64,000 bases of DNA. It comes from Actinomycetota bacterium. GTDB lineage: Bacteria > Actinomycetota > Acidimicrobiia > Acidimicrobiales > Poriferisodalaceae. The notes under the pieces were generated by a model. That model was not told the origin of the DNA. It saw nothing but the letters and a program-made list of their open reading frames with translations, and did not search any database. Below are positions 1 through 64,000 of the stretch, piece after piece. Position 1 is the first letter of the stretch; every line of letters starts with the position of its first letter. The DNA lies in assembly GCA_014238065.1 (NCBI GenBank), contig JABABU010000014.1:1-64000 (forward strand). The letters run 5' to 3'. Position numbers and translations under genes: made by a program.

Positions 1-1
1 A

Positions 2-439
2 CTAGAGGCCAGGATTTCAACCTGGCGGTCGATACCCAAACGCCTCGACGGGAGCGGGCATGTTGTCGGCTCCATCACAGACGAGCTGATGGGTATGGTC
101 GAATCGGCCGCCGAGCCGCTGCGGGCCCGACACGAATCCGAGCTGGCCAGCCTCGAAGAACGCGTCGCTCTGACGGGTGAACGTGGCTCGGGTCGCAAGG
201 ACCTCATCGATCTTCACAAGCGCGAGCTCAGGAGGCATAGGGCTGATGAGCTGCGCTCCGGACTGGCCGCGTTGGTTGGCTCGTACCGTGATTTGTTCGT
301 CGGCGATGCCGGTGTGAGCGGGGATGATGTGTCAAATGCCGGGTTGCTGGTCCAACGGGCGATCGAATCGCTTCCGCAGAACCCAAATGAGCGGCTGATG
401 CTGCAAGCGCTCCTCGTGCAACTGCCGGCGAGGGACTGA
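2..439 (+). CDS. holB: DNA polymerase III delta' subunit, C-terminal part (partial)
   Basis: The frame is open to the left edge and ends in TGA, so only the last 145 residues are present. The visible part is a helical, charged C-terminal domain with the segment GERGSGRKDL followed by HKRELRRHRADELRSGL. From memory this arrangement is typical of the C-terminal clamp-loader domain of actinobacterial delta' subunits. In the clamp loader delta' stabilises the pentamer that loads the sliding clamp at the replication fork. The ATPase-like N-terminal part lies outside the window, so identity rests on the C-terminus alone. A tRNA gene on the opposite strand follows 16 bases downstream. Confidence 0.7.
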   Translation, partial: LEARISTWRSIPKRLDGSGHVVGSITDELMGMVESAAEPLRARHESELASLEERVALTGERGSGRKDLIDLHKRELRRHRADELRSGLAALVGSYRDLFVGDAGVSGDDVSNAGLLVQRAIESLPQNPNERLMLQALLVQLPARD

Positions 440-455
440 ACCAGCGGCCCTGTGG

Positions 456-527
456 AGCCCGAGGAGGGGATCGAACCCTCGACCTGCTCTTTACGAGAGA
501 GCCGCTCTACCACTGAGCTACCCGGGC
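456..527 (-). tRNA. tRNA-Thr (anticodon CGU)
   Basis: On the minus strand a complete cloverleaf can be folded: acceptor GCCCGGG/CTCGGGC with one G-U pair, D stem GCTC/GAGC, anticodon stem GCTCT/AGAGC around loop CTCGTAA, and T stem GAGGG/CCCTC with loop TTCGATC. The anticodon is CGU and the discriminator base is U. CCA is not encoded. Confidence 0.96.
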
Positions 528-591
528 ACGGGAGAGCTAAAGGTACCAGCAGGCTGTGTTGCTACCTACCTGCAATTTCCGCGAACCGCCG

Positions 592-1113
592 TCACCAGGT
601 CGTGGAATTGGGGGACGATGTTGCCTCGAGTCGGGTCAGCTTCGACGAGCCTGGCTGCGGTGGCGACAGCAGAGCCCAGACGAGGAGTGCAAGTCCTGCC
701 ACGAGGACCAACACCGAGATGGTGGTCAACATTGAGCGCAGAAACTCGGCCGACCTGCTGAACCTTGGTCGGGTGGTGATCGACGGCGATGGTGTTTGAT
801 CCCGCGGTTGAATGACTGCCGTGGGGTGGATCGGGTCCCGAGTTGAGAAGTGGTCGGCGGGTTCCAAACTGGGTTTGTTGCGGAGTTCGTCGGCTCTGAG
901 TGGGGCGTCCTCGAGCGTCGGAAGGTTCTGGATTTCATCCCATGCGGGGGATGTGCTCGGCGAATCTCGAGCGAGACTTTCGTGCTCGCCACCGTCGCCG
1001 ACATCATCTGGCCAACCGGCCGATCCGGACACGTGCTGCAGCCTGGGCTCGGGCGAGCCGACGCTGTCGACGAGGACGATCTCGTCAGAGTTGTCGCCTT
1101 GGTGCTCCCTCAC
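592..1113 (-). CDS. Hypothetical single-span membrane protein
   Basis: The protein has 173 residues. The first ~120 are acidic, proline- and serine-rich and probably disordered. One hydrophobic segment follows (about residues 126-149, FLRSMLTTISVLVLVAGLAL and beyond), then a short polar tail. The predicted topology is a C-terminally anchored membrane protein with a long N-terminal region. I chose the GTG start because GGGAG lies about 8 bases upstream. I do not recognise a family. It is transcribed away from the small membrane protein at 1494 and toward tRNA-Thr. Confidence 0.6.
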   Translation of the reverse strand: MREHQGDNSDEIVLVDSVGSPEPRLQHVSGSAGWPDDVGDGGEHESLARDSPSTSPAWDEIQNLPTLEDAPLRADELRNKPSLEPADHFSTRDPIHPTAVIQPRDQTPSPSITTRPRFSRSAEFLRSMLTTISVLVLVAGLALLVWALLSPPQPGSSKLTRLEATSSPNSTTW

Positions 1114-1480
1114 CGCTGCTCTCCCTGTGTCGTGTGCCTCGCCATGTATGACGAACGCATGATCATCCGAAGTTCCCGATTTGTGGTGTCGGTCTCGTTT
1201 CGATCTTGAGACAAATCATCTTGGAGGGGAGGGGGGTGTGCTTTGGCACGTCGGTTTCCCGACAAAATGCTCATGTCGAAACCGAGTCGCAGGGCTTACT
1301 GGCGAGACCTCATCGCATCTGCGATGAGCCAGGAAGTCAGACGATTTTGTCGAGGTACAACGACGGCGTGCATTGCGCACCTCACGCGCCGGTGCAGGCT
1401 CTTGGAACACGTGGACGCAAGATCTGACACCAGGCCGACGCCAGTACACGATCGATGCATGGGTTGACGATTTCACCGCG
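1114..1480. other. Intergenic region, no gene seen
   Basis: This stretch separates the divergent membrane-protein genes at 592-1113 and 1494-1628. It contains a purine-rich run near 1216-1235. I see no convincing reading frame, RNA gene or strong hairpin. It probably carries the promoter of the leftward gene. Confidence 0.4.
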
Positions 1481-1486
1481 TACGAT
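1481..1486 (+). promoter_or_regulatory. Candidate -10 element (TACGAT) of a leaderless mRNA
   Basis: TACGAT fits TANNNT and ends 7 bases before the ATG at 1494, placing the predicted transcript start at or next to the start codon. No Shine-Dalgarno sequence with good spacing is present. A TTGACG at 1464-1469 is too close to be a partner -35. Confidence 0.4.
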
Positions 1487-1493
1487 GGTGGCC

Positions 1494-1628
1494 ATGTCGA
1501 TGCTCGCAGCCCAGGAGTGGCACTTCTGGATCGCCCCCCTTCTGACCGCTGGCGGAGTGGGGCTCGTCCTTGCCACACTCGTCGGATACTTCGTGAAGGT
1601 CGTTCTTCCGCGCTACCAGCGCCGCTGA
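1494..1628 (+). CDS. Small single-span membrane protein (44 aa)
   Basis: This short frame encodes a 44-residue protein. A polar, Trp-containing N-terminus (AAQEWHFW) is followed by a hydrophobic helix (about residues 12-36) and a basic tail ending LPRYQRR, which suggests an N-out/C-in bitopic protein. An in-frame ATG at 1485 would add three residues, but the TANNNT element favours 1494. The DUF2342 zincin gene starts 43 bases after the stop and may be co-transcribed. Function is unknown; the clean hydrophobicity pattern is the main support. Confidence 0.55.
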   Translation: MSMLAAQEWHFWIAPLLTAGGVGLVLATLVGYFVKVVLPRYQRR

Positions 1629-1671
1629 TCGGACACCCGCTGATCGGACGCCTTGTGAACGGATCCAACTC

Positions 1672-2745
1672 GTGAGCGACGCAGTCGATTGGGCGTTGGC
1701 GGCCCGGATCGCGAAACGCGTCGCGGGTCAGGAGCCACTGGCCGAGTCGTACCTCTACCACTCCCTCGAGCCTGATTTCGCAGAGGCAACCGTCAAGGCA
1801 GAGGAGCTGGTCGCGCTCGAAACCGGCCTCCGGTCGCTCGATGGTCCGGCTCGAGGCAGAGTCATCGATCGCGGAGACTGGATCGACGCAAACATCCGCT
1901 CGTTCCAGCGGCTTCTTCGTCCGCTGACAGAATCACTCACCGAGAAGCTCGCCGACGGCCCGATGTCGAAGGCCAGCGAGCGGCTCGGGGCCGTGCAACT
2001 CGGTTCGATTCTCGGGTGGATGTCGCGGCGAGTGCTCGGCCAATACGACTTGCTTCTGACAGAGGACGAGGATCCTCAGGATCAAGATCTCGTGTACTAC
2101 GTGGGTCCCAACGTGCTCGCGCTCGAGAAACGGTTCGCGTTTCCACCTGGCGAGTTCAGGTTGTGGCTCGCCGTGCACGAGTTGACCCACAGGGCTCAGT
2201 TCACCGGGGTTCCATGGATGCGTGAGCACTTCATCGGTCTCGTCAGCCAGACGCTCGATGCGATCGACCCCGATCCTGACCGGATCATGACGGGTGTCAA
2301 GAAGCTCATCAAGGAGCGCCGCGAAGGCGAAACCTCCTCGATCGACGGCGGGCTCGCGCTGTTGTTCGCGTCGGACGCGCAACGCGCTGTTCTCGATCAG
2401 ATTTCCGGGCTCATGAGCCTTCTCGAAGGCCACGGCGACGTGATCATGGGTCGCGCAGGAGGCGCAGAGATCCCGAGTTCCGATCGGTTTCATCGCGTTC
2501 TGCATCAGCGGAGAACAACGGCAACCGGTGTTGCCCGCATCATGCAGAAACTAATGGGACTCGATGCGAAACTCGCCCAGTACGAGCAAGGTGAGCGGTT
2601 CATCGAGGCCATCGAGGCCACCAGGGGACACGACGCGGTGTCCGCGATCTGGTCCGACAAGTCCAACTTGCCGTCGATCGACGAGATTCGTGAGCCTGAC
2701 ACCTGGATGGACCGGGTGCCGGCTGTTGCTCCTGTGGGCCGGTGA
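1672..2745 (+). CDS. DUF2342-family zinc-dependent metallohydrolase (zincin-like)
   Basis: The 357-residue protein carries a zincin motif HELTH at about residues 168-172, inside VHELTHRAQFTGVPWMREH. In DUF2342 (sometimes annotated as an F420-biosynthesis-associated protein or zinc-dependent metalloprotease) this motif is the presumed metal site. The rest is largely helical. The substrate is unknown, and no signal peptide is visible, so it is probably cytoplasmic. The GTG start gives the family-like N-terminus. It lies just upstream of tilS and hpt, a gene order common in actinobacteria, and the 24-base gap to tilS suggests an operon. Confidence 0.85.
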   Translation: MSDAVDWALAARIAKRVAGQEPLAESYLYHSLEPDFAEATVKAEELVALETGLRSLDGPARGRVIDRGDWIDANIRSFQRLLRPLTESLTEKLADGPMSKASERLGAVQLGSILGWMSRRVLGQYDLLLTEDEDPQDQDLVYYVGPNVLALEKRFAFPPGEFRLWLAVHELTHRAQFTGVPWMREHFIGLVSQTLDAIDPDPDRIMTGVKKLIKERREGETSSIDGGLALLFASDAQRAVLDQISGLMSLLEGHGDVIMGRAGGAEIPSSDRFHRVLHQRRTTATGVARIMQKLMGLDAKLAQYEQGERFIEAIEATRGHDAVSAIWSDKSNLPSIDEIREPDTWMDRVPAVAPVGR

Positions 2746-2769
2746 CCGAGGCTGAAGGTGGGTGCTGCG

Positions 2770-3621
2770 ATGCTGGACGAGCTAGCGGCTCGCTGCACGT
2801 TTCCAGACCGAGCTGACATTGACTGCGCCGTTTCAGGCGGGCCGGATTCATGTGCTCTGCTCGTACTGGCCACCCGCGTTCGACGAGTTGTCACCGCACA
2901 TCATGTCGATCATGGGATCCGGCCTGGTTCAGCGACGGAGGCCGATCTGGTCAGAGCCGTCGCCGAGCGCTTCGGGGCCAACTTTGTCTCGCACACCGTC
3001 CACGTGGCGCCCGGTTCGAATCTCGAGGCTCGCGCACGCGAGCTGAGGTACGGGGTCCTTCCTAGCGACGTCTTGACCGGGCACACGGCTGACGATCACG
3101 CGGAGACGGTTCTTTTGAATCTGATGCGTGGTAGCGGGCTCGACGGCGCGGCCGGAATCAGGGCCTCGACGAGGCCGATCCTCGGTCTCCGCCGCGCCGA
3201 GACTCACGGGTTGTGCAGAAATCTCGGTCTTGATGTCGTCGATGACGTCACCAACTCGGATCTCAGGTTCAAGCGGAATCGGGTGCGCGCCGAAGTGCTT
3301 CCGCTGCTGGATGAAATCGCCGACCGCGACGTCGTACCGCTGTTGGCACGAGCTGCCGATGTCGCACGCGTCGACATCGATCTCCTCAACCAACTTGCAG
3401 CCGAGATCGACGTCACCAGTGTCGCGGCTCTTCGTACGGCTCCAGAAGCGTTGCGCCGGAGAGCCCTTCGACTCTGGCTGTCGACTTCGCACCCGCCATC
3501 ATGGGCTGCGATTGATCGAGTGCTCGCCGTTGTTGACGGCTCTGTGACGTCGACCGAGATCGGTGCAGGAAGATTCGTGCGCCGTTCAGCAGGCACACTC
3601 CGGCTCGAGTCGCGGCGCTAG
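2770..3621 (+). CDS. tilS: tRNA(Ile)-lysidine synthase
   Basis: TilS ligates lysine to the wobble C34 of the CAU tRNA-Ile using ATP, so that AUA is read as isoleucine. The N-type ATP-pyrophosphatase P-loop SGGPDS is at about residues 23-28, followed by HHVDHGIRPGS, TGHTADDHAETVLLNLMRGSG, and DVTNSDLRFKRNRVR. The protein has 283 residues, shorter than the E. coli enzyme because the C-terminal tRNA-binding domains are reduced, as in other actinobacteria. ATG 2770 is preferred: GAAGGTGGG sits upstream with usable spacing, and the alternative GTG at 2758 lies inside that sequence. hpt follows 23 bases later. Confidence 0.93.
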   Translation: MLDELAARCTFPDRADIDCAVSGGPDSCALLVLATRVRRVVTAHHVDHGIRPGSATEADLVRAVAERFGANFVSHTVHVAPGSNLEARARELRYGVLPSDVLTGHTADDHAETVLLNLMRGSGLDGAAGIRASTRPILGLRRAETHGLCRNLGLDVVDDVTNSDLRFKRNRVRAEVLPLLDEIADRDVVPLLARAADVARVDIDLLNQLAAEIDVTSVAALRTAPEALRRRALRLWLSTSHPPSWAAIDRVLAVVDGSVTSTEIGAGRFVRRSAGTLRLESRR

Positions 3622-3631
3622 TGCGCCGGGC

Positions 3632-3637
3632 TAGCCT
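3632..3637 (+). promoter_or_regulatory. Candidate -10 element (TAGCCT) for hpt
   Basis: TAGCCT fits TANNNT and is followed by 7 bases and then the GTG at 3645. It could give hpt its own leaderless transcript within the tilS-hpt pair, and it supports 3645 over the upstream in-frame GTG at 3621. Confidence 0.4.
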
Positions 3638-3644
3638 CACCGCA

Positions 3645-4193
3645 GTGAGCGGCATCGAAGATCCAAACGTCGGCGAGATCATTGTTGCCGGTGGTGAGGT
3701 TCAGCACAGGGTTGCCGAGATCGGCGCCGGCATCACCGCCGACTACGAGGGCCGGACTCCTCTGCTCGTTGGGATCCTGAAGGGCGCATTCGTATTCATG
3801 GCCGATCTCATCCGCCACATCGATCTGCCTGTCGAAGTCGACTTCATGGCGGTGTCGTCCTACGGCTCGTCGACGAGGACTTCAGGCGTCGTCCGCATCA
3901 TCAAGGATCTCGATCGTGACATCGCAGGCCGCGACATCATCCTCGTCGAAGACATCCTCGATTCGGGTCTGACGCTTCGGTACCTGCGAAAGACGCTGTT
4001 GGCCCGTCGTCCGGCGAGTCTTGAAATCTGTACCTTGCTCGCACGAGAAGGCGAGAACGATGTTGACGCGCTCGTGAAGTACAGCGGCTTCCACATCCCG
4101 CCAGGTTGGGTCGTCGGATATGGCCTCGACGTCGGCGAACGACACCGTGAGCTGCCCGATATTCGTCGATATCACGCTGAAAATAGCATCTGA
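3645..4193 (+). CDS. hpt: Hypoxanthine phosphoribosyltransferase
   Basis: Hpt salvages hypoxanthine and guanine to IMP and GMP using PRPP. The 182-residue protein has the flexible-loop region FMAVSSYGSSTRTSG, the PRPP-binding motif VEDILDSGLTL at about residues 101-111, and a C-terminal base-pocket segment around GYGLDVGERHRELPDI. These are all normal for the family. The GTG at 3645 gives the expected length. In many actinobacteria hpt is followed by ftsH and folate genes; here the next gene is a phosphatase-fold protein. Confidence 0.95.
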   Translation: MSGIEDPNVGEIIVAGGEVQHRVAEIGAGITADYEGRTPLLVGILKGAFVFMADLIRHIDLPVEVDFMAVSSYGSSTRTSGVVRIIKDLDRDIAGRDIILVEDILDSGLTLRYLRKTLLARRPASLEICTLLAREGENDVDALVKYSGFHIPPGWVVGYGLDVGERHRELPDIRRYHAENSI

Positions 4194-4267
4194 CCAGGTC
4201 TTCTGACGAAACGAATCGGCATCGACTAGCGTGAAGCGCCGAGTCGCTCGAGCACATCGGAGGCCCC

Positions 4268-4783
4268 ATGAAGGGCAAATGGGCCGAGGGCATACGGCCC
4301 CGGAACTTCGCATGGGTCATCAAGGACCAACTCGCCGCGTGCGAACGCCCCGGCGGGTATGGATCCAACCATCGCCGAGTTCGTCGTGAAGAAGAGATCA
4401 TCTGGCTGCGCCAGCAGGACTTCGACATCGTTGTCTCGTTGTCGCAAGCGCCTCACAACTTGCACAACTACGAGAAACTCGCCATACCGTACGTCCACCG
4501 GCCTTTCCCGTCCGGCGACGACATGGTGGTCACGCTCACCCGTTTGTACCGGGAGCTCAAGACGATGCTGGATCAGCAGCGCCGCATCGTGATTCACCGC
4601 GACGAACTCAGTGAGTACGTCACCGGCCTCATCGCCGGCTACCTCGTGTGGTCGGGAATGGTGCCGCGCCAACCACAAGCAGTTGTCGTCACCGAGCGCA
4701 TCTTCGGCCGTCCGCTCGGACCGACCGGTCGCAACATCGTGTCGGTCGCTGCCTCATTGGTCACCGACTCGCAGTCCGCCTGA
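4268..4783 (+). CDS. Dual-specificity-phosphatase-fold protein lacking the catalytic Cys (putative pseudophosphatase)
   Basis: The 171-residue protein follows the layout of small dual-specificity phosphatases: FDIVVSLSQAPHNLHNYEKL, then a PFPSGDD loop in the place of the general-acid loop, then a helix leading to the P-loop position. Where active enzymes have HCxxGxxRTG this protein reads HRDELSEYVTG, so both the nucleophilic Cys and the phosphate-binding Arg are absent. Downstream it still has AGYLVWSGMVP, as in phosphatases. GGAGG lies 5 bases before the ATG. I recall similar actinobacterial proteins with HREEL-like motifs, so this may be a conserved non-catalytic family rather than decay. 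Its role is unknown. It lies between hpt and nadC. Confidence 0.6.
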   Translation: MKGKWAEGIRPRNFAWVIKDQLAACERPGGYGSNHRRVRREEEIIWLRQQDFDIVVSLSQAPHNLHNYEKLAIPYVHRPFPSGDDMVVTLTRLYRELKTMLDQQRRIVIHRDELSEYVTGLIAGYLVWSGMVPRQPQAVVVTERIFGRPLGPTGRNIVSVAASLVTDSQSA

Positions 4784-4853
4784 CCTCTCGAGGCCCGGTT
4801 CGCCAGGGCGTGCCGAATTTCCGAAGCAATTGATTGGGTTGTGGCCGTGCGAG

Positions 4854-5717
4854 GTGTCACGCTTGCTTGGAGTGAATCACAACTACCCGCCCATCACCGA
4901 GGTCCGTCGGAGCGTGACTGCGGGCCTCACCGAGGATCTCGTGCCGATGGGCGACATCACGGCCACGATGGTAGATCCGCGAACGCGTATTGTGTCGGAG
5001 TTCAAGGCTCGCGACCGCGGGCGACTCTCGGGCCGATTGTGTGTTGAGGAGACCTTTGCGCAGGTTGATCCATCGACTGCGCTGACATGGCACGCCGACG
5101 ATGGCGACCAGCTCGAACCTGGCGCCTCGATCTGCGCGGTCAGCGGAACTCTGGTGACGATGCTCACTGCCGAGCGGACCGCGCTGAACTTCCTCTGTCA
5201 TCTGAGCGGAATCGCCTCGCTCACCGAGAGATACGTCGCAGCCGTCGACGGCCGGTGCCGTGTGCTGGACACGCGGAAGACGACACCAGGGCTACGAGCT
5301 CTCGAAAAGGCAGCCGTCCGTTGCGGTGGTGGGTACAACCACCGCGGGTCGCTCTCGGAGTTCGTCCTTGTGAAGGACAACCACCTCAAGGGTGTCTCGA
5401 TCACCGAAGCGGTGGAACGGGCCCGCGACAGCTGGCCGGCCAGAACCATCGAGGTCGAGTGTGACCGCGTCGAACAGGTTCAGGAGGCCGTGCGAGCGGG
5501 CGCCGATATGGTGCTGCTCGACAATATGACTCCCGACGTAGTGGCGAGAATCGTCGAGTCGGTCAGAAGCAGCGGATCCCCTACGCTTCTTGATGTCTCT
5601 GGCGGTGTCGATCTCACGACGGTGTCCGACTATGCCGAAGCGAGGCCCGACTTCATCTCGATCGGCGCCCTGACTCACTCTGCGCCGGTGCTTGATATCG
5701 GCCTCGACATTGGTTGA
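4854..5717 (+). CDS. nadC: Nicotinate-nucleotide pyrophosphorylase (quinolinate phosphoribosyltransferase)
   Basis: NadC converts quinolinate and PRPP to nicotinate mononucleotide, CO2 and PPi in NAD synthesis. Family motifs are ERTALNFLCHLSGIASLT, DTRKTTPGLRALEKAAVRCG, NHRGSLSEFVLVKDNH, IEVECD and VLLDNM. The start is uncertain: GTG 4854 gives 287 residues, and GTG 4872 gives 281 with an N-terminus MNHNYPPITEVRR. Neither has a good ribosome-binding site. The frame is open farther upstream but overlaps the preceding gene. lysS follows after 24 bases, which fits the nad-lysS neighbourhoods of actinobacteria. Confidence 0.93.
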   Translation: MSRLLGVNHNYPPITEVRRSVTAGLTEDLVPMGDITATMVDPRTRIVSEFKARDRGRLSGRLCVEETFAQVDPSTALTWHADDGDQLEPGASICAVSGTLVTMLTAERTALNFLCHLSGIASLTERYVAAVDGRCRVLDTRKTTPGLRALEKAAVRCGGGYNHRGSLSEFVLVKDNHLKGVSITEAVERARDSWPARTIEVECDRVEQVQEAVRAGADMVLLDNMTPDVVARIVESVRSSGSPTLLDVSGGVDLTTVSDYAEARPDFISIGALTHSAPVLDIGLDIG

Positions 5718-5741
5718 TCACATGACGGCGTTCCAGGGCTG

Positions 5742-7154
5742 ATGACGACACGAAACGACATTCCTTACCGGTACGAGCGCGACAGCATCATCGGCGACCT
5801 CATCGCGGAACACGGCGGGCTGGAGCCAGGCACAGAGACAGAAACGATCGTGTCGGTTGCTGGCCGTCTGATGCTTCGGCGAGTCCAGGGCAAGCTCGCG
5901 TTCGGCACGCTCCAAGACTCGACGGGCCGCGTACAACTTTTTGCACCTTCGAAGGCGACACCTGACTTCGAGGAGTTCTGTGCCCTGAACCTCGGCGACT
6001 GGATCGGGGTGAAGGGCATTGTCATGACTACACGCCGGGGCGAGCTCAGCATTCGTGTCGACGAGTGGCAGCTTCTCGCCCCGACCCGTCGGTCCTTTCC
6101 CGACAAGTGGCACGGCATCACCGATGTCGACACCAGATACCGCCAGCGCTACGTCGACCTGTGGGTCACCGAAGAAGCTCGGCGCACTTTCGTCCTGCGA
6201 AGCAGAGCAGTTTCACTGACCAGGCGGTTCCTCGAGGACCGCGGGTTCATGGAGGTCGAAACACCGACGCTGCACCCATTGCCAGGTGGCGCACTGGCGA
6301 AGCCGTTCGAAACGCACCACAACGCTCTCGACATGGACCTGTTCCTGCGGATTGCGCCTGAGCTCTACCTGAAGAGACTCACCGTGTCAGGCTTCGAGCG
6401 GGTGTTCGAGGTGGCTCGCGTGTTCCGCAACGAAGGCGTGTCGACCAGACACAACCCTGAGTTCACGATGCTCGAGCTCTATCAGGCCTACGCCGACTAC
6501 AGCGACATCATGGAACTCGTCGAGCAGCTCGTCCAACACTTGGCGATCGAGCTCACCGGTTCCACGGTCGTGTCGTTCGGGGATCGCGATCTCGACCTCA
6601 AGGCACCGTGGCGCCGCGTCACGATGGAAGACCTGATCTCGGAACACGTCGGTGAGCAGATCAATCTGGAGAGTCCCATGGACGAGCTCCTGGCTCTGGC
6701 CGAGAGGGTCGGCGCCCCTGTGAAGCCGAGTTACGGCCCCGGCAAGCTCATTCTCGAGATCTACGAGGCGACCGTCGAAGCAAAGGTCTGGGAGCCGACG
6801 TTCGTCATGGACTACCCGGCCGAGGTGTCGCCGCTGTCACGAGACCACCGCCATCGTCCTGGTTACACCGAGCGGTTCGAAGCCATCGTCGCGGGCCGGG
6901 AGCTGTGCAACGCGTTCAGCGAACTCGTCGACCCCGACGAACAGCGAGCCAGGTTCGAGAACCAGTCAGCGCTCAGGGATGCCGGCGACGACGAGGCCAT
7001 GGTCGTCGACGAGGACTACCTCAGGGCACTCGAATACGGACTCCCCCCGACCGGTGGCCTCGGCATCGGGATGGACCGACTGGTCATGCTTCTGGCCGGA
7101 GTCGAATCGATCCGCGACGTCGTCCTCTTTCCGACCTTGAGACCGGAACAATAA
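5742..7154 (+). CDS. lysS: Lysyl-tRNA synthetase, class II
   Basis: The enzyme charges tRNA-Lys. Its 470 residues contain an N-terminal OB-fold anticodon-binding domain (about 35-130) and the class II catalytic core: motif 1 region FLEDRGFMEVETPTL, motif 2 FRNEGVSTRHNPEFTMLE, and motif 3 GLGIGMDRLVMLL near the C-terminus. It is slightly shorter at the N-terminus than E. coli LysS. Gene order nadC-lysS-(…)-clpC resembles actinobacterial chromosomes, but lsr2, often found between lysS and clpC, is replaced by two prenyl-synthase genes. Confidence 0.96.
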   Translation: MTTRNDIPYRYERDSIIGDLIAEHGGLEPGTETETIVSVAGRLMLRRVQGKLAFGTLQDSTGRVQLFAPSKATPDFEEFCALNLGDWIGVKGIVMTTRRGELSIRVDEWQLLAPTRRSFPDKWHGITDVDTRYRQRYVDLWVTEEARRTFVLRSRAVSLTRRFLEDRGFMEVETPTLHPLPGGALAKPFETHHNALDMDLFLRIAPELYLKRLTVSGFERVFEVARVFRNEGVSTRHNPEFTMLELYQAYADYSDIMELVEQLVQHLAIELTGSTVVSFGDRDLDLKAPWRRVTMEDLISEHVGEQINLESPMDELLALAERVGAPVKPSYGPGKLILEIYEATVEAKVWEPTFVMDYPAEVSPLSRDHRHRPGYTERFEAIVAGRELCNAFSELVDPDEQRARFENQSALRDAGDDEAMVVDEDYLRALEYGLPPTGGLGIGMDRLVMLLAGVESIRDVVLFPTLRPEQ

Positions 7155-7320
7155 CCTTTCTGTGTTCTCGACGAGGGCTTGCCGGCTTCTGTCATGACGA
7201 CGGTTCTGCTCTGTTGGCCGGCGTCGAGCTGCTGGTGGTGCCGATGAGGAGATTGGCGTTCGGGGCGATCTGTGGGTCGACCTGGCGTGCGTTTCGCTGA
7301 CGGTGCTCAGGAGGTGTGAC

Positions 7321-7380
7321 TTGCTCCACGAGACGTCAGACACATCGGCCGGGGTGCCTCGACGCAACACTTGGCCCTGA
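7321..7380 (+). CDS. Possible 19-codon leader ORF
   Basis: A perfect AGGAGG at 7309-7314 stands 6 bases before a TTG that opens a 19-codon frame (MLHETSDTSAGVPRRNTWP) ending 19 bases before the prenyl-synthase start. No longer frame uses this Shine-Dalgarno site with sensible spacing. It may be a leader peptide or chance; conservation is unknown. Confidence 0.25.
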   Translation: MLHETSDTSAGVPRRNTWP

Positions 7381-7386
7381 TCCCGA

Positions 7387-7392
7387 TAGCTT
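7387..7392 (+). promoter_or_regulatory. Candidate -10 element (TAGCTT) for the prenyl synthase
   Basis: TAGCTT is followed by 7 bases and the GTG at 7400, the same spacing seen at other putative leaderless genes in this window. Confidence 0.35.
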
Positions 7393-7399
7393 CAGCGGC

Positions 7400-8401
7400 G
7401 TGGACTTCGACCACTTGGCACGCCTGCTGGCCGTCGACGACCTGGCGCAGCGCCTCGATACGGTCGAGCGCAGGCTTTCGAAATCGTTGCTGGTCGACGA
7501 TGCGGTCCTCGGCGTTCCTTCGGCGCGGATGGCCGGCGCAGGTGGCAAGCGGCTTCGACCTGTCCTCGTCATCGCCGCTGCGAACACCGTGGACGTATTC
7601 AACGACAAGGTCGTTGCCGGATCGGCTGCGGTCGAGCTCGTGCAGGTCGGGTCACTGGTGCACGACGACATCTTCGACAAGGCCGCCACGCGCCGCGGGA
7701 TACCGACCATCAACTACACCGATGGCGATGAAGCGGCCATTCTTGCCGGCGACTTCATTCTTGCCCGTGCAGGAGTCGAGGCCGCTCAGGTTTCGGCGGA
7801 GGGGGCACGAATCTTGGCCAGGACCGTGGTCGAACTCTGCATCGGTCAGCATCAAGAGACGCATCAGCTCCACGATCTCGGCCGTACCGTCGAAGATCAC
7901 TTCGCCTCGATCGAGGCCAAGACCGCATCGCTGTTTGACGTGTCGGCTCGCATCGGCGGAATCGCCGCGGGGCTCCCTGCTGCTCAGATTGATGCGCTCG
8001 GCAGGTTCGCCCGTTCGTTCGGGATGGCATTCCAGATCGTGGACGACATTCTCGATCTCATCGCCGACCCTGTTCGCCTCGGCAAGCCGGTGGGAAGCGA
8101 CCTCCGCGCCGGCGTGTACACCTTGCCGGTCCTCACTGCGTTCGAGACCGACCGCGGCGAGGAACTCAGACAGATGCTCGAAGGCGACGTCGATGAGGAT
8201 GTTTCGTCGGAAGCGAGCTATGTCGTGCGGCACAGCGGGGGGATCGAACATGCATTGTCCATCGCTCTTGGCTATGAGAACGAAGCAGTGGATGCGCTGG
8301 AGGACCTGCCAGATCATCCCACGGTGAACGGCCTCAGACGGTTGCCGTCCGAGTACAGGATCTGGGCGCTGATGACGTTGGCCGACGGTCTCTTCGTCTG
8401 A
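7400..8401 (+). CDS. Polyprenyl diphosphate synthase
   Basis: A trans-prenyltransferase that condenses isopentenyl diphosphate with an allylic diphosphate, probably for the quinone or carotenoid precursor chain. The 333-residue protein keeps all key motifs: GGKRLRP near residue 49, first Asp-rich motif DDIFD (about 88-92) within GSLVHDDIFDKA, and second Asp-rich motif DDILD (about 215-219) within FQIVDDILDLI. GTG 7400 is chosen because homology begins there and a TANNNT box precedes it; upstream in-frame GTGs would add a non-homologous extension. It is convergent with a degenerate paralogue 25 bases away. Chain length cannot be called from sequence alone. Confidence 0.88.
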   Translation: MDFDHLARLLAVDDLAQRLDTVERRLSKSLLVDDAVLGVPSARMAGAGGKRLRPVLVIAAANTVDVFNDKVVAGSAAVELVQVGSLVHDDIFDKAATRRGIPTINYTDGDEAAILAGDFILARAGVEAAQVSAEGARILARTVVELCIGQHQETHQLHDLGRTVEDHFASIEAKTASLFDVSARIGGIAAGLPAAQIDALGRFARSFGMAFQIVDDILDLIADPVRLGKPVGSDLRAGVYTLPVLTAFETDRGEELRQMLEGDVDEDVSSEASYVVRHSGGIEHALSIALGYENEAVDALEDLPDHPTVNGLRRLPSEYRIWALMTLADGLFV

Positions 8402-8426
8402 GCACGGACAAGCTGCTCGCTCGGCC

Positions 8427-9392
8427 TCAGCCGACCGCGAGCGCCAGTGCCGCTGCCCTGAGCCCGTCGACAGCGCGGCCAGGAGGTAGATCGTCGAGAT
8501 GACCAGCGGCCGCATGTGCATGCTCTGAGGCAGTGGAAAGAGACGTCGCCAGCGCGCCGCCACTGCGTACGATGTCAAGGCCTGAGGTAATGGCCGCCGG
8601 GTCGCCCATGTCGAGCATTCGCCTCAACTCGGCACCGTTCTCGCTGTCCAGGGATCGAATTGTCGGCATCGTGTAGATGCCTGCCGCGAGGTCGGTTCGT
8701 GAGCTGGCGGGTTGTTGGCCGTTAGTTGCTGCGAAATCGGCAACGTCATGGCGGATCTGGAAGGCCAGGCCAAACGATCGCCCAAACTCGGTGAGCCTGT
8801 CGACGTGATGGCGATTTTTGCCGGACACCAGCGCTCCGATCCGACACGCCGTCGAGAACAGCGCAGCAGTCTTTCCGGCGATGGCGTCGAGATACTGGGC
8901 CTCGGTGCGCGAGAGCTGTTCCCGGCTCCTCAGCTCCTTTACTTGTCCCTCGCACACCCATCCGATGGTCTCTGCGAGAAGTTCGGCGATCTCGGTGCTG
9001 AGCGAGGCCGCGAGTTCAGAAGCGCGCGCCATGAGGAAGTCGCCGGCGAGGATCGCATTCAGATCTCCCCAACGGTGATTGACCGACTCTGCACCCAAAC
9101 GCGCTTCCGCTTCGTCGATGACGTCGTCGTGGTAGATCGAACCCAAGTGAACCAACTCGACCGATACACCAGCCGTCACGATGTCGTCCGACAGCGAGGC
9201 CGACGATTCAGCGGATCCAACCAACGCAGACGCGGCGACGAAACTCGGCCGAATCCTCGGGCCTCCGAGGTGCGCGAGATGTGAGGCGATCTCTGTGAGC
9301 GAATCGTCGGCTGACACCACAGCTGTCTTGAGCCGCTCCTCGATCATCGCCGTGTCAGCCGACGGATCGGGACGCCATGCCAGAGGAGTCAT
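8427..9392 (-). CDS. Polyprenyl-synthase paralogue with altered active-site motifs
   Basis: The 321-residue protein aligns end to end with the convergent neighbour: GSIYHDDVIDEA matches the first Asp-rich motif, and AGIYTMPTI matches AGVYTLPVL. Three key positions differ. GGKRLRP is GGPRIRP, losing the IPP-binding Lys. The second motif DDILD is HDVAD (His codon at 8748-8750). The KPVGSD segment is replaced by QPASSRTD. Residues that normally bind IPP and magnesium are therefore missing, so it may be a regulatory or non-catalytic partner of a heteromeric synthase. The ATG at 9392 has AAAGG about 10 bases upstream; the frame extends farther without homology. Confidence 0.75.
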   Translation of the reverse strand: MTPLAWRPDPSADTAMIEERLKTAVVSADDSLTEIASHLAHLGGPRIRPSFVAASALVGSAESSASLSDDIVTAGVSVELVHLGSIYHDDVIDEAEARLGAESVNHRWGDLNAILAGDFLMARASELAASLSTEIAELLAETIGWVCEGQVKELRSREQLSRTEAQYLDAIAGKTAALFSTACRIGALVSGKNRHHVDRLTEFGRSFGLAFQIRHDVADFAATNGQQPASSRTDLAAGIYTMPTIRSLDSENGAELRRMLDMGDPAAITSGLDIVRSGGALATSLSTASEHAHAAAGHLDDLPPGRAVDGLRAAALALAVG

Positions 9393-9782
9393 CGAGTCTG
9401 CGCCTTTCGTGTCACGGTGATCCTTTGGCTCACTGATCGGTCCTCCAGCTGATCCCGTAACGGTAGACGGCCACTGCACCACTCCGGAACAGGATTCGAC
9501 CACCGGCACTTTCAAGGATCAAGGGCAACATCATGCCGCGACGTCGGTGTCACCACGCAGCGTCGATTCAATTCCTCGATATCGACGCTTGAAGCGGACA
9601 TCTACAGATTTCGTGCCATGAATGCTGAGCCTGACCGTGCAATAGCTGCCTGGAATGCCTACGGTCAGTGCAGACGTTGGGTAGGTCGGCGTAACCCGTT
9701 GCTCATGCCGGAGGCCGTTTGGCCGATGGGGAGATCATCACCGATTGGTGACGATGTCTGGCGACGGGGAGCCCCGGTAGAC
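9393..9782. other. Intergenic region between divergent prenyl-synthase paralogue and clpC
   Basis: No convincing gene is seen. Frames running through this stretch lack family resemblance and good ribosome-binding sites. It should contain the promoter of the leftward gene, while the clpC promoter lies at its right end. Confidence 0.4.
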
Positions 9783-9811
9783 TTGACATTGCCTCCCGCC
9801 GGGAGGATCGA
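9783..9811 (+). promoter_or_regulatory. clpC promoter with a palindrome in the spacer
   Basis: A consensus -35 TTGACA (9783-9788) is followed after 17 bases by a weak -10 GATCGA (9806-9811). A perfect inverted repeat CCTCCC-GCC-GGGAGG (9792-9806) fills the spacer, where a bound protein or supercoiling-sensitive structure could control transcription. It does not resemble the CIRCE, HAIR or CtsR-box sequences I know. Confidence 0.5.
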
Positions 9812-9826
9812 CCGCTGGAGGCCCCG

Positions 9827-12349
9827 TTGTTCGAACGGTTTACAGACAGGGCACGACGAGTCGTGGTGCTCGCGCAAGAAGAAGCGCGGCTGCTCAACCA
9901 CAACTACATCGGCACCGAACACATCCTTCTCGGCCTCATCCATGAGGGTGAGGGCGTGGCCGCGAAGGCTCTCGAGTCACTCGGGATCTCGCTTGAGGCT
10001 GTTCGCAGCCAGGTCGAGGAGATCATCGGTCAGGGTGGATCCTCGCCGTCCGGACACATTCCGTTCACGCCGCGCGCCAAGAAGGTGCTCGAGTTGTCGT
10101 TGCGTGAAGCGCTGCAACTCGGCCACAACTACATCGGCACCGAACACATCCTTCTCGGCCTCATCCGCGAGGGCGAAGGTGTCGCTGCTCAGGTGCTCGT
10201 CAAGTTGGGCGCCGATCTGTCTCGCGTCCGCCAGCAGGTCATCCAGTTGCTCTCCGGCTATTCCGGCCCTGCCAGCGCAAGCGGTGGCTCAGGCAAAGAG
10301 CCAGCAGGCGCCACGTCAGGTCAGTCGTCGGAGGCCGGCTCGCAATCTGGGTCGTTGGTGCTCGACCAGTTCGGCCGCAATCTGACCCAGATCGCACGTG
10401 AGAAAGGCCTTGACCCTGTCATCGGCCGCTCTCGTGAAGCAGAGCGCGTGATGCAGGTCCTGTCGCGACGCACGAAGAACAACCCGGTGCTCATCGGCGA
10501 ACCCGGTGTCGGCAAGACTGCCATCGTCGAAGGCCTCGCCCAGAAGATCACAGCAGGCGATGTCCCTGACACGCTCAAGGGCAAGCATCTCTACACGCTC
10601 GATCTTGGCGCGCTCGTTGCAGGTTCCCGATACCGCGGGGACTTCGAGGAGCGCCTGAAGAAAGTGCTGAAGGAGATCAAGGCCCGCGGCGACATCATCC
10701 TGTTCATCGACGAACTCCACACGCTCGTTGGTGCAGGCGCTGCCGAGGGTGCGATCGACGCGGCCTCGATCTTGAAGCCGATGCTTGCCCGCGGTGAACT
10801 CCAGACCATTGGTGCAACCACGCTCGACGAGTATCGCAAGCACCTCGAGAAGGATGCAGCTCTCGAACGTCGCTTCCAACCGATCAAGGTCGAAGAGCCC
10901 ACTGTCGCCCACACGATCGAGATCCTGAAAGGTCTCCGCGATCGCTACGAGGCTCACCACAGGGTCACCATCACCGACCAGGCGCTCGTCGCTGCGGCCA
11001 ACCTCGCCGACCGCTACATCGCCGATCGACATCTTCCGGACAAGGCCATCGACCTCATCGACGAAGCTGGTGCACGACTCCGCATCAAACGGATGGAGAC
11101 ACCTCCTGACTTCAAGGAGATCGAAGAGAAGATCGCCGCTGTCGTCGACAGCAAGAAGCAGGCTGTCGAAGATCAAGATTTCGAACTCGCAGGATCTCTT
11201 CGCGACGAAGAGAAAGAGCTGCTCGATCAGCGGTCCACCATGGAGTCCCAGATCAAAGCCGAAGGCGTCGATCTCTTCGACGAAGTCGACGAGGAAGCCA
11301 TCGCAGAGGTCCTCTCGATCTGGACGGGTATCCCGGTCTACAAGCTCACTGAAGAAGAGACCGCAAAGCTCCTTCGCATGGAAGAGGAGTTGCACAAGCG
11401 CATCGTCGGCCAGCAGGACGCTGTCAAGGCCGTCAGCCAAGCGGTTCGTCGTACGCGTGCAGGTCTCAAAGATCCGAAGCGACCCGGCGGATCGTTCATC
11501 TTCCTCGGCCCGTCAGGTGTCGGCAAGACCGAACTTGCTCGCACGTTGTCGCAGTTCCTCTTCGGTGATGAAGAGTCGATGATCACGCTGGACATGAGCG
11601 AGTACATGGAAAAGCACACGGTCAGTCGTCTCGTCGGCTCACCTCCTGGATACGTCGGCTACGACGAGGGTGGTCAGCTGACCGAAGCCGTCCGTCGCAA
11701 GCCGTTCTCTGTGGTGCTCTTCGACGAGATCGAGAAGGCACATCCCGACGTGTTCAACACGCTCCTCCAGATTCTGGAGGAAGGTCGTCTCACCGACAGC
11801 CAGGGCCGCTCGGTCGACTTCCGCAACACCGTGCTGATCATGACTTCCAACCTCGGTACCGCCGATCTCCGCAAGGCGAACGTCGGCTTTTCGAAGGTCG
11901 ATGAAGCAGTCAGCTATGAGCGGATGAAGGAAAAGGTCACCGACGCGCTGAAGGCCCACTTCCGGCCCGAGTTCCTCAACCGGATCGACGACACCATCGT
12001 CTTCCACGAGTTGAGTGTCGCCGAGGTGACCAACATCGTCGATCTCCTGATCGCTCGCACCGCCAAGCAGTTGATGGCTCAAGGTCTCGGCATCGAACTC
12101 ACCGATGCGGCCAAGTCAATGCTTGCTCGCAAGGGATACGACCCCACTCTCGGTGCCCGTCCTCTCCGTCGTGCCATCCAGCGCTACGTCGAAGACGCCC
12201 TCTCCGAACGGATCCTCTACAAGGAATTTCACGCCGGTGAGATCATCATCGTCGACGCCGACGAAGAAGAGGACGAAATCATCTTCCGCTCCATCGAAGG
12301 CTTCGAACCACCTCCTGTCGAGATGGCAGAAGCGGCAGCAGACCTGTAG
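9827..12349 (+). CDS. clpC: ATP-dependent Clp protease ATP-binding subunit ClpC
   Basis: ClpC is the Hsp100 unfoldase that feeds substrates to ClpP. The 840 residues show two N-terminal Clp repeats, each with [13 protein letters not shown] (about 25 and 101), a Gly/Ser-rich linker (about 148-175), first AAA domain with Walker A GEPGVGKT (about 224) and [12 protein letters not shown], a UVR-like middle segment (about 435-470), second AAA domain with GPSGVGKT (about 561), and a C-terminal ClpB-type small domain with [10 protein letters not shown]. The start is TTG, with GGAG 6 bases upstream, and gives the standard [13 protein letters not shown] start. It has its own promoter. An acidic, Glu-rich tail ends the protein. 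Confidence 0.97.
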
Positions 12350-12453
12350 TCGCTTCGCCGACGAACACAGCGTCTGAGGGTCGCTGTGCACTGGCTTGCC
12401 CGGCTACCAGAGTGCGGGTCCCTGGCACTGCAGTTTGATGAGAGTTCATGGTC

Positions 12454-12459
12454 CATAAT
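12454..12459 (+). promoter_or_regulatory. Candidate -10 element (CATAAT) of the lipoprotein gene
   Basis: CATAAT lies 6 bases before the GTG at 12466. This suggests a leaderless transcript and favours 12466 over the ATG at 12448, which lies upstream of the element. Confidence 0.35.
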
Positions 12460-12465
12460 CGCGGC

Positions 12466-13248
12466 GTGATCCATCGTCTCGGAGTCGGGTTCCTCTTGGT
12501 CTTCGCCCTCTCGGGTTGCAGGGTTGATCTGCTGTTCGATGTGTCGCTCGAACGGGATGGATCCGGGAACGTCGAGTTCACGCTGGGCGCCGACAACGAG
12601 CTGATGCAGTACATCGACATCGACGAGCTCGATCTCGAAGGAATTGCGGCAGAGGGCTGGACGATGACCGGTCCGACCGTCCACATCGATGGCGCGTCGA
12701 TCGTGTTGGCCAAGCGTGTCCCCTCGGCCGAGCAGTTCGATGATGTCATCGCACAGATCGACATGGGACGACTGATCTCCGACGTGTCCATCGCCATCGA
12801 CATAGGGCTCGGCTCGACTGTCTATGACGCATCAGTCACCATCGACCCAGCCATGAAGGCGGCTGACTTCAGTGACGAGGAGCTGGTCGAACTCTTCGGA
12901 GGTGAGCCATTCGGGGAAACGACCGCAGTGCTCGAGGAGCGGGCCGGCCGGCCACTCGACGAAACGATAACTGTGGAGGTGACGCTGACGATGCCCGATG
13001 ACTCGGTCAGCGATGGCGAGGTCACCTTCGCCATGGATGAGTCAGTCGTGGTGAGCGGGACCTCATCGTTCGTTGATGATGAGCTCGACGAACGGAGAGA
13101 GGCAGCCCTCGACGCCCAGGATGCATTCGACGACTCGATCAAGCTCGTCGGCGTGTTCTGGGCCATCGCAGCCGTCGTTGTTCTCGTGCTCCTATCACTC
13201 GGTTGGCGGCGTCGCCGTCGGTTCTTCAGAGGCGAGGGCACCCGCTGA
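12466..13248 (+). CDS. LppM-like membrane lipoprotein
   Basis: From GTG 12466 the protein begins with a short lipoprotein signal peptide and lipobox LSGC (Cys at residue 18). The mature part is an acidic extracellular domain opening with RVDLLFDVSLERDGSGNV, followed by a C-terminal transmembrane helix (about residues 228-245) and an Arg-rich cytoplasmic tail. This architecture matches the LppM/DUF3153-type proteins I know from actinobacteria, whose function is unclear. It lies between clpC and radA, with radA starting 27 bases after its stop, so the two may be co-transcribed. Confidence 0.65.
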   Translation: MIHRLGVGFLLVFALSGCRVDLLFDVSLERDGSGNVEFTLGADNELMQYIDIDELDLEGIAAEGWTMTGPTVHIDGASIVLAKRVPSAEQFDDVIAQIDMGRLISDVSIAIDIGLGSTVYDASVTIDPAMKAADFSDEELVELFGGEPFGETTAVLEERAGRPLDETITVEVTLTMPDDSVSDGEVTFAMDESVVVSGTSSFVDDELDERREAALDAQDAFDDSIKLVGVFWAIAAVVVLVLLSLGWRRRRRFFRGEGTR

Positions 13249-13275
13249 CCTTCCCGGTCCGAGGGTGACCCACCG

Positions 13276-14652
13276 GTGAGCAAGACTGCTCGGGTGGCAC
13301 GAGTGAAGACCTTGTATCGATGTACTGAATGCGAGGCCGACAGTCCGCAGTGGGCGGGACAATGTCCGGCCTGTGGTGCGTGGAACAGCCTGGTCGAGAG
13401 CTCGACGGCTGAACCAGCGGTGGTGCCCGAAGAGCGAAGAGCCATGCCGATCACCTCGGTGAAACCGCGGGTCGACGCCCGGCGAAGCACCGGCGTCGAC
13501 CAACTCGACGTGGTGCTCACCGGAGGTGTCGTCCCAGGGTCGGCAACTTTGCTCGGTGGTGAGCCGGGCATCGGCAAGTCGACGCTGCTGCTTCAGACTG
13601 CCGGTGCGATGGGTTCTTCTGGTCGCAGTGTTCTGTACGTGGCTGCCGAGGAGTCCATCGAACAGGTCCATGAGCGCGCCGAGCGGCTTGGCGCGCTGTC
13701 TGAATCGGTGCTCATCACCGCGGCTAACGATGTCGATACCGTTGCGTCGGAGATGCGTCGGATCGGTCCTGATGTGGTCATCGTCGACTCGATTCAGACC
13801 ATCACCGATCAATCCAACACCGGGGCGGCCGGATCAGTCACTCAGGTTCGTGATTGCGCGAACCGACTTGTTCGAGAAGCCCGCCGAACCGGGGCGGCAT
13901 TGATGCTGGTCGGTCATGTCACCAAGGAAGGTTCGTTGGCGGGCCCCCGCGTACTCGAACACGTCGTGGACACCGTCCTCACGTTCGAGGGGGATCGTCA
14001 CCATGCGCTGCGGTTCCTACGCGCGGTGAAGCACCGTTTTGGGTCGACTCGGTCGCTCGGCGTGTTCGAAATGACAGGCGACGGCCTAGTCGGTGTCGCC
14101 GATCCCAGCAGGTTGTTCCTTGCCGATCGAGTGCCTGGTGTCGCCGGGTCGGTCGTGGTCCCGATCATCGACGGTAACCGTCCCATGATGGTCGAGTTGC
14201 AGGCCCTTGTCGTGAAGTCATCGCTCGCGAGTCCCAGGCGAGTCGCGCAGGGGTTCGACTCGCGTCGGCTTGCACTGATCCTCGCCGTTCTTGAACGCCA
14301 TGCCGGCGTTCTGCTCGGCGACCACGACGTATATGTCAGCGTCGTCGGCGGCGTGAAGGTGACCGAGCCCGGTGCTGACCTGGCTGTCGCGATTGCAATC
14401 GTGTCCTCGTCGATGGGAATCGGAGTTCCTGCTGAGATCGTCGCGTGTGGCGAGGTCGGGCTCGGTGGAGAGATCCGTCAGGTCAGCGAGATCGACCGGC
14501 GGCTCAACGAAGCGTCGAGGATCGGTTTCGAATCCGTCGTCGTACCGGCCAAGTCGCCTCAGGTTCCTGAAGGGCTCAAAGTGCTGCGGGCAGCAACAGT
14601 GCTCGAAACGCTCGAACGAACCAAGTTGATCGACTCCGATCCGTTCAGGTGA
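13276..14652 (+). CDS. radA: DNA repair protein RadA
   Basis: RadA is a RecA-like ATPase that promotes branch migration in recombination. The 458 residues show an N-terminal zinc finger (CTEC about 15-18, CPAC about 31-34), a RecA core with Walker A GGEPGIGKST (about 94-103), and a C-terminal Lon-protease-like domain (GGVKVTEPGADLAVAIAI). The RadA signature normally KNRFG reads KHRFG here (about residues 251-255). In many actinobacteria radA is followed by disA; no disA is present in this window. Confidence 0.95.
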   Translation: MSKTARVARVKTLYRCTECEADSPQWAGQCPACGAWNSLVESSTAEPAVVPEERRAMPITSVKPRVDARRSTGVDQLDVVLTGGVVPGSATLLGGEPGIGKSTLLLQTAGAMGSSGRSVLYVAAEESIEQVHERAERLGALSESVLITAANDVDTVASEMRRIGPDVVIVDSIQTITDQSNTGAAGSVTQVRDCANRLVREARRTGAALMLVGHVTKEGSLAGPRVLEHVVDTVLTFEGDRHHALRFLRAVKHRFGSTRSLGVFEMTGDGLVGVADPSRLFLADRVPGVAGSVVVPIIDGNRPMMVELQALVVKSSLASPRRVAQGFDSRRLALILAVLERHAGVLLGDHDVYVSVVGGVKVTEPGADLAVAIAIVSSSMGIGVPAEIVACGEVGLGGEIRQVSEIDRRLNEASRIGFESVVVPAKSPQVPEGLKVLRAATVLETLERTKLIDSDPFR

Positions 14653-14680
14653 GCCGTCGCGGCGCGATTTCAGCGAGACG

Positions 14681-15340
14681 TCAGAGGCTGCGCTGTTGCA
14701 TAGCGTTGCGGTTGATGATGCGGTAGGTCCTGTCACGCTGCTCGAGCCAGCCCAGTCGAATGAACGACGAGATCGCCTTGTTGACGCGCTCGCGGCTCGC
14801 GCCGACCATCCGCGCCAACTCTTCCTGGGTGATGGGCAATTGAAAGTCCTCTTTGCCGTCGGCCAATTCGATGAGACGTTTCGCGGTGCGGCCTGCGACA
14901 TCGAGAAACATCGTGTCCGCGAGCGCGTCGTCCATCGTCCGCAGCCTGAGGGCGAACATCTCCACCACTTCCCACAACAGCTCGGGTCTCTTCTCGTAGA
15001 GCTCTTTGACCAGGGCATAGGGAACTCTCAGCAGCGACGACGGTTCGAGTGCCTTGACGTTGGCGCTGCGTGGCCTGGCATCGAAGATCGGCATCTCTCC
15101 GAGGAGGTCGCCAGGTTCCATCAGGAACAGCACTGACTCGCGATCGTCGAAAGATCTGCGCGTGATGGCCACCCTTCCGTCGTGAACGACGTAGAGATCG
15201 TCGGCGTGGTCGTGCTCCCTGAAGAGCACCTCGTTCCGATTCAGGCTGATCATCGAGGCGGAGCTCGCGAGCTGTGCCATCTCATCATCGGTCAACGATC
15301 GAAACATCTCGACAGACTCGAGGAGCTGGCGTGGGTTCAT
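14681..15340 (-). CDS. Crp/Fnr-family transcriptional regulator
   Basis: The 219-residue protein has an N-terminal cyclic-nucleotide-binding fold and a C-terminal winged helix-turn-helix (QEELARMVGASRERVNKAI, about residues 168-186). The ligand segment reads GEMPIFDARPRSANV, keeping the Glu and Arg-Ser pair that bind cAMP in Crp, so cAMP binding is plausible. No Fnr-type Cys cluster is seen. The long helix MFALRLRTMDDALADTMF is the dimer interface. It is convergent with radA and divergent from the PIN/TRAM gene. A class III cyclase lies at 57755 in the same window. Confidence 0.88.
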   Translation of the reverse strand: MNPRQLLESVEMFRSLTDDEMAQLASSASMISLNRNEVLFREHDHADDLYVVHDGRVAITRRSFDDRESVLFLMEPGDLLGEMPIFDARPRSANVKALEPSSLLRVPYALVKELYEKRPELLWEVVEMFALRLRTMDDALADTMFLDVAGRTAKRLIELADGKEDFQLPITQEELARMVGASRERVNKAISSFIRLGWLEQRDRTYRIINRNAMQQRSL

Positions 15341-15450
15341 CGTGGCCAGGGTAATTGTCGGTGGGCCTGTTGGATCAATGCAGGCGAAGGGTCAGATCTT
15401 GTGTTGGTTCTGCCGATGGGAGGAGGTCCCTTTTCGGAGTCGGAGCCGTC

Positions 15451-16542
15451 GTGTTCGTTGAAGTCGTTCGTTTGCTGATCGTGTTGTTCCTGACGGCGGC
15501 CGGAATCGAGTTGTCGTCCTCGATCTCTGAAGCTGAACTCGGCTCGTTCATCGGAGTGACTCTGGGCGCGGGAGTCGGTTATCTGGTCGGAGGCGTCGTT
15601 GGTCGGTCGCTGGCCGCGGCCATGGGTCAGGTCGACGCGACCGTGTCGCCGTACTCGATCGCAGAGTTGCTGGCCGGAGCCGTGACCGGAATGGTCGGGG
15701 CACTTCTCGGGCTCGGCCTCGGAGTTTCAGCGCTCGTCGTGCTTCCACGACCTTGGAGCGCCGGGCTGTTCGTCCTTGCCGGTTGGGTGTTCGCCGGCAT
15801 CGGCGGGCGGATCGGACTCCGCAGAAGCAGAGAACTGTGGTCGTTGGTCGGCCTTTCGCCACTGCCGTTGGCCGAGGCGCGACGATTTGGCGAGGCGCCG
15901 GCATCTGACTCCCATCTCCTCGACACGAGCGCCATTCTCGACGGATCCCTCCTCGAGGTCTGTCGGAGCGGGTTCGTCTGCGGTGATCTTCTCATCCCGC
16001 GGTTCGTGCTCGACGAACTGCAATCGATTGCCGACGCGCAGGACCTCGTGCGCCGACGAAGAGGACGAAGGGGACTCGAGTTGCTGGAGAGCCTCAATCA
16101 GGAGTCTTCGATCAGCGTGCACATCCTCGACGACGAGGTTCCGGAGGTGAGCGAGGTCGATGCGAAACTCGTGACACTCGGCCGCCGACTCGGTGTGCGT
16201 TTGCTTACGACCGATCGACCCTTGGCCAAGGTGGCAGAACTCCAGGGTGTGCAGTGCCTGAATTTGGCTCGGCTCGCCAACGGTCTCCGGGAGAAAACGG
16301 TTCCTGGCGAGATCGCGTCGATCGAGATTGTTCGGGAGGGCTCCGAAGCCGGTCAGGGAGTCGGCTTCCTCGACGACGGCTCGATGGTGGTGGTGACCGA
16401 CGCAGTAGCGCTGGTCGGAACCACCTCTGAGGTGAAGCTCGGGCACGAGGTGATCACATCGCGTGGTCGGATGTTGTTTGCGACCATCGTTGAGCCGGGT
16501 GTGGCGTCGCCCGTGAGCGAAGAGCCCGTCAACGCGAGCTGA
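15451..16542 (+). CDS. Membrane-anchored PIN/TRAM-domain protein (YacL-like)
   Basis: The 363-residue protein starts with about four transmembrane helices (residues 1-125), then a PIN nuclease domain beginning HLLDTSAILDGSLLEV with acidic residues D, E, D typical of PIN active sites (VDAKLVTLGRRL, LLTTDRPLAKVAEL), and ends in a TRAM RNA-binding domain (GQGVGFLDDGSMVVV). Such proteins are presumed membrane RNases. GTG 15451 is chosen because GGAG lies 6 bases upstream and the first helix begins directly after it. As in Firmicutes and actinobacteria, it precedes ispD. Confidence 0.88.
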   Translation: MFVEVVRLLIVLFLTAAGIELSSSISEAELGSFIGVTLGAGVGYLVGGVVGRSLAAAMGQVDATVSPYSIAELLAGAVTGMVGALLGLGLGVSALVVLPRPWSAGLFVLAGWVFAGIGGRIGLRRSRELWSLVGLSPLPLAEARRFGEAPASDSHLLDTSAILDGSLLEVCRSGFVCGDLLIPRFVLDELQSIADAQDLVRRRRGRRGLELLESLNQESSISVHILDDEVPEVSEVDAKLVTLGRRLGVRLLTTDRPLAKVAELQGVQCLNLARLANGLREKTVPGEIASIEIVREGSEAGQGVGFLDDGSMVVVTDAVALVGTTSEVKLGHEVITSRGRMLFATIVEPGVASPVSEEPVNAS

Positions 16543-16588
16543 GCTGGCGCGGTGGTGCCGGAGCTCGAGAGCTGCCACGCTTGGCGCC

Positions 16589-17227
16589 ATGAACAGTGGG
16601 TTCTGGACGGTGATCGTGGCAGCAGGACGCTCTGCTCGCTACGGCGCGCCGAAGCTGCTCGAGCCACTCGGGGCTCGTCGAGTGATCGATCATTCGGTTG
16701 CGACGGCCGTGTCGGTGTCGGACGGCGTGGTTTTGGTCGCCGATGATGCCCTGGTCAGTGACGGTCAGCCGGTTGACGTTCTTGTCAGGGGCGGGAACAG
16801 CAGAAGTGCCTCGGTTCGCGCTGGGCTCGCCGCGGTCCCACATGGTGTTTCACTCGTGTTGGTACACGACGGCGCCAGGCCCGGAGCTGACGTAGATCTC
16901 TACACGCGTGTCGTGAACGCCTTGGTGGATGGGGTGGATGCCGTGGTTCCCGCTCTGGCTGTCGTTGACACCCTCAAGCGGCTTGACAGCGACGGATGTG
17001 TGATGGAGACGGTCGACAGGTCGGATCTTGTGGCCGTGCAGACGCCGCAGGGATTTCGTCGGGCTGCGTTGGAAGCTGCGCACGAGGGGGCGGGCGAGGC
17101 AACCGACGACGCCGCGTTGATCGAGCTCGCCGGCGGTACCGTCGTGGCCGTGCAGGGCAACGCGATGAACGTGAAGGTCACAGAACCGAACGATCTCGAG
17201 TTCTTGCGAGCAGTGTGGCCGCGATGA
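16589..17227 (+). CDS. ispD: 2-C-methyl-D-erythritol 4-phosphate cytidylyltransferase
   Basis: IspD activates MEP with CTP in the non-mevalonate isoprenoid pathway. Its 212 residues contain the nucleotide-binding start VIVAAGRSARYG, a Lys in APKLLEPLG, GGNSRSASVRAGL, VLVHDGARP and a C-terminal MNVKVTEPNDLE. All are standard. The stop codon sits inside a 23-bp tandem duplication that separates it from ispF. Together with IspF it shows that this organism uses the MEP pathway. Confidence 0.95.
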   Translation: MNSGFWTVIVAAGRSARYGAPKLLEPLGARRVIDHSVATAVSVSDGVVLVADDALVSDGQPVDVLVRGGNSRSASVRAGLAAVPHGVSLVLVHDGARPGADVDLYTRVVNALVDGVDAVVPALAVVDTLKRLDSDGCVMETVDRSDLVAVQTPQGFRRAALEAAHEGAGEATDDAALIELAGGTVVAVQGNAMNVKVTEPNDLEFLRAVWPR

Positions 17228-17264
17228 GCATTCGGATAGGACCGCGATGAGCATTCGGATAGGA
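17219..17264 (+). repeat. Perfect 23-bp tandem duplication at the ispD-ispF junction
   Basis: Two identical 23-base units, 17219-17241 and 17242-17264, each begin CCGCGATGAGCATTCGG and carry an ATGAGC start. The last codons and stop of ispD lie in the first copy, and the true start of ispF lies in the second. Confidence 0.97.
17224..17250 (+). CDS. 8-codon ORF created by the junction duplication
   Basis: The first ATG of the duplication overlaps the ispD stop as ATGA and opens MSIRIGPR followed by TGA. That TGA overlaps the ATG of ispF, again as ATGA. The peptide copies the first six residues of IspF. It is probably a by-product of the duplication that keeps translational coupling between ispD and ispF. 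Confidence 0.5.
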   Translation: MSIRIGPR

Positions 17265-17720
17265 CAAGGTGTCGACATTCACCGTGTCTCGGACGATCCC
17301 TCCAGGGCGATGGTGCTTGGTGGGGTGCGGTTTGACGGGCCCGGTCTTGCCGGGCACAGCGATGCCGACGCAGTTGCCCATGCGGTGACCGACGCGTTGT
17401 TGGCCGCCGCTGGGCTTGGGGATATCGGTCAGCAGTTCCCGGACACGGATCCTTCGCTCGAGGGAGCTGATTCGATGGGTCTGCTCGAAAGGGCCGTGGC
17501 GATGTTGCACGACGCAGGTTGGGCGGCGGTCAATGTCGATTGCACAGTCGTGGCCGATGCTCCGAAGATCGCCCCTTGCCGTGATGAGATGCAAGCCGGG
17601 CTGACCCGGGTAGTGGGTGCGCCCGTGACGGTCAAGGGTCGCAGGACCGAGGGCGTCGGATCGTTGGGAGCGGGCGAGGCAGTCGTAGCTCTAGCGGTGG
17701 CACTCGTGGAGACTCGATGA
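17247..17720 (+). CDS. ispF: 2-C-methyl-D-erythritol 2,4-cyclodiphosphate synthase
   Basis: IspF cyclises CDP-ME 2-phosphate in the MEP pathway. The 157-residue protein has the metal-binding DIH (residues 9-11) in GVDIHRV, the SDADAVAHAVTDALLAAA helix with its conserved His, GDIGQQFPDTD, and a C-terminal KGRRTEGVGSLGAGE segment, where most family members have a Thr-Thr-E-LG pattern. The start is the second ATG of the tandem duplication. The stop overlaps the rlmB start as ATGA. Confidence 0.96.
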   Translation: MSIRIGQGVDIHRVSDDPSRAMVLGGVRFDGPGLAGHSDADAVAHAVTDALLAAAGLGDIGQQFPDTDPSLEGADSMGLLERAVAMLHDAGWAAVNVDCTVVADAPKIAPCRDEMQAGLTRVVGAPVTVKGRRTEGVGSLGAGEAVVALAVALVETR

Positions 17721-18586
17721 ACAAGCGAGGTGGACGTCCACCACAGCGGAGAAGCGGACGCGGGGGTCGTCCGGCGGCTCAGCGCGGCCATGGGCGTCCT
17801 TCCCGGGAGGGACGAGCCGGCCCGAAGAGACGTAGTCCCGACGATTTGGGAGGCGATCAGGTCGAGGGTCGCCATGCGGTGAGAGAGTTGCTGCTCATCG
17901 GTCGCCGCCGGGTTCTGGAATTGGCGATGTCTGACGACGTCGACGACTCGCCGGTGATCGCCGAGATCAAGGATCTCGCCGAAGACGGACGTATTCCGAT
18001 CACCTACACCAGCCGGGCCAAACTCGAAGCAGAGGCCAGGACGGAGGCGCCGCAGGGTGTCATCGCTCGGGCACATTCGGTTCGCGCCGTGAATCTGGAG
18101 GAGCTCGCCGGCAACACGCGTACTGGCCAGCCTCCTTTCTTGCTGGCGCTTGACGGCATCACCGATCCGGGCAATCTGGGTGCCATTCTGCGCTCGGCGG
18201 AAGTGGCAGGAGTGACAGGGATAGTTCTGCCTCGTCACAGGGCGGTCCGGCTGAGTCCAGCTGCGGTGAAGGCTGCTGCTGGTGCGGTTGAACATCTCGA
18301 CATTGCGCTCGTCGGTGGTCTGCCAACGGCGTTGTCGAAGCTTCGTGACCTCGACGTGTGGTCGATCGGCCTCGACATGGGCGGCGAGTTGTCGGTGTTC
18401 GAGATGGATGCCGCCGACAGCGCTGTTGTTCTTGTGCTGGGGGCAGAAGGCGAAGGTCTGTCGCGCCTTGTTCGCGACCGATGCGATCTGATTGCCAGTA
18501 TTCCGCAGGTCGGGGCGCTCGAGTCGCTGAACGTTGCAGCTGCGGCTGCCGTGGCGTGCTTTGAGGTTGTTCGTCGACGTTCCTGA
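17717..18586 (+). CDS. rlmB: TrmH-family rRNA 2'-O-ribose methyltransferase (RlmB-like)
   Basis: A SPOUT-class SAM methyltransferase, likely modifying 23S rRNA guanosine. A basic, Gly/Arg-rich N-terminal extension of ~45 residues precedes the substrate-binding domain, which starts VEGRHAVRELL. The knotted catalytic domain shows LDGITDPGNLGAILRSAEVAGV, VVLVLGAEGEGLSRLV and ESLNVAAAAAV, the three SPOUT motifs. It overlaps ispF by four bases. In many actinobacteria cysS lies between ispF and rlmB; it is absent here. tRNA-Thr follows 49 bases later. Confidence 0.92.
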   Translation: MNKRGGRPPQRRSGRGGRPAAQRGHGRPSREGRAGPKRRSPDDLGGDQVEGRHAVRELLLIGRRRVLELAMSDDVDDSPVIAEIKDLAEDGRIPITYTSRAKLEAEARTEAPQGVIARAHSVRAVNLEELAGNTRTGQPPFLLALDGITDPGNLGAILRSAEVAGVTGIVLPRHRAVRLSPAAVKAAAGAVEHLDIALVGGLPTALSKLRDLDVWSIGLDMGGELSVFEMDAADSAVVLVLGAEGEGLSRLVRDRCDLIASIPQVGALESLNVAAAAAVACFEVVRRRS

Positions 18587-18635
18587 CGGGGGCGTCACCG
18601 ATCTGGTCAAAATGGGGCGTACCATCGTTCACTGC

Positions 18636-18708
18636 GCCCGAGTAGCTCAACGGCTAGAGCACCGCTCTTGTAAAGCGGGGGTTGTGGGTTCGATTCCCAC
18701 CTCGGGCT
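18636..18708 (+). tRNA. tRNA-Thr (anticodon UGU)
   Basis: The cloverleaf folds fully: acceptor GCCCGAG/CTCGGGC, D stem GCTC/GAGC, anticodon stem CCGCT/AGCGG with loop CTTGTAA, T stem GTGGG/CCCAC with TTCGATT. The discriminator is U; CCA is not encoded. It complements the CGU isoacceptor at 456-527. Confidence 0.96.
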
Positions 18709-18782
18709 CGGCGTCCTTCCGGGCGCCGGTCACGATCGTTGGTTCACGTGTGGACCTCTCCTCGACTGAAAGGCTGCTGAGC

Positions 18783-19040
18783 ATGACACTGTCGCCACGC
18801 GACGAGGCCATCCTCGAATTCGAAAGCAGCTGGTGGACCGAACCCGGATCCAAAGAAGTCGCTGTCGCGCTTCGGTTTCAGTTGACGATGGCCGAGTACA
18901 CGGAGGCCCTTGGTCGACTCATCGACGATGACGATGCTCTCGATGTGGGGCCGCTGGTGGTTCGCCGACTTCGAAGAACGCGCGACAGGCGTCGTCAGGA
19001 TCGTGCCGGTACCGCTGCGGCCGGTGGAGGTGAGCAATGA
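18783..19040 (+). CDS. DUF3263-domain protein
   Basis: This 85-residue protein has the DUF3263 layout: LSPRDEAILEFESSWW, then GSKEVAVALRFQLTMAEYTEAL, then LVVRRLRRTRDRRRQDR. The domain is actinobacterial, helical and possibly DNA-binding because of its basic C-terminal helix; its function is unknown. An in-frame GTG at 18750 would add 11 residues, but ATG 18783 matches the family start. The stop overlaps the next gene as ATGA, and DUF3263 next to a LytR_C gene is a common actinobacterial pairing. Confidence 0.85.
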   Translation: MTLSPRDEAILEFESSWWTEPGSKEVAVALRFQLTMAEYTEALGRLIDDDDALDVGPLVVRRLRRTRDRRRQDRAGTAAAGGGEQ

Positions 19041-19687
19041 GTCCAGGACGTCATGCGAGTGACGACAGCTCGTTCGCGCGCTCAGCGGGTGGCGCTGCGA
19101 CACGCGGCATCATCCTGATCGTTGTCGCTGTACTCGTCGGGGTGGTGTTGATCGCCACAGCCGTCGACGACACCAACCAGATCACTGCAGCCGGACCGGG
19201 AACCACTGCCCCACCCGCCACAGCTGCCCCGACCGATACGAGCCCGACGACCGCTGGTGATCCCAGCGCTCCGGCGACGACAGCGGCTACTCCAGCAACG
19301 ACTGCCGCCGCTGCTCCGACGGATACAGGCGCCGCGACGCCGACCACAACCGCCGGAGCGGTGTTCGAACCTCGCCCCAACTCTGTTGTCAGCGTCCAGG
19401 TGGCCAACACCACGCGGGTCGGAGGCGCCGCTGGACGAATGACCGACACGCTGAAGGCTCAGGGATACGTCACGCTGACCGCGGTCACCGACACTGGTGG
19501 TGTGCAGGCGATCACGAAGATTCACCATGTCGGCGGATACCTGCTTGAAGCGCAGAAGATGGCTGGTCTTCTCAGCTTGGACCCTGAGGCGAGCGTCTTC
19601 TCGATGCCATCGAACCCGGGCGCGACCATCAGTGACTACGCCGAACCGAACATCCTCGTGCTGCTCGGATCCGAACTCGCCAACTGA
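19037..19687 (+). CDS. Membrane-anchored LytR C-terminal-domain protein
   Basis: The 216-residue protein has a short cytoplasmic N-terminus, one transmembrane helix (about 23-43), a long Thr/Pro/Ala linker (about 52-110) suited to spanning the cell wall, and a C-terminal LytR_C domain (VSVQVANTTRVGGAAGRMTD through NILVLLGSEL). LytR_C stands alone without the LytR-CpsA-Psr catalytic domain, which is common in actinobacteria. A cell-wall role is likely but the activity is unknown. Confidence 0.85.
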   Translation: MSPGRHASDDSSFARSAGGAATRGIILIVVAVLVGVVLIATAVDDTNQITAAGPGTTAPPATAAPTDTSPTTAGDPSAPATTAATPATTAAAAPTDTGAATPTTTAGAVFEPRPNSVVSVQVANTTRVGGAAGRMTDTLKAQGYVTLTAVTDTGGVQAITKIHHVGGYLLEAQKMAGLLSLDPEASVFSMPSNPGATISDYAEPNILVLLGSELAN

Positions 19688-19710
19688 CCATCGCCCTGCG
19701 TCACACCTCC

Positions 19711-20451
19711 TTGAGACTCAGCGAAGTTGTCGGCGAGCTGTCGTCGACCGCGTTGTTCGTCGACTACGACGGCACGATTGCCCCGATCGTCGATGACCCG
19801 CGGATGGCTCATCCGGCTCCTGGTGCGATTGACGCGCTGGTCAGGCTCTGCGGACTCGGCGTGCGAACCACTGTCGTGAGTGGTCGCCCTGTCGATTTTC
19901 TTGCCACGATGATCGCTTCGGCTGGTGTTGACCTGATCGGCGTGTACGGACTCGAACGCGTAGTAGGAGGTCAACGAAGCGAAGTGGCGGTCGCCGATGA
20001 GCTTCGCCAGTTGATGGCTTCGATCGAGCGTGATGCTGTAGCCAGGGGCCCGAGCGGAATGACGGTCGAGAACAAGGGCATGTCGATCACGCTGCACTAC
20101 CGACAGCACCCCGAGTTGGCCGCCGACGTCGCGGCGTTGGCGGCGTGGCTCGGCACCAGGTGGTCCACTGATGTGCGGCGGGCCAAGCAATCGATCGAGC
20201 TCCACCCGCAGGTCGATTTCGACAAGGGCTCTGCCGTGCTCGAATTGGCGGGAAACGAGTCGTCGGTGGTGTACGTCGGCGACGACGAAGGCGATGTTCC
20301 AGCGTTCGGGGCGCTCGATGTCCTCGAGGGCAGCGGTCTCTCGGTGGTTCGGGTCGCCGTCGGCAGCCCCGAGCTGCCGCAGCTCCTGGAGGCCTTGGCA
20401 GACATCGTCGTCGACGGCCCTTTGGGCGTCGTCGAATTCTTGACCGGATGA
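19711..20451 (+). CDS. otsB: Trehalose-6-phosphate phosphatase
   Basis: OtsB dephosphorylates trehalose 6-phosphate to trehalose. The 246-residue HAD-family protein has motif I DYDGTIAPI (nucleophile Asp at about 19), motif II TVVSGRPVDFL, a cap domain, and motif III/IV with Lys at DKGSAVLEL and VYVGDDEGD. The TTG start is the only sensible one; no good ribosome-binding site is seen. Its stop TGA at 20449-20451 abuts the otsA stop on the other strand. Confidence 0.9.
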   Translation: MRLSEVVGELSSTALFVDYDGTIAPIVDDPRMAHPAPGAIDALVRLCGLGVRTTVVSGRPVDFLATMIASAGVDLIGVYGLERVVGGQRSEVAVADELRQLMASIERDAVARGPSGMTVENKGMSITLHYRQHPELAADVAALAAWLGTRWSTDVRRAKQSIELHPQVDFDKGSAVLELAGNESSVVYVGDDEGDVPAFGALDVLEGSGLSVVRVAVGSPELPQLLEALADIVVDGPLGVVEFLTG

Positions 20452-21807
20452 TCAGTTGGCCTGGGCGAGCTGATCTGCGCGCCACTGCTCCGGGTTTCGG
20501 AGTCTGATCTCGGTCCGTAAGCCATGCGCGAGCTGTTCTGCTCGAACCGCGTCCATCGCACAGGCCTCCACGATCGCGGATGCGGTCGCCGCGATGTCTG
20601 CAGGATCGATGGACAGACAGTGATAGCGAAGCCGATCGTGCGCACCAGCCTCGGTGCTCAGCACCAGGCGGGCGTTGTGTTCGTTGACCATCGGGGCTTC
20701 CATCGCCACGAGGTTCAAACCATCGCGAAGAGGGTTGATGAGCAACGCGTCAGCCCGGCGCATTCCGGCGACTGCTCCAGGGAGGTTGTCGGTCGTGTCG
20801 AGCTTGATCGGCAGAGGCCCGACGGTTCCGAACCGGTCGTTGATCCTGGCGCAGATTGTTTCGATGTCGTTCCTGAGGCGTCGGTATGTGTCCAGGGCTT
20901 CCCGCGACGGATAGACGTATGCAGCGAACGCCACCTGTGTCCGGAGTTCCGGGTAGGTGTCGAGGACATGTTCGAAAGCGGCAAAGCCGGCAAGGATGTT
21001 CTTCGACGGCTCTATCCGGTCGACGCGCACGACGAGACTGCGACCAGCTGCGAATGTACTCAGCTCTGCCAGTTCCTCGTTGCATGCCGAACTGGCGGCG
21101 ATGGACGTCACGGCTTCGAGATCGGGGCCGAGCGCACTCACGAATGTGGGCGCGGCCGCGAGTCCTGCCGCCTCGCTCGATCGTACATAGGCGTCAGCCC
21201 ACCGAGAGCTGTGGAAACCGCACGCGTGATGTGCGGCCATTCCGCGGAGCACCGACTTGGCTGCGTCGCCGGGGAGGCTCAACTCGCCAGGGGCCGCCCA
21301 CGGCGTGTGCGAGAAATGCACGAGGCGAAGGTCGTCGCGTTCGGCCAGCACCAGCGGGGCCATGAGGCACAGGTGGTAGTCCTGAACAAGTACGGCCGCG
21401 TCCTTCGGAGCGAGCGAGATGACGGCGTTCGCCATCTCGTGGTTGTAGGTCTCGAAGTCGCACCAAGCGGTGGTCCAGCCGCTGTCGTCAGACGGCTCCT
21501 CGGTGAGTAGACCGTGGTGTGCGAACCACAGGGACTCGTTGGCGACGCGGTTGTAGGCGTTGTCGTACACGTCCGCGGGAAGCTCGACGAAGTGCACGCC
21601 GAGTCTTTCGACCGCGCCGGAACGCGCGGCTGCCGCGTCGGCGCCGGACATCGATGCGGCGATCCACAGGGCGTCGGTGTCCAGCAGAGGACGTAGCGCG
21701 CTGGCGAGGCCGCCACCACTCTTCGTCGGTACGGGAGTTCCCGCCTCGTCGAGACCGAACGCGATCGGGCCCCGGTTCGACACGATCACGGTCGGACGTT
21801 TCTTCAC
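20452..21807 (-). CDS. otsA: Trehalose-6-phosphate synthase (GT20)
   Basis: OtsA joins a nucleotide-activated glucose and glucose 6-phosphate. The 451-residue GT20 protein starts VIVSNRGPIAF, has the substrate loop GGGLASALRPLL, the strand VQDYHLCLMAP, HFSHTPWAAP, the sugar-nucleotide site RVDRIEPSKNILAGF, and LRDGLNLVAMEAP. GTG 21807 is the first start of the homologous part; the frame is open far upstream, antisense to the glycerate kinase, but that part is not coding. CATACT 7 bases upstream suggests a leaderless transcript. The gene is tail to tail with otsB and divergent from glxK. Confidence 0.9.
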   Translation of the reverse strand: MKKRPTVIVSNRGPIAFGLDEAGTPVPTKSGGGLASALRPLLDTDALWIAASMSGADAAAARSGAVERLGVHFVELPADVYDNAYNRVANESLWFAHHGLLTEEPSDDSGWTTAWCDFETYNHEMANAVISLAPKDAAVLVQDYHLCLMAPLVLAERDDLRLVHFSHTPWAAPGELSLPGDAAKSVLRGMAAHHACGFHSSRWADAYVRSSEAAGLAAAPTFVSALGPDLEAVTSIAASSACNEELAELSTFAAGRSLVVRVDRIEPSKNILAGFAAFEHVLDTYPELRTQVAFAAYVYPSREALDTYRRLRNDIETICARINDRFGTVGPLPIKLDTTDNLPGAVAGMRRADALLINPLRDGLNLVAMEAPMVNEHNARLVLSTEAGAHDRLRYHCLSIDPADIAATASAIVEACAMDAVRAEQLAHGLRTEIRLRNPEQWRADQLAQAN

Positions 21808-21814
21808 CTCGACG

Positions 21815-21820
21815 AGTATG
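21815..21820 (-). promoter_or_regulatory. Candidate -10 element (CATACT) for otsA
   Basis: On the minus strand CATACT is followed by 7 bases and the GTG of otsA. It is one mismatch from TATACT and fits the leaderless pattern found elsewhere in the window. Confidence 0.35.
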
Positions 21821-21873
21821 GCCGCGCGCGGAACCCGGGCAACGCCGGGGTTTGATGCCGAACCACGGCCTGT

Positions 21874-21879
21874 GAGAAT
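21874..21879 (+). promoter_or_regulatory. Candidate -10 element (GAGAAT) for glycerate kinase
   Basis: GAGAAT is one mismatch from TANNNT and is followed by 6 bases and the ATG at 21886. Together with the otsA element it implies back-to-back promoters within a 78-base gap. Confidence 0.3.
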
Positions 21880-21885
21880 GATGCA

Positions 21886-22875
21886 ATGCGAGTCGTGGCA
21901 GCACCGGACAAGTTCAGGGGTACTGCCACGGGTCAGGAGATAGCCGGTGCGATAGCCGCTGCTGCTTCGTCTGTGGGCTGGCGATGCACCGAAGTTCCTG
22001 TTGCCGACGGTGGCGAGGGCACGCTCGACGCACTTGGTGGTCCGAACCGCGAGTCGCTCGTCACAGGTCCGCTCGGTGATGAGGTGTTGGCGGAGTGGCG
22101 CATGTCGTCGAACCTCGCCGTCGTCGAGATGGCACGAGCCTCCGGCCTCGAACTCGCAGGAGGGGTCGACGGCAATCGGCCTCTCGAAGCCACGACTGCC
22201 GGCACAGGCGAACTGATTGCAGAGGCCGTGGCTGCCGGGGCGCGACGCGTCGTCGTCGGCGTCGGTGGCTCGGCGACGACCGACGGCGGCCTCGGTGCGA
22301 TCAGGGCCATGGAACCTCTGGCCAGACTCCACGGCGTCGAGATCGAAGTCGCCTGTGATGTACGGCTGACCTTCGTCGAGGCGGCCGCGAGATTCGGTCC
22401 TCAGAAGGGAGCTTCTCCCGCTCAGGTCAAGTTCCTCGAGGGTCGCCTCGAACGACTGAGTCAGGTGTATCTCGATGACTTCGGCGTCGACGTGGGCGCT
22501 CTCGTCGGGTCTGGTGCCGCTGGTGGCCTCGCCGGGGGACTTGCTGCGGTTGGGGGTTGTCTCGTGCCGGGATTCGAGTTGGTGGCAGAAGAACTTGAGT
22601 TGTTCGGCGCGATCGAAGGAGCAGATCTGGTGGTGACCGGGGAGGGTTTCATCGACGATCAGTCGTTCGACGGCAAGGCCGTCGGCGGTGTGGCGGCCAT
22701 GGCGGCCGAACTCGGTGTTCCGGTTCTTGCCGTCGCCGGCCAGGTCTTCGACGGTGGATGTGACGGTGTCACTGCGGTGTCTCTCACTGATCTCTTCGGG
22801 ATGGCGTCGGCGCTGGCCGACACCACGACGCTGGTCGAACGGGTCGTCTTCGACCACCTCACTTCAATGGCCTGA
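21886..22875 (+). CDS. glxK: Glycerate kinase (GlxK/GarK family)
   Basis: The enzyme phosphorylates D-glycerate, feeding it into glycolysis. The 329-residue protein has the family N-terminus VVAAPDKFRGTATGQEIA, VPVADGGEGTLDAL, the glycine-rich VVVGVGGSATTDGGLGAIRAM, GSGAAGGLAGGL, and DLVVTGEGFIDDQSFDGKA. It is divergent from otsA with only 78 bases between starts, so the two may share control. CIRCE-groEL lies downstream. Confidence 0.93.
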   Translation: MRVVAAPDKFRGTATGQEIAGAIAAAASSVGWRCTEVPVADGGEGTLDALGGPNRESLVTGPLGDEVLAEWRMSSNLAVVEMARASGLELAGGVDGNRPLEATTAGTGELIAEAVAAGARRVVVGVGGSATTDGGLGAIRAMEPLARLHGVEIEVACDVRLTFVEAAARFGPQKGASPAQVKFLEGRLERLSQVYLDDFGVDVGALVGSGAAGGLAGGLAAVGGCLVPGFELVAEELELFGAIEGADLVVTGEGFIDDQSFDGKAVGGVAAMAAELGVPVLAVAGQVFDGGCDGVTAVSLTDLFGMASALADTTTLVERVVFDHLTSMA

Positions 22876-22927
22876 CGGTCGGGGAACTTCGGGGCACGGA
22901 CCTGCCGTGAAATTGGGCCTTGCAAGG

Positions 22928-22958
22928 TTGTGATCGCGCAGGCGAACTGGTTTGCTAT
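22928..22958 (+). promoter_or_regulatory. Likely groEL promoter
   Basis: A plausible -35 TTGTGA (22928-22933) and -10 TGCTAT (22953-22958) lie immediately before the CIRCE element, placing the transcript start within the operator. The spacing is 19 bases, slightly long. Confidence 0.4.
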
Positions 22959-22984
22959 TAGCACTCTCCCAGTGAGAGTGCTAA
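22958..22984 (+). promoter_or_regulatory. CIRCE operator (HrcA binding site)
   Basis: Perfect inverted repeat: left arm TTAGCACTC (22958-22966), nine-base spacer, right arm GAGTGCTAA (22976-22984). It matches the CIRCE consensus at all 18 arm positions. HrcA is expected to repress groEL here until heat stress. Confidence 0.97.
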
Positions 22985-23042
22985 CGCATCAGGTGCGTAC
23001 ATCGCTCACTGGAATCACAACTTCACGCCCACGTACGAATGA

Positions 23043-24671
<1,629 letters not shown>

Positions 24672-24681
24672 TTTCGTACCG

Positions 24682-24715
24682 GGAAACCGGCGGGGCGAAT
24701 TCCCCGCCGGTTTCC
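24682..24715. terminator. Strong hairpin terminator after groEL
   Basis: A perfect 14-bp stem, GGAAACCGGCGGGG with CCCCGCCGGTTTCC, and a six-base loop CGAATT begins 10 bases after the groEL stop. No long U tract follows, as is common in actinobacteria. Confidence 0.85.
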
Positions 24716-24784
24716 TCATGCGAGTTATGGGTGTGCTTGCTGCGCATTGGCACCTCCCGGATGAAAACAAGGCAGACTCTCGGC

Positions 24785-25243
24785 ATGGAGCTGCATCCTG
24801 CGCTTGGGAATCTTGCTGGGTTGGTGGGGACGTGGCGGGGGAGAGGGCATGGTGACTATCCGTCGATCGAGGCGTTCTCGTACCTCGAAGAGGTGACCTT
24901 CGGTCACGTCGGGAAACCGTTTCTGGCATACACACAGAAGACCAGGGGCGCCGAGACGAATGCTCCGCTCCACGCCGAGTCGGGGTTCATCCGGCCAGGC
25001 GCTGACGGACATGCCGAGTGGGTGATCGCCCAACCGACTGGCATCGTCGAGGTTCTCGTCGCGGAACGGGAACTCGACTTCTACTCGGCATCGATCACCC
25101 TGTCGCCGACAGCCAAATCGGTGACCCGGGTTCGGCGGGCACTGGTCCTTGATGGCGACACGCTGTCATACGAGGTCCATATGGCAGCAGTCGATGAACC
25201 CATGCAATGGCACCTGTCGGCTCGACTCCACCGAGATACTTGA
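24785..25243 (+). CDS. Nitrobindin-like haem-binding beta-barrel protein
   Basis: The 152-residue protein starts with the nitrobindin signature LVGTWRGRGHGDYPSIEAF (about residues 13-31), continues as beta strands of a ten-stranded barrel, and ends with QWHLSARLHR, where the His is the expected haem ligand. Nitrobindins hold ferric haem and react with NO or peroxynitrite; the cell role is not settled. ATG 24785 gives the family length; the frame extends upstream across the groEL terminator region without homology. Confidence 0.85.
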   Translation: MELHPALGNLAGLVGTWRGRGHGDYPSIEAFSYLEEVTFGHVGKPFLAYTQKTRGAETNAPLHAESGFIRPGADGHAEWVIAQPTGIVEVLVAERELDFYSASITLSPTAKSVTRVRRALVLDGDTLSYEVHMAAVDEPMQWHLSARLHRDT

Positions 25244-25264
25244 TCGAGGATCGGGACACCCCGG

Positions 25265-25270
25265 TACCCT
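25265..25270 (+). promoter_or_regulatory. Candidate -10 element (TACCCT) for fdhD
   Basis: TACCCT fits TANNNT and is followed by 6 bases and the fdhD GTG, a leaderless arrangement. Confidence 0.4.
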
Positions 25271-25276
25271 TTTGAT

Positions 25277-26074
25277 GTGCGTGCAGCTCGTAGCGCCAAG
25301 ATTCTCGTGCGTCACCATGGCGCAAGCGGTGCTATTCGGCGTCCCGACGAGGTCATCGTCGAAGAACCAATGGAGATCCGGTTCGACGATTTGACGGTGG
25401 CGACCACGATGCGGACGCCAGGTCACGACTACGAACTCGCCGTGGGCTTCTGCCACAGCGAGGGCTTCCTCGAAGGGGCTGCGGTCAAGACAGTGAGGTA
25501 CTGCGCGGTCACGTCAGCTGGCGAGTCCGAATTCAATGTCGTGAGTGTTGAAACCGACGGCCAGGGTCCCGGTGCGGTTCCGCGGGTCGGGCCCGTGAAC
25601 TCGGCTTGCGGAGTGTGCGGATCGACCCAACTCGACGCGTTGGTCGAGCGCCTGAAGCCTCTACATACGCCGACTGCTTTCAGTGTCGAGACGGTTGCCT
25701 CGATGGCGTCGAGCGTCCGCGACCGTCAGGAACTGTTCGACAAGACGGGTGCGGTACACGCTGCCGCGCTGGTGTCGCTCGACGGCACCGTCGAGCTCGT
25801 CAGAGAAGACATCGGGCGACACAATGCGCTGGACAAAGTGGTTGGTCGTCTCGCCCTCGACAGAGGTCTCCCCGCGAGCGACAAGGCAATCTTCGTGAGC
25901 AGTCGCGCTTCCTACGAGATGGTGCAGAAGACGTGGGCTGCCGGCGTCGGCACGCTCGTCGCCGTGAGCGCTCCATCGGCGCTTGCGGTGTCAACAGCAA
26001 CCCGTGCCGGAATGACGCTGGTCGGCTTCTTGAGGGATGACACCCTCAACGTGTACTCCGGGTCGATCAGCTAG
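25277..26074 (+). CDS. fdhD: Formate dehydrogenase accessory sulfurtransferase FdhD
   Basis: FdhD passes sulfur from IscS-type desulfurase to the molybdenum cofactor of formate dehydrogenases. The 265-residue protein contains PDEVIVEEPMEIRFDD, TPGHDYELAVGFCHSEGFL, the active CGVCG pair (about residues 112-116), GAVHAAAL, REDIGRHNALDKVVG and SSRASYEMVQK. No formate dehydrogenase gene lies in the window. Its last 8 bases overlap the end of a lipoprotein gene on the other strand. Confidence 0.93.
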   Translation: MRAARSAKILVRHHGASGAIRRPDEVIVEEPMEIRFDDLTVATTMRTPGHDYELAVGFCHSEGFLEGAAVKTVRYCAVTSAGESEFNVVSVETDGQGPGAVPRVGPVNSACGVCGSTQLDALVERLKPLHTPTAFSVETVASMASSVRDRQELFDKTGAVHAAALVSLDGTVELVREDIGRHNALDKVVGRLALDRGLPASDKAIFVSSRASYEMVQKTWAAGVGTLVAVSAPSALAVSTATRAGMTLVGFLRDDTLNVYSGSIS

Positions 26075-26801
26075 TGCCCGGCACGAAAACGATGATCACG
26101 TACGTCTCGCGGCCGGGCTCACCGAACGAACCTGGCGGGCCGCTGAGAGCGTCCATTGTGCCTTTCCATCCGTTGCCCTCGACATCGATCGAGTAGGTCG
26201 CGAACCCCCCGAAATCGATGACCGGTCCGATGATCTCGCTGGCAACCCACCCTGTCGGTAAGCCTTCGCTCAGCATCGTCAGGACGTCGAGGGCCGACTG
26301 TTCGGCGGTCGAGTAGATGCCGAGTTCGACACCGTCGCGCCAGTGCGAGATGAGGGAGTCGAGGAGAGTGAGATCAGTGAAGTCGGGGAAGGCTGCCGGC
26401 AGACCTTCGACCTCGATCGAGCGGGGAGGAAGGCCCGGCGCGCTGGGAAACGGGGGTGCGGTGTTGTCGTCGTCGAACACATCGGGGCAGATCTGTTGAC
26501 CAGCGACCCACATCGATGAAGCAGCTGTTTCGTCGTCGGTGAACACGCCTATGGACTGTTCGTCGGCAATCGCCAACAGCCGACTGCTGTCATTGACGAC
26601 GCCATCGCACAACTCGGTTCCAATCGCCACGTAGTCGGCAAGGGACAAGTGCTGGTGGCCGGTTTGGTTGTTGATCTGACGGCGAAGGATGAGCGCTTCC
26701 GTGAGCGTGAACTCGTCGGGTCCCGACGATCTGCACGAGGTGAGCATGAGCAAGCAAGCTAGAAATGCGGCACAAGTCATTCGGAATCGGGCCATTGACA
26801 T
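26067..26801 (-). CDS. Hypothetical lipoprotein
   Basis: From ATG 26801 the protein has a signal peptide MSMARFRMTCAAFLACLLML with lipobox MLTSC (Cys about residue 23), then an acidic extracellular domain of ~220 residues with no motif I recognise. A second ATG at 26795 is two codons downstream. CATACT lies 6 bases upstream of 26801 on this strand, hinting at a leaderless start. The extra N-terminal sequence of the longer frame lacks signal character. It is divergent from the amidohydrolase gene and overlaps fdhD tail to tail. Confidence 0.75.
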   Translation of the reverse strand: MSMARFRMTCAAFLACLLMLTSCRSSGPDEFTLTEALILRRQINNQTGHQHLSLADYVAIGTELCDGVVNDSSRLLAIADEQSIGVFTDDETAASSMWVAGQQICPDVFDDDNTAPPFPSAPGLPPRSIEVEGLPAAFPDFTDLTLLDSLISHWRDGVELGIYSTAEQSALDVLTMLSEGLPTGWVASEIIGPVIDFGGFATYSIDVEGNGWKGTMDALSGPPGSFGEPGRETYVIIVFVPGTS

Positions 26802-26909
26802 CGGGTCAGTATGACCGACTGTCCCGAGTTTGCCGATCGCCTGGTCATTTCCGGGTACCGGGGTGCCGCCGTTACTGTCCATCTCACGACTTCGACACTG
26901 GAGATGCTG

Positions 26910-28070
26910 ATGACATATGCCGGATCACGAAGAATCATCGACGCTGACAGCCATGTCATCGAACTCGATGATTTCCTTCACCGCGCGTCATCGGACAACG
27001 ATCGGCCGCTGTTGGCTTCGATGCACGAGCAAAGCGAACTTCCGGTGGTTCAGGCCGGTCTCGACCGGGGCCGGGAGCTCTTCGAGAAGCGTCAGGCCGA
27101 TGCCGATGTGATGGAGAAGTTCGTCGAAGGCCTTCTCGACAACACCAAATCGGGCTGGAATCGCCTCGGCGCGTTCGACCCTCACGAGCGCAGTGACACA
27201 CTTGATCTCCTCGGCTTCGAGATGCAGTGGGTGCTGCCGACGTTCGCCTTCCATCAGGTAGCTCATGTCGGCGACAACGCCAGACTCGAAGCTGGTGCCC
27301 GCACCCTCAACCGGGCGATGGGTGGCTTCTGCGCTCACGATCCGCGGCTCAAGGCGATCGGATACCTGCCCTTGACCCTCGGCCCCGATGTTGCGGTCGG
27401 CCTGTTGCAACAAGGGTTCGCCGACGGTTGCTACAGCTTCATGGTCGACACGAACGAACCGAATGACGAGCGCCCGTCCTTCACCCACCCGAGCTTCGAT
27501 CCTGTGTGGGCCGGCTTTGCGGAGAGGGCAACGCCCTTTGTTGTGCATGTGGCTGTCAACGGCCACTACCGAGCGGTGTCGCCGAGCTTCAAGAACAACA
27601 GTTTGACAGCACACGAGTTGGGTGGCGACGCTCCGGCCGGCGAACTCGGTGTGATCACCATCAACAGCAGTGCAGAACTGTTTCTCTCGGCGATGATCTT
27701 CGACGGCGTCTTTGCGCGGCACCCTGAGCTGCGTGGCATCTCGATGGAGCACGGTGCCTTTTGGCTCCCTTCGTGGCTGAAGGGTCTCGACTACACCTCG
27801 AAGTTGTTCCGACGCCATCGGTCCTTCGACGAGGCGCCTTCGGAGACGGCGAAGCGGCGGATCAAAGTGTCACCGTTTGCTGGAGAGCCCGTGGGCTGGG
27901 TCATGGAGAACGTAGGCGCGGAGATGATCGTGTTCGCCTCCGACTATCCGCATCCAGAAGGCACAGCCGACCCGATCGCCAAGTTCGAGGCCGAGATGCA
28001 GAACTGCGACCAGGCAACAATGGACGCGTTCTACCACGGCAACATGCTGGATCTGATGGGCGCTTCCTAG
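26910..28070 (+). CDS. Amidohydrolase family 2 protein
   Basis: The 386-residue protein has the amidohydrolase-2 TIM-barrel pattern: a metal-site start IIDADSHVIEL (about 9-19), HVAVNGH in the middle, MEHGAFWLPSW, and FASDYPHPEGTADP near the C-terminus. This family contains decarboxylases and hydrolases of aromatic and lactone-like substrates; the substrate here cannot be named. ATG 26910 is preferred because GGAG stands 6 bases upstream; the upstream in-frame starts lack support. The TAG stop is part of the candidate -10 element of hemQ. Confidence 0.85.
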   Translation: MTYAGSRRIIDADSHVIELDDFLHRASSDNDRPLLASMHEQSELPVVQAGLDRGRELFEKRQADADVMEKFVEGLLDNTKSGWNRLGAFDPHERSDTLDLLGFEMQWVLPTFAFHQVAHVGDNARLEAGARTLNRAMGGFCAHDPRLKAIGYLPLTLGPDVAVGLLQQGFADGCYSFMVDTNEPNDERPSFTHPSFDPVWAGFAERATPFVVHVAVNGHYRAVSPSFKNNSLTAHELGGDAPAGELGVITINSSAELFLSAMIFDGVFARHPELRGISMEHGAFWLPSWLKGLDYTSKLFRRHRSFDEAPSETAKRRIKVSPFAGEPVGWVMENVGAEMIVFASDYPHPEGTADPIAKFEAEMQNCDQATMDAFYHGNMLDLMGAS

Positions 28071-28073
28071 ACT
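28068..28073 (+). promoter_or_regulatory. Candidate -10 element (TAGACT) for hemQ, overlapping a stop codon
   Basis: TAGACT is followed by 7 bases and the hemQ GTG. Its first three bases are the stop codon of the preceding amidohydrolase gene. Confidence 0.4.
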
Positions 28074-28080
28074 GCTCGCT

Positions 28081-28794
28081 GTGACTGATCAGACCGAGCA
28101 ACAGAACAGCGATGGGGTTCCGTACGTCACGACTTCGGTCGGCTGGGGTGTTGTCCACCTCTTCGCCAAGGTCACCGATCGAACCGATCGCCAAGATGTG
28201 CTGAATGCGGTCAAGGACGCTTCGGCTGGTGAGCATCAGGTCGTCACGTTCGCAGTGCTGGGACACAAGGCCGACATCGGCTTCCTGGGCATCGGCCCGG
28301 ATCTGTGGACGCTGCGCGGTTTGCAGACGTCCCTTCAGCGAGCTGGCCTCGACATCGTCAATTCGTACGTGTCGATGACCGAGCTGTCGGAGTACTCGCC
28401 CGACCTGCCGGACGACATGAAGTCGCCGCGTCTGTACCCGGAGTTACCGCCGGAGGGGAAGAACGCGTTCTGCTTCTACCCGATGACGAAGCGGCGTGAA
28501 GCCGTCGGTAACTGGTACACACTCGACTACGAGAGCCGCAAAGAGCTGATGTACGAACACGGCTCGACCGGCAGGACCTTCCGGGGTCGTATCGTGCAAC
28601 TCGTCACAGGCTCGACAGGCGTCGACGACTTCGAGTGGGGTGTCAGCCTCTTCGGCGTCCATCTTGACGATCTCAAAGAGGTCGTCTACAAGATGCGGTA
28701 CGACACCGCTTCGGCGCTCTATGGCGAGTTCGGTGAGTTCTTCACCGGTCTCGTTGCCGACGCCGAGTCGGTTCTCGACCGTACCCTTCCCTGA
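28081..28794 (+). CDS. hemQ: Coproheme decarboxylase (chlorite-dismutase family)
   Basis: HemQ (ChdC) converts coproheme to haem b by two oxidative decarboxylations, the last step of the coproporphyrin-dependent pathway. The 237-residue protein has FCFYPMTKRR with the putative catalytic Tyr at about 133, NWYTLDYESRKELMYEHG with the putative axial His at about 160 (27 residues later, the spacing expected in this family), and VTGSTGVDDFEWGVSLF. Together with hemE and cgoX in the same window it shows which haem route is used. Confidence 0.93.
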   Translation: MTDQTEQQNSDGVPYVTTSVGWGVVHLFAKVTDRTDRQDVLNAVKDASAGEHQVVTFAVLGHKADIGFLGIGPDLWTLRGLQTSLQRAGLDIVNSYVSMTELSEYSPDLPDDMKSPRLYPELPPEGKNAFCFYPMTKRREAVGNWYTLDYESRKELMYEHGSTGRTFRGRIVQLVTGSTGVDDFEWGVSLFGVHLDDLKEVVYKMRYDTASALYGEFGEFFTGLVADAESVLDRTLP

Positions 28795-28806
28795 CCTGCA
28801 CGGCTC

Positions 28807-29184
28807 CTAAGTCATCGGCTGCGGCTGGCGCGACATCATTCCACTGGCGATTGCACCGCCTGCAGTCACCGTCACCATGAGAAACGTGCGTATCGAGATC
28901 TCGCCCCGCAACAGAGCGGCAATGCCCGCGGCCGCGTCCATGCCGTCCACCAAGATGCCCTGACGGAGGATCTCCTCGAGTTCCTCGTCTGAGGCTTGGT
29001 GGAGCTGGTATGCCATCAGCGCTTCGCGAGCACCGAAGATGCGTCCAACGTACGGCAGTGCTCGATTCTCAGCGGAGGCGATTCCGAGGATCCTGGCAAA
29101 CGTTCTCGGCATCACCAGAACGGAGACGCCGATCGTGAGGCGGGTGGCGACCAGGAACTGTCTGAATCTCGCTGCGTCCGGCAT
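28807..29184 (-). CDS. Hypothetical membrane protein
   Basis: The 125-residue protein has hydrophobic segments at about 8-31, 76-92 and 98-118, so it is probably an integral membrane protein with three or four helices; a GRIFGAREALMAYQLHQ stretch lies between. The ATG at 29184 has a near-perfect AAGGAG 6 bases upstream; the longer frame has no such support. I do not recognise the family, although small proteins of this type with a DUF4267-like layout are common in actinobacteria. It is divergent from the acyl-CoA dehydrogenase gene. Confidence 0.7.
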   Translation of the reverse strand: MPDAARFRQFLVATRLTIGVSVLVMPRTFARILGIASAENRALPYVGRIFGAREALMAYQLHQASDEELEEILRQGILVDGMDAAAGIAALLRGEISIRTFLMVTVTAGGAIASGMMSRQPQPMT

Positions 29185-29263
29185 GGCCACTCCTTGCTGT
29201 GAGCACTGTGGTTCAGTGCCGTGGCACACATACGCTATCGACAAGACCGCACGGAGGATTCTC

Positions 29264-31045
29264 GTGTCTGAATACCAGCCACCACTGTCTGACATTGCAT
29301 TCGTGATGGGTCACGTGGCCGACATCGATGCCATCTCGAAACTCGACGGCTACGACCATGCCGATCGGGAAACCGTCGAAGGGCTCCTCAGCGAGGCCGG
29401 CCGGTTCGCCGTCGAGCAGATCGCGCCGCTGAACGTCATCGGCGACCGGCAGGGCGTGAAGATCGTCGACGGATCTGTGCAAACAGCAGACGGCTTCGCC
29501 GTTGCGTACGGCAAGTTCGTCGACGCCGGCTGGAATGGCGTTTCGTTCGATCCCGACTACGGCGGCGGCGGGCTTCCGTGGGTGGTCGGGCTAGCCGTCC
29601 AGGAGCTGCTCACCGCAAGCTGCATGGCGTTCTCGGTGTGCCCGCTACTCACGCAAGGTGCGGTCGAGTTGCTCGCAGTCCATGGCAGCGAACAGCAGAA
29701 GGAGACCTATCTCCATCACATGGTCTCCGGAGCGTGGACGGGCACGATGAACCTCACGGAGCCGCAGGCCGGCAGTGACGTCGGGGCGCTCAGCACCAAG
29801 GCGACGCCCGCTGGAGATGGCACCTGGCGGGTTTCGGGAACGAAGATCTTCATTACCTATGGCGATCACGACATGGCCGAGAACATCGTTCACCTCGTCC
29901 TGGCCCGCACACCGGGCGCTGCTCCTGGGACGAAGGGGATTTCGTGTTTCATCGTGCCGAAGTATCTGGTGAATGACGATGGCTCGCTCGGCGAACGCAA
30001 CGATGCCCATGTCGTTTCGACTGAACACAAGTTGGGCCTCCACGCGTCGCCGACGTGCGTGATGTCCTACGGCGACAAAGACGGCGCTGTTGGCTACCTC
30101 ATTGGCGAAGAAGGTGCCGGCATGAGGTACATGTTCACGATGATGAACGCAGCCAGGTTGTCGGTCGGACTCCAGGGCCTGGCGCTTGCTGAGCGCGCCT
30201 ACCAGCAGGCGCGCAACTACGCGTTGGAGCGGGTTCAGGGACGCCCGATCGGAAGCGATGACGCCAACGCAACCATCGAAGCGCACGCTGACGTCCGCAG
30301 AATGTTGATGACCATGAAGTCGAACGTCGAGGCGATGCGGGCGCTGATGTACGAGAACGCCGCCGCGATGGACCGGGCAGAACGACACCCCGATCCACAG
30401 GTCAGGGCCCGCAACGAAGCACTCGCTGCGTTGTACACACCGCTGTCGAAAGGCTGGGGGACCGACATCGGTTGCGAAATCACTTCGCTAGCGGTCCAGG
30501 TGTACGGCGGGATGGGATACATCGAGGAGAGCGGCGTCGCCCAGCACCTCCGCGACCTCCGGATCGCCCCGATCTACGAGGGGACAAACGGCATTCAGGC
30601 TCTCGACCTCGTCTTCAGGAAACTGCCGATGAGCGGCGGAGCGGTCATGATGTCGCTCGTCGATGAGATGACGGCCACAGCGGTGTCGCTGAAGGGAACC
30701 GATCTCGCCGACATCGGTGAGCGCCTCGCGGCTGCGGTGTCCGATGCTGTGGCAGCTGGCGAGTATCTCGGAGGGCAACTGGCCTCCAATCCGAACGCGG
30801 CGGCAGCTGGTGCAACACCATTTCTTCGGTTGCTCGGCACGGTGGTCGGGGGTTGGTTTCACGCCAAGATGGCCGCAGTCGCCAAGGCTCAAATCGATGG
30901 TGGCGCCGGCGGTGATCAAGCGGCGGACAAGATCGCGACGGCGCGTTTCTACTCTGAACAGATCCTGCCGAGTACGGCGGGGCTTGTTTCGCCCGTCACG
31001 TGTGGCGAATCTTCGCTCTATGCGATACCGGCTGCGCGCCTGTGA
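29264..31045 (+). CDS. Acyl-CoA dehydrogenase with C-terminal extension (FadE5/DmdC type)
   Basis: The 593-residue FAD enzyme introduces a trans-2 double bond into acyl-CoA. It shows MNLTEPQAGSDVGAL, an FAD-site ITYGDHDMAEN region, MTMKSNVEAMRAL, YGGMGYIEESGVAQHLRD and IAPIYEGTNGIQALDLV, in which the Glu is the presumed catalytic base of this long subfamily. A ~120-residue helical C-terminal extension distinguishes it from ~380-residue enzymes. GTG 29264 is chosen because GGAGG lies 7 bases upstream. The stop overlaps the next start as GTGA. Confidence 0.9.
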   Translation: MSEYQPPLSDIAFVMGHVADIDAISKLDGYDHADRETVEGLLSEAGRFAVEQIAPLNVIGDRQGVKIVDGSVQTADGFAVAYGKFVDAGWNGVSFDPDYGGGGLPWVVGLAVQELLTASCMAFSVCPLLTQGAVELLAVHGSEQQKETYLHHMVSGAWTGTMNLTEPQAGSDVGALSTKATPAGDGTWRVSGTKIFITYGDHDMAENIVHLVLARTPGAAPGTKGISCFIVPKYLVNDDGSLGERNDAHVVSTEHKLGLHASPTCVMSYGDKDGAVGYLIGEEGAGMRYMFTMMNAARLSVGLQGLALAERAYQQARNYALERVQGRPIGSDDANATIEAHADVRRMLMTMKSNVEAMRALMYENAAAMDRAERHPDPQVRARNEALAALYTPLSKGWGTDIGCEITSLAVQVYGGMGYIEESGVAQHLRDLRIAPIYEGTNGIQALDLVFRKLPMSGGAVMMSLVDEMTATAVSLKGTDLADIGERLAAAVSDAVAAGEYLGGQLASNPNAAAAGATPFLRLLGTVVGGWFHAKMAAVAKAQIDGGAGGDQAADKIATARFYSEQILPSTAGLVSPVTCGESSLYAIPAARL

Positions 31046-31503
31046 CCCCAGACCAGCTGCTGTCCGACATCGGCGAGCGCCTGGCAGACGAGATCGAAAT
31101 TGCTTTGGGACCGTGGGTCGTGAAATCGATCACGACGGTGTTCGAAGCGTGGCATGGAGAGATGACCAGCACAGCTGCGGCCGATGCCGCTGCTGCCGCG
31201 GCGGCCGTGACCGATGACCTCATGCCTCGACTCAGGCAGTTGCTCGCGGCAGACGTCGACGATCAATGGACCAACCCATTGCAGCTCATCAGGGGATCCG
31301 TCAGCCATGTGACTGACGCACTTTCACGCCTCGGTGTCGGCGAGGTGGTACGAGACGACTTTGCGGAGCGCACGGCACCCTCGGACGTTTACGGACTGGA
31401 GCCGGCCCGCTTTTCCGATGTCGACGCCTCGCTCCATGAAATCGGTCTGGCCTGGGGCGCGGTCAAAGCCAAGGCCCATTTCGCCCGCCGTCGGGCAGAG
31501 TGA
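31042..31503 (+). CDS. Hypothetical protein coupled to the acyl-CoA dehydrogenase
   Basis: The 153-residue protein is helical, with an Ala-rich stretch TAAADAAAAAAAVTDD (about 46-61) and a basic C-terminus. No membrane segment or known motif is visible. The GTG overlaps the preceding stop (GTGA), so translation is probably coupled and a role with the dehydrogenase is possible. Confidence 0.65.
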   Translation: MTPDQLLSDIGERLADEIEIALGPWVVKSITTVFEAWHGEMTSTAAADAAAAAAAVTDDLMPRLRQLLAADVDDQWTNPLQLIRGSVSHVTDALSRLGVGEVVRDDFAERTAPSDVYGLEPARFSDVDASLHEIGLAWGAVKAKAHFARRRAE

Positions 31504-31528
31504 CGCCAAGCAATCTCGGTGCTACAAG

Positions 31529-31534
31529 TAGGGT
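31529..31534 (+). promoter_or_regulatory. Candidate -10 element (TAGGGT) for the Nudix gene
   Basis: TAGGGT fits TANNNT and is followed by 6 bases and the ATG at 31541. Confidence 0.4.
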
Positions 31535-31540
31535 CGGCAC

Positions 31541-32209
31541 ATGCACCGAAGAGCCACGGCCCAGGATCTTGCGACATGGGCCGAATCATTGGCCGGGATC
31601 GCCAGGACGGGACTCGGCTTCACCGAGAGCCTCTACGAGCGCGAACGCTTCGAGGAGGTCTTGAAGGTCGCGGCCGAGATCAGAGGCCACGCATCTGAGG
31701 ACCCGGACCATGAAACCATCGCCGATGAGTGGATGAAACAGGTTGGCTCCGGCGTGCCTGGTTACGTCACACCCAAGATCGCGGTCGGTGCAGTTGTGGG
31801 TAACGAGCAGGGTGAGATCCTGCTCGTCCAACGTGCCGATTCTGGCATCTGGCTCTATCCCACAGGGTGGGCGGACATCGGATACTCAGCGGCCGAGGTG
31901 GCCCAGAAAGAAGTTTTCGAGGAGACAGGCATCCGCTGCGATCCGCGCAGAATCATCGGCGTTCACGACGGCATGCGGATGGGCTTCACCCAGATTCCCC
32001 TGTACTCGGTGGTATTTCATTGCGTTGCCCTCGGCGGTGAGCTCAATGGGCATCCCCTCGAGACGAGCGATGTCGGTTGGTTCAGCAGGGACAACCTGCC
32101 CGATCCCATTGTGGGGGTGGAGCGCTGGGGGGCTGATGCGTTCGCGGCAATCGAAGGGGCCGATGTCCTGCCGAATTTCGATCTGCCGCGGACACCGCCC
32201 TGGGAGTGA
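31541..32209 (+). CDS. Nudix hydrolase with N-terminal Nudix_N_2-type domain
   Basis: The 222-residue protein has an N-terminal helical domain (LATWAESLAGIARTGLGFTESLYERERFEEV) typical of a subfamily that hydrolyses ADP-ribose-like substrates, followed by a Nudix fold. The Nudix box reads G-x5-Y-x7-KEVFEETG: the catalytic Glu cluster is kept, while the first Glu is Tyr and the Arg is Lys, changes I recall in this subfamily. The substrate is not determinable. The gene ends 4 bases from the PAC2 gene on the other strand. Confidence 0.88.
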   Translation: MHRRATAQDLATWAESLAGIARTGLGFTESLYERERFEEVLKVAAEIRGHASEDPDHETIADEWMKQVGSGVPGYVTPKIAVGAVVGNEQGEILLVQRADSGIWLYPTGWADIGYSAAEVAQKEVFEETGIRCDPRRIIGVHDGMRMGFTQIPLYSVVFHCVALGGELNGHPLETSDVGWFSRDNLPDPIVGVERWGADAFAAIEGADVLPNFDLPRTPPWE

Positions 32210-32213
32210 AGGG

Positions 32214-33083
32214 TCAGCCGTTGTCGCGAAGGAACTGTTCGAGTTCGTCGATGAGTTCCTTGGGATCGACCTCTTCGTCCGACCGATCTGAGGCAGACTC
32301 TTCAGGTTCGTCGTCGAGCGCATCGAGAAGGATCTGGGCCGCATACTCGGCCAGCTCCTCGTCGTCGTTGAGCAAGTCGTCGATCTGACGCTCGTACGAG
32401 TTCGAAGCGATGTGAAGGTCAGTTGCGGCGAGGGGAACAGCGAGCACGCTGGCAAGCCGCTCGACGAGCGCGAGTGCCGCTTTCGGAGATGTCGAACTCG
32501 GGACGTACGTGGGAACCGAAGCCCACAACGACATGACCGGGGTGCTCAGCTGCCCGAACGCTTGGTGAAGAACGCCGACGATGCCCGTGGGGCCCTCGTA
32601 ACGAGATGGATGAAGACCGAGCGTTTCGGCGAGGGCAGGATCGCTGCTGCTGCCTACGACTTCGATCGGGTTCGCGTGGTGCACCTCGGCGAGCAGGGCA
32701 CCGAGCGTGATGACCATGGATGCTTCGACTCGCGTCGCTATTCCGGTGATCTGCTCGCAGAACGTCCGCCAGCGCAACCGAGGTTCGACGCCTGTGAGTA
32801 CCACGACGTCGCGGCCGTCGTCGAGGCAGAGATGGCTGAACGTGTTCGCGGGCCACTCGAGCCGACGGTCGTGATGTTCGTCGAGTCGCACTGTCGGCCG
32901 GTTCGAACTGAAGTCGTAGAACGGCTCTGGGTCGAGTGTTGCGAATTCGGTGGCTTCCCACCGGCGCGCGATGTAGCTGGCGGCGGTGGTCGCAGCATCA
33001 CCAGCGTCGTTCCACCCCTCGAAAGCAATTACGAGGATCGGGTTCGACATCTCCGGCTCTGACAGCCACTCGATGTGATCCAT
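32214..33083 (-). CDS. PAC2-family protein
   Basis: The 289-residue protein starts ILVIAFEGWNDAGDAATTA, the actinobacterial PAC2 signature, and contains VVVLTGVEPRLRW, ITLGALLAEVHHANP, YEGPTGIVGVL and an acidic C-terminal helix region rich in Glu and Asp (about 245-285). PAC2 proteins share the fold of eukaryotic proteasome-assembly chaperones; their role in actinobacteria is unproven. ATG 33083 is selected because TACGGT stands 6 bases upstream on this strand and homology begins there. It is divergent from the GNAT gene. Confidence 0.85.
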   Translation of the reverse strand: MDHIEWLSEPEMSNPILVIAFEGWNDAGDAATTAASYIARRWEATEFATLDPEPFYDFSSNRPTVRLDEHHDRRLEWPANTFSHLCLDDGRDVVVLTGVEPRLRWRTFCEQITGIATRVEASMVITLGALLAEVHHANPIEVVGSSSDPALAETLGLHPSRYEGPTGIVGVLHQAFGQLSTPVMSLWASVPTYVPSSTSPKAALALVERLASVLAVPLAATDLHIASNSYERQIDDLLNDDEELAEYAAQILLDALDDEPEESASDRSDEEVDPKELIDELEQFLRDNG

Positions 33084-33089
33084 GAGGGA

Positions 33090-33095
33090 ACCGTA
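33090..33095 (-). promoter_or_regulatory. Candidate -10 element (TACGGT) for the PAC2 gene
   Basis: On the minus strand TACGGT is followed by TCCCTC and the ATG at 33083, the leaderless spacing seen elsewhere. Confidence 0.4.
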
Positions 33096-33168
33096 TCCGC
33101 CAAATGGCGGGTTTCGGTCCAAGATCATGGCCTTGTTCCGCGTACAGTTCATGACAGAAGGAGATGCA

Positions 33169-33603
33169 GTGGCAGACGTCATCATCAGTGAACGACACCA
33201 CGTGGACGACGATATGGTCGCGGCGTTTCAGCGTCTCATCCCGCAGTTGTCGCGATCGAACCCGCCGCCGTCTGGCGACGAGCTACGAGCAATCGTCGAC
33301 TCGTCGGCGTGCCATCTCTTGGTCGCGACCGATGACGATGAGATCCTCGGCTCCTTGACGCTCGTGGTGTTTCCGATACCTACAGCGGTCCGCGCATGGA
33401 TCGAAGATGTTGTTGTCGACGATGCGGCGCGCGGCCGTGGAGTTGGGGCAAAGCTGAACCTCCACGCGATCGAACTGGCCTCTGAGCTTGGGGCCAAGAC
33501 CATCGATCTGACGTCCCGCCCCTCCCGTGAGGCCGCGAACAGGATGTATCAGCGCCTTGGATTCATTGCTCGAGAAACAAACGTGTACCGCTATGAAGGG
33601 TGA
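33169..33603 (+). CDS. GNAT-family N-acetyltransferase
   Basis: The 144-residue protein has the GNAT acetyl-CoA site VDDAARGRGVGAKL (about 81-94), preceded by beta-4 WIEDVVV and followed by the C-terminal AANRMYQRLGFIARETNVYRY. The acceptor is unknown. GTG 33169 is preferred because AGAAGGAG lies 5 bases upstream; upstream ATGs at 33127 and 33151 lack this. Its last 11 bases overlap the haemoglobin gene, so the two are probably translated from one mRNA. Confidence 0.85.
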   Translation: MADVIISERHHVDDDMVAAFQRLIPQLSRSNPPPSGDELRAIVDSSACHLLVATDDDEILGSLTLVVFPIPTAVRAWIEDVVVDDAARGRGVGAKLNLHAIELASELGAKTIDLTSRPSREAANRMYQRLGFIARETNVYRYEG

Positions 33604-33976
33604 TCTTCCTCAGGCCACGTTGTACGAGTTCGTCGGTGGCGGTCAGTGGTTCGTCGATCTCGTCGATCGCTTTTACGAGGGTGTCGCCGAAGATGAACTC
33701 CTCCGACCCCTCTACCCGAACGATCTGACTGAGTCGCGGGCGCACATGTCCGGTTTCCTGATCCAGTACTGGGGAGGGCCCGCCACCTACAGCGAAGAGC
33801 GCGGTCATCCGCGGTTGCGTATGCGGCACATGCCCTTCGCCATCGGCGAAGCCGAGAAGGGTGCTTGGCTTCATCACATGAACACCGCTGTGCGCGAGAA
33901 GGGCCTCGAACCCGAGATCGAGGCCCATGTGCTCGCGTACTTCGACAACGCAGCGACCCACTTGGTGAACCAGTAG
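33593..33976 (+). CDS. glbO: Group II truncated haemoglobin
   Basis: The 127-residue protein matches trHbO: FVDLVDRFYEGVAEDELLRPLYP with B10/CD1 aromatic residues, HMSGFLIQYWGGPATYSEERG, then HPRLRMRHMPFAIG with the proximal His, and AWLHHM with the group-II Trp at G8. Members bind O2 and may detoxify NO or peroxides. The ATG lies within the end of the GNAT gene. DoxX follows 146 bases downstream. Confidence 0.93.
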   Translation: MKGDLPQATLYEFVGGGQWFVDLVDRFYEGVAEDELLRPLYPNDLTESRAHMSGFLIQYWGGPATYSEERGHPRLRMRHMPFAIGEAEKGAWLHHMNTAVREKGLEPEIEAHVLAYFDNAATHLVNQ

Positions 33977-34122
33977 CCAGGGATTGGTGTGGGATTGGGT
34001 CAGTCCTGCTGCCTGCGCCGCGGCACATGCCGACCCGCGCTCTTGTCGTGAGTGTGTCGGGATGGTTAGGTCGTAACGAGAGTGTGATCCTCGTGAAAGA
34101 CGCAGATGCTTGAATATCGGTC

Positions 34123-34614
34123 ATGGGCCAACTGAATTTGGGATTGCTGGTTATTCGGGTGCTCGTCGGGGTGACGCTGGCGCTCCACGGAATCGCGAAG
34201 GCGCGTGGGGGTATCAAGGGGACCGGTCGCTGGTTTGCCAGCGAGGGTCTGAAGCCGGGCATGCTGCACGCGTGGCTCGCAGCCGGCACCGAGATCGGAG
34301 CAGGGTTCGCGTTGGCCGCCGGCTTCCTCTTCCCTTTCTCGAACATGGCTGTCGTCGGTGTGATGGCTGTTGCCGGGTACGTCGGGCACAGAAAGAACGG
34401 TTTCTTCATCATTCGTGAAGGTTGGGAATACACCTTCATCCTCGGTGGTGTTGCTGCGGGGCTTGCCGCGACAGGCCCCGGCGAGTGGTCGGTCGACAAC
34501 ACGTACGGCTTGCTCATCGACGGATGGCCGGGGCTCATCATCGCCGTGGCTGGCGGACTCGTCGCTGCCATCGGGCTGCTGACAGTCTTTTACCGTCCGC
34601 CTGCCGCCGAGTAG
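34123..34614 (+). CDS. DoxX-family membrane protein
   Basis: The 163-residue protein has four hydrophobic segments (about 4-20, 46-65, 68-85, 130-156 with another near 100-115) and the DoxX signature GLLVIRVLVGVTLALHGIAK at its start. DoxX proteins are quinone-linked or redox-associated membrane proteins; the substrate here is unknown. It ends 4 bases from tesB, which is on the opposite strand. Confidence 0.85.
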   Translation: MGQLNLGLLVIRVLVGVTLALHGIAKARGGIKGTGRWFASEGLKPGMLHAWLAAGTEIGAGFALAAGFLFPFSNMAVVGVMAVAGYVGHRKNGFFIIREGWEYTFILGGVAAGLAATGPGEWSVDNTYGLLIDGWPGLIIAVAGGLVAAIGLLTVFYRPPAAE

Positions 34615-34618
34615 TGGG

Positions 34619-35467
34619 TCAGTCGAGCCGTCTGATCAGGCCCTCTTGCACAACCGAGACAACGAGTTCTCCATCGCGGGTGTACATCTCGCCTCTGCCG
34701 AGACCTCGGGCGCCGGAACTCGACGGCGAGACCTGATCGAACAGCAACCACTCGTCTGCTCTGAACGGACGGTGGAACCACAGCGCGTGGTCGAGGCTGG
34801 CCATCATCATGTTGTCGTCCCAGCCGATGCCGTGGGGGAGCAGCGCTGTGTCGAGGATGGTCATGTCGGTCGCATAGGCAGCGACGCATGCGTGGAGGTT
34901 CGGGTCGTCGGGAAGTGATCCGTCGGCCCTGAACCAGACCTGCTGGCGATCCGATGTCGGCGATGTCACCTTCGGGCCGAGGAAGGGCTCGACTGGTCTG
35001 GTGTCGATGGGCCGGGCCCGGTCGTGATGATCGTCGATTTGGTCCCTGTATGGCTCCCACCGGGTCGTGTAGTCGGGAAGAGTCTCTGGGTCAGGAACAT
35101 CTGGCATGGCGGTCTGGTAGTCGAAGCCGTCTTCTGCGGCGTGGAACGACGCCTGCAGATTGAAGATGGCTCTGCCGTGCTGGATGGCGACGACACGACG
35201 AGTGGTGAAGCTCCTGCCGTCTCTGATTCGATCGACCTCGTACAGGATCGGAGCGTTCGGGTCGCCGGGTCGAAGGAAGTACGAGTGGAACGAGTGCACC
35301 GCCTTGTCGTCATCGATGGTTCGAACTGCGGCCATGAGCGCTTGGCCGGCGACCTGGCCGCCGAAGACTCTCTGACGATTCTCGTTGGGGCTCATACCCC
35401 GAAAGATGTTGACTTCGATCGGTTCGAGGACGAGGAGCTCGACCAGATCGTCGAGAGCTGATGTCAT
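34619..35467 (-). CDS. tesB: Acyl-CoA thioesterase II
   Basis: The 282-residue protein is a double hot-dog thioesterase hydrolysing acyl-CoA to free acid and CoA. Signatures are RVFGGQVAGQALMAA, HSFHSYFLRPGDPNAPILYEVDRIRDGRSFTTRRV, and in the second half MASLDHALWFHRPFRADEWLLFDQ with the catalytic Asp, and GARGLGRGEMYTRDGELV with the Gln of VQEGLIR. Length and motifs are normal. Confidence 0.94.
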   Translation of the reverse strand: MTSALDDLVELLVLEPIEVNIFRGMSPNENRQRVFGGQVAGQALMAAVRTIDDDKAVHSFHSYFLRPGDPNAPILYEVDRIRDGRSFTTRRVVAIQHGRAIFNLQASFHAAEDGFDYQTAMPDVPDPETLPDYTTRWEPYRDQIDDHHDRARPIDTRPVEPFLGPKVTSPTSDRQQVWFRADGSLPDDPNLHACVAAYATDMTILDTALLPHGIGWDDNMMMASLDHALWFHRPFRADEWLLFDQVSPSSSGARGLGRGEMYTRDGELVVSVVQEGLIRRLD

Positions 35468-35534
35468 GCACGCATCGTCGCACAGAGTGCAGCGCGGTGC
35501 GCGCGGCCCGATCCGTCCTTAGCCTTGTGAAGTC

Positions 35535-35984
35535 ATGTCGGTTGGAAGTGTCATCGCGCGGGCGTGGGCCCTCAGACATCGCCTTGTGCGTTTCGCAGGC
35601 GTTTCGGTCGTCGGCGTCTTCATCACGCAGGCGCTGTTGATCTTGTTCAACGCGGGCCTCGACTGGGCTGGTGTCCCCGCCAATATCGCGGCGACGTCGA
35701 TCGCGGCGATTCCGATCTTCCTGATGCACCGAACCTGGGTGTGGGGTGTGACCCGCTCTCACTCGGTCGGTCGGGAGATCGTGCCGTTCTGGTCGTACAC
35801 ACTGCTCGGTCTCGCCGTGTCGACGGCTTTCGTCGCGGTCGCTGATTCGCAGTGGGGTTCGACGCTTGCCGTGAGCTTGGCCAACCTGACCGGGTGGGTA
35901 TTGCTGTGGTTCGGGAAGTTCGTGCTGCTCGAGCGTTTCTTGTTTCGCGAGGCCGACGACGAACTGTCACCAACGGTGGCCTGA
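35535..35984 (+). CDS. GtrA-family membrane protein
   Basis: The 149-residue protein has four transmembrane helices and the GtrA pattern: RFAGVSVVGVFITQALL, ATSIAAIPIFLMHRTWVWG, a third helix near 78-94, and VSLANLTGWVLLWFGKFVLLERFLF. GtrA proteins help flip or modify polyprenyl-linked sugars for cell-surface glycans. A methyltransferase gene starts 2 bases after its stop, so the pair is an operon, and a glycan operon lies just beyond on the other strand. Confidence 0.88.
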   Translation: MSVGSVIARAWALRHRLVRFAGVSVVGVFITQALLILFNAGLDWAGVPANIAATSIAAIPIFLMHRTWVWGVTRSHSVGREIVPFWSYTLLGLAVSTAFVAVADSQWGSTLAVSLANLTGWVLLWFGKFVLLERFLFREADDELSPTVA

Positions 35985-35986
35985 TC

Positions 35987-36619
35987 GTGGACTCTCGACT
36001 CCAGCACCTCGCTGAGGGTGCCAAGGGGTTCATGCCCGATGACGAGGGCCGAGCGTTGTACGACGCGGCCATCGACTCGGGTCCGAAAGGTCCGATCGTC
36101 GAGATCGGCACATACTGTGGAAAGTCGGCCGTCTATCTGGGTGCTGCTGCGGCCGAGGTGGGATCGGTCGTGTTCACGGTCGACCATCATCGCGGGTCCG
36201 AGGAGATGCAGGCCGGATGGGAGCATCACGACGACTCGCTGGTCGGTCCCTCGGGTGAAATGAACTCGCTCCCGACATTCCGAGCGCTGATGCGTGAGGC
36301 TGACCTCGACGCACATGTGGTCGCCGTCGTCGGCGACAGCGCCGTTGTGGGTGCTTCGTGGTTCGTGCCGGCGGCGATGGTGTTCATCGACGGTGGTCAC
36401 GGCCCGATTCCCGCCAATGCCGACTACGAGTTGTGGGCACCGCACGTCGTCCTCGGCGGTCTGCTGGCGATTCACGATGTCTTCCCGAACCCAGACGACG
36501 GCGGCCGACCGCCCTATGAGATCTTCCGCAGGGCCATCGACTCGGGCGAGTTCGTCGAGGTGCGCGCCGTTGGCAGTCTGCGCATCCTCCGCCGAACGCA
36601 CCCCGCCGCGGAGTCGTAG
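35987..36619 (+). CDS. Class I SAM-dependent methyltransferase
   Basis: The 210-residue protein carries a SAM-binding motif I GPIVEIGTYCGKSAVYLGAAA (described from about residue 35), an acidic motif II FTVDHH, and VFIDGGHGPIPANADYELWAP, as in the Methyltransf_24 type. The substrate is unknown. The start is GTG, 2 bases after the GtrA stop. Given the neighbours, a role in surface-glycan methylation is a guess. Confidence 0.8.
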   Translation: MDSRLQHLAEGAKGFMPDDEGRALYDAAIDSGPKGPIVEIGTYCGKSAVYLGAAAAEVGSVVFTVDHHRGSEEMQAGWEHHDDSLVGPSGEMNSLPTFRALMREADLDAHVVAVVGDSAVVGASWFVPAAMVFIDGGHGPIPANADYELWAPHVVLGGLLAIHDVFPNPDDGGRPPYEIFRRAIDSGEFVEVRAVGSLRILRRTHPAAES

Positions 36620-36637
36620 AGCACCAGAATCGACGCC

Positions 36638-36663
36638 GAACCGATCCGGGGTGGGGTTGGTTC
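36638..36663 (+). terminator. Possible hairpin between convergent genes
   Basis: GAACCGATCC can pair with GGGTTGGTTC (10 bp including two G-U pairs) around a six-base loop, within the 62-base gap between convergent genes. No U tract follows, so it is weak. Confidence 0.3.
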
Positions 36664-36681
36664 TGCGGGATGGCGTGAAGG

Positions 36682-37740
36682 TCAGGAGTCGGAAAGGTCC
36701 GCCAGGCCCTCGCCGAGGAACAGGCCACACGCCGGTGAGCAGCGATCGAGTGCGTCGGCAGCGAGGATGACTGCCGCGCTGCTGTACGTCGACTGCTCGT
36801 GGTCGGGGAAGTGGATGTTGTCCGGGTAGACCATCCCGGTGAAGTAGGAACCGTTGTCAGCGCGCAGGTTCTGCACCCAGCTGAAGAGAGCGTGCGCGGT
36901 GTCGGTGTCCCCGATGTTGAGGTATGCCATCGCACACTCGCACGTCTCGGCCGCGGTGATCCACGGGTTGTCGGACACACATCTGACGCCCTTGGACTCC
37001 ATGACGAACGTGTCGTACTTCGAGGCGAGGCGCGCCACGGCAGCGTCTCCCGTGACCGCGCCAGTGAGAACTGGGTAGTACCAGTCCATTGCCCAGCGGT
37101 CCTTCGGTTCGAATGAGTCGGGGTGGTCGGCGATGCGGTCACGGAGCCGAACGGCTCCGAGTTCCCACAGTGGGCGTTCGGCGCCGACCTCTTCGGCGAT
37201 GCGCATTGCACACCGGACTGAGTGATAGATGGACGAGGAGCCCGTGAGCAGCGCGTACGACCACGGCGTCCCGTCGGCGTGGCGGGCCCAGATGATCTCA
37301 CCGCCGGCGTTCTGCATCGTGAGCACGAAGTCGATGGCACGGTCGACAACGGGCCACATTGACTCGAGAAATCCCCGATCGCCGGTCATGAGCCAGTGGT
37401 GCCAGACACCGGCGGCAACGTAGCTGCAGACGTTCGTGTCGATCTTTGCGTCCTCGACGCCGTCGGCCAGGTAGTAGTGGTGCCACCATCCTGCGTCGTC
37501 CTGGGCGTCGGACAACCATTGGTAGGCACGCTCGGCATCGGACCTTCGCCCGGCGACATCGAGTGCCATCGCCGCCTCGGTGTGGTTCCACGGGTCTGCG
37601 TGGCCACCGGGGTACCACAAGATCATCCCGGTCGGCTCTTGCATGGCGGCGATTGATTCGCCGGTCGCGGTGACGTCGACCTGTGAGAGGGACCGGGTCG
37701 CTCCGACGCCTCCTACCACCTGTTCGGGATCAGGCTGCAC
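36682..37740 (-). CDS. Six-hairpin/(alpha-alpha) toroid protein of a surface-glycan operon
   Basis: The 352-residue protein is rich in Trp, Tyr and His and contains repeated helical hairpins such as WNHTEAAMALDVAGRRSDAE, AYQWLSDAQDDAGWWHHYY, WITAAETCECAMAYLNIGD. This is the pattern of toroid enzymes: six-hairpin glycosidases and prenyltransferase/cyclase-like proteins. Actinobacterial homologues are often labelled prenyltransferase, without proof as far as I know. The start lies inside the last 11 bases of the methyltransferase gene, so it is the third gene of a GT4-methyltransferase-toroid operon. Confidence 0.65.
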   Translation of the reverse strand: MQPDPEQVVGGVGATRSLSQVDVTATGESIAAMQEPTGMILWYPGGHADPWNHTEAAMALDVAGRRSDAERAYQWLSDAQDDAGWWHHYYLADGVEDAKIDTNVCSYVAAGVWHHWLMTGDRGFLESMWPVVDRAIDFVLTMQNAGGEIIWARHADGTPWSYALLTGSSSIYHSVRCAMRIAEEVGAERPLWELGAVRLRDRIADHPDSFEPKDRWAMDWYYPVLTGAVTGDAAVARLASKYDTFVMESKGVRCVSDNPWITAAETCECAMAYLNIGDTDTAHALFSWVQNLRADNGSYFTGMVYPDNIHFPDHEQSTYSSAAVILAADALDRCSPACGLFLGEGLADLSDS

Positions 37741-38488
37741 GGGCGGTCTCTCTGATCGGCTCGACCGTGATCCGTGGCTTCGAGGTGTAGTGCACGACGC
37801 TCTTGCCGATGAACGGGTTCAACAACCGGTCGGCGATACGCGTGCTCTTCGGTGCCTTGATGATGTCCCACTCGAGGAACTTGCGGTACGCAGCAACGAG
37901 GCGGTGGTCGTCGTTGGTCGGCCCGACGGCACACTTCAGCCACCAATAGGGCGAGTGAAGGGAATGGGCCTGATGCGAGCCGTGGAGATCGAGCCCGGCA
38001 TCGCCGAGTTTCTGGCGCATCTCCTTCTCTTTGTAGATGCGAACGTGCCCTCCGACAGCGATTGGCGCGTGGTATTCGTCTGACAGCTTCCAGCACAGCT
38101 TCTCTGGGAGCCACGCGGGAACCGTCACCGCCATGGTTCCACCTGGCTTCAGGACACGCGTGAGCTCGGTGATTGCTCCGACGTCGTCCGGGATGTGCTC
38201 GAGTACCTCTGAGGCGATGATCTTGTCGAACGTGTCATCGGCGAATGGGAGTCGGAGCGCGTCGCCCCTGATCGATCCTGATTCGGCTTCGGCGTCGATC
38301 TCGCCGGCTTCGACCATCGCGTAGTAGGTGTTCTTCACATCGACCAGTTCCGGGAAGCTGTAGTCGAGAGCTGTGACTCGCGCTCCCCTGCGCATCGACT
38401 CGAATGCATGGCGCCCTGCACCGCATCCCATGTCGAGGAGTCGGTCGCCCGGTTGTAGACCGAGTCGATCGAACCTGACGGTCAGCAC
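37730..38488 (-). CDS. SAM-dependent methyltransferase of the GT4 operon
   Basis: The 252-residue enzyme has a clear Methyltransf_11 domain: motif I LLDMGCGAGRHAFESMRRGA, DYSFPELVDV, GDALRLPFADDTFDKIIASEVLEHI (motifs II-III) and LKPGGTMAVTVPAW. A C-terminal region of ~110 residues is family-specific. GTG 38488 is the only in-frame start after the glycosyltransferase stop and gives an N-terminus MLTVRFDRLGLQPGDR. The 49-base gap to the upstream gene and the 11-base overlap with the downstream gene place it in the operon. Confidence 0.85.
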   Translation of the reverse strand: MLTVRFDRLGLQPGDRLLDMGCGAGRHAFESMRRGARVTALDYSFPELVDVKNTYYAMVEAGEIDAEAESGSIRGDALRLPFADDTFDKIIASEVLEHIPDDVGAITELTRVLKPGGTMAVTVPAWLPEKLCWKLSDEYHAPIAVGGHVRIYKEKEMRQKLGDAGLDLHGSHQAHSLHSPYWWLKCAVGPTNDDHRLVAAYRKFLEWDIIKAPKSTRIADRLLNPFIGKSVVHYTSKPRITVEPIRETARAA

Positions 38489-38537
38489 GACATCGCCAGC
38501 ATGTTGGTGTCGAATCGTGTCATCGACTTCGTGGGAT

Positions 38538-39803
38538 TCATCGACGAGGTCCGACCTCGTCGAGGAGTGCTCGATATTCGGCGACAGTTCGCTCGGCGGT
38601 GATCCGCCACGAGAAGTTGTCGTGCACTCGTTTGCGGCCGGCAACCCCGATGGTCGAGCGGATCTCGGGGTGACGAAGGACGAGACCGACCTTCTCGACG
38701 AGCGCTTCGACGTCGCCTGGAGGGACATGGATGGCGGTCTCGCCGTCCGTGCCGACCACCTCGGGCAGTGCTCCACCGGTGCTGGCGACGAGGGGAGCGC
38801 CGCAGCTCATGGCTTCGATCGCGGGAAGTGAAAACCCCTCGTACAGCGAAGGGACCACGGCGACCTGCGCCTCGCTGTACAGGTCGACGATTCGTTGATC
38901 GCTGACGCCGGTGATGAACTCGACGTGGTCTGCAAGCCCGAGTTCGGCGATGGTCTGAGTTGCCCTGCTGTCGGTCTTCGGTCGTCCGATGACGACGAGG
39001 TGAGCTTCTGGCAGTTCGGTCCTGAGCTTGGCGAGGGCTTCCAGAAGGAAGGCAAGGCCCTTCATCGCAATGTCGGCCGACGCCGTGGTCATGATTCTTC
39101 CGGGAATCGGGTCGATGGCCGGGTTCGGCTTGAACTGGTCCGGGTCGACGCCAACGTGGACGATGTGCAGCTTCTGGGGGTCGACGCCGTGGCCATCAAC
39201 GATGTCGTCGTAGCTGTTGGACGACACGGTGACGATGCGGGGGAGCTGCCGGGCGACGCGGGTCTGCATCCCGGTGAAGGCGTAGAAACGGTCCTTGGTG
39301 AAACGTTTCCATGGTGTCGGCGCGTGCTGTGCTTCGATCCGACGGTCGACCACGATCGGGTGATGGATGGTCTCGAGGAGTGGTAGACCCATGTCCTGGA
39401 TCTGGAGAATGCCGTAGCCGAGACACTGGTTGTCGTGGACGAGGTCGAAGTCGTCGAGACGGTTCTTCAGGTGCCTGGCGGCGCGAAGGCTGAACGTGAG
39501 TGGCTCCGCGAAGGTCGCGCATGCGGTGATGCCGTACTCGAGGACGTCGATCCAGTCGTTGTACTCGGAGAGTTTCGGGAAGCGGAACGGGTCTGGGCTT
39601 CTGTAGAGATCGAGGCTGGGGAGTTCGACAAGTCCTACGCCCTCGTCGAGGATCGGGTACGGCGGCCCCGAGATCACCTCGACGCGGTGGCCGAGGCCGA
39701 CCAGCTCTCGACTCAGATGGCGGACGTATACGCCTTGGCCACCCGTGTAGGCATGGCCTCGGTAGGTGAGGAGGGCGATTCGTAGTGGCGTGTCTGCCGA
39801 CAT
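38538..39803 (-). CDS. Glycosyltransferase family 4 protein
   Basis: The 421-residue GT-B enzyme has an N-terminal acceptor domain (ALLTYRGHAYTGGQGVYVRHLSREL) and a C-terminal donor domain with MTTASADIAMKGLAFLLEAL, EFITGVSDQRIVDLYSEAQV and the donor-site PSLYEGFSLPAIEAMSCGAPLVAS, including the E-x7-E of retaining GT4 enzymes. Donor and acceptor cannot be named. ATG 39803 has GGAG 9 bases upstream. It leads a three-gene operon that probably makes or modifies a methylated glycan or glycolipid. Confidence 0.88.
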   Translation of the reverse strand: MSADTPLRIALLTYRGHAYTGGQGVYVRHLSRELVGLGHRVEVISGPPYPILDEGVGLVELPSLDLYRSPDPFRFPKLSEYNDWIDVLEYGITACATFAEPLTFSLRAARHLKNRLDDFDLVHDNQCLGYGILQIQDMGLPLLETIHHPIVVDRRIEAQHAPTPWKRFTKDRFYAFTGMQTRVARQLPRIVTVSSNSYDDIVDGHGVDPQKLHIVHVGVDPDQFKPNPAIDPIPGRIMTTASADIAMKGLAFLLEALAKLRTELPEAHLVVIGRPKTDSRATQTIAELGLADHVEFITGVSDQRIVDLYSEAQVAVVPSLYEGFSLPAIEAMSCGAPLVASTGGALPEVVGTDGETAIHVPPGDVEALVEKVGLVLRHPEIRSTIGVAGRKRVHDNFSWRITAERTVAEYRALLDEVGPRR

Positions 39804-39954
39804 CGGGGATGCTCCACCCCGACAGAGCCAACTGAACAACCGTGTGACGTCAGGGTTTCAGCACGATCGAAGATGAAACGTTACTCGTCGGTAACCGCGA
39901 TCCCAATGGTCGGCGTAGATGGCTGACTCTGTGGAGAGGCTGCTGAGTTCGAGG

Positions 39955-40509
39955 TCAGTCGTCACGGTGCTCACTCGAGCGCTTGCGAGCCCAGATGCTG
40001 AACGCGAGCAGGCCGGCAGTGACCACGGTCAAGGGGGCGAGTGCGATCAGGATCGATCCCGAACTGTTGGCCTCTGGTTCTTCAACGACAGCTCTGGCGC
40101 AGTCGGTCGCGGATGCCGATGCTGGGTCGAGTGTGAAGCGGAAGTCGCCGACGTTGAGGTCACCGTCGAACGACAGCACCTCGTAGTGCACCCGATATGA
40201 GCCAGGAGCGAGGCCATCGACATCCGTCTGGATCACCGACGGGCTGGGAAATACCGCCGGCTCGAGAGGCAGGTGAACGCCGGTACCGGGATCGACCAGG
40301 CTGATGAGTGGGGGATGCTCCGCTGTCTGTACCAGAGGGCCGTTGAGCCCGATTTCGATTCGATCGATGCTCGACATGACCTCATCGACACCTGGGCACG
40401 ATCCGACATAGTCGGCGTGGGCGAGGACGCCATCGGCCGACGCGAAGTGCGCGAATCCGAGACACATCGTGGTGATGATGGATCTCTTGATTGCAGATCT
40501 GGCCGGCAT
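39955..40509 (-). CDS. CopC-like copper-binding periplasmic protein with C-terminal anchor
   Basis: The 184-residue protein has a signal peptide ending VLA-HADYVGSCPG, so the mature N-terminus would be His, the copper ligand of CopC. A CopC beta-barrel follows (SSIDRIEIGLNGPLV, GLAPGSYRVHYEVLSFDGD), then a transmembrane helix (about 151-171) and a basic tail. In CopC the C-terminal site normally reads DGH; here it is DGD, so one Cu(II) ligand differs. It probably handles extracytoplasmic copper. Two micro-ORFs immediately precede it. Confidence 0.8.
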   Translation of the reverse strand: MPARSAIKRSIITTMCLGFAHFASADGVLAHADYVGSCPGVDEVMSSIDRIEIGLNGPLVQTAEHPPLISLVDPGTGVHLPLEPAVFPSPSVIQTDVDGLAPGSYRVHYEVLSFDGDLNVGDFRFTLDPASASATDCARAVVEEPEANSSGSILIALAPLTVVTAGLLAFSIWARKRSSEHRDD

Positions 40510-40512
40510 CGA

Positions 40513-40626
40513 TCAGGTGCCTGATCCTGGCCGTCGGCCGACTTCCTTGGTGTGGTCGATGGTGCGGCAGGGATCAAAGGTGCGGAGCGCCTCTTCTTCG
40601 GCCGCCAGGAGCGGACTGTCGCTCAT
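40513..40626 (-). CDS. Candidate 37-aa ORF upstream of the CopC-like gene
   Basis: This small frame (starting MSDSPLLAAEEEALRTFDPC) ends 3 bases before the CopC-like start and begins by ATGA overlap with another micro-ORF. It contains one Cys and one His. Whether it is translated or conserved is unknown. Confidence 0.35.
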   Translation of the reverse strand: MSDSPLLAAEEEALRTFDPCRTIDHTKEVGRRPGSGT

Positions 40627-40688
40627 GGTGTCGCGGATGAGCCAACCAGGTCTCCGCTGCCAAAGTCGAAGAACGCTGCATTGTCCAT
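40623..40688 (-). CDS. Candidate 21-aa ORF
   Basis: The frame MDNAAFFDFGSGDLVGSSAT plus Pro has a GAGGA close upstream of its ATG, and its stop overlaps the ATG of the next micro-ORF. It may be a coupled leader ORF. Alternatively, with the next frame it may be one small protein broken by a frameshift. Confidence 0.3.
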   Translation of the reverse strand: MDNAAFFDFGSGDLVGSSATP

Positions 40689-40907
40689 GGTCCTCAACGT
40701 TTCTCGCCTCGAAACATCTCGCGTCATCACATAGCGTGGGTGCGCACTTTGCGCCGTGGATTTGTCACCGCCAAGATCGTCCCGACGACGGTGTCCGTTG
40801 CTTCCCACATCATCATATGGCGTTGGATTGGATGATCGGTGAGCTGGGTCGCCGAGGCTTCGTCACGTCATGGTGTCTCTGCTGGTCGAATGCGACCAGC
40901 CCGATCG
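40689..40907. other. Intergenic region between divergent CopC-side ORFs and dtd
   Basis: No gene is evident. It should hold the promoter for the leftward micro-ORF/CopC transcript. The rightward dtd promoter is at its right edge. Confidence 0.4.
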
Positions 40908-40913
40908 TAGGCT
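40908..40913 (+). promoter_or_regulatory. Candidate -10 element (TAGGCT) for dtd
   Basis: TAGGCT fits TANNNT and is followed by 6 bases and the ATG at 40920, again a leaderless layout. Confidence 0.4.
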
Positions 40914-40919
40914 GGGGTG

Positions 40920-41357
40920 ATGCGTGGTCTCGTGCAACGGGTGTCGTGGGCGTACGTGGACAGCGACGGGGAGCGTGTCGGCGAAATCGGTCCCGGTGTG
41001 TGCGTCTTGGTGGGGGTCACGCACGAAGACTCGCCGGCCGATGCCCTCAAGCTGGCATCGAAGATCGCGGTGCTGAGGATCTTCGATGACGACGAGGGTG
41101 TGATGAATCGTTCTCTTCTCGATATGGGTGGTGCCGCGCTCGTCGTCAGCCAGTTCACGTTGTACGGCAACACCAGGAAGGGCCGACGCCCGTCGTACAT
41201 CGACGCGGCTCGTCCCGAGGTTGCCGAGATGCTCGTCGATCATGTCGTCGCTGAGCTACGGACTCTCGGTGTGACGGTGGAGACCGGTCGGTTCAGGACC
41301 GACATGGCCGTGTCGCTGTGCAACGACGGTCCAGTCACGCTGATGCTCGAGTTGTGA
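40920..41357 (+). CDS. dtd: D-aminoacyl-tRNA deacylase
   Basis: Dtd hydrolyses D-amino acids from mischarged tRNAs. The 145-residue protein begins MRGLVQRVSWAYV, and has LVGVTHEDS, SQFTLYGNTRKGRRPSY (family active-site SQFTLY-x2-TxKGxRPS, with Asn before Thr) and a C-terminal NDGPVTLMLE, where the cis Gly-Pro motif GPVT is intact. It is a stand-alone gene. Confidence 0.95.
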   Translation: MRGLVQRVSWAYVDSDGERVGEIGPGVCVLVGVTHEDSPADALKLASKIAVLRIFDDDEGVMNRSLLDMGGAALVVSQFTLYGNTRKGRRPSYIDAARPEVAEMLVDHVVAELRTLGVTVETGRFRTDMAVSLCNDGPVTLMLEL

Positions 41358-41430
41358 GCCTTGTCTCGTGAGCAACGGCGTGTGCCCGTGACCCCACGCT
41401 CGCATATCGGTTGTTGACGGCGGCAACGCG

Positions 41431-42906
41431 TCAACCGAAGTGTCGCTGACGCCTGAGCCAGGGGCCGATTGTGTCTGTTCCCAGAATCGCTATTGCGGCC
41501 GCTGTGATCGGCATCTTGCCCGTTCGAACCGGCCATGTCGTTCCCGTACGACGTTCGGCCTCTGCTGTGAGGACCTTCGTCTCCTTCAGGCCGGATCTCG
41601 CCACGACATGGCCGCGGTGGTCGACGATGGCCGAATAGCCGGTAGTCGATGATTGGAGCACCCAGCGTCCCGATTCGATGGCGCGCAGCCTGGCCGACGC
41701 CAGCGATTGCTCTGGAACGTGGGTGGTGCGATACGACGAAGCGAGCGTGGGGTTCAGGATGATCTCGCCTCCAGCATTCACGCCGTCGCGGGTCCGTTCG
41801 CCGAAATACACCTCGAAACTGATGGCCAGCGCGAGCGGCCCGTGAGGTGAGTCGACTCGAGCATCGCCCGTGCCCTTGATAGCGGTACGAGGAATCAACG
41901 ACAGGTCCGCGAACGGGTCGACGAGTGACCGGAGCGGGATGTACTCGCCGAATGGAACGAGGTGCACCTTTTCGTAGCGATCGACAAGCTCGCCCGCGGA
42001 CGAGACGACGATGGCTGCGTTGCTGAAGAAGTCGTCGTCGATGCGTTCGGTGAGCCCGGTGACGATGGTGAACTCGCCTCGTCGGGCCAGGTCCTGGAGT
42101 TGTCTGAGCTGGCGCGAGTCTTCGAACGGAGCGTTGGCGGTGACGGCGCTCTCCGGCCATACCGACAAGCTCCCTGGAGGCACGTCAGCGGCAGCCACCA
42201 GATGACGCTCGAAGACAGTTGTTTCGCTGCTGTTCACGGCCCGTGTTCCGAGTTCGCCGCCTCCCTGGACCACCGCCACAGGCAGGGTTGCGTTGACCTG
42301 TCCATCGGGGGCGATAACGCCGACAACTGTGACTGCGACGACGAGCACCACTGCGACAGCCGCCGGCCGAGGCTCGTTGGTTGCGAACTTGGCAAGGGCC
42401 ACTGCGCCGATCGCGACCACGGCGATGAGCCCCAGCGACCCGAGCGCCCTCGCCACTTCGGCCAGAGGTCCCCCGGCTTGTCCCATGGCGATGCTGCCCA
42501 TCGGTACTCCGCCGAAGGGGATCACCCAGTGCCACGCTTCGCCGAGCATGACTGCGGCAGGGAACGAAATGGCGAAAGTCGGACCCGGCCTGGTGAACGC
42601 CATCGGCGTGGCCATGATCGCGGCGACGATCGGTACCGAGATCACGTAGCCGGGTGCAGTGAGGTCGATCATCCACACGAGTCCGATGCCGAAGAAACCG
42701 AGCATCGACCACCACGTCAAAGAGAACCGCGCCCCTCGTGACTCGACAGGTTCGACCAGTACGAATATGACGGCGAGCCCGATGAGCGCGAGCGGCCACC
42801 AGCCCCATGGTGGCAGCGAGAATGCCGTGAGGAGCCCAGCGCCGAATCCGATCGCCCGACGTGATCGCATCGATCGACTGGTGGGCCTCGACATCGAGAA
42901 CCTCAC
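41431..42906 (-). CDS. lnt: Apolipoprotein N-acyltransferase homologue with Ser at the catalytic Cys position
   Basis: The 491-residue protein has about six N-terminal transmembrane helices and a nitrilase-like domain. Catalytic Glu (VWPESAV) and Lys (YEKVHLVPFGEY) are present. At the nucleophile, where Lnt normally reads CYE or CWE, the sequence is SFEVYFGER, so Cys is Ser (about residue 363, codon 41818-41820). Lnt adds the third acyl chain to lipoproteins. The substitution means activity cannot be assumed. The GTG start overlaps the cgoX stop as GTGA, so it is the last gene of the hemE operon; an ATG 12 bases in is an alternative start. Confidence 0.85.
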   Translation of the reverse strand: MRFSMSRPTSRSMRSRRAIGFGAGLLTAFSLPPWGWWPLALIGLAVIFVLVEPVESRGARFSLTWWSMLGFFGIGLVWMIDLTAPGYVISVPIVAAIMATPMAFTRPGPTFAISFPAAVMLGEAWHWVIPFGGVPMGSIAMGQAGGPLAEVARALGSLGLIAVVAIGAVALAKFATNEPRPAAVAVVLVVAVTVVGVIAPDGQVNATLPVAVVQGGGELGTRAVNSSETTVFERHLVAAADVPPGSLSVWPESAVTANAPFEDSRQLRQLQDLARRGEFTIVTGLTERIDDDFFSNAAIVVSSAGELVDRYEKVHLVPFGEYIPLRSLVDPFADLSLIPRTAIKGTGDARVDSPHGPLALAISFEVYFGERTRDGVNAGGEIILNPTLASSYRTTHVPEQSLASARLRAIESGRWVLQSSTTGYSAIVDHRGHVVARSGLKETKVLTAEAERRTGTTWPVRTGKMPITAAAIAILGTDTIGPWLRRQRHFG

Positions 42907-44303
42907 GCCGGCAACGTCGACAGGTGGTCGATGGCCCTGGCCGCTGCCTCGTTCGCGCTACGGATGCAGGCCGGTATACCGACACCCCGATATGACGCTC
43001 CTGCGAGGTTGACTCCAGGCAGACTCCGAGCGACGTCGGCTTCGATACGTGAAACGGTCGAGCCATGGCCTGGCGGGTACTGAGGGAACGATTTTGGCCA
43101 TCTCGAGACTCGCCACTCGAGCACGGGCCCATGGATGTCCAGGAGTGGTCCGAGTTCGTCGAGCAGCGACTCGACGAGTTCGTCATCGTCGAGGTGGAGC
43201 GCCCGCTCATCACCAAACCGCCCCGTCGAGATGCGGAAGATCAGCTTGTCCTCGTCGCTTCCGGTCCAGTGAGGCCACTTCCTGTGTCCCCACGAACACG
43301 CAGTCATCAGCATTCCTTCGCCTCGCGGAACCAGGAAACCGGATCCTTCGGTGCTGTGTCTGACCGATTTGGAACTGAACGCAACCGTCACGAGTGCGAC
43401 GGAGGCGTACTCGATCGAGGCCAGTTCGGCCGCGGCATCGGCTGCGTGTTCGCGAAGCAGGGGTGCCACAGCATTGGCCGGTGCGGCGATGACGACGATG
43501 TCCGCGCCGAAGGTTTCGGCACCTGCGTGCACCGCATAGCCGTCGCTCGTTTGTTCGAGCTGGGTCGCCGACGTGCTCATTCTCACGTCCACGTCCGGAA
43601 TCGCACGTGCGAGCCGTTCGACCAGGACCCCGACGCCGCCCTCGAAGCTGTAGAAAACGGGCGCACCCGGTGTTGCCGCAGCTGCAAGTTTCCGCTGTTC
43701 GCGCAACGCACGAATGAGGCTGCGGTTCTTGCGAGTTGCTTCGGCGAGCTGTGGCGTGACGATCTGGGCGCTGAGGTTCTGGGTGTCGCTGGCCATGATT
43801 CCGCTGACCAGCGGATCGACGAGGCGCTCTGCGATCTCCGGGCCGAGCCGTCGTGCGATGAGTTCGGCCACCGACTCGTCGTGGCCAGGCCAATTGTCGG
43901 GACGGATGAGGTCGAGCCCGGCCCGTGCCATACCGAGCGGCGAGACGACGCCCGACTTGGCCAGCGAGCGAAGCGATGTGGGAACACCGAGCACAGTCTT
44001 GTCGGGGATGGGGCGGAGCTTGCCCTTGGTGACGATGAAAGCACTTCCGGTTGCCGGTGCGATGAACGAATCGTCGAGGCCGAGCTCTCTGCACAGCTCG
44101 ATTGCCCACGGCACCCGAGTGAGGAACGCGTCGGCCCCTTCGTCGATGGGCACGCCGGCGAAAGGAGTGGTCTTGATCTTCCCGCCGAGCCGTGGGCCGG
44201 CTTCCAGCAGGGTGACGTCGATCGCGGGGCGAGCTGTCGACAGTCGATACGCCGTCGTGAGTCCGGCGATGCCGCCACCGATCACCACCGCGCTCCGAGC
44301 CAT
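42903..44303 (-). CDS. cgoX: Coproporphyrinogen III oxidase (HemG/HemY-type, FAD)
   Basis: The 466-residue flavoprotein has the dinucleotide motif VVIGGGIAGLTTAYRL, LEAGPRLGGKIKTTP, DEGADAFL, VDPLVSGIMASD, and a C-terminal FAD segment LAGASYRGVGIPACIRSANEAA. Because the window also has hemQ, the enzyme most likely oxidises coproporphyrinogen to coproporphyrin III rather than acting on protoporphyrinogen. It is translationally coupled on both sides (TGATG upstream, GTGA downstream). Confidence 0.92.
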   Translation of the reverse strand: MARSAVVIGGGIAGLTTAYRLSTARPAIDVTLLEAGPRLGGKIKTTPFAGVPIDEGADAFLTRVPWAIELCRELGLDDSFIAPATGSAFIVTKGKLRPIPDKTVLGVPTSLRSLAKSGVVSPLGMARAGLDLIRPDNWPGHDESVAELIARRLGPEIAERLVDPLVSGIMASDTQNLSAQIVTPQLAEATRKNRSLIRALREQRKLAAAATPGAPVFYSFEGGVGVLVERLARAIPDVDVRMSTSATQLEQTSDGYAVHAGAETFGADIVVIAAPANAVAPLLREHAADAAAELASIEYASVALVTVAFSSKSVRHSTEGSGFLVPRGEGMLMTACSWGHRKWPHWTGSDEDKLIFRISTGRFGDERALHLDDDELVESLLDELGPLLDIHGPVLEWRVSRWPKSFPQYPPGHGSTVSRIEADVARSLPGVNLAGASYRGVGIPACIRSANEAAARAIDHLSTLPA

Positions 44304-44620
44304 CAGCCGATCTCCACGACTGCGATCTCGAGTCCTTCGATTTCGGGCACCACGAGCTGTGCCCCGTCGAGGCTCATCAGAACAACTCCGCTCGTACCTT
44401 TGGCCATCTTCGACAAGAACGATTCGAGGTCGTCTGGTCGTCCCGATCTGAAGAGGTTCCAGCTCTCGTCGGTGAGCTGCGCCCGTTTTGCAATGTCGTC
44501 GGCACTGGCGGTGTCGTCGTCTGACAGTGTGCTGCCTGCCACGAACAACACCTTGGTGCCCTCTGTGGATTCGGCCATCACCTGCCCGAGAATGGCGCCG
44601 AGGAGGCCAGGGTCAGCCAC
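44303..44620 (-). CDS. Hypothetical 105-aa protein between hemE and cgoX
   Basis: The GTG start lies 8 bases inside the end of hemE, and the stop overlaps the cgoX start (TGATG), so the gene is fully nested in the haem operon. The protein begins VADPGLLGAILGQVMAE, has a central KVLFVAGSTLSDDDTASADD segment, and ends in a beta-rich TSGVVLMSLDGAQLVVPEI region. No motif or Cys/His ligand pattern stands out. A haem-related accessory role is inferred only from position. Confidence 0.7.
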   Translation of the reverse strand: MADPGLLGAILGQVMAESTEGTKVLFVAGSTLSDDDTASADDIAKRAQLTDESWNLFRSGRPDDLESFLSKMAKGTSGVVLMSLDGAQLVVPEIEGLEIAVVEIG

Positions 44621-45686
44621 CGTCAGTTCTTCCCTCGGCGTGGACCAACTCGACCACCTGTTCGAGAATCGCAGGATCGGTCTGCGGAAGGACGCCATGA
44701 CCCAGGTTGAACACGTGGCCGGGGTGACTGTGGTTTGATGCGAGCACTGCTCTCACGCGCTCGGCAACGTGGTCCCATGATGCGAGGCATACGGCAGGGT
44801 CGAGATTGCCCTGTAACGCAACTGCTCCACCGGTGCGTCGGCGCGCCTCATCGAGCGGAATCCGCCAGTCGACACCGACGACATCTGCGCCTGCTGTCGC
44901 GAACTGGTCGAGCAGTTCACCGGTTCCGACGCCGAAGTGGGCCCTCGGAACGCCGAGATCGGCGACTTCGGTCAGGACACGGCTGCTGTGTGGCATGACG
45001 TACTCGCGATAGTCAGCGGAGCTCAATGTTCCTGCCCAGCTGTCGAACAGCTGAAGAGCGCTGGCTCCTGCCTCGACCTGTGAACGAAGGGACGCAATCG
45101 CGAGGTCGGTGAGTCGATTCATGAGTTCGTGCCACAGCGACACGTCTTCGAGCATCAGAGCCTTCGTGTTGGCGTAGTCGCGCGATGGTTTCCCTTCGAT
45201 GAGATATGAAGCGACAGTGAACGGAGCGCCGGCGAATCCGATGAGCGGGACCTCGAGTTCTTGGACGACGATGCGGATCGTCTCGAGTACGTGGGCGGTG
45301 TCGACATCGGGTTCGAGCGGACGCAGGCGTTGCAGATCGGCCTTCGAACGGAACGGTTTCTCGATCACTGGACCGACCCCTGGCTTCACGTCGACACCGA
45401 AGCCGATGCATTCTGCGGGAACAACGATGTCCGAATAGAGAATCGCGGCGTCGACGCCGTAGCGACGAATCGGCTGCAACGTGATCTGGGCGGAGACGTC
45501 GGGCAGACGAAGTGTGTCGAGAATGCTGCCCTCGCGCCGGAGCGCCATGTACTCGGGCAAGGAACGCCCGGCTTGGCGCTGGAACCAGACGGGAACATGG
45601 CTCGCCGGCTCGCTTCTGCAGGCGCGGAGGTAGGCGCTGTCGGCGAGCCGGTGCGCTGGATGGTCGGGGCCGAGGCTGGAGGTCAT
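44613..45686 (-). CDS. hemE: Uroporphyrinogen decarboxylase
   Basis: HemE decarboxylates uroporphyrinogen III to coproporphyrinogen III, the last shared step before the coproporphyrin branch. The 357-residue protein has VPVWFQRQAGRSLPEYMALR, ILYSDIVVPAECIGFGV, FAGAPFTVASYLIEG, LQLFDSWAG, VGVDWRIPLDEA and FNLGHGVLPQTDPA. All are standard. It leads the overlapping operon hemE-orf-cgoX-lnt. TAGCGT about 10 bases before the ATG could be its -10 element. Confidence 0.95.
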   Translation of the reverse strand: MTSSLGPDHPAHRLADSAYLRACRSEPASHVPVWFQRQAGRSLPEYMALRREGSILDTLRLPDVSAQITLQPIRRYGVDAAILYSDIVVPAECIGFGVDVKPGVGPVIEKPFRSKADLQRLRPLEPDVDTAHVLETIRIVVQELEVPLIGFAGAPFTVASYLIEGKPSRDYANTKALMLEDVSLWHELMNRLTDLAIASLRSQVEAGASALQLFDSWAGTLSSADYREYVMPHSSRVLTEVADLGVPRAHFGVGTGELLDQFATAGADVVGVDWRIPLDEARRRTGGAVALQGNLDPAVCLASWDHVAERVRAVLASNHSHPGHVFNLGHGVLPQTDPAILEQVVELVHAEGRTDGG

Positions 45687-45939
45687 TTGACCCGAAACGC
45701 TATCGGCTGTCCGGAACAGCCGATCTCACGACTCCTGCGTGTCAGCACCAGCCCGTACGCGCCGGTCCGAACGGACCGATGTGCTGAGCGAGCCGGGAGT
45801 GTGGAGCAGACCCGGTCGGTGCTCCGCTGAGCTTCGTTGCCGGCCCAGGAAGGGGCGAGTTCGGATTGGGATTCAGGCGCAGGTAAGGTTGATGTTTCCC
45901 CATAACGCAGTTCCTGCACTGAAAGAGGGATGAAGCCGG

Positions 45940-48021
45940 TTGAGTCGACACCCCGAGTTGGCAGCCGAACAGGCGTACATCGACCATGCATACGCATGTC
46001 TCGACTCTGCACGGCAGCGCGCGACGCGGCTCCGAGGCATGGTCGAGGTCGGCCGCGGCGGAACCACCCAGGCCCGTTATGAACGTGATGTCATCGAAGA
46101 ACAGATCTACAACCGCTTGGCGCAACTTCAGCTCGGGGCTGCTTCCCTCGTTTTCGGGCGCATCGATGATGTCGAAGGAGACGCGTTCCACATCGGTCGA
46201 CTTGCCGTGGCCGACGAACACCAAGAGCCGGTGGTCGTCGACTGGCGTGCACCGGTGGCCGAACCCTTCTATCGCGCCACTGGTCGAGAGCCGATGGGGT
46301 TGGTGTTGCGTCGACACTTCGTGTCTCGCGGCCGTCAACTCGTCGATCTCGAGGACGAACTGTTCGACCTAGATCAGCTCGACGACACCTACCAGGGTCA
46401 TGGCGCTCTCCTGGCAGCGCTCGAACAGAATCGCACGGGCGAGCTCAGGGACATCGTCGCGACCATCCAGGGCGAGCAAGACGAGATCATCCGTGACGAG
46501 CTGAAGGGCGCACTCGTCGTCCAGGGCGGCCCGGGAACCGGCAAGACGGTGGTGGCCCTGCACCGAGCTGCCTACCTGCTCTACACATTCCGCTTCCCGC
46601 TCGAAGGCCAAGGTGTGCTCGTCATCGGGCCCAACCGACTCTTCCTGCGCTATATCGAGCGCGTGCTTCCCAGCCTCGGCGAGGCCGGCGTGCACATGTC
46701 AGTGCTCGCCGATCTGTTCAACGACGTGTTCGGTGAAACCAGGGTGCGAAGGACCGATGCCCCAGCTGCGGCATCGGCCAAGGGCGACCTGGCGATGATC
46801 GATGCGCTGAAGCGCGCCATCCGCGATCGCGAGCGGCCATTGCGCGACGACTTCATAGTCGGCTACGGCCTAGCGAGGCTGCGATTCACGCGTAACCAGT
46901 CGCGGCAGCTCATCCGGCAGGCCAGACGGCGGTACCGCACGCACAACTCGGCAAGGAACTTCGTCGAATCGGAGTTCTTCAGGGTGCTCGCCGGAAGTCA
47001 TCGTTCGAGGCCGGATGCCGGGGTCGTCTGTGACCGTCTGAACAACGATCCGACCATCAGGGCAGCGCTCGAATGGATGTGGCCGGTCCTGCGACCGCAC
47101 GATCTGATGCGCGACCTCTACGGCTCGGACTCGTTGCTGAAGAGCGCGCTCCGCGACGAGTTCGCCGATGGTGCACGGCGGGCACTCCGCCGAAGTCGCG
47201 GTGACGACATGGCGTCGTACACATGGAGTGATGCCGACGTGCCGTTGCTCGACGAAGCGCACCACCTGCTTGGGCCCCGTCCCGGCCACAAAGGTGACGA
47301 AGATGTTCGCACATATGGGCACATCGTCATCGACGAGGCGCAGGACCACAGCCCGATGGCTCTGAGGATGATCGCTCGCCGGTCTCTCAACGGTTCCTAC
47401 ACCATCGTCGGTGACGTCGCTCAGGCCACTGCACCAGGAGCAGCAAACGACTGGACAGACGTCCTCGAGCACTTGTCACGTAGCTCGTCATCACCGCGGA
47501 TGCGTGAGCTCACACTCAGCTATCGCATCCCGGCACCGAACCTCATCCTTGCCTTGCGTGTACTCGAGGAAGCCGCTCCTTGGCTCACGCCCCCCGTCGC
47601 CGTCCGGCAAAAGGGTGAACCACCACGGATCATCCAGACGACCCATGAGCGACGGCTGGAACGGGTGGTCGAGATCATCCGCGAAGAATCAGCATCGCTG
47701 GATGGAGGCAGCATCGCCGTCATCGTCCCCGAATCGATGCTCGACGAAGTCGACTCTCGCCTCGCCATCTCGGGCCTCGACTATGGCCGAGCGACGAACT
47801 CCAGCCGAAATGCCACAGGCAGCCTCCACTCACAGGTCGCCTTGGTTCCAGTCGGACTTGTCAAAGGGCTCGAACTCGATGGCTCGATCGTCGTCGAACC
47901 AGCACGGATCCTCCGAGAAGAGCCACAGGGGCTCCGGGCCCTCTACGTCGGCCTCACCCGATCGACGAAGCGACTCGTGCTCGTGCACGCCGAACCGCTT
48001 CCCTCCGTCCTTGTCGACTGA
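45940..48021 (+). CDS. HelD-like UvrD-family ATPase (RNA-polymerase-associated)
   Basis: The 693-residue protein starts with a helical hairpin (ELAAEQAYIDHAYACLDSARQ) like the coiled-coil arm of HelD proteins, then VVDWRAPVAEPFYRAT, typical of HelD, a superfamily-1 ATPase core with Walker A GGPGTGKT (about 196-203), Walker B IVIDEAQDHS (about 462-471), and late motifs LSYRIP and ALYVGLTRSTK. HelD/HelR recycle stalled RNA polymerase and in some actinobacteria give rifampicin tolerance. The TTG start is supported by GAGGGA about 10 bases upstream. It is divergent from hemE. Confidence 0.85.
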   Translation: MSRHPELAAEQAYIDHAYACLDSARQRATRLRGMVEVGRGGTTQARYERDVIEEQIYNRLAQLQLGAASLVFGRIDDVEGDAFHIGRLAVADEHQEPVVVDWRAPVAEPFYRATGREPMGLVLRRHFVSRGRQLVDLEDELFDLDQLDDTYQGHGALLAALEQNRTGELRDIVATIQGEQDEIIRDELKGALVVQGGPGTGKTVVALHRAAYLLYTFRFPLEGQGVLVIGPNRLFLRYIERVLPSLGEAGVHMSVLADLFNDVFGETRVRRTDAPAAASAKGDLAMIDALKRAIRDRERPLRDDFIVGYGLARLRFTRNQSRQLIRQARRRYRTHNSARNFVESEFFRVLAGSHRSRPDAGVVCDRLNNDPTIRAALEWMWPVLRPHDLMRDLYGSDSLLKSALRDEFADGARRALRRSRGDDMASYTWSDADVPLLDEAHHLLGPRPGHKGDEDVRTYGHIVIDEAQDHSPMALRMIARRSLNGSYTIVGDVAQATAPGAANDWTDVLEHLSRSSSSPRMRELTLSYRIPAPNLILALRVLEEAAPWLTPPVAVRQKGEPPRIIQTTHERRLERVVEIIREESASLDGGSIAVIVPESMLDEVDSRLAISGLDYGRATNSSRNATGSLHSQVALVPVGLVKGLELDGSIVVEPARILREEPQGLRALYVGLTRSTKRLVLVHAEPLPSVLVD

Positions 48022-48095
48022 CTCGCCGAGTCCGCCGCCAGCGACAACAATGGTCGCACCGCAAGAGCAACACACAACGTCTCAAGGGAGAAACC

Positions 48096-48287
48096 ATGTC
48101 TGATGTGAACGTGACGATCCGTGACAACGGCCCGTACCTGGTGCAAGGCGCCATCACCATCAAAGATCAAGCCGGCAACGAGATCGAGGCAACTGGCCCC
48201 GTGGTTGCCTTCTGCCGCTGTGGCCAATCCGCAGGTAAACCTTTCTGCGACGGCGCCCACGCGAAGTGCGGATTCGACGGGAGCTAG
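48096..48287 (+). CDS. CDGSH iron-sulfur domain protein
   Basis: The 63-residue protein contains CRCGQSAGKPFCDGAH (about residues 40-55), the three-Cys-one-His ligand set of a CDGSH [2Fe-2S] cluster. Only one CDGSH motif is present, and there is no membrane segment, so it is a small soluble electron or cluster carrier. GGGAG stands 6 bases before the ATG. It lies 74 bases after the HelD gene and could be co-transcribed. Confidence 0.9.
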   Translation: MSDVNVTIRDNGPYLVQGAITIKDQAGNEIEATGPVVAFCRCGQSAGKPFCDGAHAKCGFDGS

Positions 48288-48382
48288 GTCGTCGGCGGAC
48301 CTCAGAGGTTCCCTCGGGGCTTGGTCACCGAACTCCGATGCTCAGTCGTGGTTCGAGAACAGATCTCTGTGCACCCGCTCTA

Positions 48383-48388
48383 TAGGCT
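48383..48388 (+). promoter_or_regulatory. Candidate -10 element (TAGGCT) for lhr
   Basis: TAGGCT is followed by CGCGGG and the ATG at 48395, matching the leaderless pattern. Confidence 0.4.
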
Positions 48389-48394
48389 CGCGGG

Positions 48395-51300
48395 ATGGGT
48401 CAGGCGTCAGTGCTTCAACGGTTCTCGCCGGTGGTGCGCGCCTGGTTCGAGACGACGTTCCCTGGGCCGACAGCAGCGCAGGACCAGGGATGGAGTGCCA
48501 TCGCCGATGGGCGGCACTCGCTGATTCTTGCGCCAACCGGTTCAGGAAAGACGTTGTCGGCGTTCCTGTGGGCGATCGACAAGGTGATGAACGCTCCTGT
48601 TCCCGAAAGAGACGATCGCTGTCGTGTGCTCTACATCTCGCCGCTTCGTGCCCTTGCCGTCGATGTGGAGAAGAACCTGCGAGCACCACTGAAGGGCATC
48701 GCTCTCGTCGCTGAACGAACCGGTGACACGGTGCACGAACCAGTGGTCGGTCTTCGGAGTGGTGACACGTCTGCCAACGAGCGTCGTCGCCTGGTCACCC
48801 ATCCCCCGGACATTCTCATCACGACCCCGGAGTCGCTGTATCTGATGCTCACCTCCAAGGCGAGAGAGACCTTGCGCAGCGTCGAGACGGTGATCATCGA
48901 TGAGATTCACAGCGTTGCGGCGACGAAACGGGGGACGCATCTGGCCTTGTCGCTCGAGCGTTTGGAAGAGATCTGCCACAGTTCGCCGCAACGGATAGGC
49001 CTTTCGGCAACACAACGTCCCCTCGACGAGGTCGCTCGGTTCCTCGGTGGTCAGAATGCGGGCAGGGCCCGAGAGGTCTCGACTGTCGATGTCGGGTCCA
49101 CGAAGGAGCTCGACATAGAGGTCATCGTTCCCGTGGAGGACATGGGCGATCTGCCGAGGGCCGAGAACCCCGAAGGGGGACAGAGTGGCAACGGATCGAT
49201 CTGGTCGTCGGTGCACCCTCGACTACTCGAACTCATCCTCGCTCACCGCTCGACGCTGATTTTCACCAACGCCCGCCGGTTGTCAGAGCGTCTGGCGAGC
49301 CGTCTCAACGAACTCCATGTCGAGGGTCTGAACCGTGGTGACGAGTACGACGGCACCTCCTATGAGGAAGAGTCAGAGCTCGTCAAAGCCCATCACGGTT
49401 CGCTGAGCCGCGAGCAGCGTCTCCAGATCGAGGACGAGCTCAAGTCGGGCGAATTGCGGGCCCTCGTTGCCACCAGCTCGCTCGAGCTCGGCATCGACAT
49501 GGGAGCAGTCGACCTCGTCATCCAAGTCGAGTCGCCAGGCTCGGTGTCGTCTGGCCTGCAGCGGATCGGACGTGCCGGTCACCAGGTCGGGGCACCGAGC
49601 GTCGGCAAGGTGTTCCCGAAGCACCGGGGTGATCTTCTCGAAACAGCGGTGGTCGTCCAGCGGATGCGGACCGGCCAGATCGAAGAGACGCGTTATCCGC
49701 GCAACCCTCTCGATGTGCTCGCGCAGCAGGTCGTAGCCATGAGCGCTGTCGAGGACTGGGACACCGACGAGTTGCTGTCGGTGATTCGAAGGGCTGCACC
49801 GTATGCGGAGCTCAGCGAAGAGGTGTTCGAGTCGGTGCTCGACCTCTTGGCCGGCAGATATCCCAGCGACGAGTTCGCAGAGCTGAGGCCCCGGATCGTG
49901 TGGGATCGTGTCGCAGGAACCGTCAGAGCTCGCCAGGGTGCAGGCCGGCTTGCCGTCACCAACGCGGGGACCATTCCCGATCGTGGCCTCTATGGAGTGT
50001 TCCTGCCAGATGGCATGCGTGTCGGCGAACTGGACGAGGAGATGGTGTACGAGAGCCGCACCGGAGAGACCTTCCTGCTCGGTGCCTCCACTTGGCGCAT
50101 CCAGGAGATCACCCACGACAGGGTCATCGTCACTCCTGCACCTGGTCAGCGGGCCAAGCTTCCGTTCTGGCACGGTGATCGGCCAGGTCGGCCGCTCGAA
50201 CTGGGCAGAGCCATCGGTGTCTACACTCGAGAGGTCACCGAACAGCTTCCGAAGGACGTCGAGGCAGCGATTGTTGCCGGCGAACTCGACGCTCTGCTGG
50301 GGACGGTTCGGGAGGCCAGCGGGCTCGATGGCAAGGCAGCAGAGAACCTGCTGATGTATCTCGACGAGCAGCGTGCGGCCACCGGCGTGGTGCCCGACGA
50401 TCGCACCATCGTCGTCGAGCGATTCAGGGACGAGATCGGCGACTGGCGAGTGTGCGTGCTCACGCCGTTCGGGGCCATGGTTCACGCTCCGTGGGCGGTG
50501 GCCCTGCAGTCGAAACTCGAAGCGAGATACGACCTTCCGGTCGAGACGGTGTGGAGTGACGACGGGATCGTCATTCGCCTTCCTGAATCAGAAGAGCACC
50601 TTCCCGTTGACGACCTGATGCTCGATCCCGACGAGGTCGAGGAGCTCATAGTCGCCCATCTCCCGGGGACCGCGATGTTCGCGTCCCGCTTCCGGGAAAT
50701 CAGCGGGCGAGCCCTCCTGTTGCCACGTCGCCGGCCAGGGCAACGGACGCCGCTGTGGCAGCAGCGTCAGCGTGCCCACAATCTCTTGCAGGTTGCGTCG
50801 AGGTACCCGACGTTCCCCATGCTGCTCGAGACATCCCGCGAGTGCATCCGCGAGGTGTTCGACATTCCAGCGCTGAGAGAGATCCTCGTCGATCTCCACT
50901 CGCGACGTGTCCGGATGGTCCCGGTCGACACCGAAGGGGCCTCGCCGATGGCGCAGTCCCTGCTGTTCAACTGGATCGCATCGTTCATGTACGACGGCGA
51001 TGCGCCGTTGGCTGAGCGAAGGGCAACTGCGCTCGCGCTCGACAGAGACCTCCTCCGCGATCTGCTCGGGGCAGAAGAGCTCAGGGAACTCATCGATCCA
51101 GGTGTTCTCGCTGACCTCGAACTCGAGTTGCAGAAGTTGATCGACGGCAGAAGGGCGCGCGACGCTGACGAACTCCACGACCTGGTTCGGCTTCTCGGCG
51201 ATCTCAATGCAGATGAGATCGCTGCCCGCTGTGACTTCGCCGTCACCGATTCGATCATTCGACTGGTCGAGGATCGGCGGGTTGTCGAGCTTTCGGTAGC

Positions 51301-52882
51301 GGGCGAGGTCCGCTACATCGCGGCCGAGGACGCGGCGCGGTATCGAGATGCTCTGGGTGCTCCGCTGCCCGTTGGGCTGCCTGCTGTGTTCACTGACCCG
51401 GTTGCTGATCCGCTCGGTGATCTCGTCGCTCGATGGGCAAGGACGCACGGCCCGTTCGTGCCAACCGAGCCTGCTCGCAGACTCGGAGTGCCGATCGACA
51501 GGATGCGCGCCGTGTTGTCGCGGCTCGAAGTCATGGGTCGGATCACCCGTGGCGAGTTCCGGCCTGACGGTTCGGCGCGAGAGTGGTGCGATCATGAAGT
51601 GCTCCGAGTGTTGCGCCGGCGATCGCTTGCCTCGCTCCGGCGCGAGATAGAGCCGGTCGAGACGGTTGCACTCGCTCGGTTCCTTCCGGAGTGGCACAGC
51701 ATCGATCGGCCTCGCCGAGGTGTTGATGCGCTCGTCCGCACATTGACCCAGTTGCAGGGAGCTGCAATTCCCGCGTCGGTCCTCGAGTCCGATGTCCTTC
51801 CCAGTCGTGTCGACGGGTACTCATCAGCCGATCTCGACGCATTGTTGGCCTCCGGAGCGATTGTCTGGGCGGGCGCTGGTGGCCTCGGAGCTGCCGACGG
51901 CAGAGTCAGGCTCTACTTCCGCGATCAGGCGCCGCTGCTGTTCGACGATCCATCAGACCTGCCAGAAGGCCCGGTTCACGATGCAATCAGGGCTCATCTC
52001 GGAACACAAGGTGCTTCGTTCTGGCCCGAGCTCTTCTCCGTCTCTCAGCTCGCCGACCAGAATGTCGTCCTGGCCGCGTTGTGGGATCTGGTGTGGTGCG
52101 GTGAGGTCACCAACGACACCCTCGCGCCTGTGAGAGGTCTGCTGGCTGGAGGAAAGAGCCCGAGGTCCAAGGGCGCCGCTCGGCGAGGAAGACCAAGGCC
52201 GGGCCAGCTCTCGCGACTCGGTCCGCCGAGCGCTGCCGGGCGATGGTCCCTGACGGCATCGTTGAACAAGGCCGATGTGAATCAGACAGAGCGCGCCCAT
52301 TTCCGGGCGCTTCAGCTCATCGAACGTCATGGCGTGCTCACCCGTGAAGGTGCGCTGGCCGACGGTGTTCCGGGAGGTTTCGCTGGTGTGTACCCGGTCC
52401 TTCGTGCCCTCGAAGAGAGGGGCCAGGTCCGAAGAGGATATTTCGTCGCAGGACTCGGTGGAGCGCAGTTCGCTTCGCCAGGTGCAGTCGATCGCCTGCG
52501 TCGGCATCGCGAAGCTGATGATGAACCCACCGTCGTTGTGCTTGCTGCGACCGATCCGGCCCAGCCCTACGGAGGTTCGCTGCAGTGGCCGACCTCGAAC
52601 GGTCGGCCATCGCGATCGGCTGGTGCATATGTCGTTCTCGTCGACGGCGAACCAGCAGTCTTCGTCGAGCGTGGCGGTCGCTCGCTCGCGACGTTCGACA
52701 GCACACTCGCTCGGCCCACCGCATGGCTGCCGGTGATGATGTCACTCGTCACGTCGGGTCGCGTTCGCCAATTCGAGATAGCGAAGATCGACGGCGAGAT
52801 CGCGATGGGGACCAAGCTCGGCACCGTTCTCGTCGACAATGGCTTCGCTCCCGGCTACAAAGGACCGACATTCCGAGGTTGA
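48395..52882 (+). CDS. lhr: ATP-dependent helicase Lhr
   Basis: Lhr is a 3'-5' superfamily-2 helicase of DNA repair. The 1495-residue protein has an N-terminal helicase core with LILAPTGSGKTLSAFLWAID (about 45-63), DEIH box in VIIDEIHSVAATKRGTH (about 168), LSATQRPLDEV, ATSSLELGIDMGAVDLVIQ and GLQRIGRAGHQVG. A winged-helix and beta-barrel Lhr core domain follows, then a long C-terminal domain (~600 residues) as in full-length Lhr. Length matches mycobacterial Lhr. A Nei-type glycosylase follows 129 bases downstream. Confidence 0.95.
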   Translation: MGQASVLQRFSPVVRAWFETTFPGPTAAQDQGWSAIADGRHSLILAPTGSGKTLSAFLWAIDKVMNAPVPERDDRCRVLYISPLRALAVDVEKNLRAPLKGIALVAERTGDTVHEPVVGLRSGDTSANERRRLVTHPPDILITTPESLYLMLTSKARETLRSVETVIIDEIHSVAATKRGTHLALSLERLEEICHSSPQRIGLSATQRPLDEVARFLGGQNAGRAREVSTVDVGSTKELDIEVIVPVEDMGDLPRAENPEGGQSGNGSIWSSVHPRLLELILAHRSTLIFTNARRLSERLASRLNELHVEGLNRGDEYDGTSYEEESELVKAHHGSLSREQRLQIEDELKSGELRALVATSSLELGIDMGAVDLVIQVESPGSVSSGLQRIGRAGHQVGAPSVGKVFPKHRGDLLETAVVVQRMRTGQIEETRYPRNPLDVLAQQVVAMSAVEDWDTDELLSVIRRAAPYAELSEEVFESVLDLLAGRYPSDEFAELRPRIVWDRVAGTVRARQGAGRLAVTNAGTIPDRGLYGVFLPDGMRVGELDEEMVYESRTGETFLLGASTWRIQEITHDRVIVTPAPGQRAKLPFWHGDRPGRPLELGRAIGVYTREVTEQLPKDVEAAIVAGELDALLGTVREASGLDGKAAENLLMYLDEQRAATGVVPDDRTIVVERFRDEIGDWRVCVLTPFGAMVHAPWAVALQSKLEARYDLPVETVWSDDGIVIRLPESEEHLPVDDLMLDPDEVEELIVAHLPGTAMFASRFREISGRALLLPRRRPGQRTPLWQQRQRAHNLLQVASRYPTFPMLLETSRECIREVFDIPALREILVDLHSRRVRMVPVDTEGASPMAQSLLFNWIASFMYDGDAPLAERRATALALDRDLLRDLLGAEELRELIDPGVLADLELELQKLIDGRRARDADELHDLVRLLGDLNADEIAARCDFAVTDSIIRLVEDRRVVELSVAGEVRYIAAEDAARYRDALGAPLPVGLPAVFTDPVADPLGDLVARWARTHGPFVPTEPARRLGVPIDRMRAVLSRLEVMGRITRGEFRPDGSAREWCDHEVLRVLRRRSLASLRREIEPVETVALARFLPEWHSIDRPRRGVDALVRTLTQLQGAAIPASVLESDVLPSRVDGYSSADLDALLASGAIVWAGAGGLGAADGRVRLYFRDQAPLLFDDPSDLPEGPVHDAIRAHLGTQGASFWPELFSVSQLADQNVVLAALWDLVWCGEVTNDTLAPVRGLLAGGKSPRSKGAARRGRPRPGQLSRLGPPSAAGRWSLTASLNKADVNQTERAHFRALQLIERHGVLTREGALADGVPGGFAGVYPVLRALEERGQVRRGYFVAGLGGAQFASPGAVDRLRRHREADDEPTVVVLAATDPAQPYGGSLQWPTSNGRPSRSAGAYVVLVDGEPAVFVERGGRSLATFDSTLARPTAWLPVMMSLVTSGRVRQFEIAKIDGEIAMGTKLGTVLVDNGFAPGYKGPTFRG

Positions 52883-53011
52883 GGTGTTGCAAACGCGTCT
52901 CGCGCCGAGACTCGGGACCGAGCGATCGCAGTCGATGACAACTACGCCAAGTACCAGCGCGTGACTGACAGGCCCAGTCCTGTGGTCGCGCTCGAACCGG
53001 CCTGAGCCCCG

Positions 53012-53794
53012 TTGCCTGAGGGCGATTCGCTGTGGAATCACGCAGCTGAGCTCCGACCGGTGCTGGTCGGACGAGAGCTCGAGAAGCTCCATGTCCACCG
53101 AAGCCGAAAACGCGGTCCCGGACAGGGAGTGTCGATCATCGGCGTCGACTCTCGGGGCAAACACTTGCTGATCACCTTCTCCGATGGTGTGATCCTGCAC
53201 ACGCATCTTCAGATGACCGGCGACTGGCGGCTGTACCGGCGAGGTGAGCGCTGGCGGAAGAGTCCTGGCGCAATGCGGGCTGTCGTCGCGACCGCTGAGC
53301 ATGAAGCGGTGTGCTTTGCAGCTCCGACCGTAGAGCTCTTCCATCCTGCCGAAACGGCCGAGCGTCCGTGGGAGCGCATCGGACCGGATTTGTGTCTGGA
53401 CGAAGTCGCGTTCGACTCGATCATGTCCAACGTCGCGGCGACCGACCAGCGCCGACACATCGCCGATGTCCTGCTCGATCAGCGGTTGGCTGCCGGCATT
53501 GGCAACGTCTACAAGTCCGAGACGCTCTGGGCGTGCAAGGTGCATCCCATGACACCCCTTGCTGCCATTGATGACGCCACCCGGCGCCAGCTGTACGAAA
53601 CGGCCTCGAACCAGTTGCGGTCGAACCTCGGCAACTGGAGGAGAGCGACGTACCGGGGCGGCCTCGGCGTGTATGGCAAGTCCCGGCAGGGCTGCCCGCT
53701 GTGCCACGGCGCCATTCGCACCGCGGAGCACGGCGAAGGTCTCAGCCGTCTCAGCTACTGGTGCGAGTCGTGTCAGCCCCGACACCGTGGTTGA
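53012..53794 (+). CDS. nei: Fpg/Nei-family DNA glycosylase (endonuclease VIII type)
   Basis: The enzyme removes oxidised bases and cuts at abasic sites. The 260-residue protein begins MPEGDSLW, so the catalytic Pro2 and Glu3 are present, as in Nei rather than Fpg. SRGKHLLITF holds the conserved Lys, the H2TH region includes AGIGNVYKSETLW, and a C-terminal zinc finger is formed by CPLC and CESC. The start is TTG without a clear ribosome-binding site, but the N-terminus must begin here for Pro2. It follows lhr on the same strand. Confidence 0.93.
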   Translation: MPEGDSLWNHAAELRPVLVGRELEKLHVHRSRKRGPGQGVSIIGVDSRGKHLLITFSDGVILHTHLQMTGDWRLYRRGERWRKSPGAMRAVVATAEHEAVCFAAPTVELFHPAETAERPWERIGPDLCLDEVAFDSIMSNVAATDQRRHIADVLLDQRLAAGIGNVYKSETLWACKVHPMTPLAAIDDATRRQLYETASNQLRSNLGNWRRATYRGGLGVYGKSRQGCPLCHGAIRTAEHGEGLSRLSYWCESCQPRHRG

Positions 53795-53822
53795 CGCAAT
53801 CGGAGTCAGACACCAATCGCGT

Positions 53823-54218
53823 TCATGCGCGACCCAGGATCTTCGTGACGCGGATTTCGATGATGGCTCTGTCGGGTCGGTGGGCCGGTTCGCGGTAACG
53901 CTCTGCGTAACGGCGGCACCCTTCGGCGCACGCCTCAGGATCAGTCGTCACCGATGCCACACCTTCCAGCGTGAGCCACCGTCCACCGTCCACTTGAGAC
54001 ACCGCCACAGGCAGCATCTCGGCTTCGGAGGTCAGCCGTGCCTTTTTCGAGTCGGTCCAGGTGATGACGCGAACAACTCCCGCGTCGTTGTCCCACGTGA
54101 ACCCGACCGGTGTCACGTGTGGAGGTCCGCCATCGCGGGAAATGCTGAGCGTCGCGAGATGTCTCTCTCGTAAGAACTCGAGAACGTCGTCCGACAGAGC
54201 GAGTCGATCGAGGGCCAC
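53823..54218 (-). CDS. PPOX-class flavin/F420-dependent oxidoreductase-like protein
   Basis: The 131-residue split-barrel protein has FLRERHLATLSISRDGGPPHVTPVGF and GRWLTLEGVASVTTDPEA, the pattern of pyridoxamine-phosphate-oxidase-like proteins, several of which use F420 in actinobacteria. Which cofactor it uses is not clear. The GTG start lies 3 bases after the ABC permease stop, so it is the last gene of the exporter operon. Confidence 0.8.
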   Translation of the reverse strand: MALDRLALSDDVLEFLRERHLATLSISRDGGPPHVTPVGFTWDNDAGVVRVITWTDSKKARLTSEAEMLPVAVSQVDGGRWLTLEGVASVTTDPEACAEGCRRYAERYREPAHRPDRAIIEIRVTKILGRA

Positions 54219-54221
54219 GGA

Positions 54222-56762
54222 TCAGAAGTGAGCGATGGCATCGAGCACGTTCATGCGACCGGCTCTCCACGCGGGGTAAGTGCCGGCGACGAGGCCGGCT
54301 ACGGCGCTGATGCCGACAAAGAGGATCAGTGTTCCGACTGGAATGGCCACCGTGTTCACGATCGGATCCGGGATCGCCGAGACGGCCGCCCAACCGAAAA
54401 GGACACCGAGCACGGTTCCGAGAACCGCACCGAACAGTGCGATGATCGCCGCTTCCCACCGGATCATCGACCTCGCTTGACGGCGTGTCATGCCGACTGC
54501 TCGGAGGAGGCCGATCTCCCTCGTTCTTTCGAACACGGCGAGCGTCATCGTGATGGCGATGCCGAGGATGGCGATCAACAGCGAAAGGATGATCATCATG
54601 TTGATGATCAGGATGAACGAACTCACCTGCGCCTCCTGCGATTCGCGGAACTCACTCCGATCCTCGATCTCGATCTGTGGGAAGTCGGTAGCGAAGTCCT
54701 CGATCACCGCCCGACCCGCAGCCGCAGAGAAGTCGTCTGCGATCTTGGCTGCGACGAAGAGGTCGGTGTTGATGCTGAAGTGTTCGTCCCAAGTCGCGAC
54801 GTCGATGACCCAGTTTCCGAGGATCACCGGATCGCTGTAGACCGCAGCTATGTTCAAGGTCTCCGTGGCTCCGCTTGCGAACTCGACGACGAGCGTGTCA
54901 CCTGCTGTCACTCCGAGATCGCCGGCGGGATCCTCGTGCAGCATGATCGATGTCGAGTCGGCTGCGCCGAGGCTTCCGGCGGTGACGCTCGGATCGATGA
55001 GCCCTTCGAGTTGGTCGAAGGCCACTGCGAACACGTTCTTCTCGCTGCCCCCGACGCGGATGTTCCCGAAGCGGAACGGCGTCACGCGATCGAACTCTTC
55101 GGAGGCAGAGAGACGTTCGGCGAAGTCCGAGCCAAATCCTTCCCCGAACCCGTTCCCCTGTGCGAAGAAGTCGGCCTGAATCGAGTTTTCGAGGGTGTTG
55201 GTGATCATCTTTTTCACCGACGCACCGAAGACGTTTGCACTGGTCACGAGAGCGAGCCCGATCATCAGCGCACCGGCCGCTGCCGCCGTGTTGCGAGCCG
55301 AGCGAGCGCTGTTCTGCTGGGCCAGATGTCCCGAGACTCTGAGCCATGGGAACAGGCGCAACGGACGGCCGAAAATCTTTGACACCGGAGCTGCGAAGAG
55401 GGGCGAGAATGTCGAGACACCAACGAAGATCAGCACCGCTCCGGCCGCGAGAGAGACAATGAGGCCGACTGCCCCCGGGTTGCCGAAGAGGCCGAAGGAC
55501 ATCAGCACGATGCCGAATCCGGTGAGGATCGAAGCGAAGATCATACGGAGCTTCTGGTTGCCGGTGAGTACATAGCCTTCTTGCATGGCGGCGACCGGCG
55601 GCACCCTTCCTGCTTGGAATGCGGGAAGAAGCGATGCGACCATCGTGACGCAGACGCCGACGACGAAGGCAATGACGACGGTGCTGACCGACATGGTGAC
55701 GCCGAAGGCTGGAAAGCCGAAGCCCCCTGCATTCATCAGCCCCCGAATGCCGAGTGCGAGCGCGCTCCCGGTGAGAACTCCGATCGTTGACGCGACGATG
55801 CCGATGACGAACGCTTCACCGACAACCGATTGCCGGATCTGCGTGGTCGTGGCACCGACGGCGCGGAGCAAGGCAAGTTCTCTCACTCGCTGCCCGACAG
55901 TGATGTTGAAGATGTTGTTGATGAGGAACGAAGCCACCAGAAGTGAGACGAGCGCGAACCCGGTGAGTGCCCCGCCGATGATGTCGATGATCCGACCGAA
56001 GTCGGCCTGGCTCTCCTCGATGACCGTTTCCTGGGTCACTGCCTCGGTGTTCGGAGGAAGCTCGGCCTGGATCCGCGCCGCCAGGTCGCTCGGCGCGATG
56101 TCGTCCTCGCCTCGCACAGAAATGGTCTGGACCAATCCGACGGTGCGGGTGAGTTCCTTGAACTGGTCGCTGTCGTACTGCGTGATCACCGCGCCCACGG
56201 TCGCGTTGTCGTTACCAAGCGAAATGAGGCCCGTCAGCGTGAACTGCTCCCGCCCTGTGGGGAAGACGATGTCGTAGCTCTCGCCGATGACGAAGCCTTC
56301 GTCGTCGGCCGTGTCGATGTCCATCACGAACTCGCCCCGACCGGGGCCCCGACCTTCGACGACTGATGTCGGGAGCAAATCGGAGTCGCTGTGGGTGAAG
56401 CCCAACAGGGGCGGCCCGATCGAGGCCAGCGGCTTGTCATCGGGTCCGATCGGAATGATGCCCGAGAACCCGACTCCGCCGACGGCTTCGACTACACCAT
56501 CGACGCCGCTGACGAGATCGACGATGGCTTCGTCGATGAGCGGGTCGTCCTGGAAGTCGGTTTCTGCGAATTCGACGAGTCCTCGGACCTCGACGTCGAT
56601 GTCGGCGTTGATGTCTTCGACGAGTGCGTTGAACGTGCCCTTCAGCCCGTCTCGGAGCACGAAACTCGCAACGACGAAGCTCACGCCGAGGATGACTGCG
56701 ACCGCGGTGAGAGCGAAGCGGAACTTGTGACCGAGGATACTCTTGAGTGTCAGCTTGATCAT
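54222..56762 (-). CDS. ABC transporter permease, FtsX/MacB type, duplicated
   Basis: The 846-residue protein has an N-terminal helix (about 15-37), a large extracytoplasmic domain (about 40-235), an FtsX module of three helices (about 255-380), two further central helices (about 415-465), a second extracytoplasmic domain, and a C-terminal FtsX module (about 715-840). This two-FtsX layout belongs to exporters acting on lipids, lipoproteins or peptides. The substrate is unknown. It starts 3 bases after its ATPase gene's stop and precedes the PPOX gene. Confidence 0.9.
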   Translation of the reverse strand: MIKLTLKSILGHKFRFALTAVAVILGVSFVVASFVLRDGLKGTFNALVEDINADIDVEVRGLVEFAETDFQDDPLIDEAIVDLVSGVDGVVEAVGGVGFSGIIPIGPDDKPLASIGPPLLGFTHSDSDLLPTSVVEGRGPGRGEFVMDIDTADDEGFVIGESYDIVFPTGREQFTLTGLISLGNDNATVGAVITQYDSDQFKELTRTVGLVQTISVRGEDDIAPSDLAARIQAELPPNTEAVTQETVIEESQADFGRIIDIIGGALTGFALVSLLVASFLINNIFNITVGQRVRELALLRAVGATTTQIRQSVVGEAFVIGIVASTIGVLTGSALALGIRGLMNAGGFGFPAFGVTMSVSTVVIAFVVGVCVTMVASLLPAFQAGRVPPVAAMQEGYVLTGNQKLRMIFASILTGFGIVLMSFGLFGNPGAVGLIVSLAAGAVLIFVGVSTFSPLFAAPVSKIFGRPLRLFPWLRVSGHLAQQNSARSARNTAAAAGALMIGLALVTSANVFGASVKKMITNTLENSIQADFFAQGNGFGEGFGSDFAERLSASEEFDRVTPFRFGNIRVGGSEKNVFAVAFDQLEGLIDPSVTAGSLGAADSTSIMLHEDPAGDLGVTAGDTLVVEFASGATETLNIAAVYSDPVILGNWVIDVATWDEHFSINTDLFVAAKIADDFSAAAGRAVIEDFATDFPQIEIEDRSEFRESQEAQVSSFILIINMMIILSLLIAILGIAITMTLAVFERTREIGLLRAVGMTRRQARSMIRWEAAIIALFGAVLGTVLGVLFGWAAVSAIPDPIVNTVAIPVGTLILFVGISAVAGLVAGTYPAWRAGRMNVLDAIAHF

Positions 56763-56765
56763 CGT

Positions 56766-57509
56766 TCAGTCACCGAGGGACTTGATGTGGTCGAGGACTC
56801 TGTCGGCGGTCGGATCGTTCATCTCGTCGACGATCTTTCCGTCGGCGAGGAAGACCACGCGGTCGGCGCGAGCTGCAGCTCCAGAGTCGTGGGTGACCAT
56901 GACGATGGTCTGTCCGTAGGTGTCGACCGCGGTGCGCATGAAGTCCAGGATTTCGCCACCGCTCTTGCTGTCGAGGTTGCCGGTTGGCTCGTCGGCGAAA
57001 ATGATGTCTGGCCGCGCCGCTAGGGCCCGGGCGACAGCGACGCGCTGCTGTTGGCCGCCGGAGAGTTCCGAAGGCCGATGATTCATTCGGTCGGCGAGGT
57101 TGACGGCTCCGACGACGGTGGACAGCCACTCCTCATCGATCTCCGCGCCGGCGAGCGTCTGTGGAAGCGTGATGTTCTCGCGGGCGGTCAGGGTCGGGAC
57201 CAGGTTGAAGGCCTGGAAGATGAAGCCGACGCTGTCACGTCTCATGAGCGTGAGGTCGCGGCGTTTCAACGTTCCGAGGTCGGTGTCTCCGATGAAGACT
57301 TGGCCTGATGTCAGATCGTCGAGACCGGCGACGCAATGCATCAGCGTGGATTTTCCAGAGCCGGAAGGACCCATCACGGCAGTGAACTGGCCAGCACGGA
57401 ATTCGACGCTGATGCCGTCGAGCGCCCTGACTTCGGTCTCGCCGGAGCCGTAGATCTTCAGAGCCTCGACCGCACGTGCTGCAATCGTCTCATTCATGGT
57501 GACCGTCAC
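56766..57509 (-). CDS. ABC transporter ATP-binding protein (LolD/MacB type)
   Basis: The 247-residue ATPase contains Walker A GPSGSGKS (about 46-53), Q-loop FQAFNLVP, signature [15 protein letters not shown], Walker [13 protein letters not shown] and H-loop VTHD, all in the sequence context of LolD/MacB/FtsE-like exporters. GTG 57509 has a perfect AAGGAGG with six-base spacing; an ATG four codons in is a weaker alternative. It is the first gene of an ATPase-permease-PPOX operon. Confidence 0.95.
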
Positions 57510-57741
57510 TCACAACCTCCTTGGCGGGCCGTCGAACTCGAGATGTTCGATCATTCTTCCCGTTTCCCACCGCACTGATCGTACGGACTTGGATGTGGAG
57601 TGATGACTCGGCCAGAAGGCTGATTTGTCACACCACCGAATACGACGAAGGCTTCACCCGACGCGGTGTCGGCGATGCGAGATGTGTCACATCTCGCCTG
57701 ATCGGAGCCAATGGTGGCGACTGGCCTGCACGCTTGGTCCC

Positions 57742-57747
57742 TAGAGT
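57742..57747 (+). promoter_or_regulatory. Candidate -10 element (TAGAGT) for the cyclase gene
   Basis: TAGAGT fits TANNNT and is followed by 7 bases and the ATG at 57755. A GAGG close to the start is too near to act as a normal Shine-Dalgarno site. Confidence 0.4.
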
Positions 57748-57754
57748 CGAGGAA

Positions 57755-60700
57755 ATGGATTGCGCGTCGTGTGCTCAACCTGTTCCCGACGGTGCACGTT
57801 TCTGCCCGAGTTGTGGCCACCTCCTCGTCCAAACCGAGGAACGCCGAATCGTGACAGTGATGTTCGCCGATCTTGTCGGCTTCACCGCTCACGCCGCTCA
57901 GCGCGATCCCGAACAGGTCAAGCATCTTGTCGACCGGTCGTTCCAGCGACTCGTTGCTGACATCACCGCGTTCGGTGGGACAGTCGACAAGATCGTCGGC
58001 GATGGCATTGTTGCCCTGTTCGGCGCGCCGCGAGCCAACGAGGACGACCCAGAGCGTGCTGTTCGGGCGGCGCTACGCATGCAGCGAACCGTGGCCGAGA
58101 CCACGTCCGACTGGGGCACGACGGTGATGATGCGAGTCGGGATCAACACCGGCGAAGTCCTTGTGGGTGCCATTCGTGCCGGCGGCGACTACACCGCCAT
58201 GGGCGACACCGTGAATCTCGCTTCCAGGCTGGAAGAAGCAGCCGCCCCCGGAGAGGTCCTCGTTGGACCCGACACCTACGAAGCGACTGCCGAGGTGATC
58301 CAATTCGAAGACCGCGGCGAGATCCTGGTGAGGGGACGCAGCGAATCGGTCAGAGTCCATGTGGCCCGCAACGAGCTTGCTCCACCCGGCCGCCGGCGTA
58401 CCGTCGCCAGAGTTCCTCTCGTTGGACGCAGCCTCGAGCACCGGCAGTTGACTGCGTCGATCGACATCACCGTCGAACGGGGTCGGGCCCAACTCCTCAT
58501 GATTCTCGGCGAGGCCGGCATGGGGAAGACCAGGCTCGCCGAAGAGGTCGCTGCTGCGGCCGAGTCGAGTCACGACGCGTTCGTCATCGAGGGTCGTGTA
58601 CTGCCCTACGGGGAAACCAACCCATACCGCCCCATGGCTGAGGCGCTGGCCGAGGGTCTCGGCATCGAACCGGCCGACAGTCCTTCGTCGGCCATCGAGA
58701 AGATGAAGGCCGCGCTCGCCGGACTCGACGGCTTCGAGACCGACGACGAGGTCGACGGCGTCGTTCAGCCGCTGGTGCACATCCTCGGGTACGAGTCGTC
58801 GATGCGCGGGCTCGACAAGAGCCGTGTGCTCGAAGAGGTGTATGCCGGGGTCCGCCGGTACCTCGGAGCGGTGGCGGCGATCCGACCGGTGGTGCTGGTC
58901 CTCGGCGACGTGAACTGGGCTGACGAGTCGCTTCTCGGACTGCTCGAATCCTGTCTGAAGGGCTTGGCCAACTCGCAGTTCGTCGTGATCGCAACAGCCA
59001 GGTGGACTGTCGACGAAGAGCGATGGATCGTTCCGCCAGGGCGTCACAACACGATGGTCCTCAACCTCGACCCGCTCGATCGTGCCGCGAGCGAGCGGCT
59101 GGTGACCTCCTTGCTTGGCACAGACGTCGACGAACAACTCGCTTCGGCGCTGTTCGACCGGTCAGGCGGCAACCCCTTCTTCCTCGAAGAACTCACGACC
59201 TATATCTCCGAGGCCGGCGCCGTCGATGACGAACTGGTGCCGCGGCTCAAGGGTGTCACCGATCTTCCCGACACACTTCGCGGCCTCGTGTCGGCTCGTC
59301 TCGACAGGCTCTCGTCGAGCGAGAGAGCGATGGTCGAGGAGGCATCGGTCATCGGAAGGTCAGGGCCGGTCTATGCACTCTTGCTGATGGCTGAGCTCGG
59401 CGGACGACCGAACCCGGAGCGGGTCTTTCATCAACTGGTCGGTAAGGACTTCTTCAACACAGAAGCCGACCGGTGGGTGTTCAGGTCCGACCTGGTTCGC
59501 GATATTGCATACAACACCCTCACCAAAACGGTGCGGGCCGAACATCACATCAATATTGCGACCTGGCTCGAGGCTCACGCGACCGAGGACAATGTCGGTG
59601 ACGGCGGCGCTGCTCACGTTGCGCGTCACTATCGCTCCGCGGCCTTGCTTGGTCAGGAACTCGGAGGCATCGAGTCAGTTACCGACGACGTCACCGAGAA
59701 GGCGATCGAGTGGCTCGAACTCGCTGGTGCCATGGCAGCGGAACGCGACTCGCACTACGTCTCGGGACGAATGTACGCCCAGGCTCTCGAGCTGCTCGAG
59801 CTTGACGATCCACGCCGTATCTCGGCCTCTCTTGGCCGGGCGACGGCTCGGATGAGTCTGCTCGAACTGCCCGGTGCTCGTTTCGACGTTCACGAGGCCC
59901 TCGATCTGGCCCGGGCCCTGGGTGACGACATCGCCGTCGCGAGCTCACTGCTGCTCGCCGGTGAGATCGAGAACCTCGATGCCGACTACGACGAATCGCG
60001 CCGGATTCTGCGAGTCGCGATCGATCGATGGACCGAACTCGGTGATCGTTCGCGAATTGCCGAGGCGCTTCGACTTCACGGTTTTGCGTCGATGATGGCC
60101 GGCGACCAGCGCCAGGCCGAGGTCGACTATTCGAGTGCGCTCGGCATCTTCGTCGAGGTCGAAGACGGCTCCGGTGAGGCCTGGTGTCAGCAGAACCTCG
60201 CCTGGTTGTCGTTCGAGCTCGGTCACGTGGCTGACGCCGAGCGGCGACTGACGCGGGCCATCGAGCTCTTCGAGAGGAACAACGACGCTGGTGGGCTCGG
60301 TTGGGCGCTCGGGCTCTTGGCGTTTGTTCGCTTCTACGAAGGTAAGAGCGAGGAAGCTCGTTCGATTGCATCCCGCGTCCAGGAAGAGTCGTCGAAGCGG
60401 GGCGATCGCCTGAGTGAAGCCATGATGCGGTTGTTGCTGTCCTCGATCCATCTCTGGATCGGCGAGTGTCACAGGTCGATCGAGATCGCCACGGACGCAC
60501 TTGACATTTTCAGGGCCATCGACACGCTGTTCGGTGAGATTCAAGCCCTCGGCACCCTGGCGCGTGCCCACATTGCGGTCGGCAACTTCGAGGAGGCAGA
60601 GAATGTTCTCACCGAGTGCAGGAAGCGCGCCGAACTGGCGCCGGGCCGTCCACAAGTTTCGTTTGCCAGAATGGTCTCCGGGGCAACTGCCATGCAGCGG

Positions 60701-61297
60701 GGCGACGCGCGAACGGCCATCGGATATCTTGCTGCCGATCATGGCGAATCGGTTGATCTTCAGATCCTCGGATCCGTTGACCGGGGAGTCACCTTGGCGC
60801 TCGCGCACCTGCAGGTCGACGATGTCGAGACAGCTCGAGAAGCCATCGACTCCTTCGAGTTGACCGAACCGACCGCCCCTCACACGTATCTCGACAGTGC
60901 GGCCGCTCTTCTCGAGGTGACCGCCGGCAACACCGACCTCGCTCTGGCGCACGCGCAGAGCGTCATCGAGGCATCTCAGGCCACCTATCTCGATCGCCGC
61001 TCGGCGCTCATCGCCATCGGGCTCGCTCATGCGAGGAAGGGCGACGAGAATGCCACAAGGGTCGCGTTCGGCGACGCGATCGAGATGATCGACTCGACCG
61101 ACAGCACTGTCGGTCAGGCTGTGACACGGCTTGCATTCGGCATTGCGTTGAGCGCTCTCGGAGCCCCGGATGCGACCGAGGTGAGAGGTGCCGCCCAAGA
61201 GCAGCTCGACAACATCGGTCTTGTCCATCCCGGTTGGCAGACACTGTTCACCGCTGCGGTCGGTCTGGTCGATGGTGAGACACCCGCTTCGATGTGA
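57755..61297 (+). CDS. Class III adenylate/guanylate cyclase fused to AAA ATPase and TPR repeats
   Basis: The 1180-residue protein starts with a zinc ribbon (CASC and CPSC, residues 3-21), then a class III cyclase domain (about 30-205) with metal-binding Asp in MFADLVGFT, DKIVGDGIVALFG, GINTGEVLVG and MGDTVNLASRLE, so the transition-state Asn and Arg are kept. The purine-selecting position reads Thr (YTAMGD), typical of class IIIb cyclases. An AAA/STAND-type ATPase follows with GEAGMGKT (about 252-259) and FFLEELTTYI. The last ~500 residues are TPR-like helical repeats. No C-terminal LuxR helix-turn-helix is present. It probably makes cAMP in response to a signal sensed by the repeats. Confidence 0.88.
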   Translation: MDCASCAQPVPDGARFCPSCGHLLVQTEERRIVTVMFADLVGFTAHAAQRDPEQVKHLVDRSFQRLVADITAFGGTVDKIVGDGIVALFGAPRANEDDPERAVRAALRMQRTVAETTSDWGTTVMMRVGINTGEVLVGAIRAGGDYTAMGDTVNLASRLEEAAAPGEVLVGPDTYEATAEVIQFEDRGEILVRGRSESVRVHVARNELAPPGRRRTVARVPLVGRSLEHRQLTASIDITVERGRAQLLMILGEAGMGKTRLAEEVAAAAESSHDAFVIEGRVLPYGETNPYRPMAEALAEGLGIEPADSPSSAIEKMKAALAGLDGFETDDEVDGVVQPLVHILGYESSMRGLDKSRVLEEVYAGVRRYLGAVAAIRPVVLVLGDVNWADESLLGLLESCLKGLANSQFVVIATARWTVDEERWIVPPGRHNTMVLNLDPLDRAASERLVTSLLGTDVDEQLASALFDRSGGNPFFLEELTTYISEAGAVDDELVPRLKGVTDLPDTLRGLVSARLDRLSSSERAMVEEASVIGRSGPVYALLLMAELGGRPNPERVFHQLVGKDFFNTEADRWVFRSDLVRDIAYNTLTKTVRAEHHINIATWLEAHATEDNVGDGGAAHVARHYRSAALLGQELGGIESVTDDVTEKAIEWLELAGAMAAERDSHYVSGRMYAQALELLELDDPRRISASLGRATARMSLLELPGARFDVHEALDLARALGDDIAVASSLLLAGEIENLDADYDESRRILRVAIDRWTELGDRSRIAEALRLHGFASMMAGDQRQAEVDYSSALGIFVEVEDGSGEAWCQQNLAWLSFELGHVADAERRLTRAIELFERNNDAGGLGWALGLLAFVRFYEGKSEEARSIASRVQEESSKRGDRLSEAMMRLLLSSIHLWIGECHRSIEIATDALDIFRAIDTLFGEIQALGTLARAHIAVGNFEEAENVLTECRKRAELAPGRPQVSFARMVSGATAMQRGDARTAIGYLAADHGESVDLQILGSVDRGVTLALAHLQVDDVETAREAIDSFELTEPTAPHTYLDSAAALLEVTAGNTDLALAHAQSVIEASQATYLDRRSALIAIGLAHARKGDENATRVAFGDAIEMIDSTDSTVGQAVTRLAFGIALSALGAPDATEVRGAAQEQLDNIGLVHPGWQTLFTAAVGLVDGETPASM

Positions 61298-61375
61298 TGG
61301 TCGGTTGTCGTCTCCGGATACCGGGGAGAGTCGATGAGGCCACATTCGGGCTGAACTTGTGGTGAGGTGGAGGCC

Positions 61376-62236
61376 ATGACTTTTTCACGTGTAGGGGTAG
61401 TCGGATGCGGGCTGATGGGATCCGGTATCGCAGAGGTGTGCGCAAGAGCCGGGGCCGACGTCGTCGTCGTCGAAGCGAGTGAGGATGCAAAGGTGGCTGG
61501 CGCGACGCGCATCGAGAAGTCCCTCGACCGTGGCGTCAGGAGCGGCAAGCTTCCGGAGGGCGAGAGCGAAGCGGCTTTCGGCCGGTTGACGTTCGCTTCC
61601 GAGATGGAGGCTCTCGCTGATCGTGAACTCGTTGTCGAGGCCGTGATCGAAGACGAGGACGCGAAAGTCGATGTCTTCGCGACGCTCGATCGAGTGGTCA
61701 CCTCCGATGAAGCGGTGCTCGCTTCGAACACTTCGTCTATTCCGGTGATGAAGCTGGCCATGGCAACTCAGCGACCGACGAGCGTGATCGGGATCCATTT
61801 CTTCAACCCTGTTCCTGTCATGCAACTCGTCGAACTCGTGACATCGCTGTTGACGAGCGACGAGACCTCCGACCGAGCGACCGAGTTCGTATCGGGTGTC
61901 CTCGGTAAACGCGTCATCCTCAGTCAGGACAGGGCCGGATTCATCGTGAACGCTCTTCTGATCCCCTACCTCCTGTCGGCTGTGAGGATGATGGAGTCGG
62001 GGTTCGCCAGCGCAGAGGACATCGACGCAGGGATGATGCTCGGGTGCAACCATCCGATGGGGCCGCTCGCCCTCACAGATCTCATCGGGCTCGACACGAC
62101 AATGGCTGTCGCCGAGTCGTTGTACGAGGAGTTCAAGGAGCAGCTCTACGCGCCACCCCCGCTGCTGTCTCGGATGTGTGAGGCTGGCTTGCTCGGCCGC
62201 AAGACCGGTCGCGGCTTCTACGACTACTCTCGCTGA
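61376..62236 (+). CDS. 3-hydroxyacyl-CoA (3-hydroxybutyryl-CoA) dehydrogenase
   Basis: The 286-residue NAD(P)-dependent enzyme interconverts 3-hydroxybutyryl-CoA and acetoacetyl-CoA. It has the Rossmann motif VGVVGCGLMGSGIAEVCARAG, catalytic segment ASNTSSIPV and GIHFFNPVPVMQLVELV with the catalytic His, and C-terminal GCNHPMGPLALTDLIGLD. ATG 61376 has GAGG and GGAGG upstream. It lies near acyl-CoA dehydrogenase and HAD genes, which fits short-chain acyl metabolism. Confidence 0.93.
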   Translation: MTFSRVGVVGCGLMGSGIAEVCARAGADVVVVEASEDAKVAGATRIEKSLDRGVRSGKLPEGESEAAFGRLTFASEMEALADRELVVEAVIEDEDAKVDVFATLDRVVTSDEAVLASNTSSIPVMKLAMATQRPTSVIGIHFFNPVPVMQLVELVTSLLTSDETSDRATEFVSGVLGKRVILSQDRAGFIVNALLIPYLLSAVRMMESGFASAEDIDAGMMLGCNHPMGPLALTDLIGLDTTMAVAESLYEEFKEQLYAPPPLLSRMCEAGLLGRKTGRGFYDYSR

Positions 62237-62241
62237 GCCCG

Positions 62242-62847
62242 GTGATCCCAAGTGCAGTCGTGTTCGACGTGGGCAACGTGCTCGTCGAGTGGAACCGCGA
62301 TCGTCTGTATGTCGAGCTGATCCCAGAGGCACAGAAGCGGGCTGACTTCTTCAACGAGGTCCTGACGATGCAAGTCAATCTCGCTCTCGATGCTGGTGTC
62401 CCATTCGGTGCACTGCTCGGGGAACTCGCCGACATGCATCCGAGGTGGCGGTCGGAGATCCTCGCGTTCAACTCGCGCTGGGGTGACACGCTCGGGCCTC
62501 AGGACGACGCGATGGTGACCCTTGTCGGCGACCTGAAGTCGGCTGGTGTTCCCGTGTACGCATTGACGAACTTCGCGGCGGAGAAGTGGCCGGTTGCTCT
62601 GGAACGCCACCCGTGGCTCGACGGCCTCGACGGGGCTGTGATCAGTGGGCACGAGCGCGTGACCAAACCCGATCCCAAGATCTACGACGTGCTCGTCGAG
62701 CGTTACGAACTCGATCGTGCCTCGACGTGGTTCACCGACGATGCGGTGATCAACGTCGAGGGTGCAAGGGCCGCCGGCTGGCAAGCCGAACTGTTCGTCG
62801 ATGCCGCTACCACCCGCCACATCCTCAGCTCCCTCGGAGTCCTGTGA
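62242..62847 (+). CDS. HAD-superfamily hydrolase (subfamily IA)
   Basis: The 201-residue protein has HAD motif I VVFDVGNVLVEWN, in which the second Asp of the usual DxD is Gly-Asn, as in the YihX-like group, motif II ALTNFAAEKW, motif III Lys in VTKPDPKIYDVL, and motif IV WFTDDAVINVEGA. The substrate is unknown; epoxide hydrolase/phosphatase relatives share this pattern. GTG 62242 begins 5 bases after the dehydrogenase stop, so the two form an operon. Confidence 0.88.
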   Translation: MIPSAVVFDVGNVLVEWNRDRLYVELIPEAQKRADFFNEVLTMQVNLALDAGVPFGALLGELADMHPRWRSEILAFNSRWGDTLGPQDDAMVTLVGDLKSAGVPVYALTNFAAEKWPVALERHPWLDGLDGAVISGHERVTKPDPKIYDVLVERYELDRASTWFTDDAVINVEGARAAGWQAELFVDAATTRHILSSLGVL

Positions 62848-62923
62848 CAAGGGTCTGAACCTGTGAAGCGGTCCCTTCTACCTCGCCGGGTCGAGGGTCG
62901 CTGTGAGCCAACCGGGTTCTGGC

Positions 62924-64000
62924 TCAATAACTCCTCGGGAGTCCCAGGATGTTTTGGGCGATGTAGTTGCAGGTCATCTCTTGGCTCACGGGAGCGATGC
63001 GCTGGAGGCGGGCTTCTCGCCAGTATCGCTCGACGTGGTACTCCGATGCGTAACCGAGTCCGCCGTGTGTCTGCATGGCCTGATCGGCAGCGAACCAACT
63101 GGCTTCGGCTGCGAGGTACTTGGCCGTGTTTGCGTGCTCGCCGCACTCGAGGCCGCTGTCGTACCTCCATGCCGCGTGCATCATCATCGTCTTGGCTGCG
63201 TTGAGATCCATGTGGGCTTTGGCGAGCGGATGTGAGATGGCCTGGTTTGCGCCGATCTTGCGTCCGAACACCTCACGGTCGTTGGCGTAGGAAACAGCCC
63301 GTCGCAGTGCGGCCTCGCCGAGACCGCATGCCATACCGCTCAAGAGGATTCGCTCGGGGTTGAGGCCGTGCAGGATGTGCTGGAACCCGCGCCCGCGTTC
63401 GCCGACCATCCTCCAGCCTTCGACGGGCAATTCGTCGTAGAACACTTCGCATGAAGCGACTGCGTTGCGACCGACCTTCGGGATCGGCTGGATGTCGCAG
63501 TACTCACGGTCGAGGTCGACGAGAAAGAGGCTGAGGCCGCCGAAACCTTCGCCCGGTTCGCCGTCGGTTCTTGTGAGAAGCAGGCACACCTCCGATTCGA
63601 GCGCCTTGGTCGTCCAGATCTTTCGGCCGTTGACGATCCATCCGCCCATGCCGTCCTCGACGGCGCGTGTGGTGATTCGACTGGTGTCCGTTCCCGCGTC
63701 CGGTTCGGTGACACCGAACGCCACGTGCAGATCGCCGACCGCAGCACGAGGCAAGAACGTGTCCTTCAGCTGATCGTTGCCGAACTTCACGACCGGGTTC
63801 AGCCCGAACATCGTGAGGTGGATCGCCGACGATCCGTTCATGGCTGCACCTGACGCCGCGACCCGATTCAGAACGAGCGCTGCTTCTGCGATGCCCTGAC
63901 CGCCGCCGCCGTACTGCTCTGGTATGGCGATGCCGATCCAGCCACCGACAGCCATCTGATCGTAGAACTCCCATGGGAATCGGTGGTCGCGGTCGCACTC
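62924..64000 (-). CDS. Acyl-CoA dehydrogenase (5' end outside window)
   Basis: The frame is open to the right edge, leaving 358 residues of the C-terminal part. Visible features are IAIPEQYGGGGQGIAEAALV, AFGVTEPDAGTDTSRITTRA with the FAD-contact region, WIVNGRKIWTTKA, DREVFGRKIGANQAISHPLAKAH, and a C-terminal MQTHGGLGYASEYHVERYWREARL. It is a normal-length dehydrogenase without the C-terminal extension of the gene at 29264. The acyl substrate cannot be named. It converges on the HAD gene. Confidence 0.92.
   Translation of the reverse strand, partial: ECDRDHRFPWEFYDQMAVGGWIGIAIPEQYGGGGQGIAEAALVLNRVAASGAAMNGSSAIHLTMFGLNPVVKFGNDQLKDTFLPRAAVGDLHVAFGVTEPDAGTDTSRITTRAVEDGMGGWIVNGRKIWTTKALESEVCLLLTRTDGEPGEGFGGLSLFLVDLDREYCDIQPIPKVGRNAVASCEVFYDELPVEGWRMVGERGRGFQHILHGLNPERILLSGMACGLGEAALRRAVSYANDREVFGRKIGANQAISHPLAKAHMDLNAAKTMMMHAAWRYDSGLECGEHANTAKYLAAEASWFAADQAMQTHGGLGYASEYHVERYWREARLQRIAPVSQEMTCNYIAQNILGLPRSY

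Follow-up and report, generated by a model that had tools for sequence, protein, structure and literature searches.

Next to an intact polyprenyl synthase gene (CAT), the 64,000-nucleotide stretch of DNA analysed here (the window) carries a second gene of the same family (PAR) whose product appears, on well-supported comparative grounds, to be a non-catalytic protein kept by selection: its losses are common to four genomes, the frames of all four copies are open, and the interface helices are under strong purifying selection. Reading from sequences and models, we think it probable that PAR pairs with CAT as a non-catalytic subunit. In such a CAT:PAR heteromer CAT would have the sole working site, and helix E of PAR would affect stability, product length or release. 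The broader proposition, that this is a heteromeric enzyme in the making by displacement and not duplication, an isoenzyme of another lineage having taken over catalysis and the resident having become the non-catalytic subunit, we regard as evenly balanced.

The two genes and their catalytic residues

PAR and CAT are convergent, tail to tail with 25 bases between their stops (Table 1), and no further gene of the genome (3.9 Mb, 56 contigs) matches PF00348. The PAR frame is open, as the preliminary description had stated, and runs on the minus strand from an ATG at 9392 to a stop ending at 8427 (321 aa); CAT, on the plus strand, has a stop ending at 8401 and an uncertain start, GTG 7316 or, judging by relatives, a GTG near 7400. 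PAR belongs to PF00348 by a whole-domain match above the curated cut-off (E 1.2e-49; 169 bits, cut-off 27; profile 3-235 of 251), its only Pfam match at E 0.001; CAT matches the same profile at E 2.6e-56. CAT and PAR share 37% identity across an alignment of 297 columns. Among named sequences, those nearest to PAR come mostly from Acidimicrobiales or Acidimicrobiia assemblies, and identity to relatives with intact motifs does not exceed 55%. Its predicted fold is confident (mean pLDDT 91.4, pTM 0.92), as is that of CAT (mean pLDDT 92.6). Among the best 50 entries, one chain each, the top structural matches of the PAR model are polyprenyl synthases: 9jr6 (Z 35.9, rmsd 2.5, 314 aligned), with Rv0562 (9imq) at Z 34.4, rmsd 2.5 and 312 aligned. 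HexA and PDSS2 do not appear among these entries, an absence that carries no weight in a table of this depth.

Table 1. Features of the CAT/PAR locus in window coordinates; the lysS and clpC names are those we presume from the translations.
Feature	Coordinates	Strand	Basis
PAR, PF00348 protein of 321 aa lacking catalytic residues	8427..9392	-	ORF, profile match, trees, locus
PAR as ortholog of the family's single-copy synthase	8427..9392	-	trees, locus
CAT, intact long-chain-type PF00348 synthase	7316..8401	+	ORF, profile match, residue scoring
lysS-like gene, 5' of CAT	5742..7154	+	ORF translation
clpC-like gene, divergent from PAR	9827..12349	+	ORF translation
PAR residue 45, Pro for Lys of GGKRxRP	9258..9260	-	residue scoring
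PAR residues 89-93, first Asp-rich motif DDVID, intact	9114..9128	-	residue scoring
PAR residue 99, Leu for second Arg of RRG	9096..9098	-	residue scoring
PAR residues 215-219, HDVAD for second Asp-rich motif DDxxD	8736..8750	-	residue scoring
PAR residues 227-234, QPASSRTD for lid segment LGKPxGxD	8691..8714	-	residue scoring
PAR helix E, residues 110-131 of model; no faster change than CAT	9000..9065	-	rates, model
PAR helix F, residues 133-155 of model; relatively conserved	8928..8996	-	rates, model

Fifteen positions, whose roles we take to be those assigned in FPPS work, were scored in PAR numbering: K45, R48, D89, D90, D93, R98, R99, K174, Q212, D215, D216, D219, K229, G232 and D234. CAT keeps all 15 in each of the six genomes that carry the pair, and so supplies the one catalytic partner with both Asp-rich motifs that marks a heteromeric trans-prenyl synthase. 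PAR of the window keeps ten: K45 (now P), R99 (L), D215 (H), K229 (A) and G232 (R) are lost, and DDVID, R48, R98, K174, Q212, D216, D219 and D234 are retained. It falls short of what we presume an active trans-isoprenyl diphosphate synthase to need (IPP-site Lys/Arg, both DDxxD motifs, KT and the lid Lys). The three losses first noticed, of the IPP-binding Lys (GGPRIRP for GGKRxRP), of the second Asp-rich motif (HDVAD for DDxxD) and of KPxGxD (QPASSRTD in place of the GKPxGxD segment), were all found again; the completeness of the first Asp-rich motif and the loss of R99 are additional.

Such losses are not ordinary variation, because the 103 other distinct relatives keep 14 (three of them) or 15 (100) of the positions, and every one keeps K45. 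In a second, overlapping set of 99 rows, which left out 18 GGPPS-type outgroup rows and the four degenerate PARs, 92 keep 15 and five keep 14; of the remaining two rows, one is truncated and the other (L231) has 11. The family's own single-copy rows keep 15 in 29 cases out of 29. The L231 row is a divergent PF00348 frame of genome G236 (L231:3913-5106) on a very long branch. A separate oddity is G477, which besides a normal synthase has a divergent second one (L235:6392-7582) with CGKSLRA and GRVPGSD.

Descent and locus history of the pair

The family of the window's genome (f1, 39 genomes including the window's own) has two PF00348 matches in six genomes, one in 31 and none in two; in one of the 31, G182, the match is a 44-bit fragment only. 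Co-occurrence of the two genes in relatives, proposed at the outset as a check, thus holds for 6 of 39. The other pair genomes are G148 and G149 (genus g83), G150 (g84), and G151 and G152 (g85); the window's genus is represented here by one genome. In all six both genes are on one contig and convergent. The pairs of G150 and G151 lie on short contigs (4.0 and 4.5 kb) and group with that of G152, which is on a 91.6-kb contig. Among the first 112 loci collected, with flanks of about 1.5 kb or up to 5 kb and many ended by contig ends, two synthase frames occurred only in two stretches of the window's own contig.

The PAR genes of G148 and G149 are intact (15/15). The degenerate form, with an open frame, is present in four genomes of three genera: the window, which keeps ten positions, and G150, G151 and G152, which keep 6, 7 and 7. 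All four have lost K45, R99, D215, K229 and G232, with varying replacements, and all four keep R48, D89, D90, R98, D216 and D234. A conserved partner without catalytic residues, kept by selection as in a heteromeric synthase, is accordingly present in four of the six pair genomes, with the first motif kept. On the proposed check of whether the lost residues are consistently absent, these five positions are so in the degenerate copies, and G148 and G149 are intact. The outcome that would have told against the preliminary description, a paralogue found in relatives only as decaying copies, did not appear: the five other pair genomes have two intact and three degenerate but open PAR genes.

A conserved first motif could also serve a different chemistry, such as that of a class I terpene cyclase or some other prenyl transfer, and the window copy does retain DDVID, R98, K174 and Q212. 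Q212 is lost, however, in G150, G151 and G152; no NSE-like second metal motif, as we presume it to look, was seen by eye in the four degenerate copies; and PAR's sole Pfam match is to the synthase family. We consider this reading very improbable.

Trees were built from 121 rows by a quick method and from 39 rows by a careful one. The six PAR genes form one clade (support 97 in the 121-row tree, 99/94 in the 39-row tree), which in the larger tree stands beside the family's single-copy genes (35 rows, support 94); PAR is therefore the resident gene. The CAT genes group apart from these, in an 18-row clade (support 97, 121-row tree) that also has members in families f8, f9, f10, f51, f54, f55 and f61 of the order. 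An origin of CAT outside the order was considered: a search at E 1e-66 matched 5 of 396 genomes drawn from the phylum, all of the same order and the window's genome included, an outcome with which an outside origin is still compatible. The alternative of a recent tandem duplication was tried by holding the six CAT and six PAR genes together, and was rejected (p-AU 8.7e-58, 39-row tree). The initial picture of a paralogue next to an intact copy needs revision to this extent: the two do adjoin, but the degenerate gene is the resident and the intact one comes from an older, separate lineage.

Both trees also unite the four degenerate PARs in one clade (support 92 in the 121-row tree, 95/90 in the 39-row tree), on branches of up to 2.18 where false joins are possible. 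A clpC+lysS tree also groups the window, G150, G151 and G152 (100/99), with G150 represented in 42% of columns and G151 in 27%; it gives no resolution on whether the six pair genomes form one clade. A single onset of the catalytic losses, in an ancestor shared by the four degenerate PARs, is the most likely history. The lysS-like gene of G151 (L176:2208-3670) is split across three overlapping frames, apparently through a fault of assembly; the PAR and CAT frames of that contig are open.

The position of PAR beside clpC is old. A PAR-type gene lies beside clpC and divergent from it in every one of the 19 loci with a single gene that were scanned, 11 from the family and 8 from the order. PAR has the same divergent arrangement in all pair genomes whose contig reaches clpC, five in number with that of the window. 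A clpC-like neighbour is present at four of the five other pair loci, and so is a lysS-like one, the fifth contig being too short in each case (that of G151 without clpC, that of G150 without lysS). In two family loci opened for the purpose, the stretch from lysS to PAR contains frames that, from reading their translations, are thioesterase-, acyl-CoA dehydrogenase-, 3-hydroxyacyl-CoA dehydrogenase- and folP-like. In genus g83 CAT sits between lysS and an acyl-CoA dehydrogenase-like gene, about 1.3 kb from PAR, this being the one frame between CAT and PAR in G148 and G149 (L173:4665-5822, minus; L174:5724-6881, plus). In the other four pair genomes the two genes are adjacent, with no gene in the gap and 25 (window), 34 (G150), 15 (G151) and 23 (G152) bases between stops; closure of the gap and loss of catalysis therefore fall on the same part of the tree.

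On this basis we give even chances to a series of stages preserved in relatives: a single resident; an intact pair with an acyl-CoA dehydrogenase-like gene between; a tail-to-tail pair with a partly degraded resident, as in the window; and a pair with a strongly degraded resident whose interface is conserved.

CAT-type genes also occur alone. Six genomes (G110, G199, G347, G363, G428 and G518) match PF00348 through such a gene and no other. PAR is thus no general requirement of CAT-type enzymes, which seem able to replace it outright in those genomes. The CAT-only loci L223, L226, L227, L232, L233 and L248 belong to families f9, f10 and f51. No PAR was found beside clpC in G110, G347, G363 and G428, where about 1.4 kb before clpC was searched; G199, G518 and G268 have too little flank for a partner there to be judged. 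Neither a lysS- nor a clpC-like frame was found in the stretches, some of them short, that were fetched for the 12 CAT-type loci of other families. G079 has intact CAT-type and PAR-type genes at different loci.

Constraint on the dimer face and the putative heteromer

The CAT-only genomes, and the absence of PAR beside clpC in the four of them with enough flank, lend themselves to another account, in which CAT has replaced PAR and PAR is slowly dying, its dimer face persisting for no other reason than that misfolded copies would poison CAT. PAR does evolve several times faster than CAT. The frames, however, are open in 4/4 degenerate copies across three genera and on long branches, and the shared losses are most likely older than the split of g1, g84 and g85; in simulations without selection a 960-base frame stayed open in 1% of cases at 0.2 substitutions/site and in 0/2000 at 0.4. 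Between G151 and G152, dN/dS of PAR is 0.230 overall [0.138-0.320] and 0.041 on helices D-F [0.006-0.091], with 0.268 outside them [0.000-0.403], where synonymous sites are near saturation; the corresponding values for CAT are 0.090 overall, 0.031 on helices D-F and 0.105 for the rest. Synonymous divergence of this pair is 1.65, and within the D-F block pS is 0.58, high enough to place the constraint on the protein. Deeper comparisons, such as window/G152 (0.466 overall, 0.197 on D-F), are saturated and only indicative. In G148/G149, where PAR is intact, PAR (0.106) and CAT (0.095) are alike. The low value on helices D-F speaks against slow loss, which we rate as unlikely.

Where PAR has changed can be judged against CAT. 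On the four-genome tree the PAR:CAT ratio of change is 1.0 for helix E, 1.9 for F, 2.4 for G, 2.8 for H and 11.3 for the lid; elsewhere it is 2.4 for A-C, 5.0 for D, 2.4 for the D-E loop and 1.9 for the C-terminus. Helices E and F differ from G, H and the lid by permutation (p ~5e-5, columns being treated as independent). The limits of the regions had been drawn by eye before the model was consulted, and its helices agree with them. Counts of change at 57 invariant positions, helices D/E/F against the rest, gave Fisher values of 0.18 for the window, 0.07 for G150, 0.004 for G151 and 0.049 for G152, and for E/F alone 0.37, 0.11, 0.018 and 0.14 in the same order; the reference was 96 rows, from which the degenerate PARs (four), the GGPPS-type outgroup (18 rows), the divergent L231 and L235 and a truncated row, L228, had been excluded. 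Because these tests are weak for the window copy and G150, we prefer the rates relative to CAT.

In a solved relative, according to the available text of PMC4356374, helices E and F make up most of the dimer interface, helix E reaches the substrate pocket of the partner, and helices C, G, H and J flank the cleft. PAR is, to judge by its rates, worn away mostly on the cleft side, with helices E and F kept. Region A-C (ratio 2.4), which includes the N-terminal hairpin that touches the partner's helix E in a Pseudomonas structure, is not specially conserved. This combination of cleft-side wear and a kept E/F face is what would serve a subunit that has ceased to catalyse and instead completes its partner, and it points to a CAT:PAR heteromer with one active site.

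The steps were probably as follows. A second, fully catalytic lineage, CAT, would have come to adjoin the resident PAR; PAR would then have lost its own active site and kept its dimer face; a CAT:PAR heteromer would form, in which catalysis is left to the active site of CAT; and PAR, through its helix E, might help to close the end of the CAT product pocket, with consequences for stability, product length or release. PAR perhaps tunes chain length in this putative heteromer; that it binds CAT rather than itself we infer, as we do any such effect on length.

Several observations count against the heteromer. The genes are convergent and not in one operon, the CAT-only genomes do without PAR, and conservation of the interface would also fit a PAR homodimer. 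In the interface, CAT and PAR of the same genome are moderately identical (12/18 in helix E and 10/25 in helix F for the window), and this identity does not rise in the degenerate pairs. Region A-C shows no special conservation, helix D is faster in PAR than in CAT (ratio 5.0), and the Fisher values are weak for the window copy and G150. PAR might be a homodimeric non-enzyme with another role, for example as a sensor of allylic diphosphates or through an effect on the divergent clpC. Favourable to this reading are the retention in 4/4 of the helices of the interface and of DD in the first motif (DDVID complete in 3/4), and the divergent arrangement with clpC. That adjacency is ancestral, though, and holds for active single-copy genes too. 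Moreover K45 is lost in 4/4, K229 has become A, R, T and A, and K174, kept in the window, is replaced by Ser (G150) or Arg (G151, G152); canonical diphosphate binding therefore looks weakened, with some cations left. We regard a homodimeric non-enzyme as doubtful and continue with the CAT:PAR heteromer.

Prenyl supply and comparison with known systems

A cis-prenyltransferase (PF01255) is matched once in 37 of the 39 family genomes and in none of the other two. A squalene/phytoene synthase was found in 0/39 family genomes, and there is therefore no lead to the product. CAT would then stand as the cell's sole identified catalytic trans-synthase, alongside a single cis-prenyltransferase. Since single-gene relatives also manage with one trans-synthase, the partner is not required for this.

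Heteromeric prenyl synthases help to set quinone tail lengths, and the origin of their inactive subunits has been seen mostly from its end points. The six related genomes seem to show steps, with single-gene and CAT-only controls in the same order. Two questions become testable: whether an active synthase can become a regulator by loss of the IPP site with helices E and F kept, and by what means short as well as long chains are supplied in a cell whose catalytic trans-synthase and cis-prenyltransferase number one each.

The closest solved relative of CAT and PAR by sequence is the Rv0562-type mycobacterial nonaprenyl synthase (9imq). In the alignment the Lys, the two Asp-rich motifs and the lid Lys are all in place in that enzyme, and in PAR they are not. 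Among the open-licence matches listed, judged by title and start of abstract, none dealt with a PF00348 partner that is non-catalytic in Actinomycetota. In eukaryotes, a difference from the PAR system, the Dps1/Dlp1 (fission yeast) and PDSS1/PDSS2 (human) decaprenyl synthases are described in the available text of PMC5335738 as heterotetramers of two synthase proteins. In plant GPPS, that of mint being (LSU.SSU)2, the non-catalytic subunit may regulate the catalytic one; the mint SSU has no Asp-rich motif and is about 15% identical to other enzymes (available text of PMC7839719), whereas PAR keeps DDVID and reaches up to 55%.

A subunit of the HepS type was considered and ruled out: PAR matches PF00348 only, and the HepS family PF07307 (HEPPP_synt_1) was not found in its genome, the control being positive in B. 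subtilis. As bacterial two-protein long-chain synthases, HexA/HexB of Micrococcus luteus and HepS/HepT of Bacillus subtilis resemble CAT/PAR; HexB has two Asp-rich motifs, and HexA may set chain length together with HexB, so far as the available text of PMC7839719 describes them. Unlike those systems, the partner here matches PF00348 over almost the whole profile, keeps the first Asp-rich motif and descends from the resident synthase.
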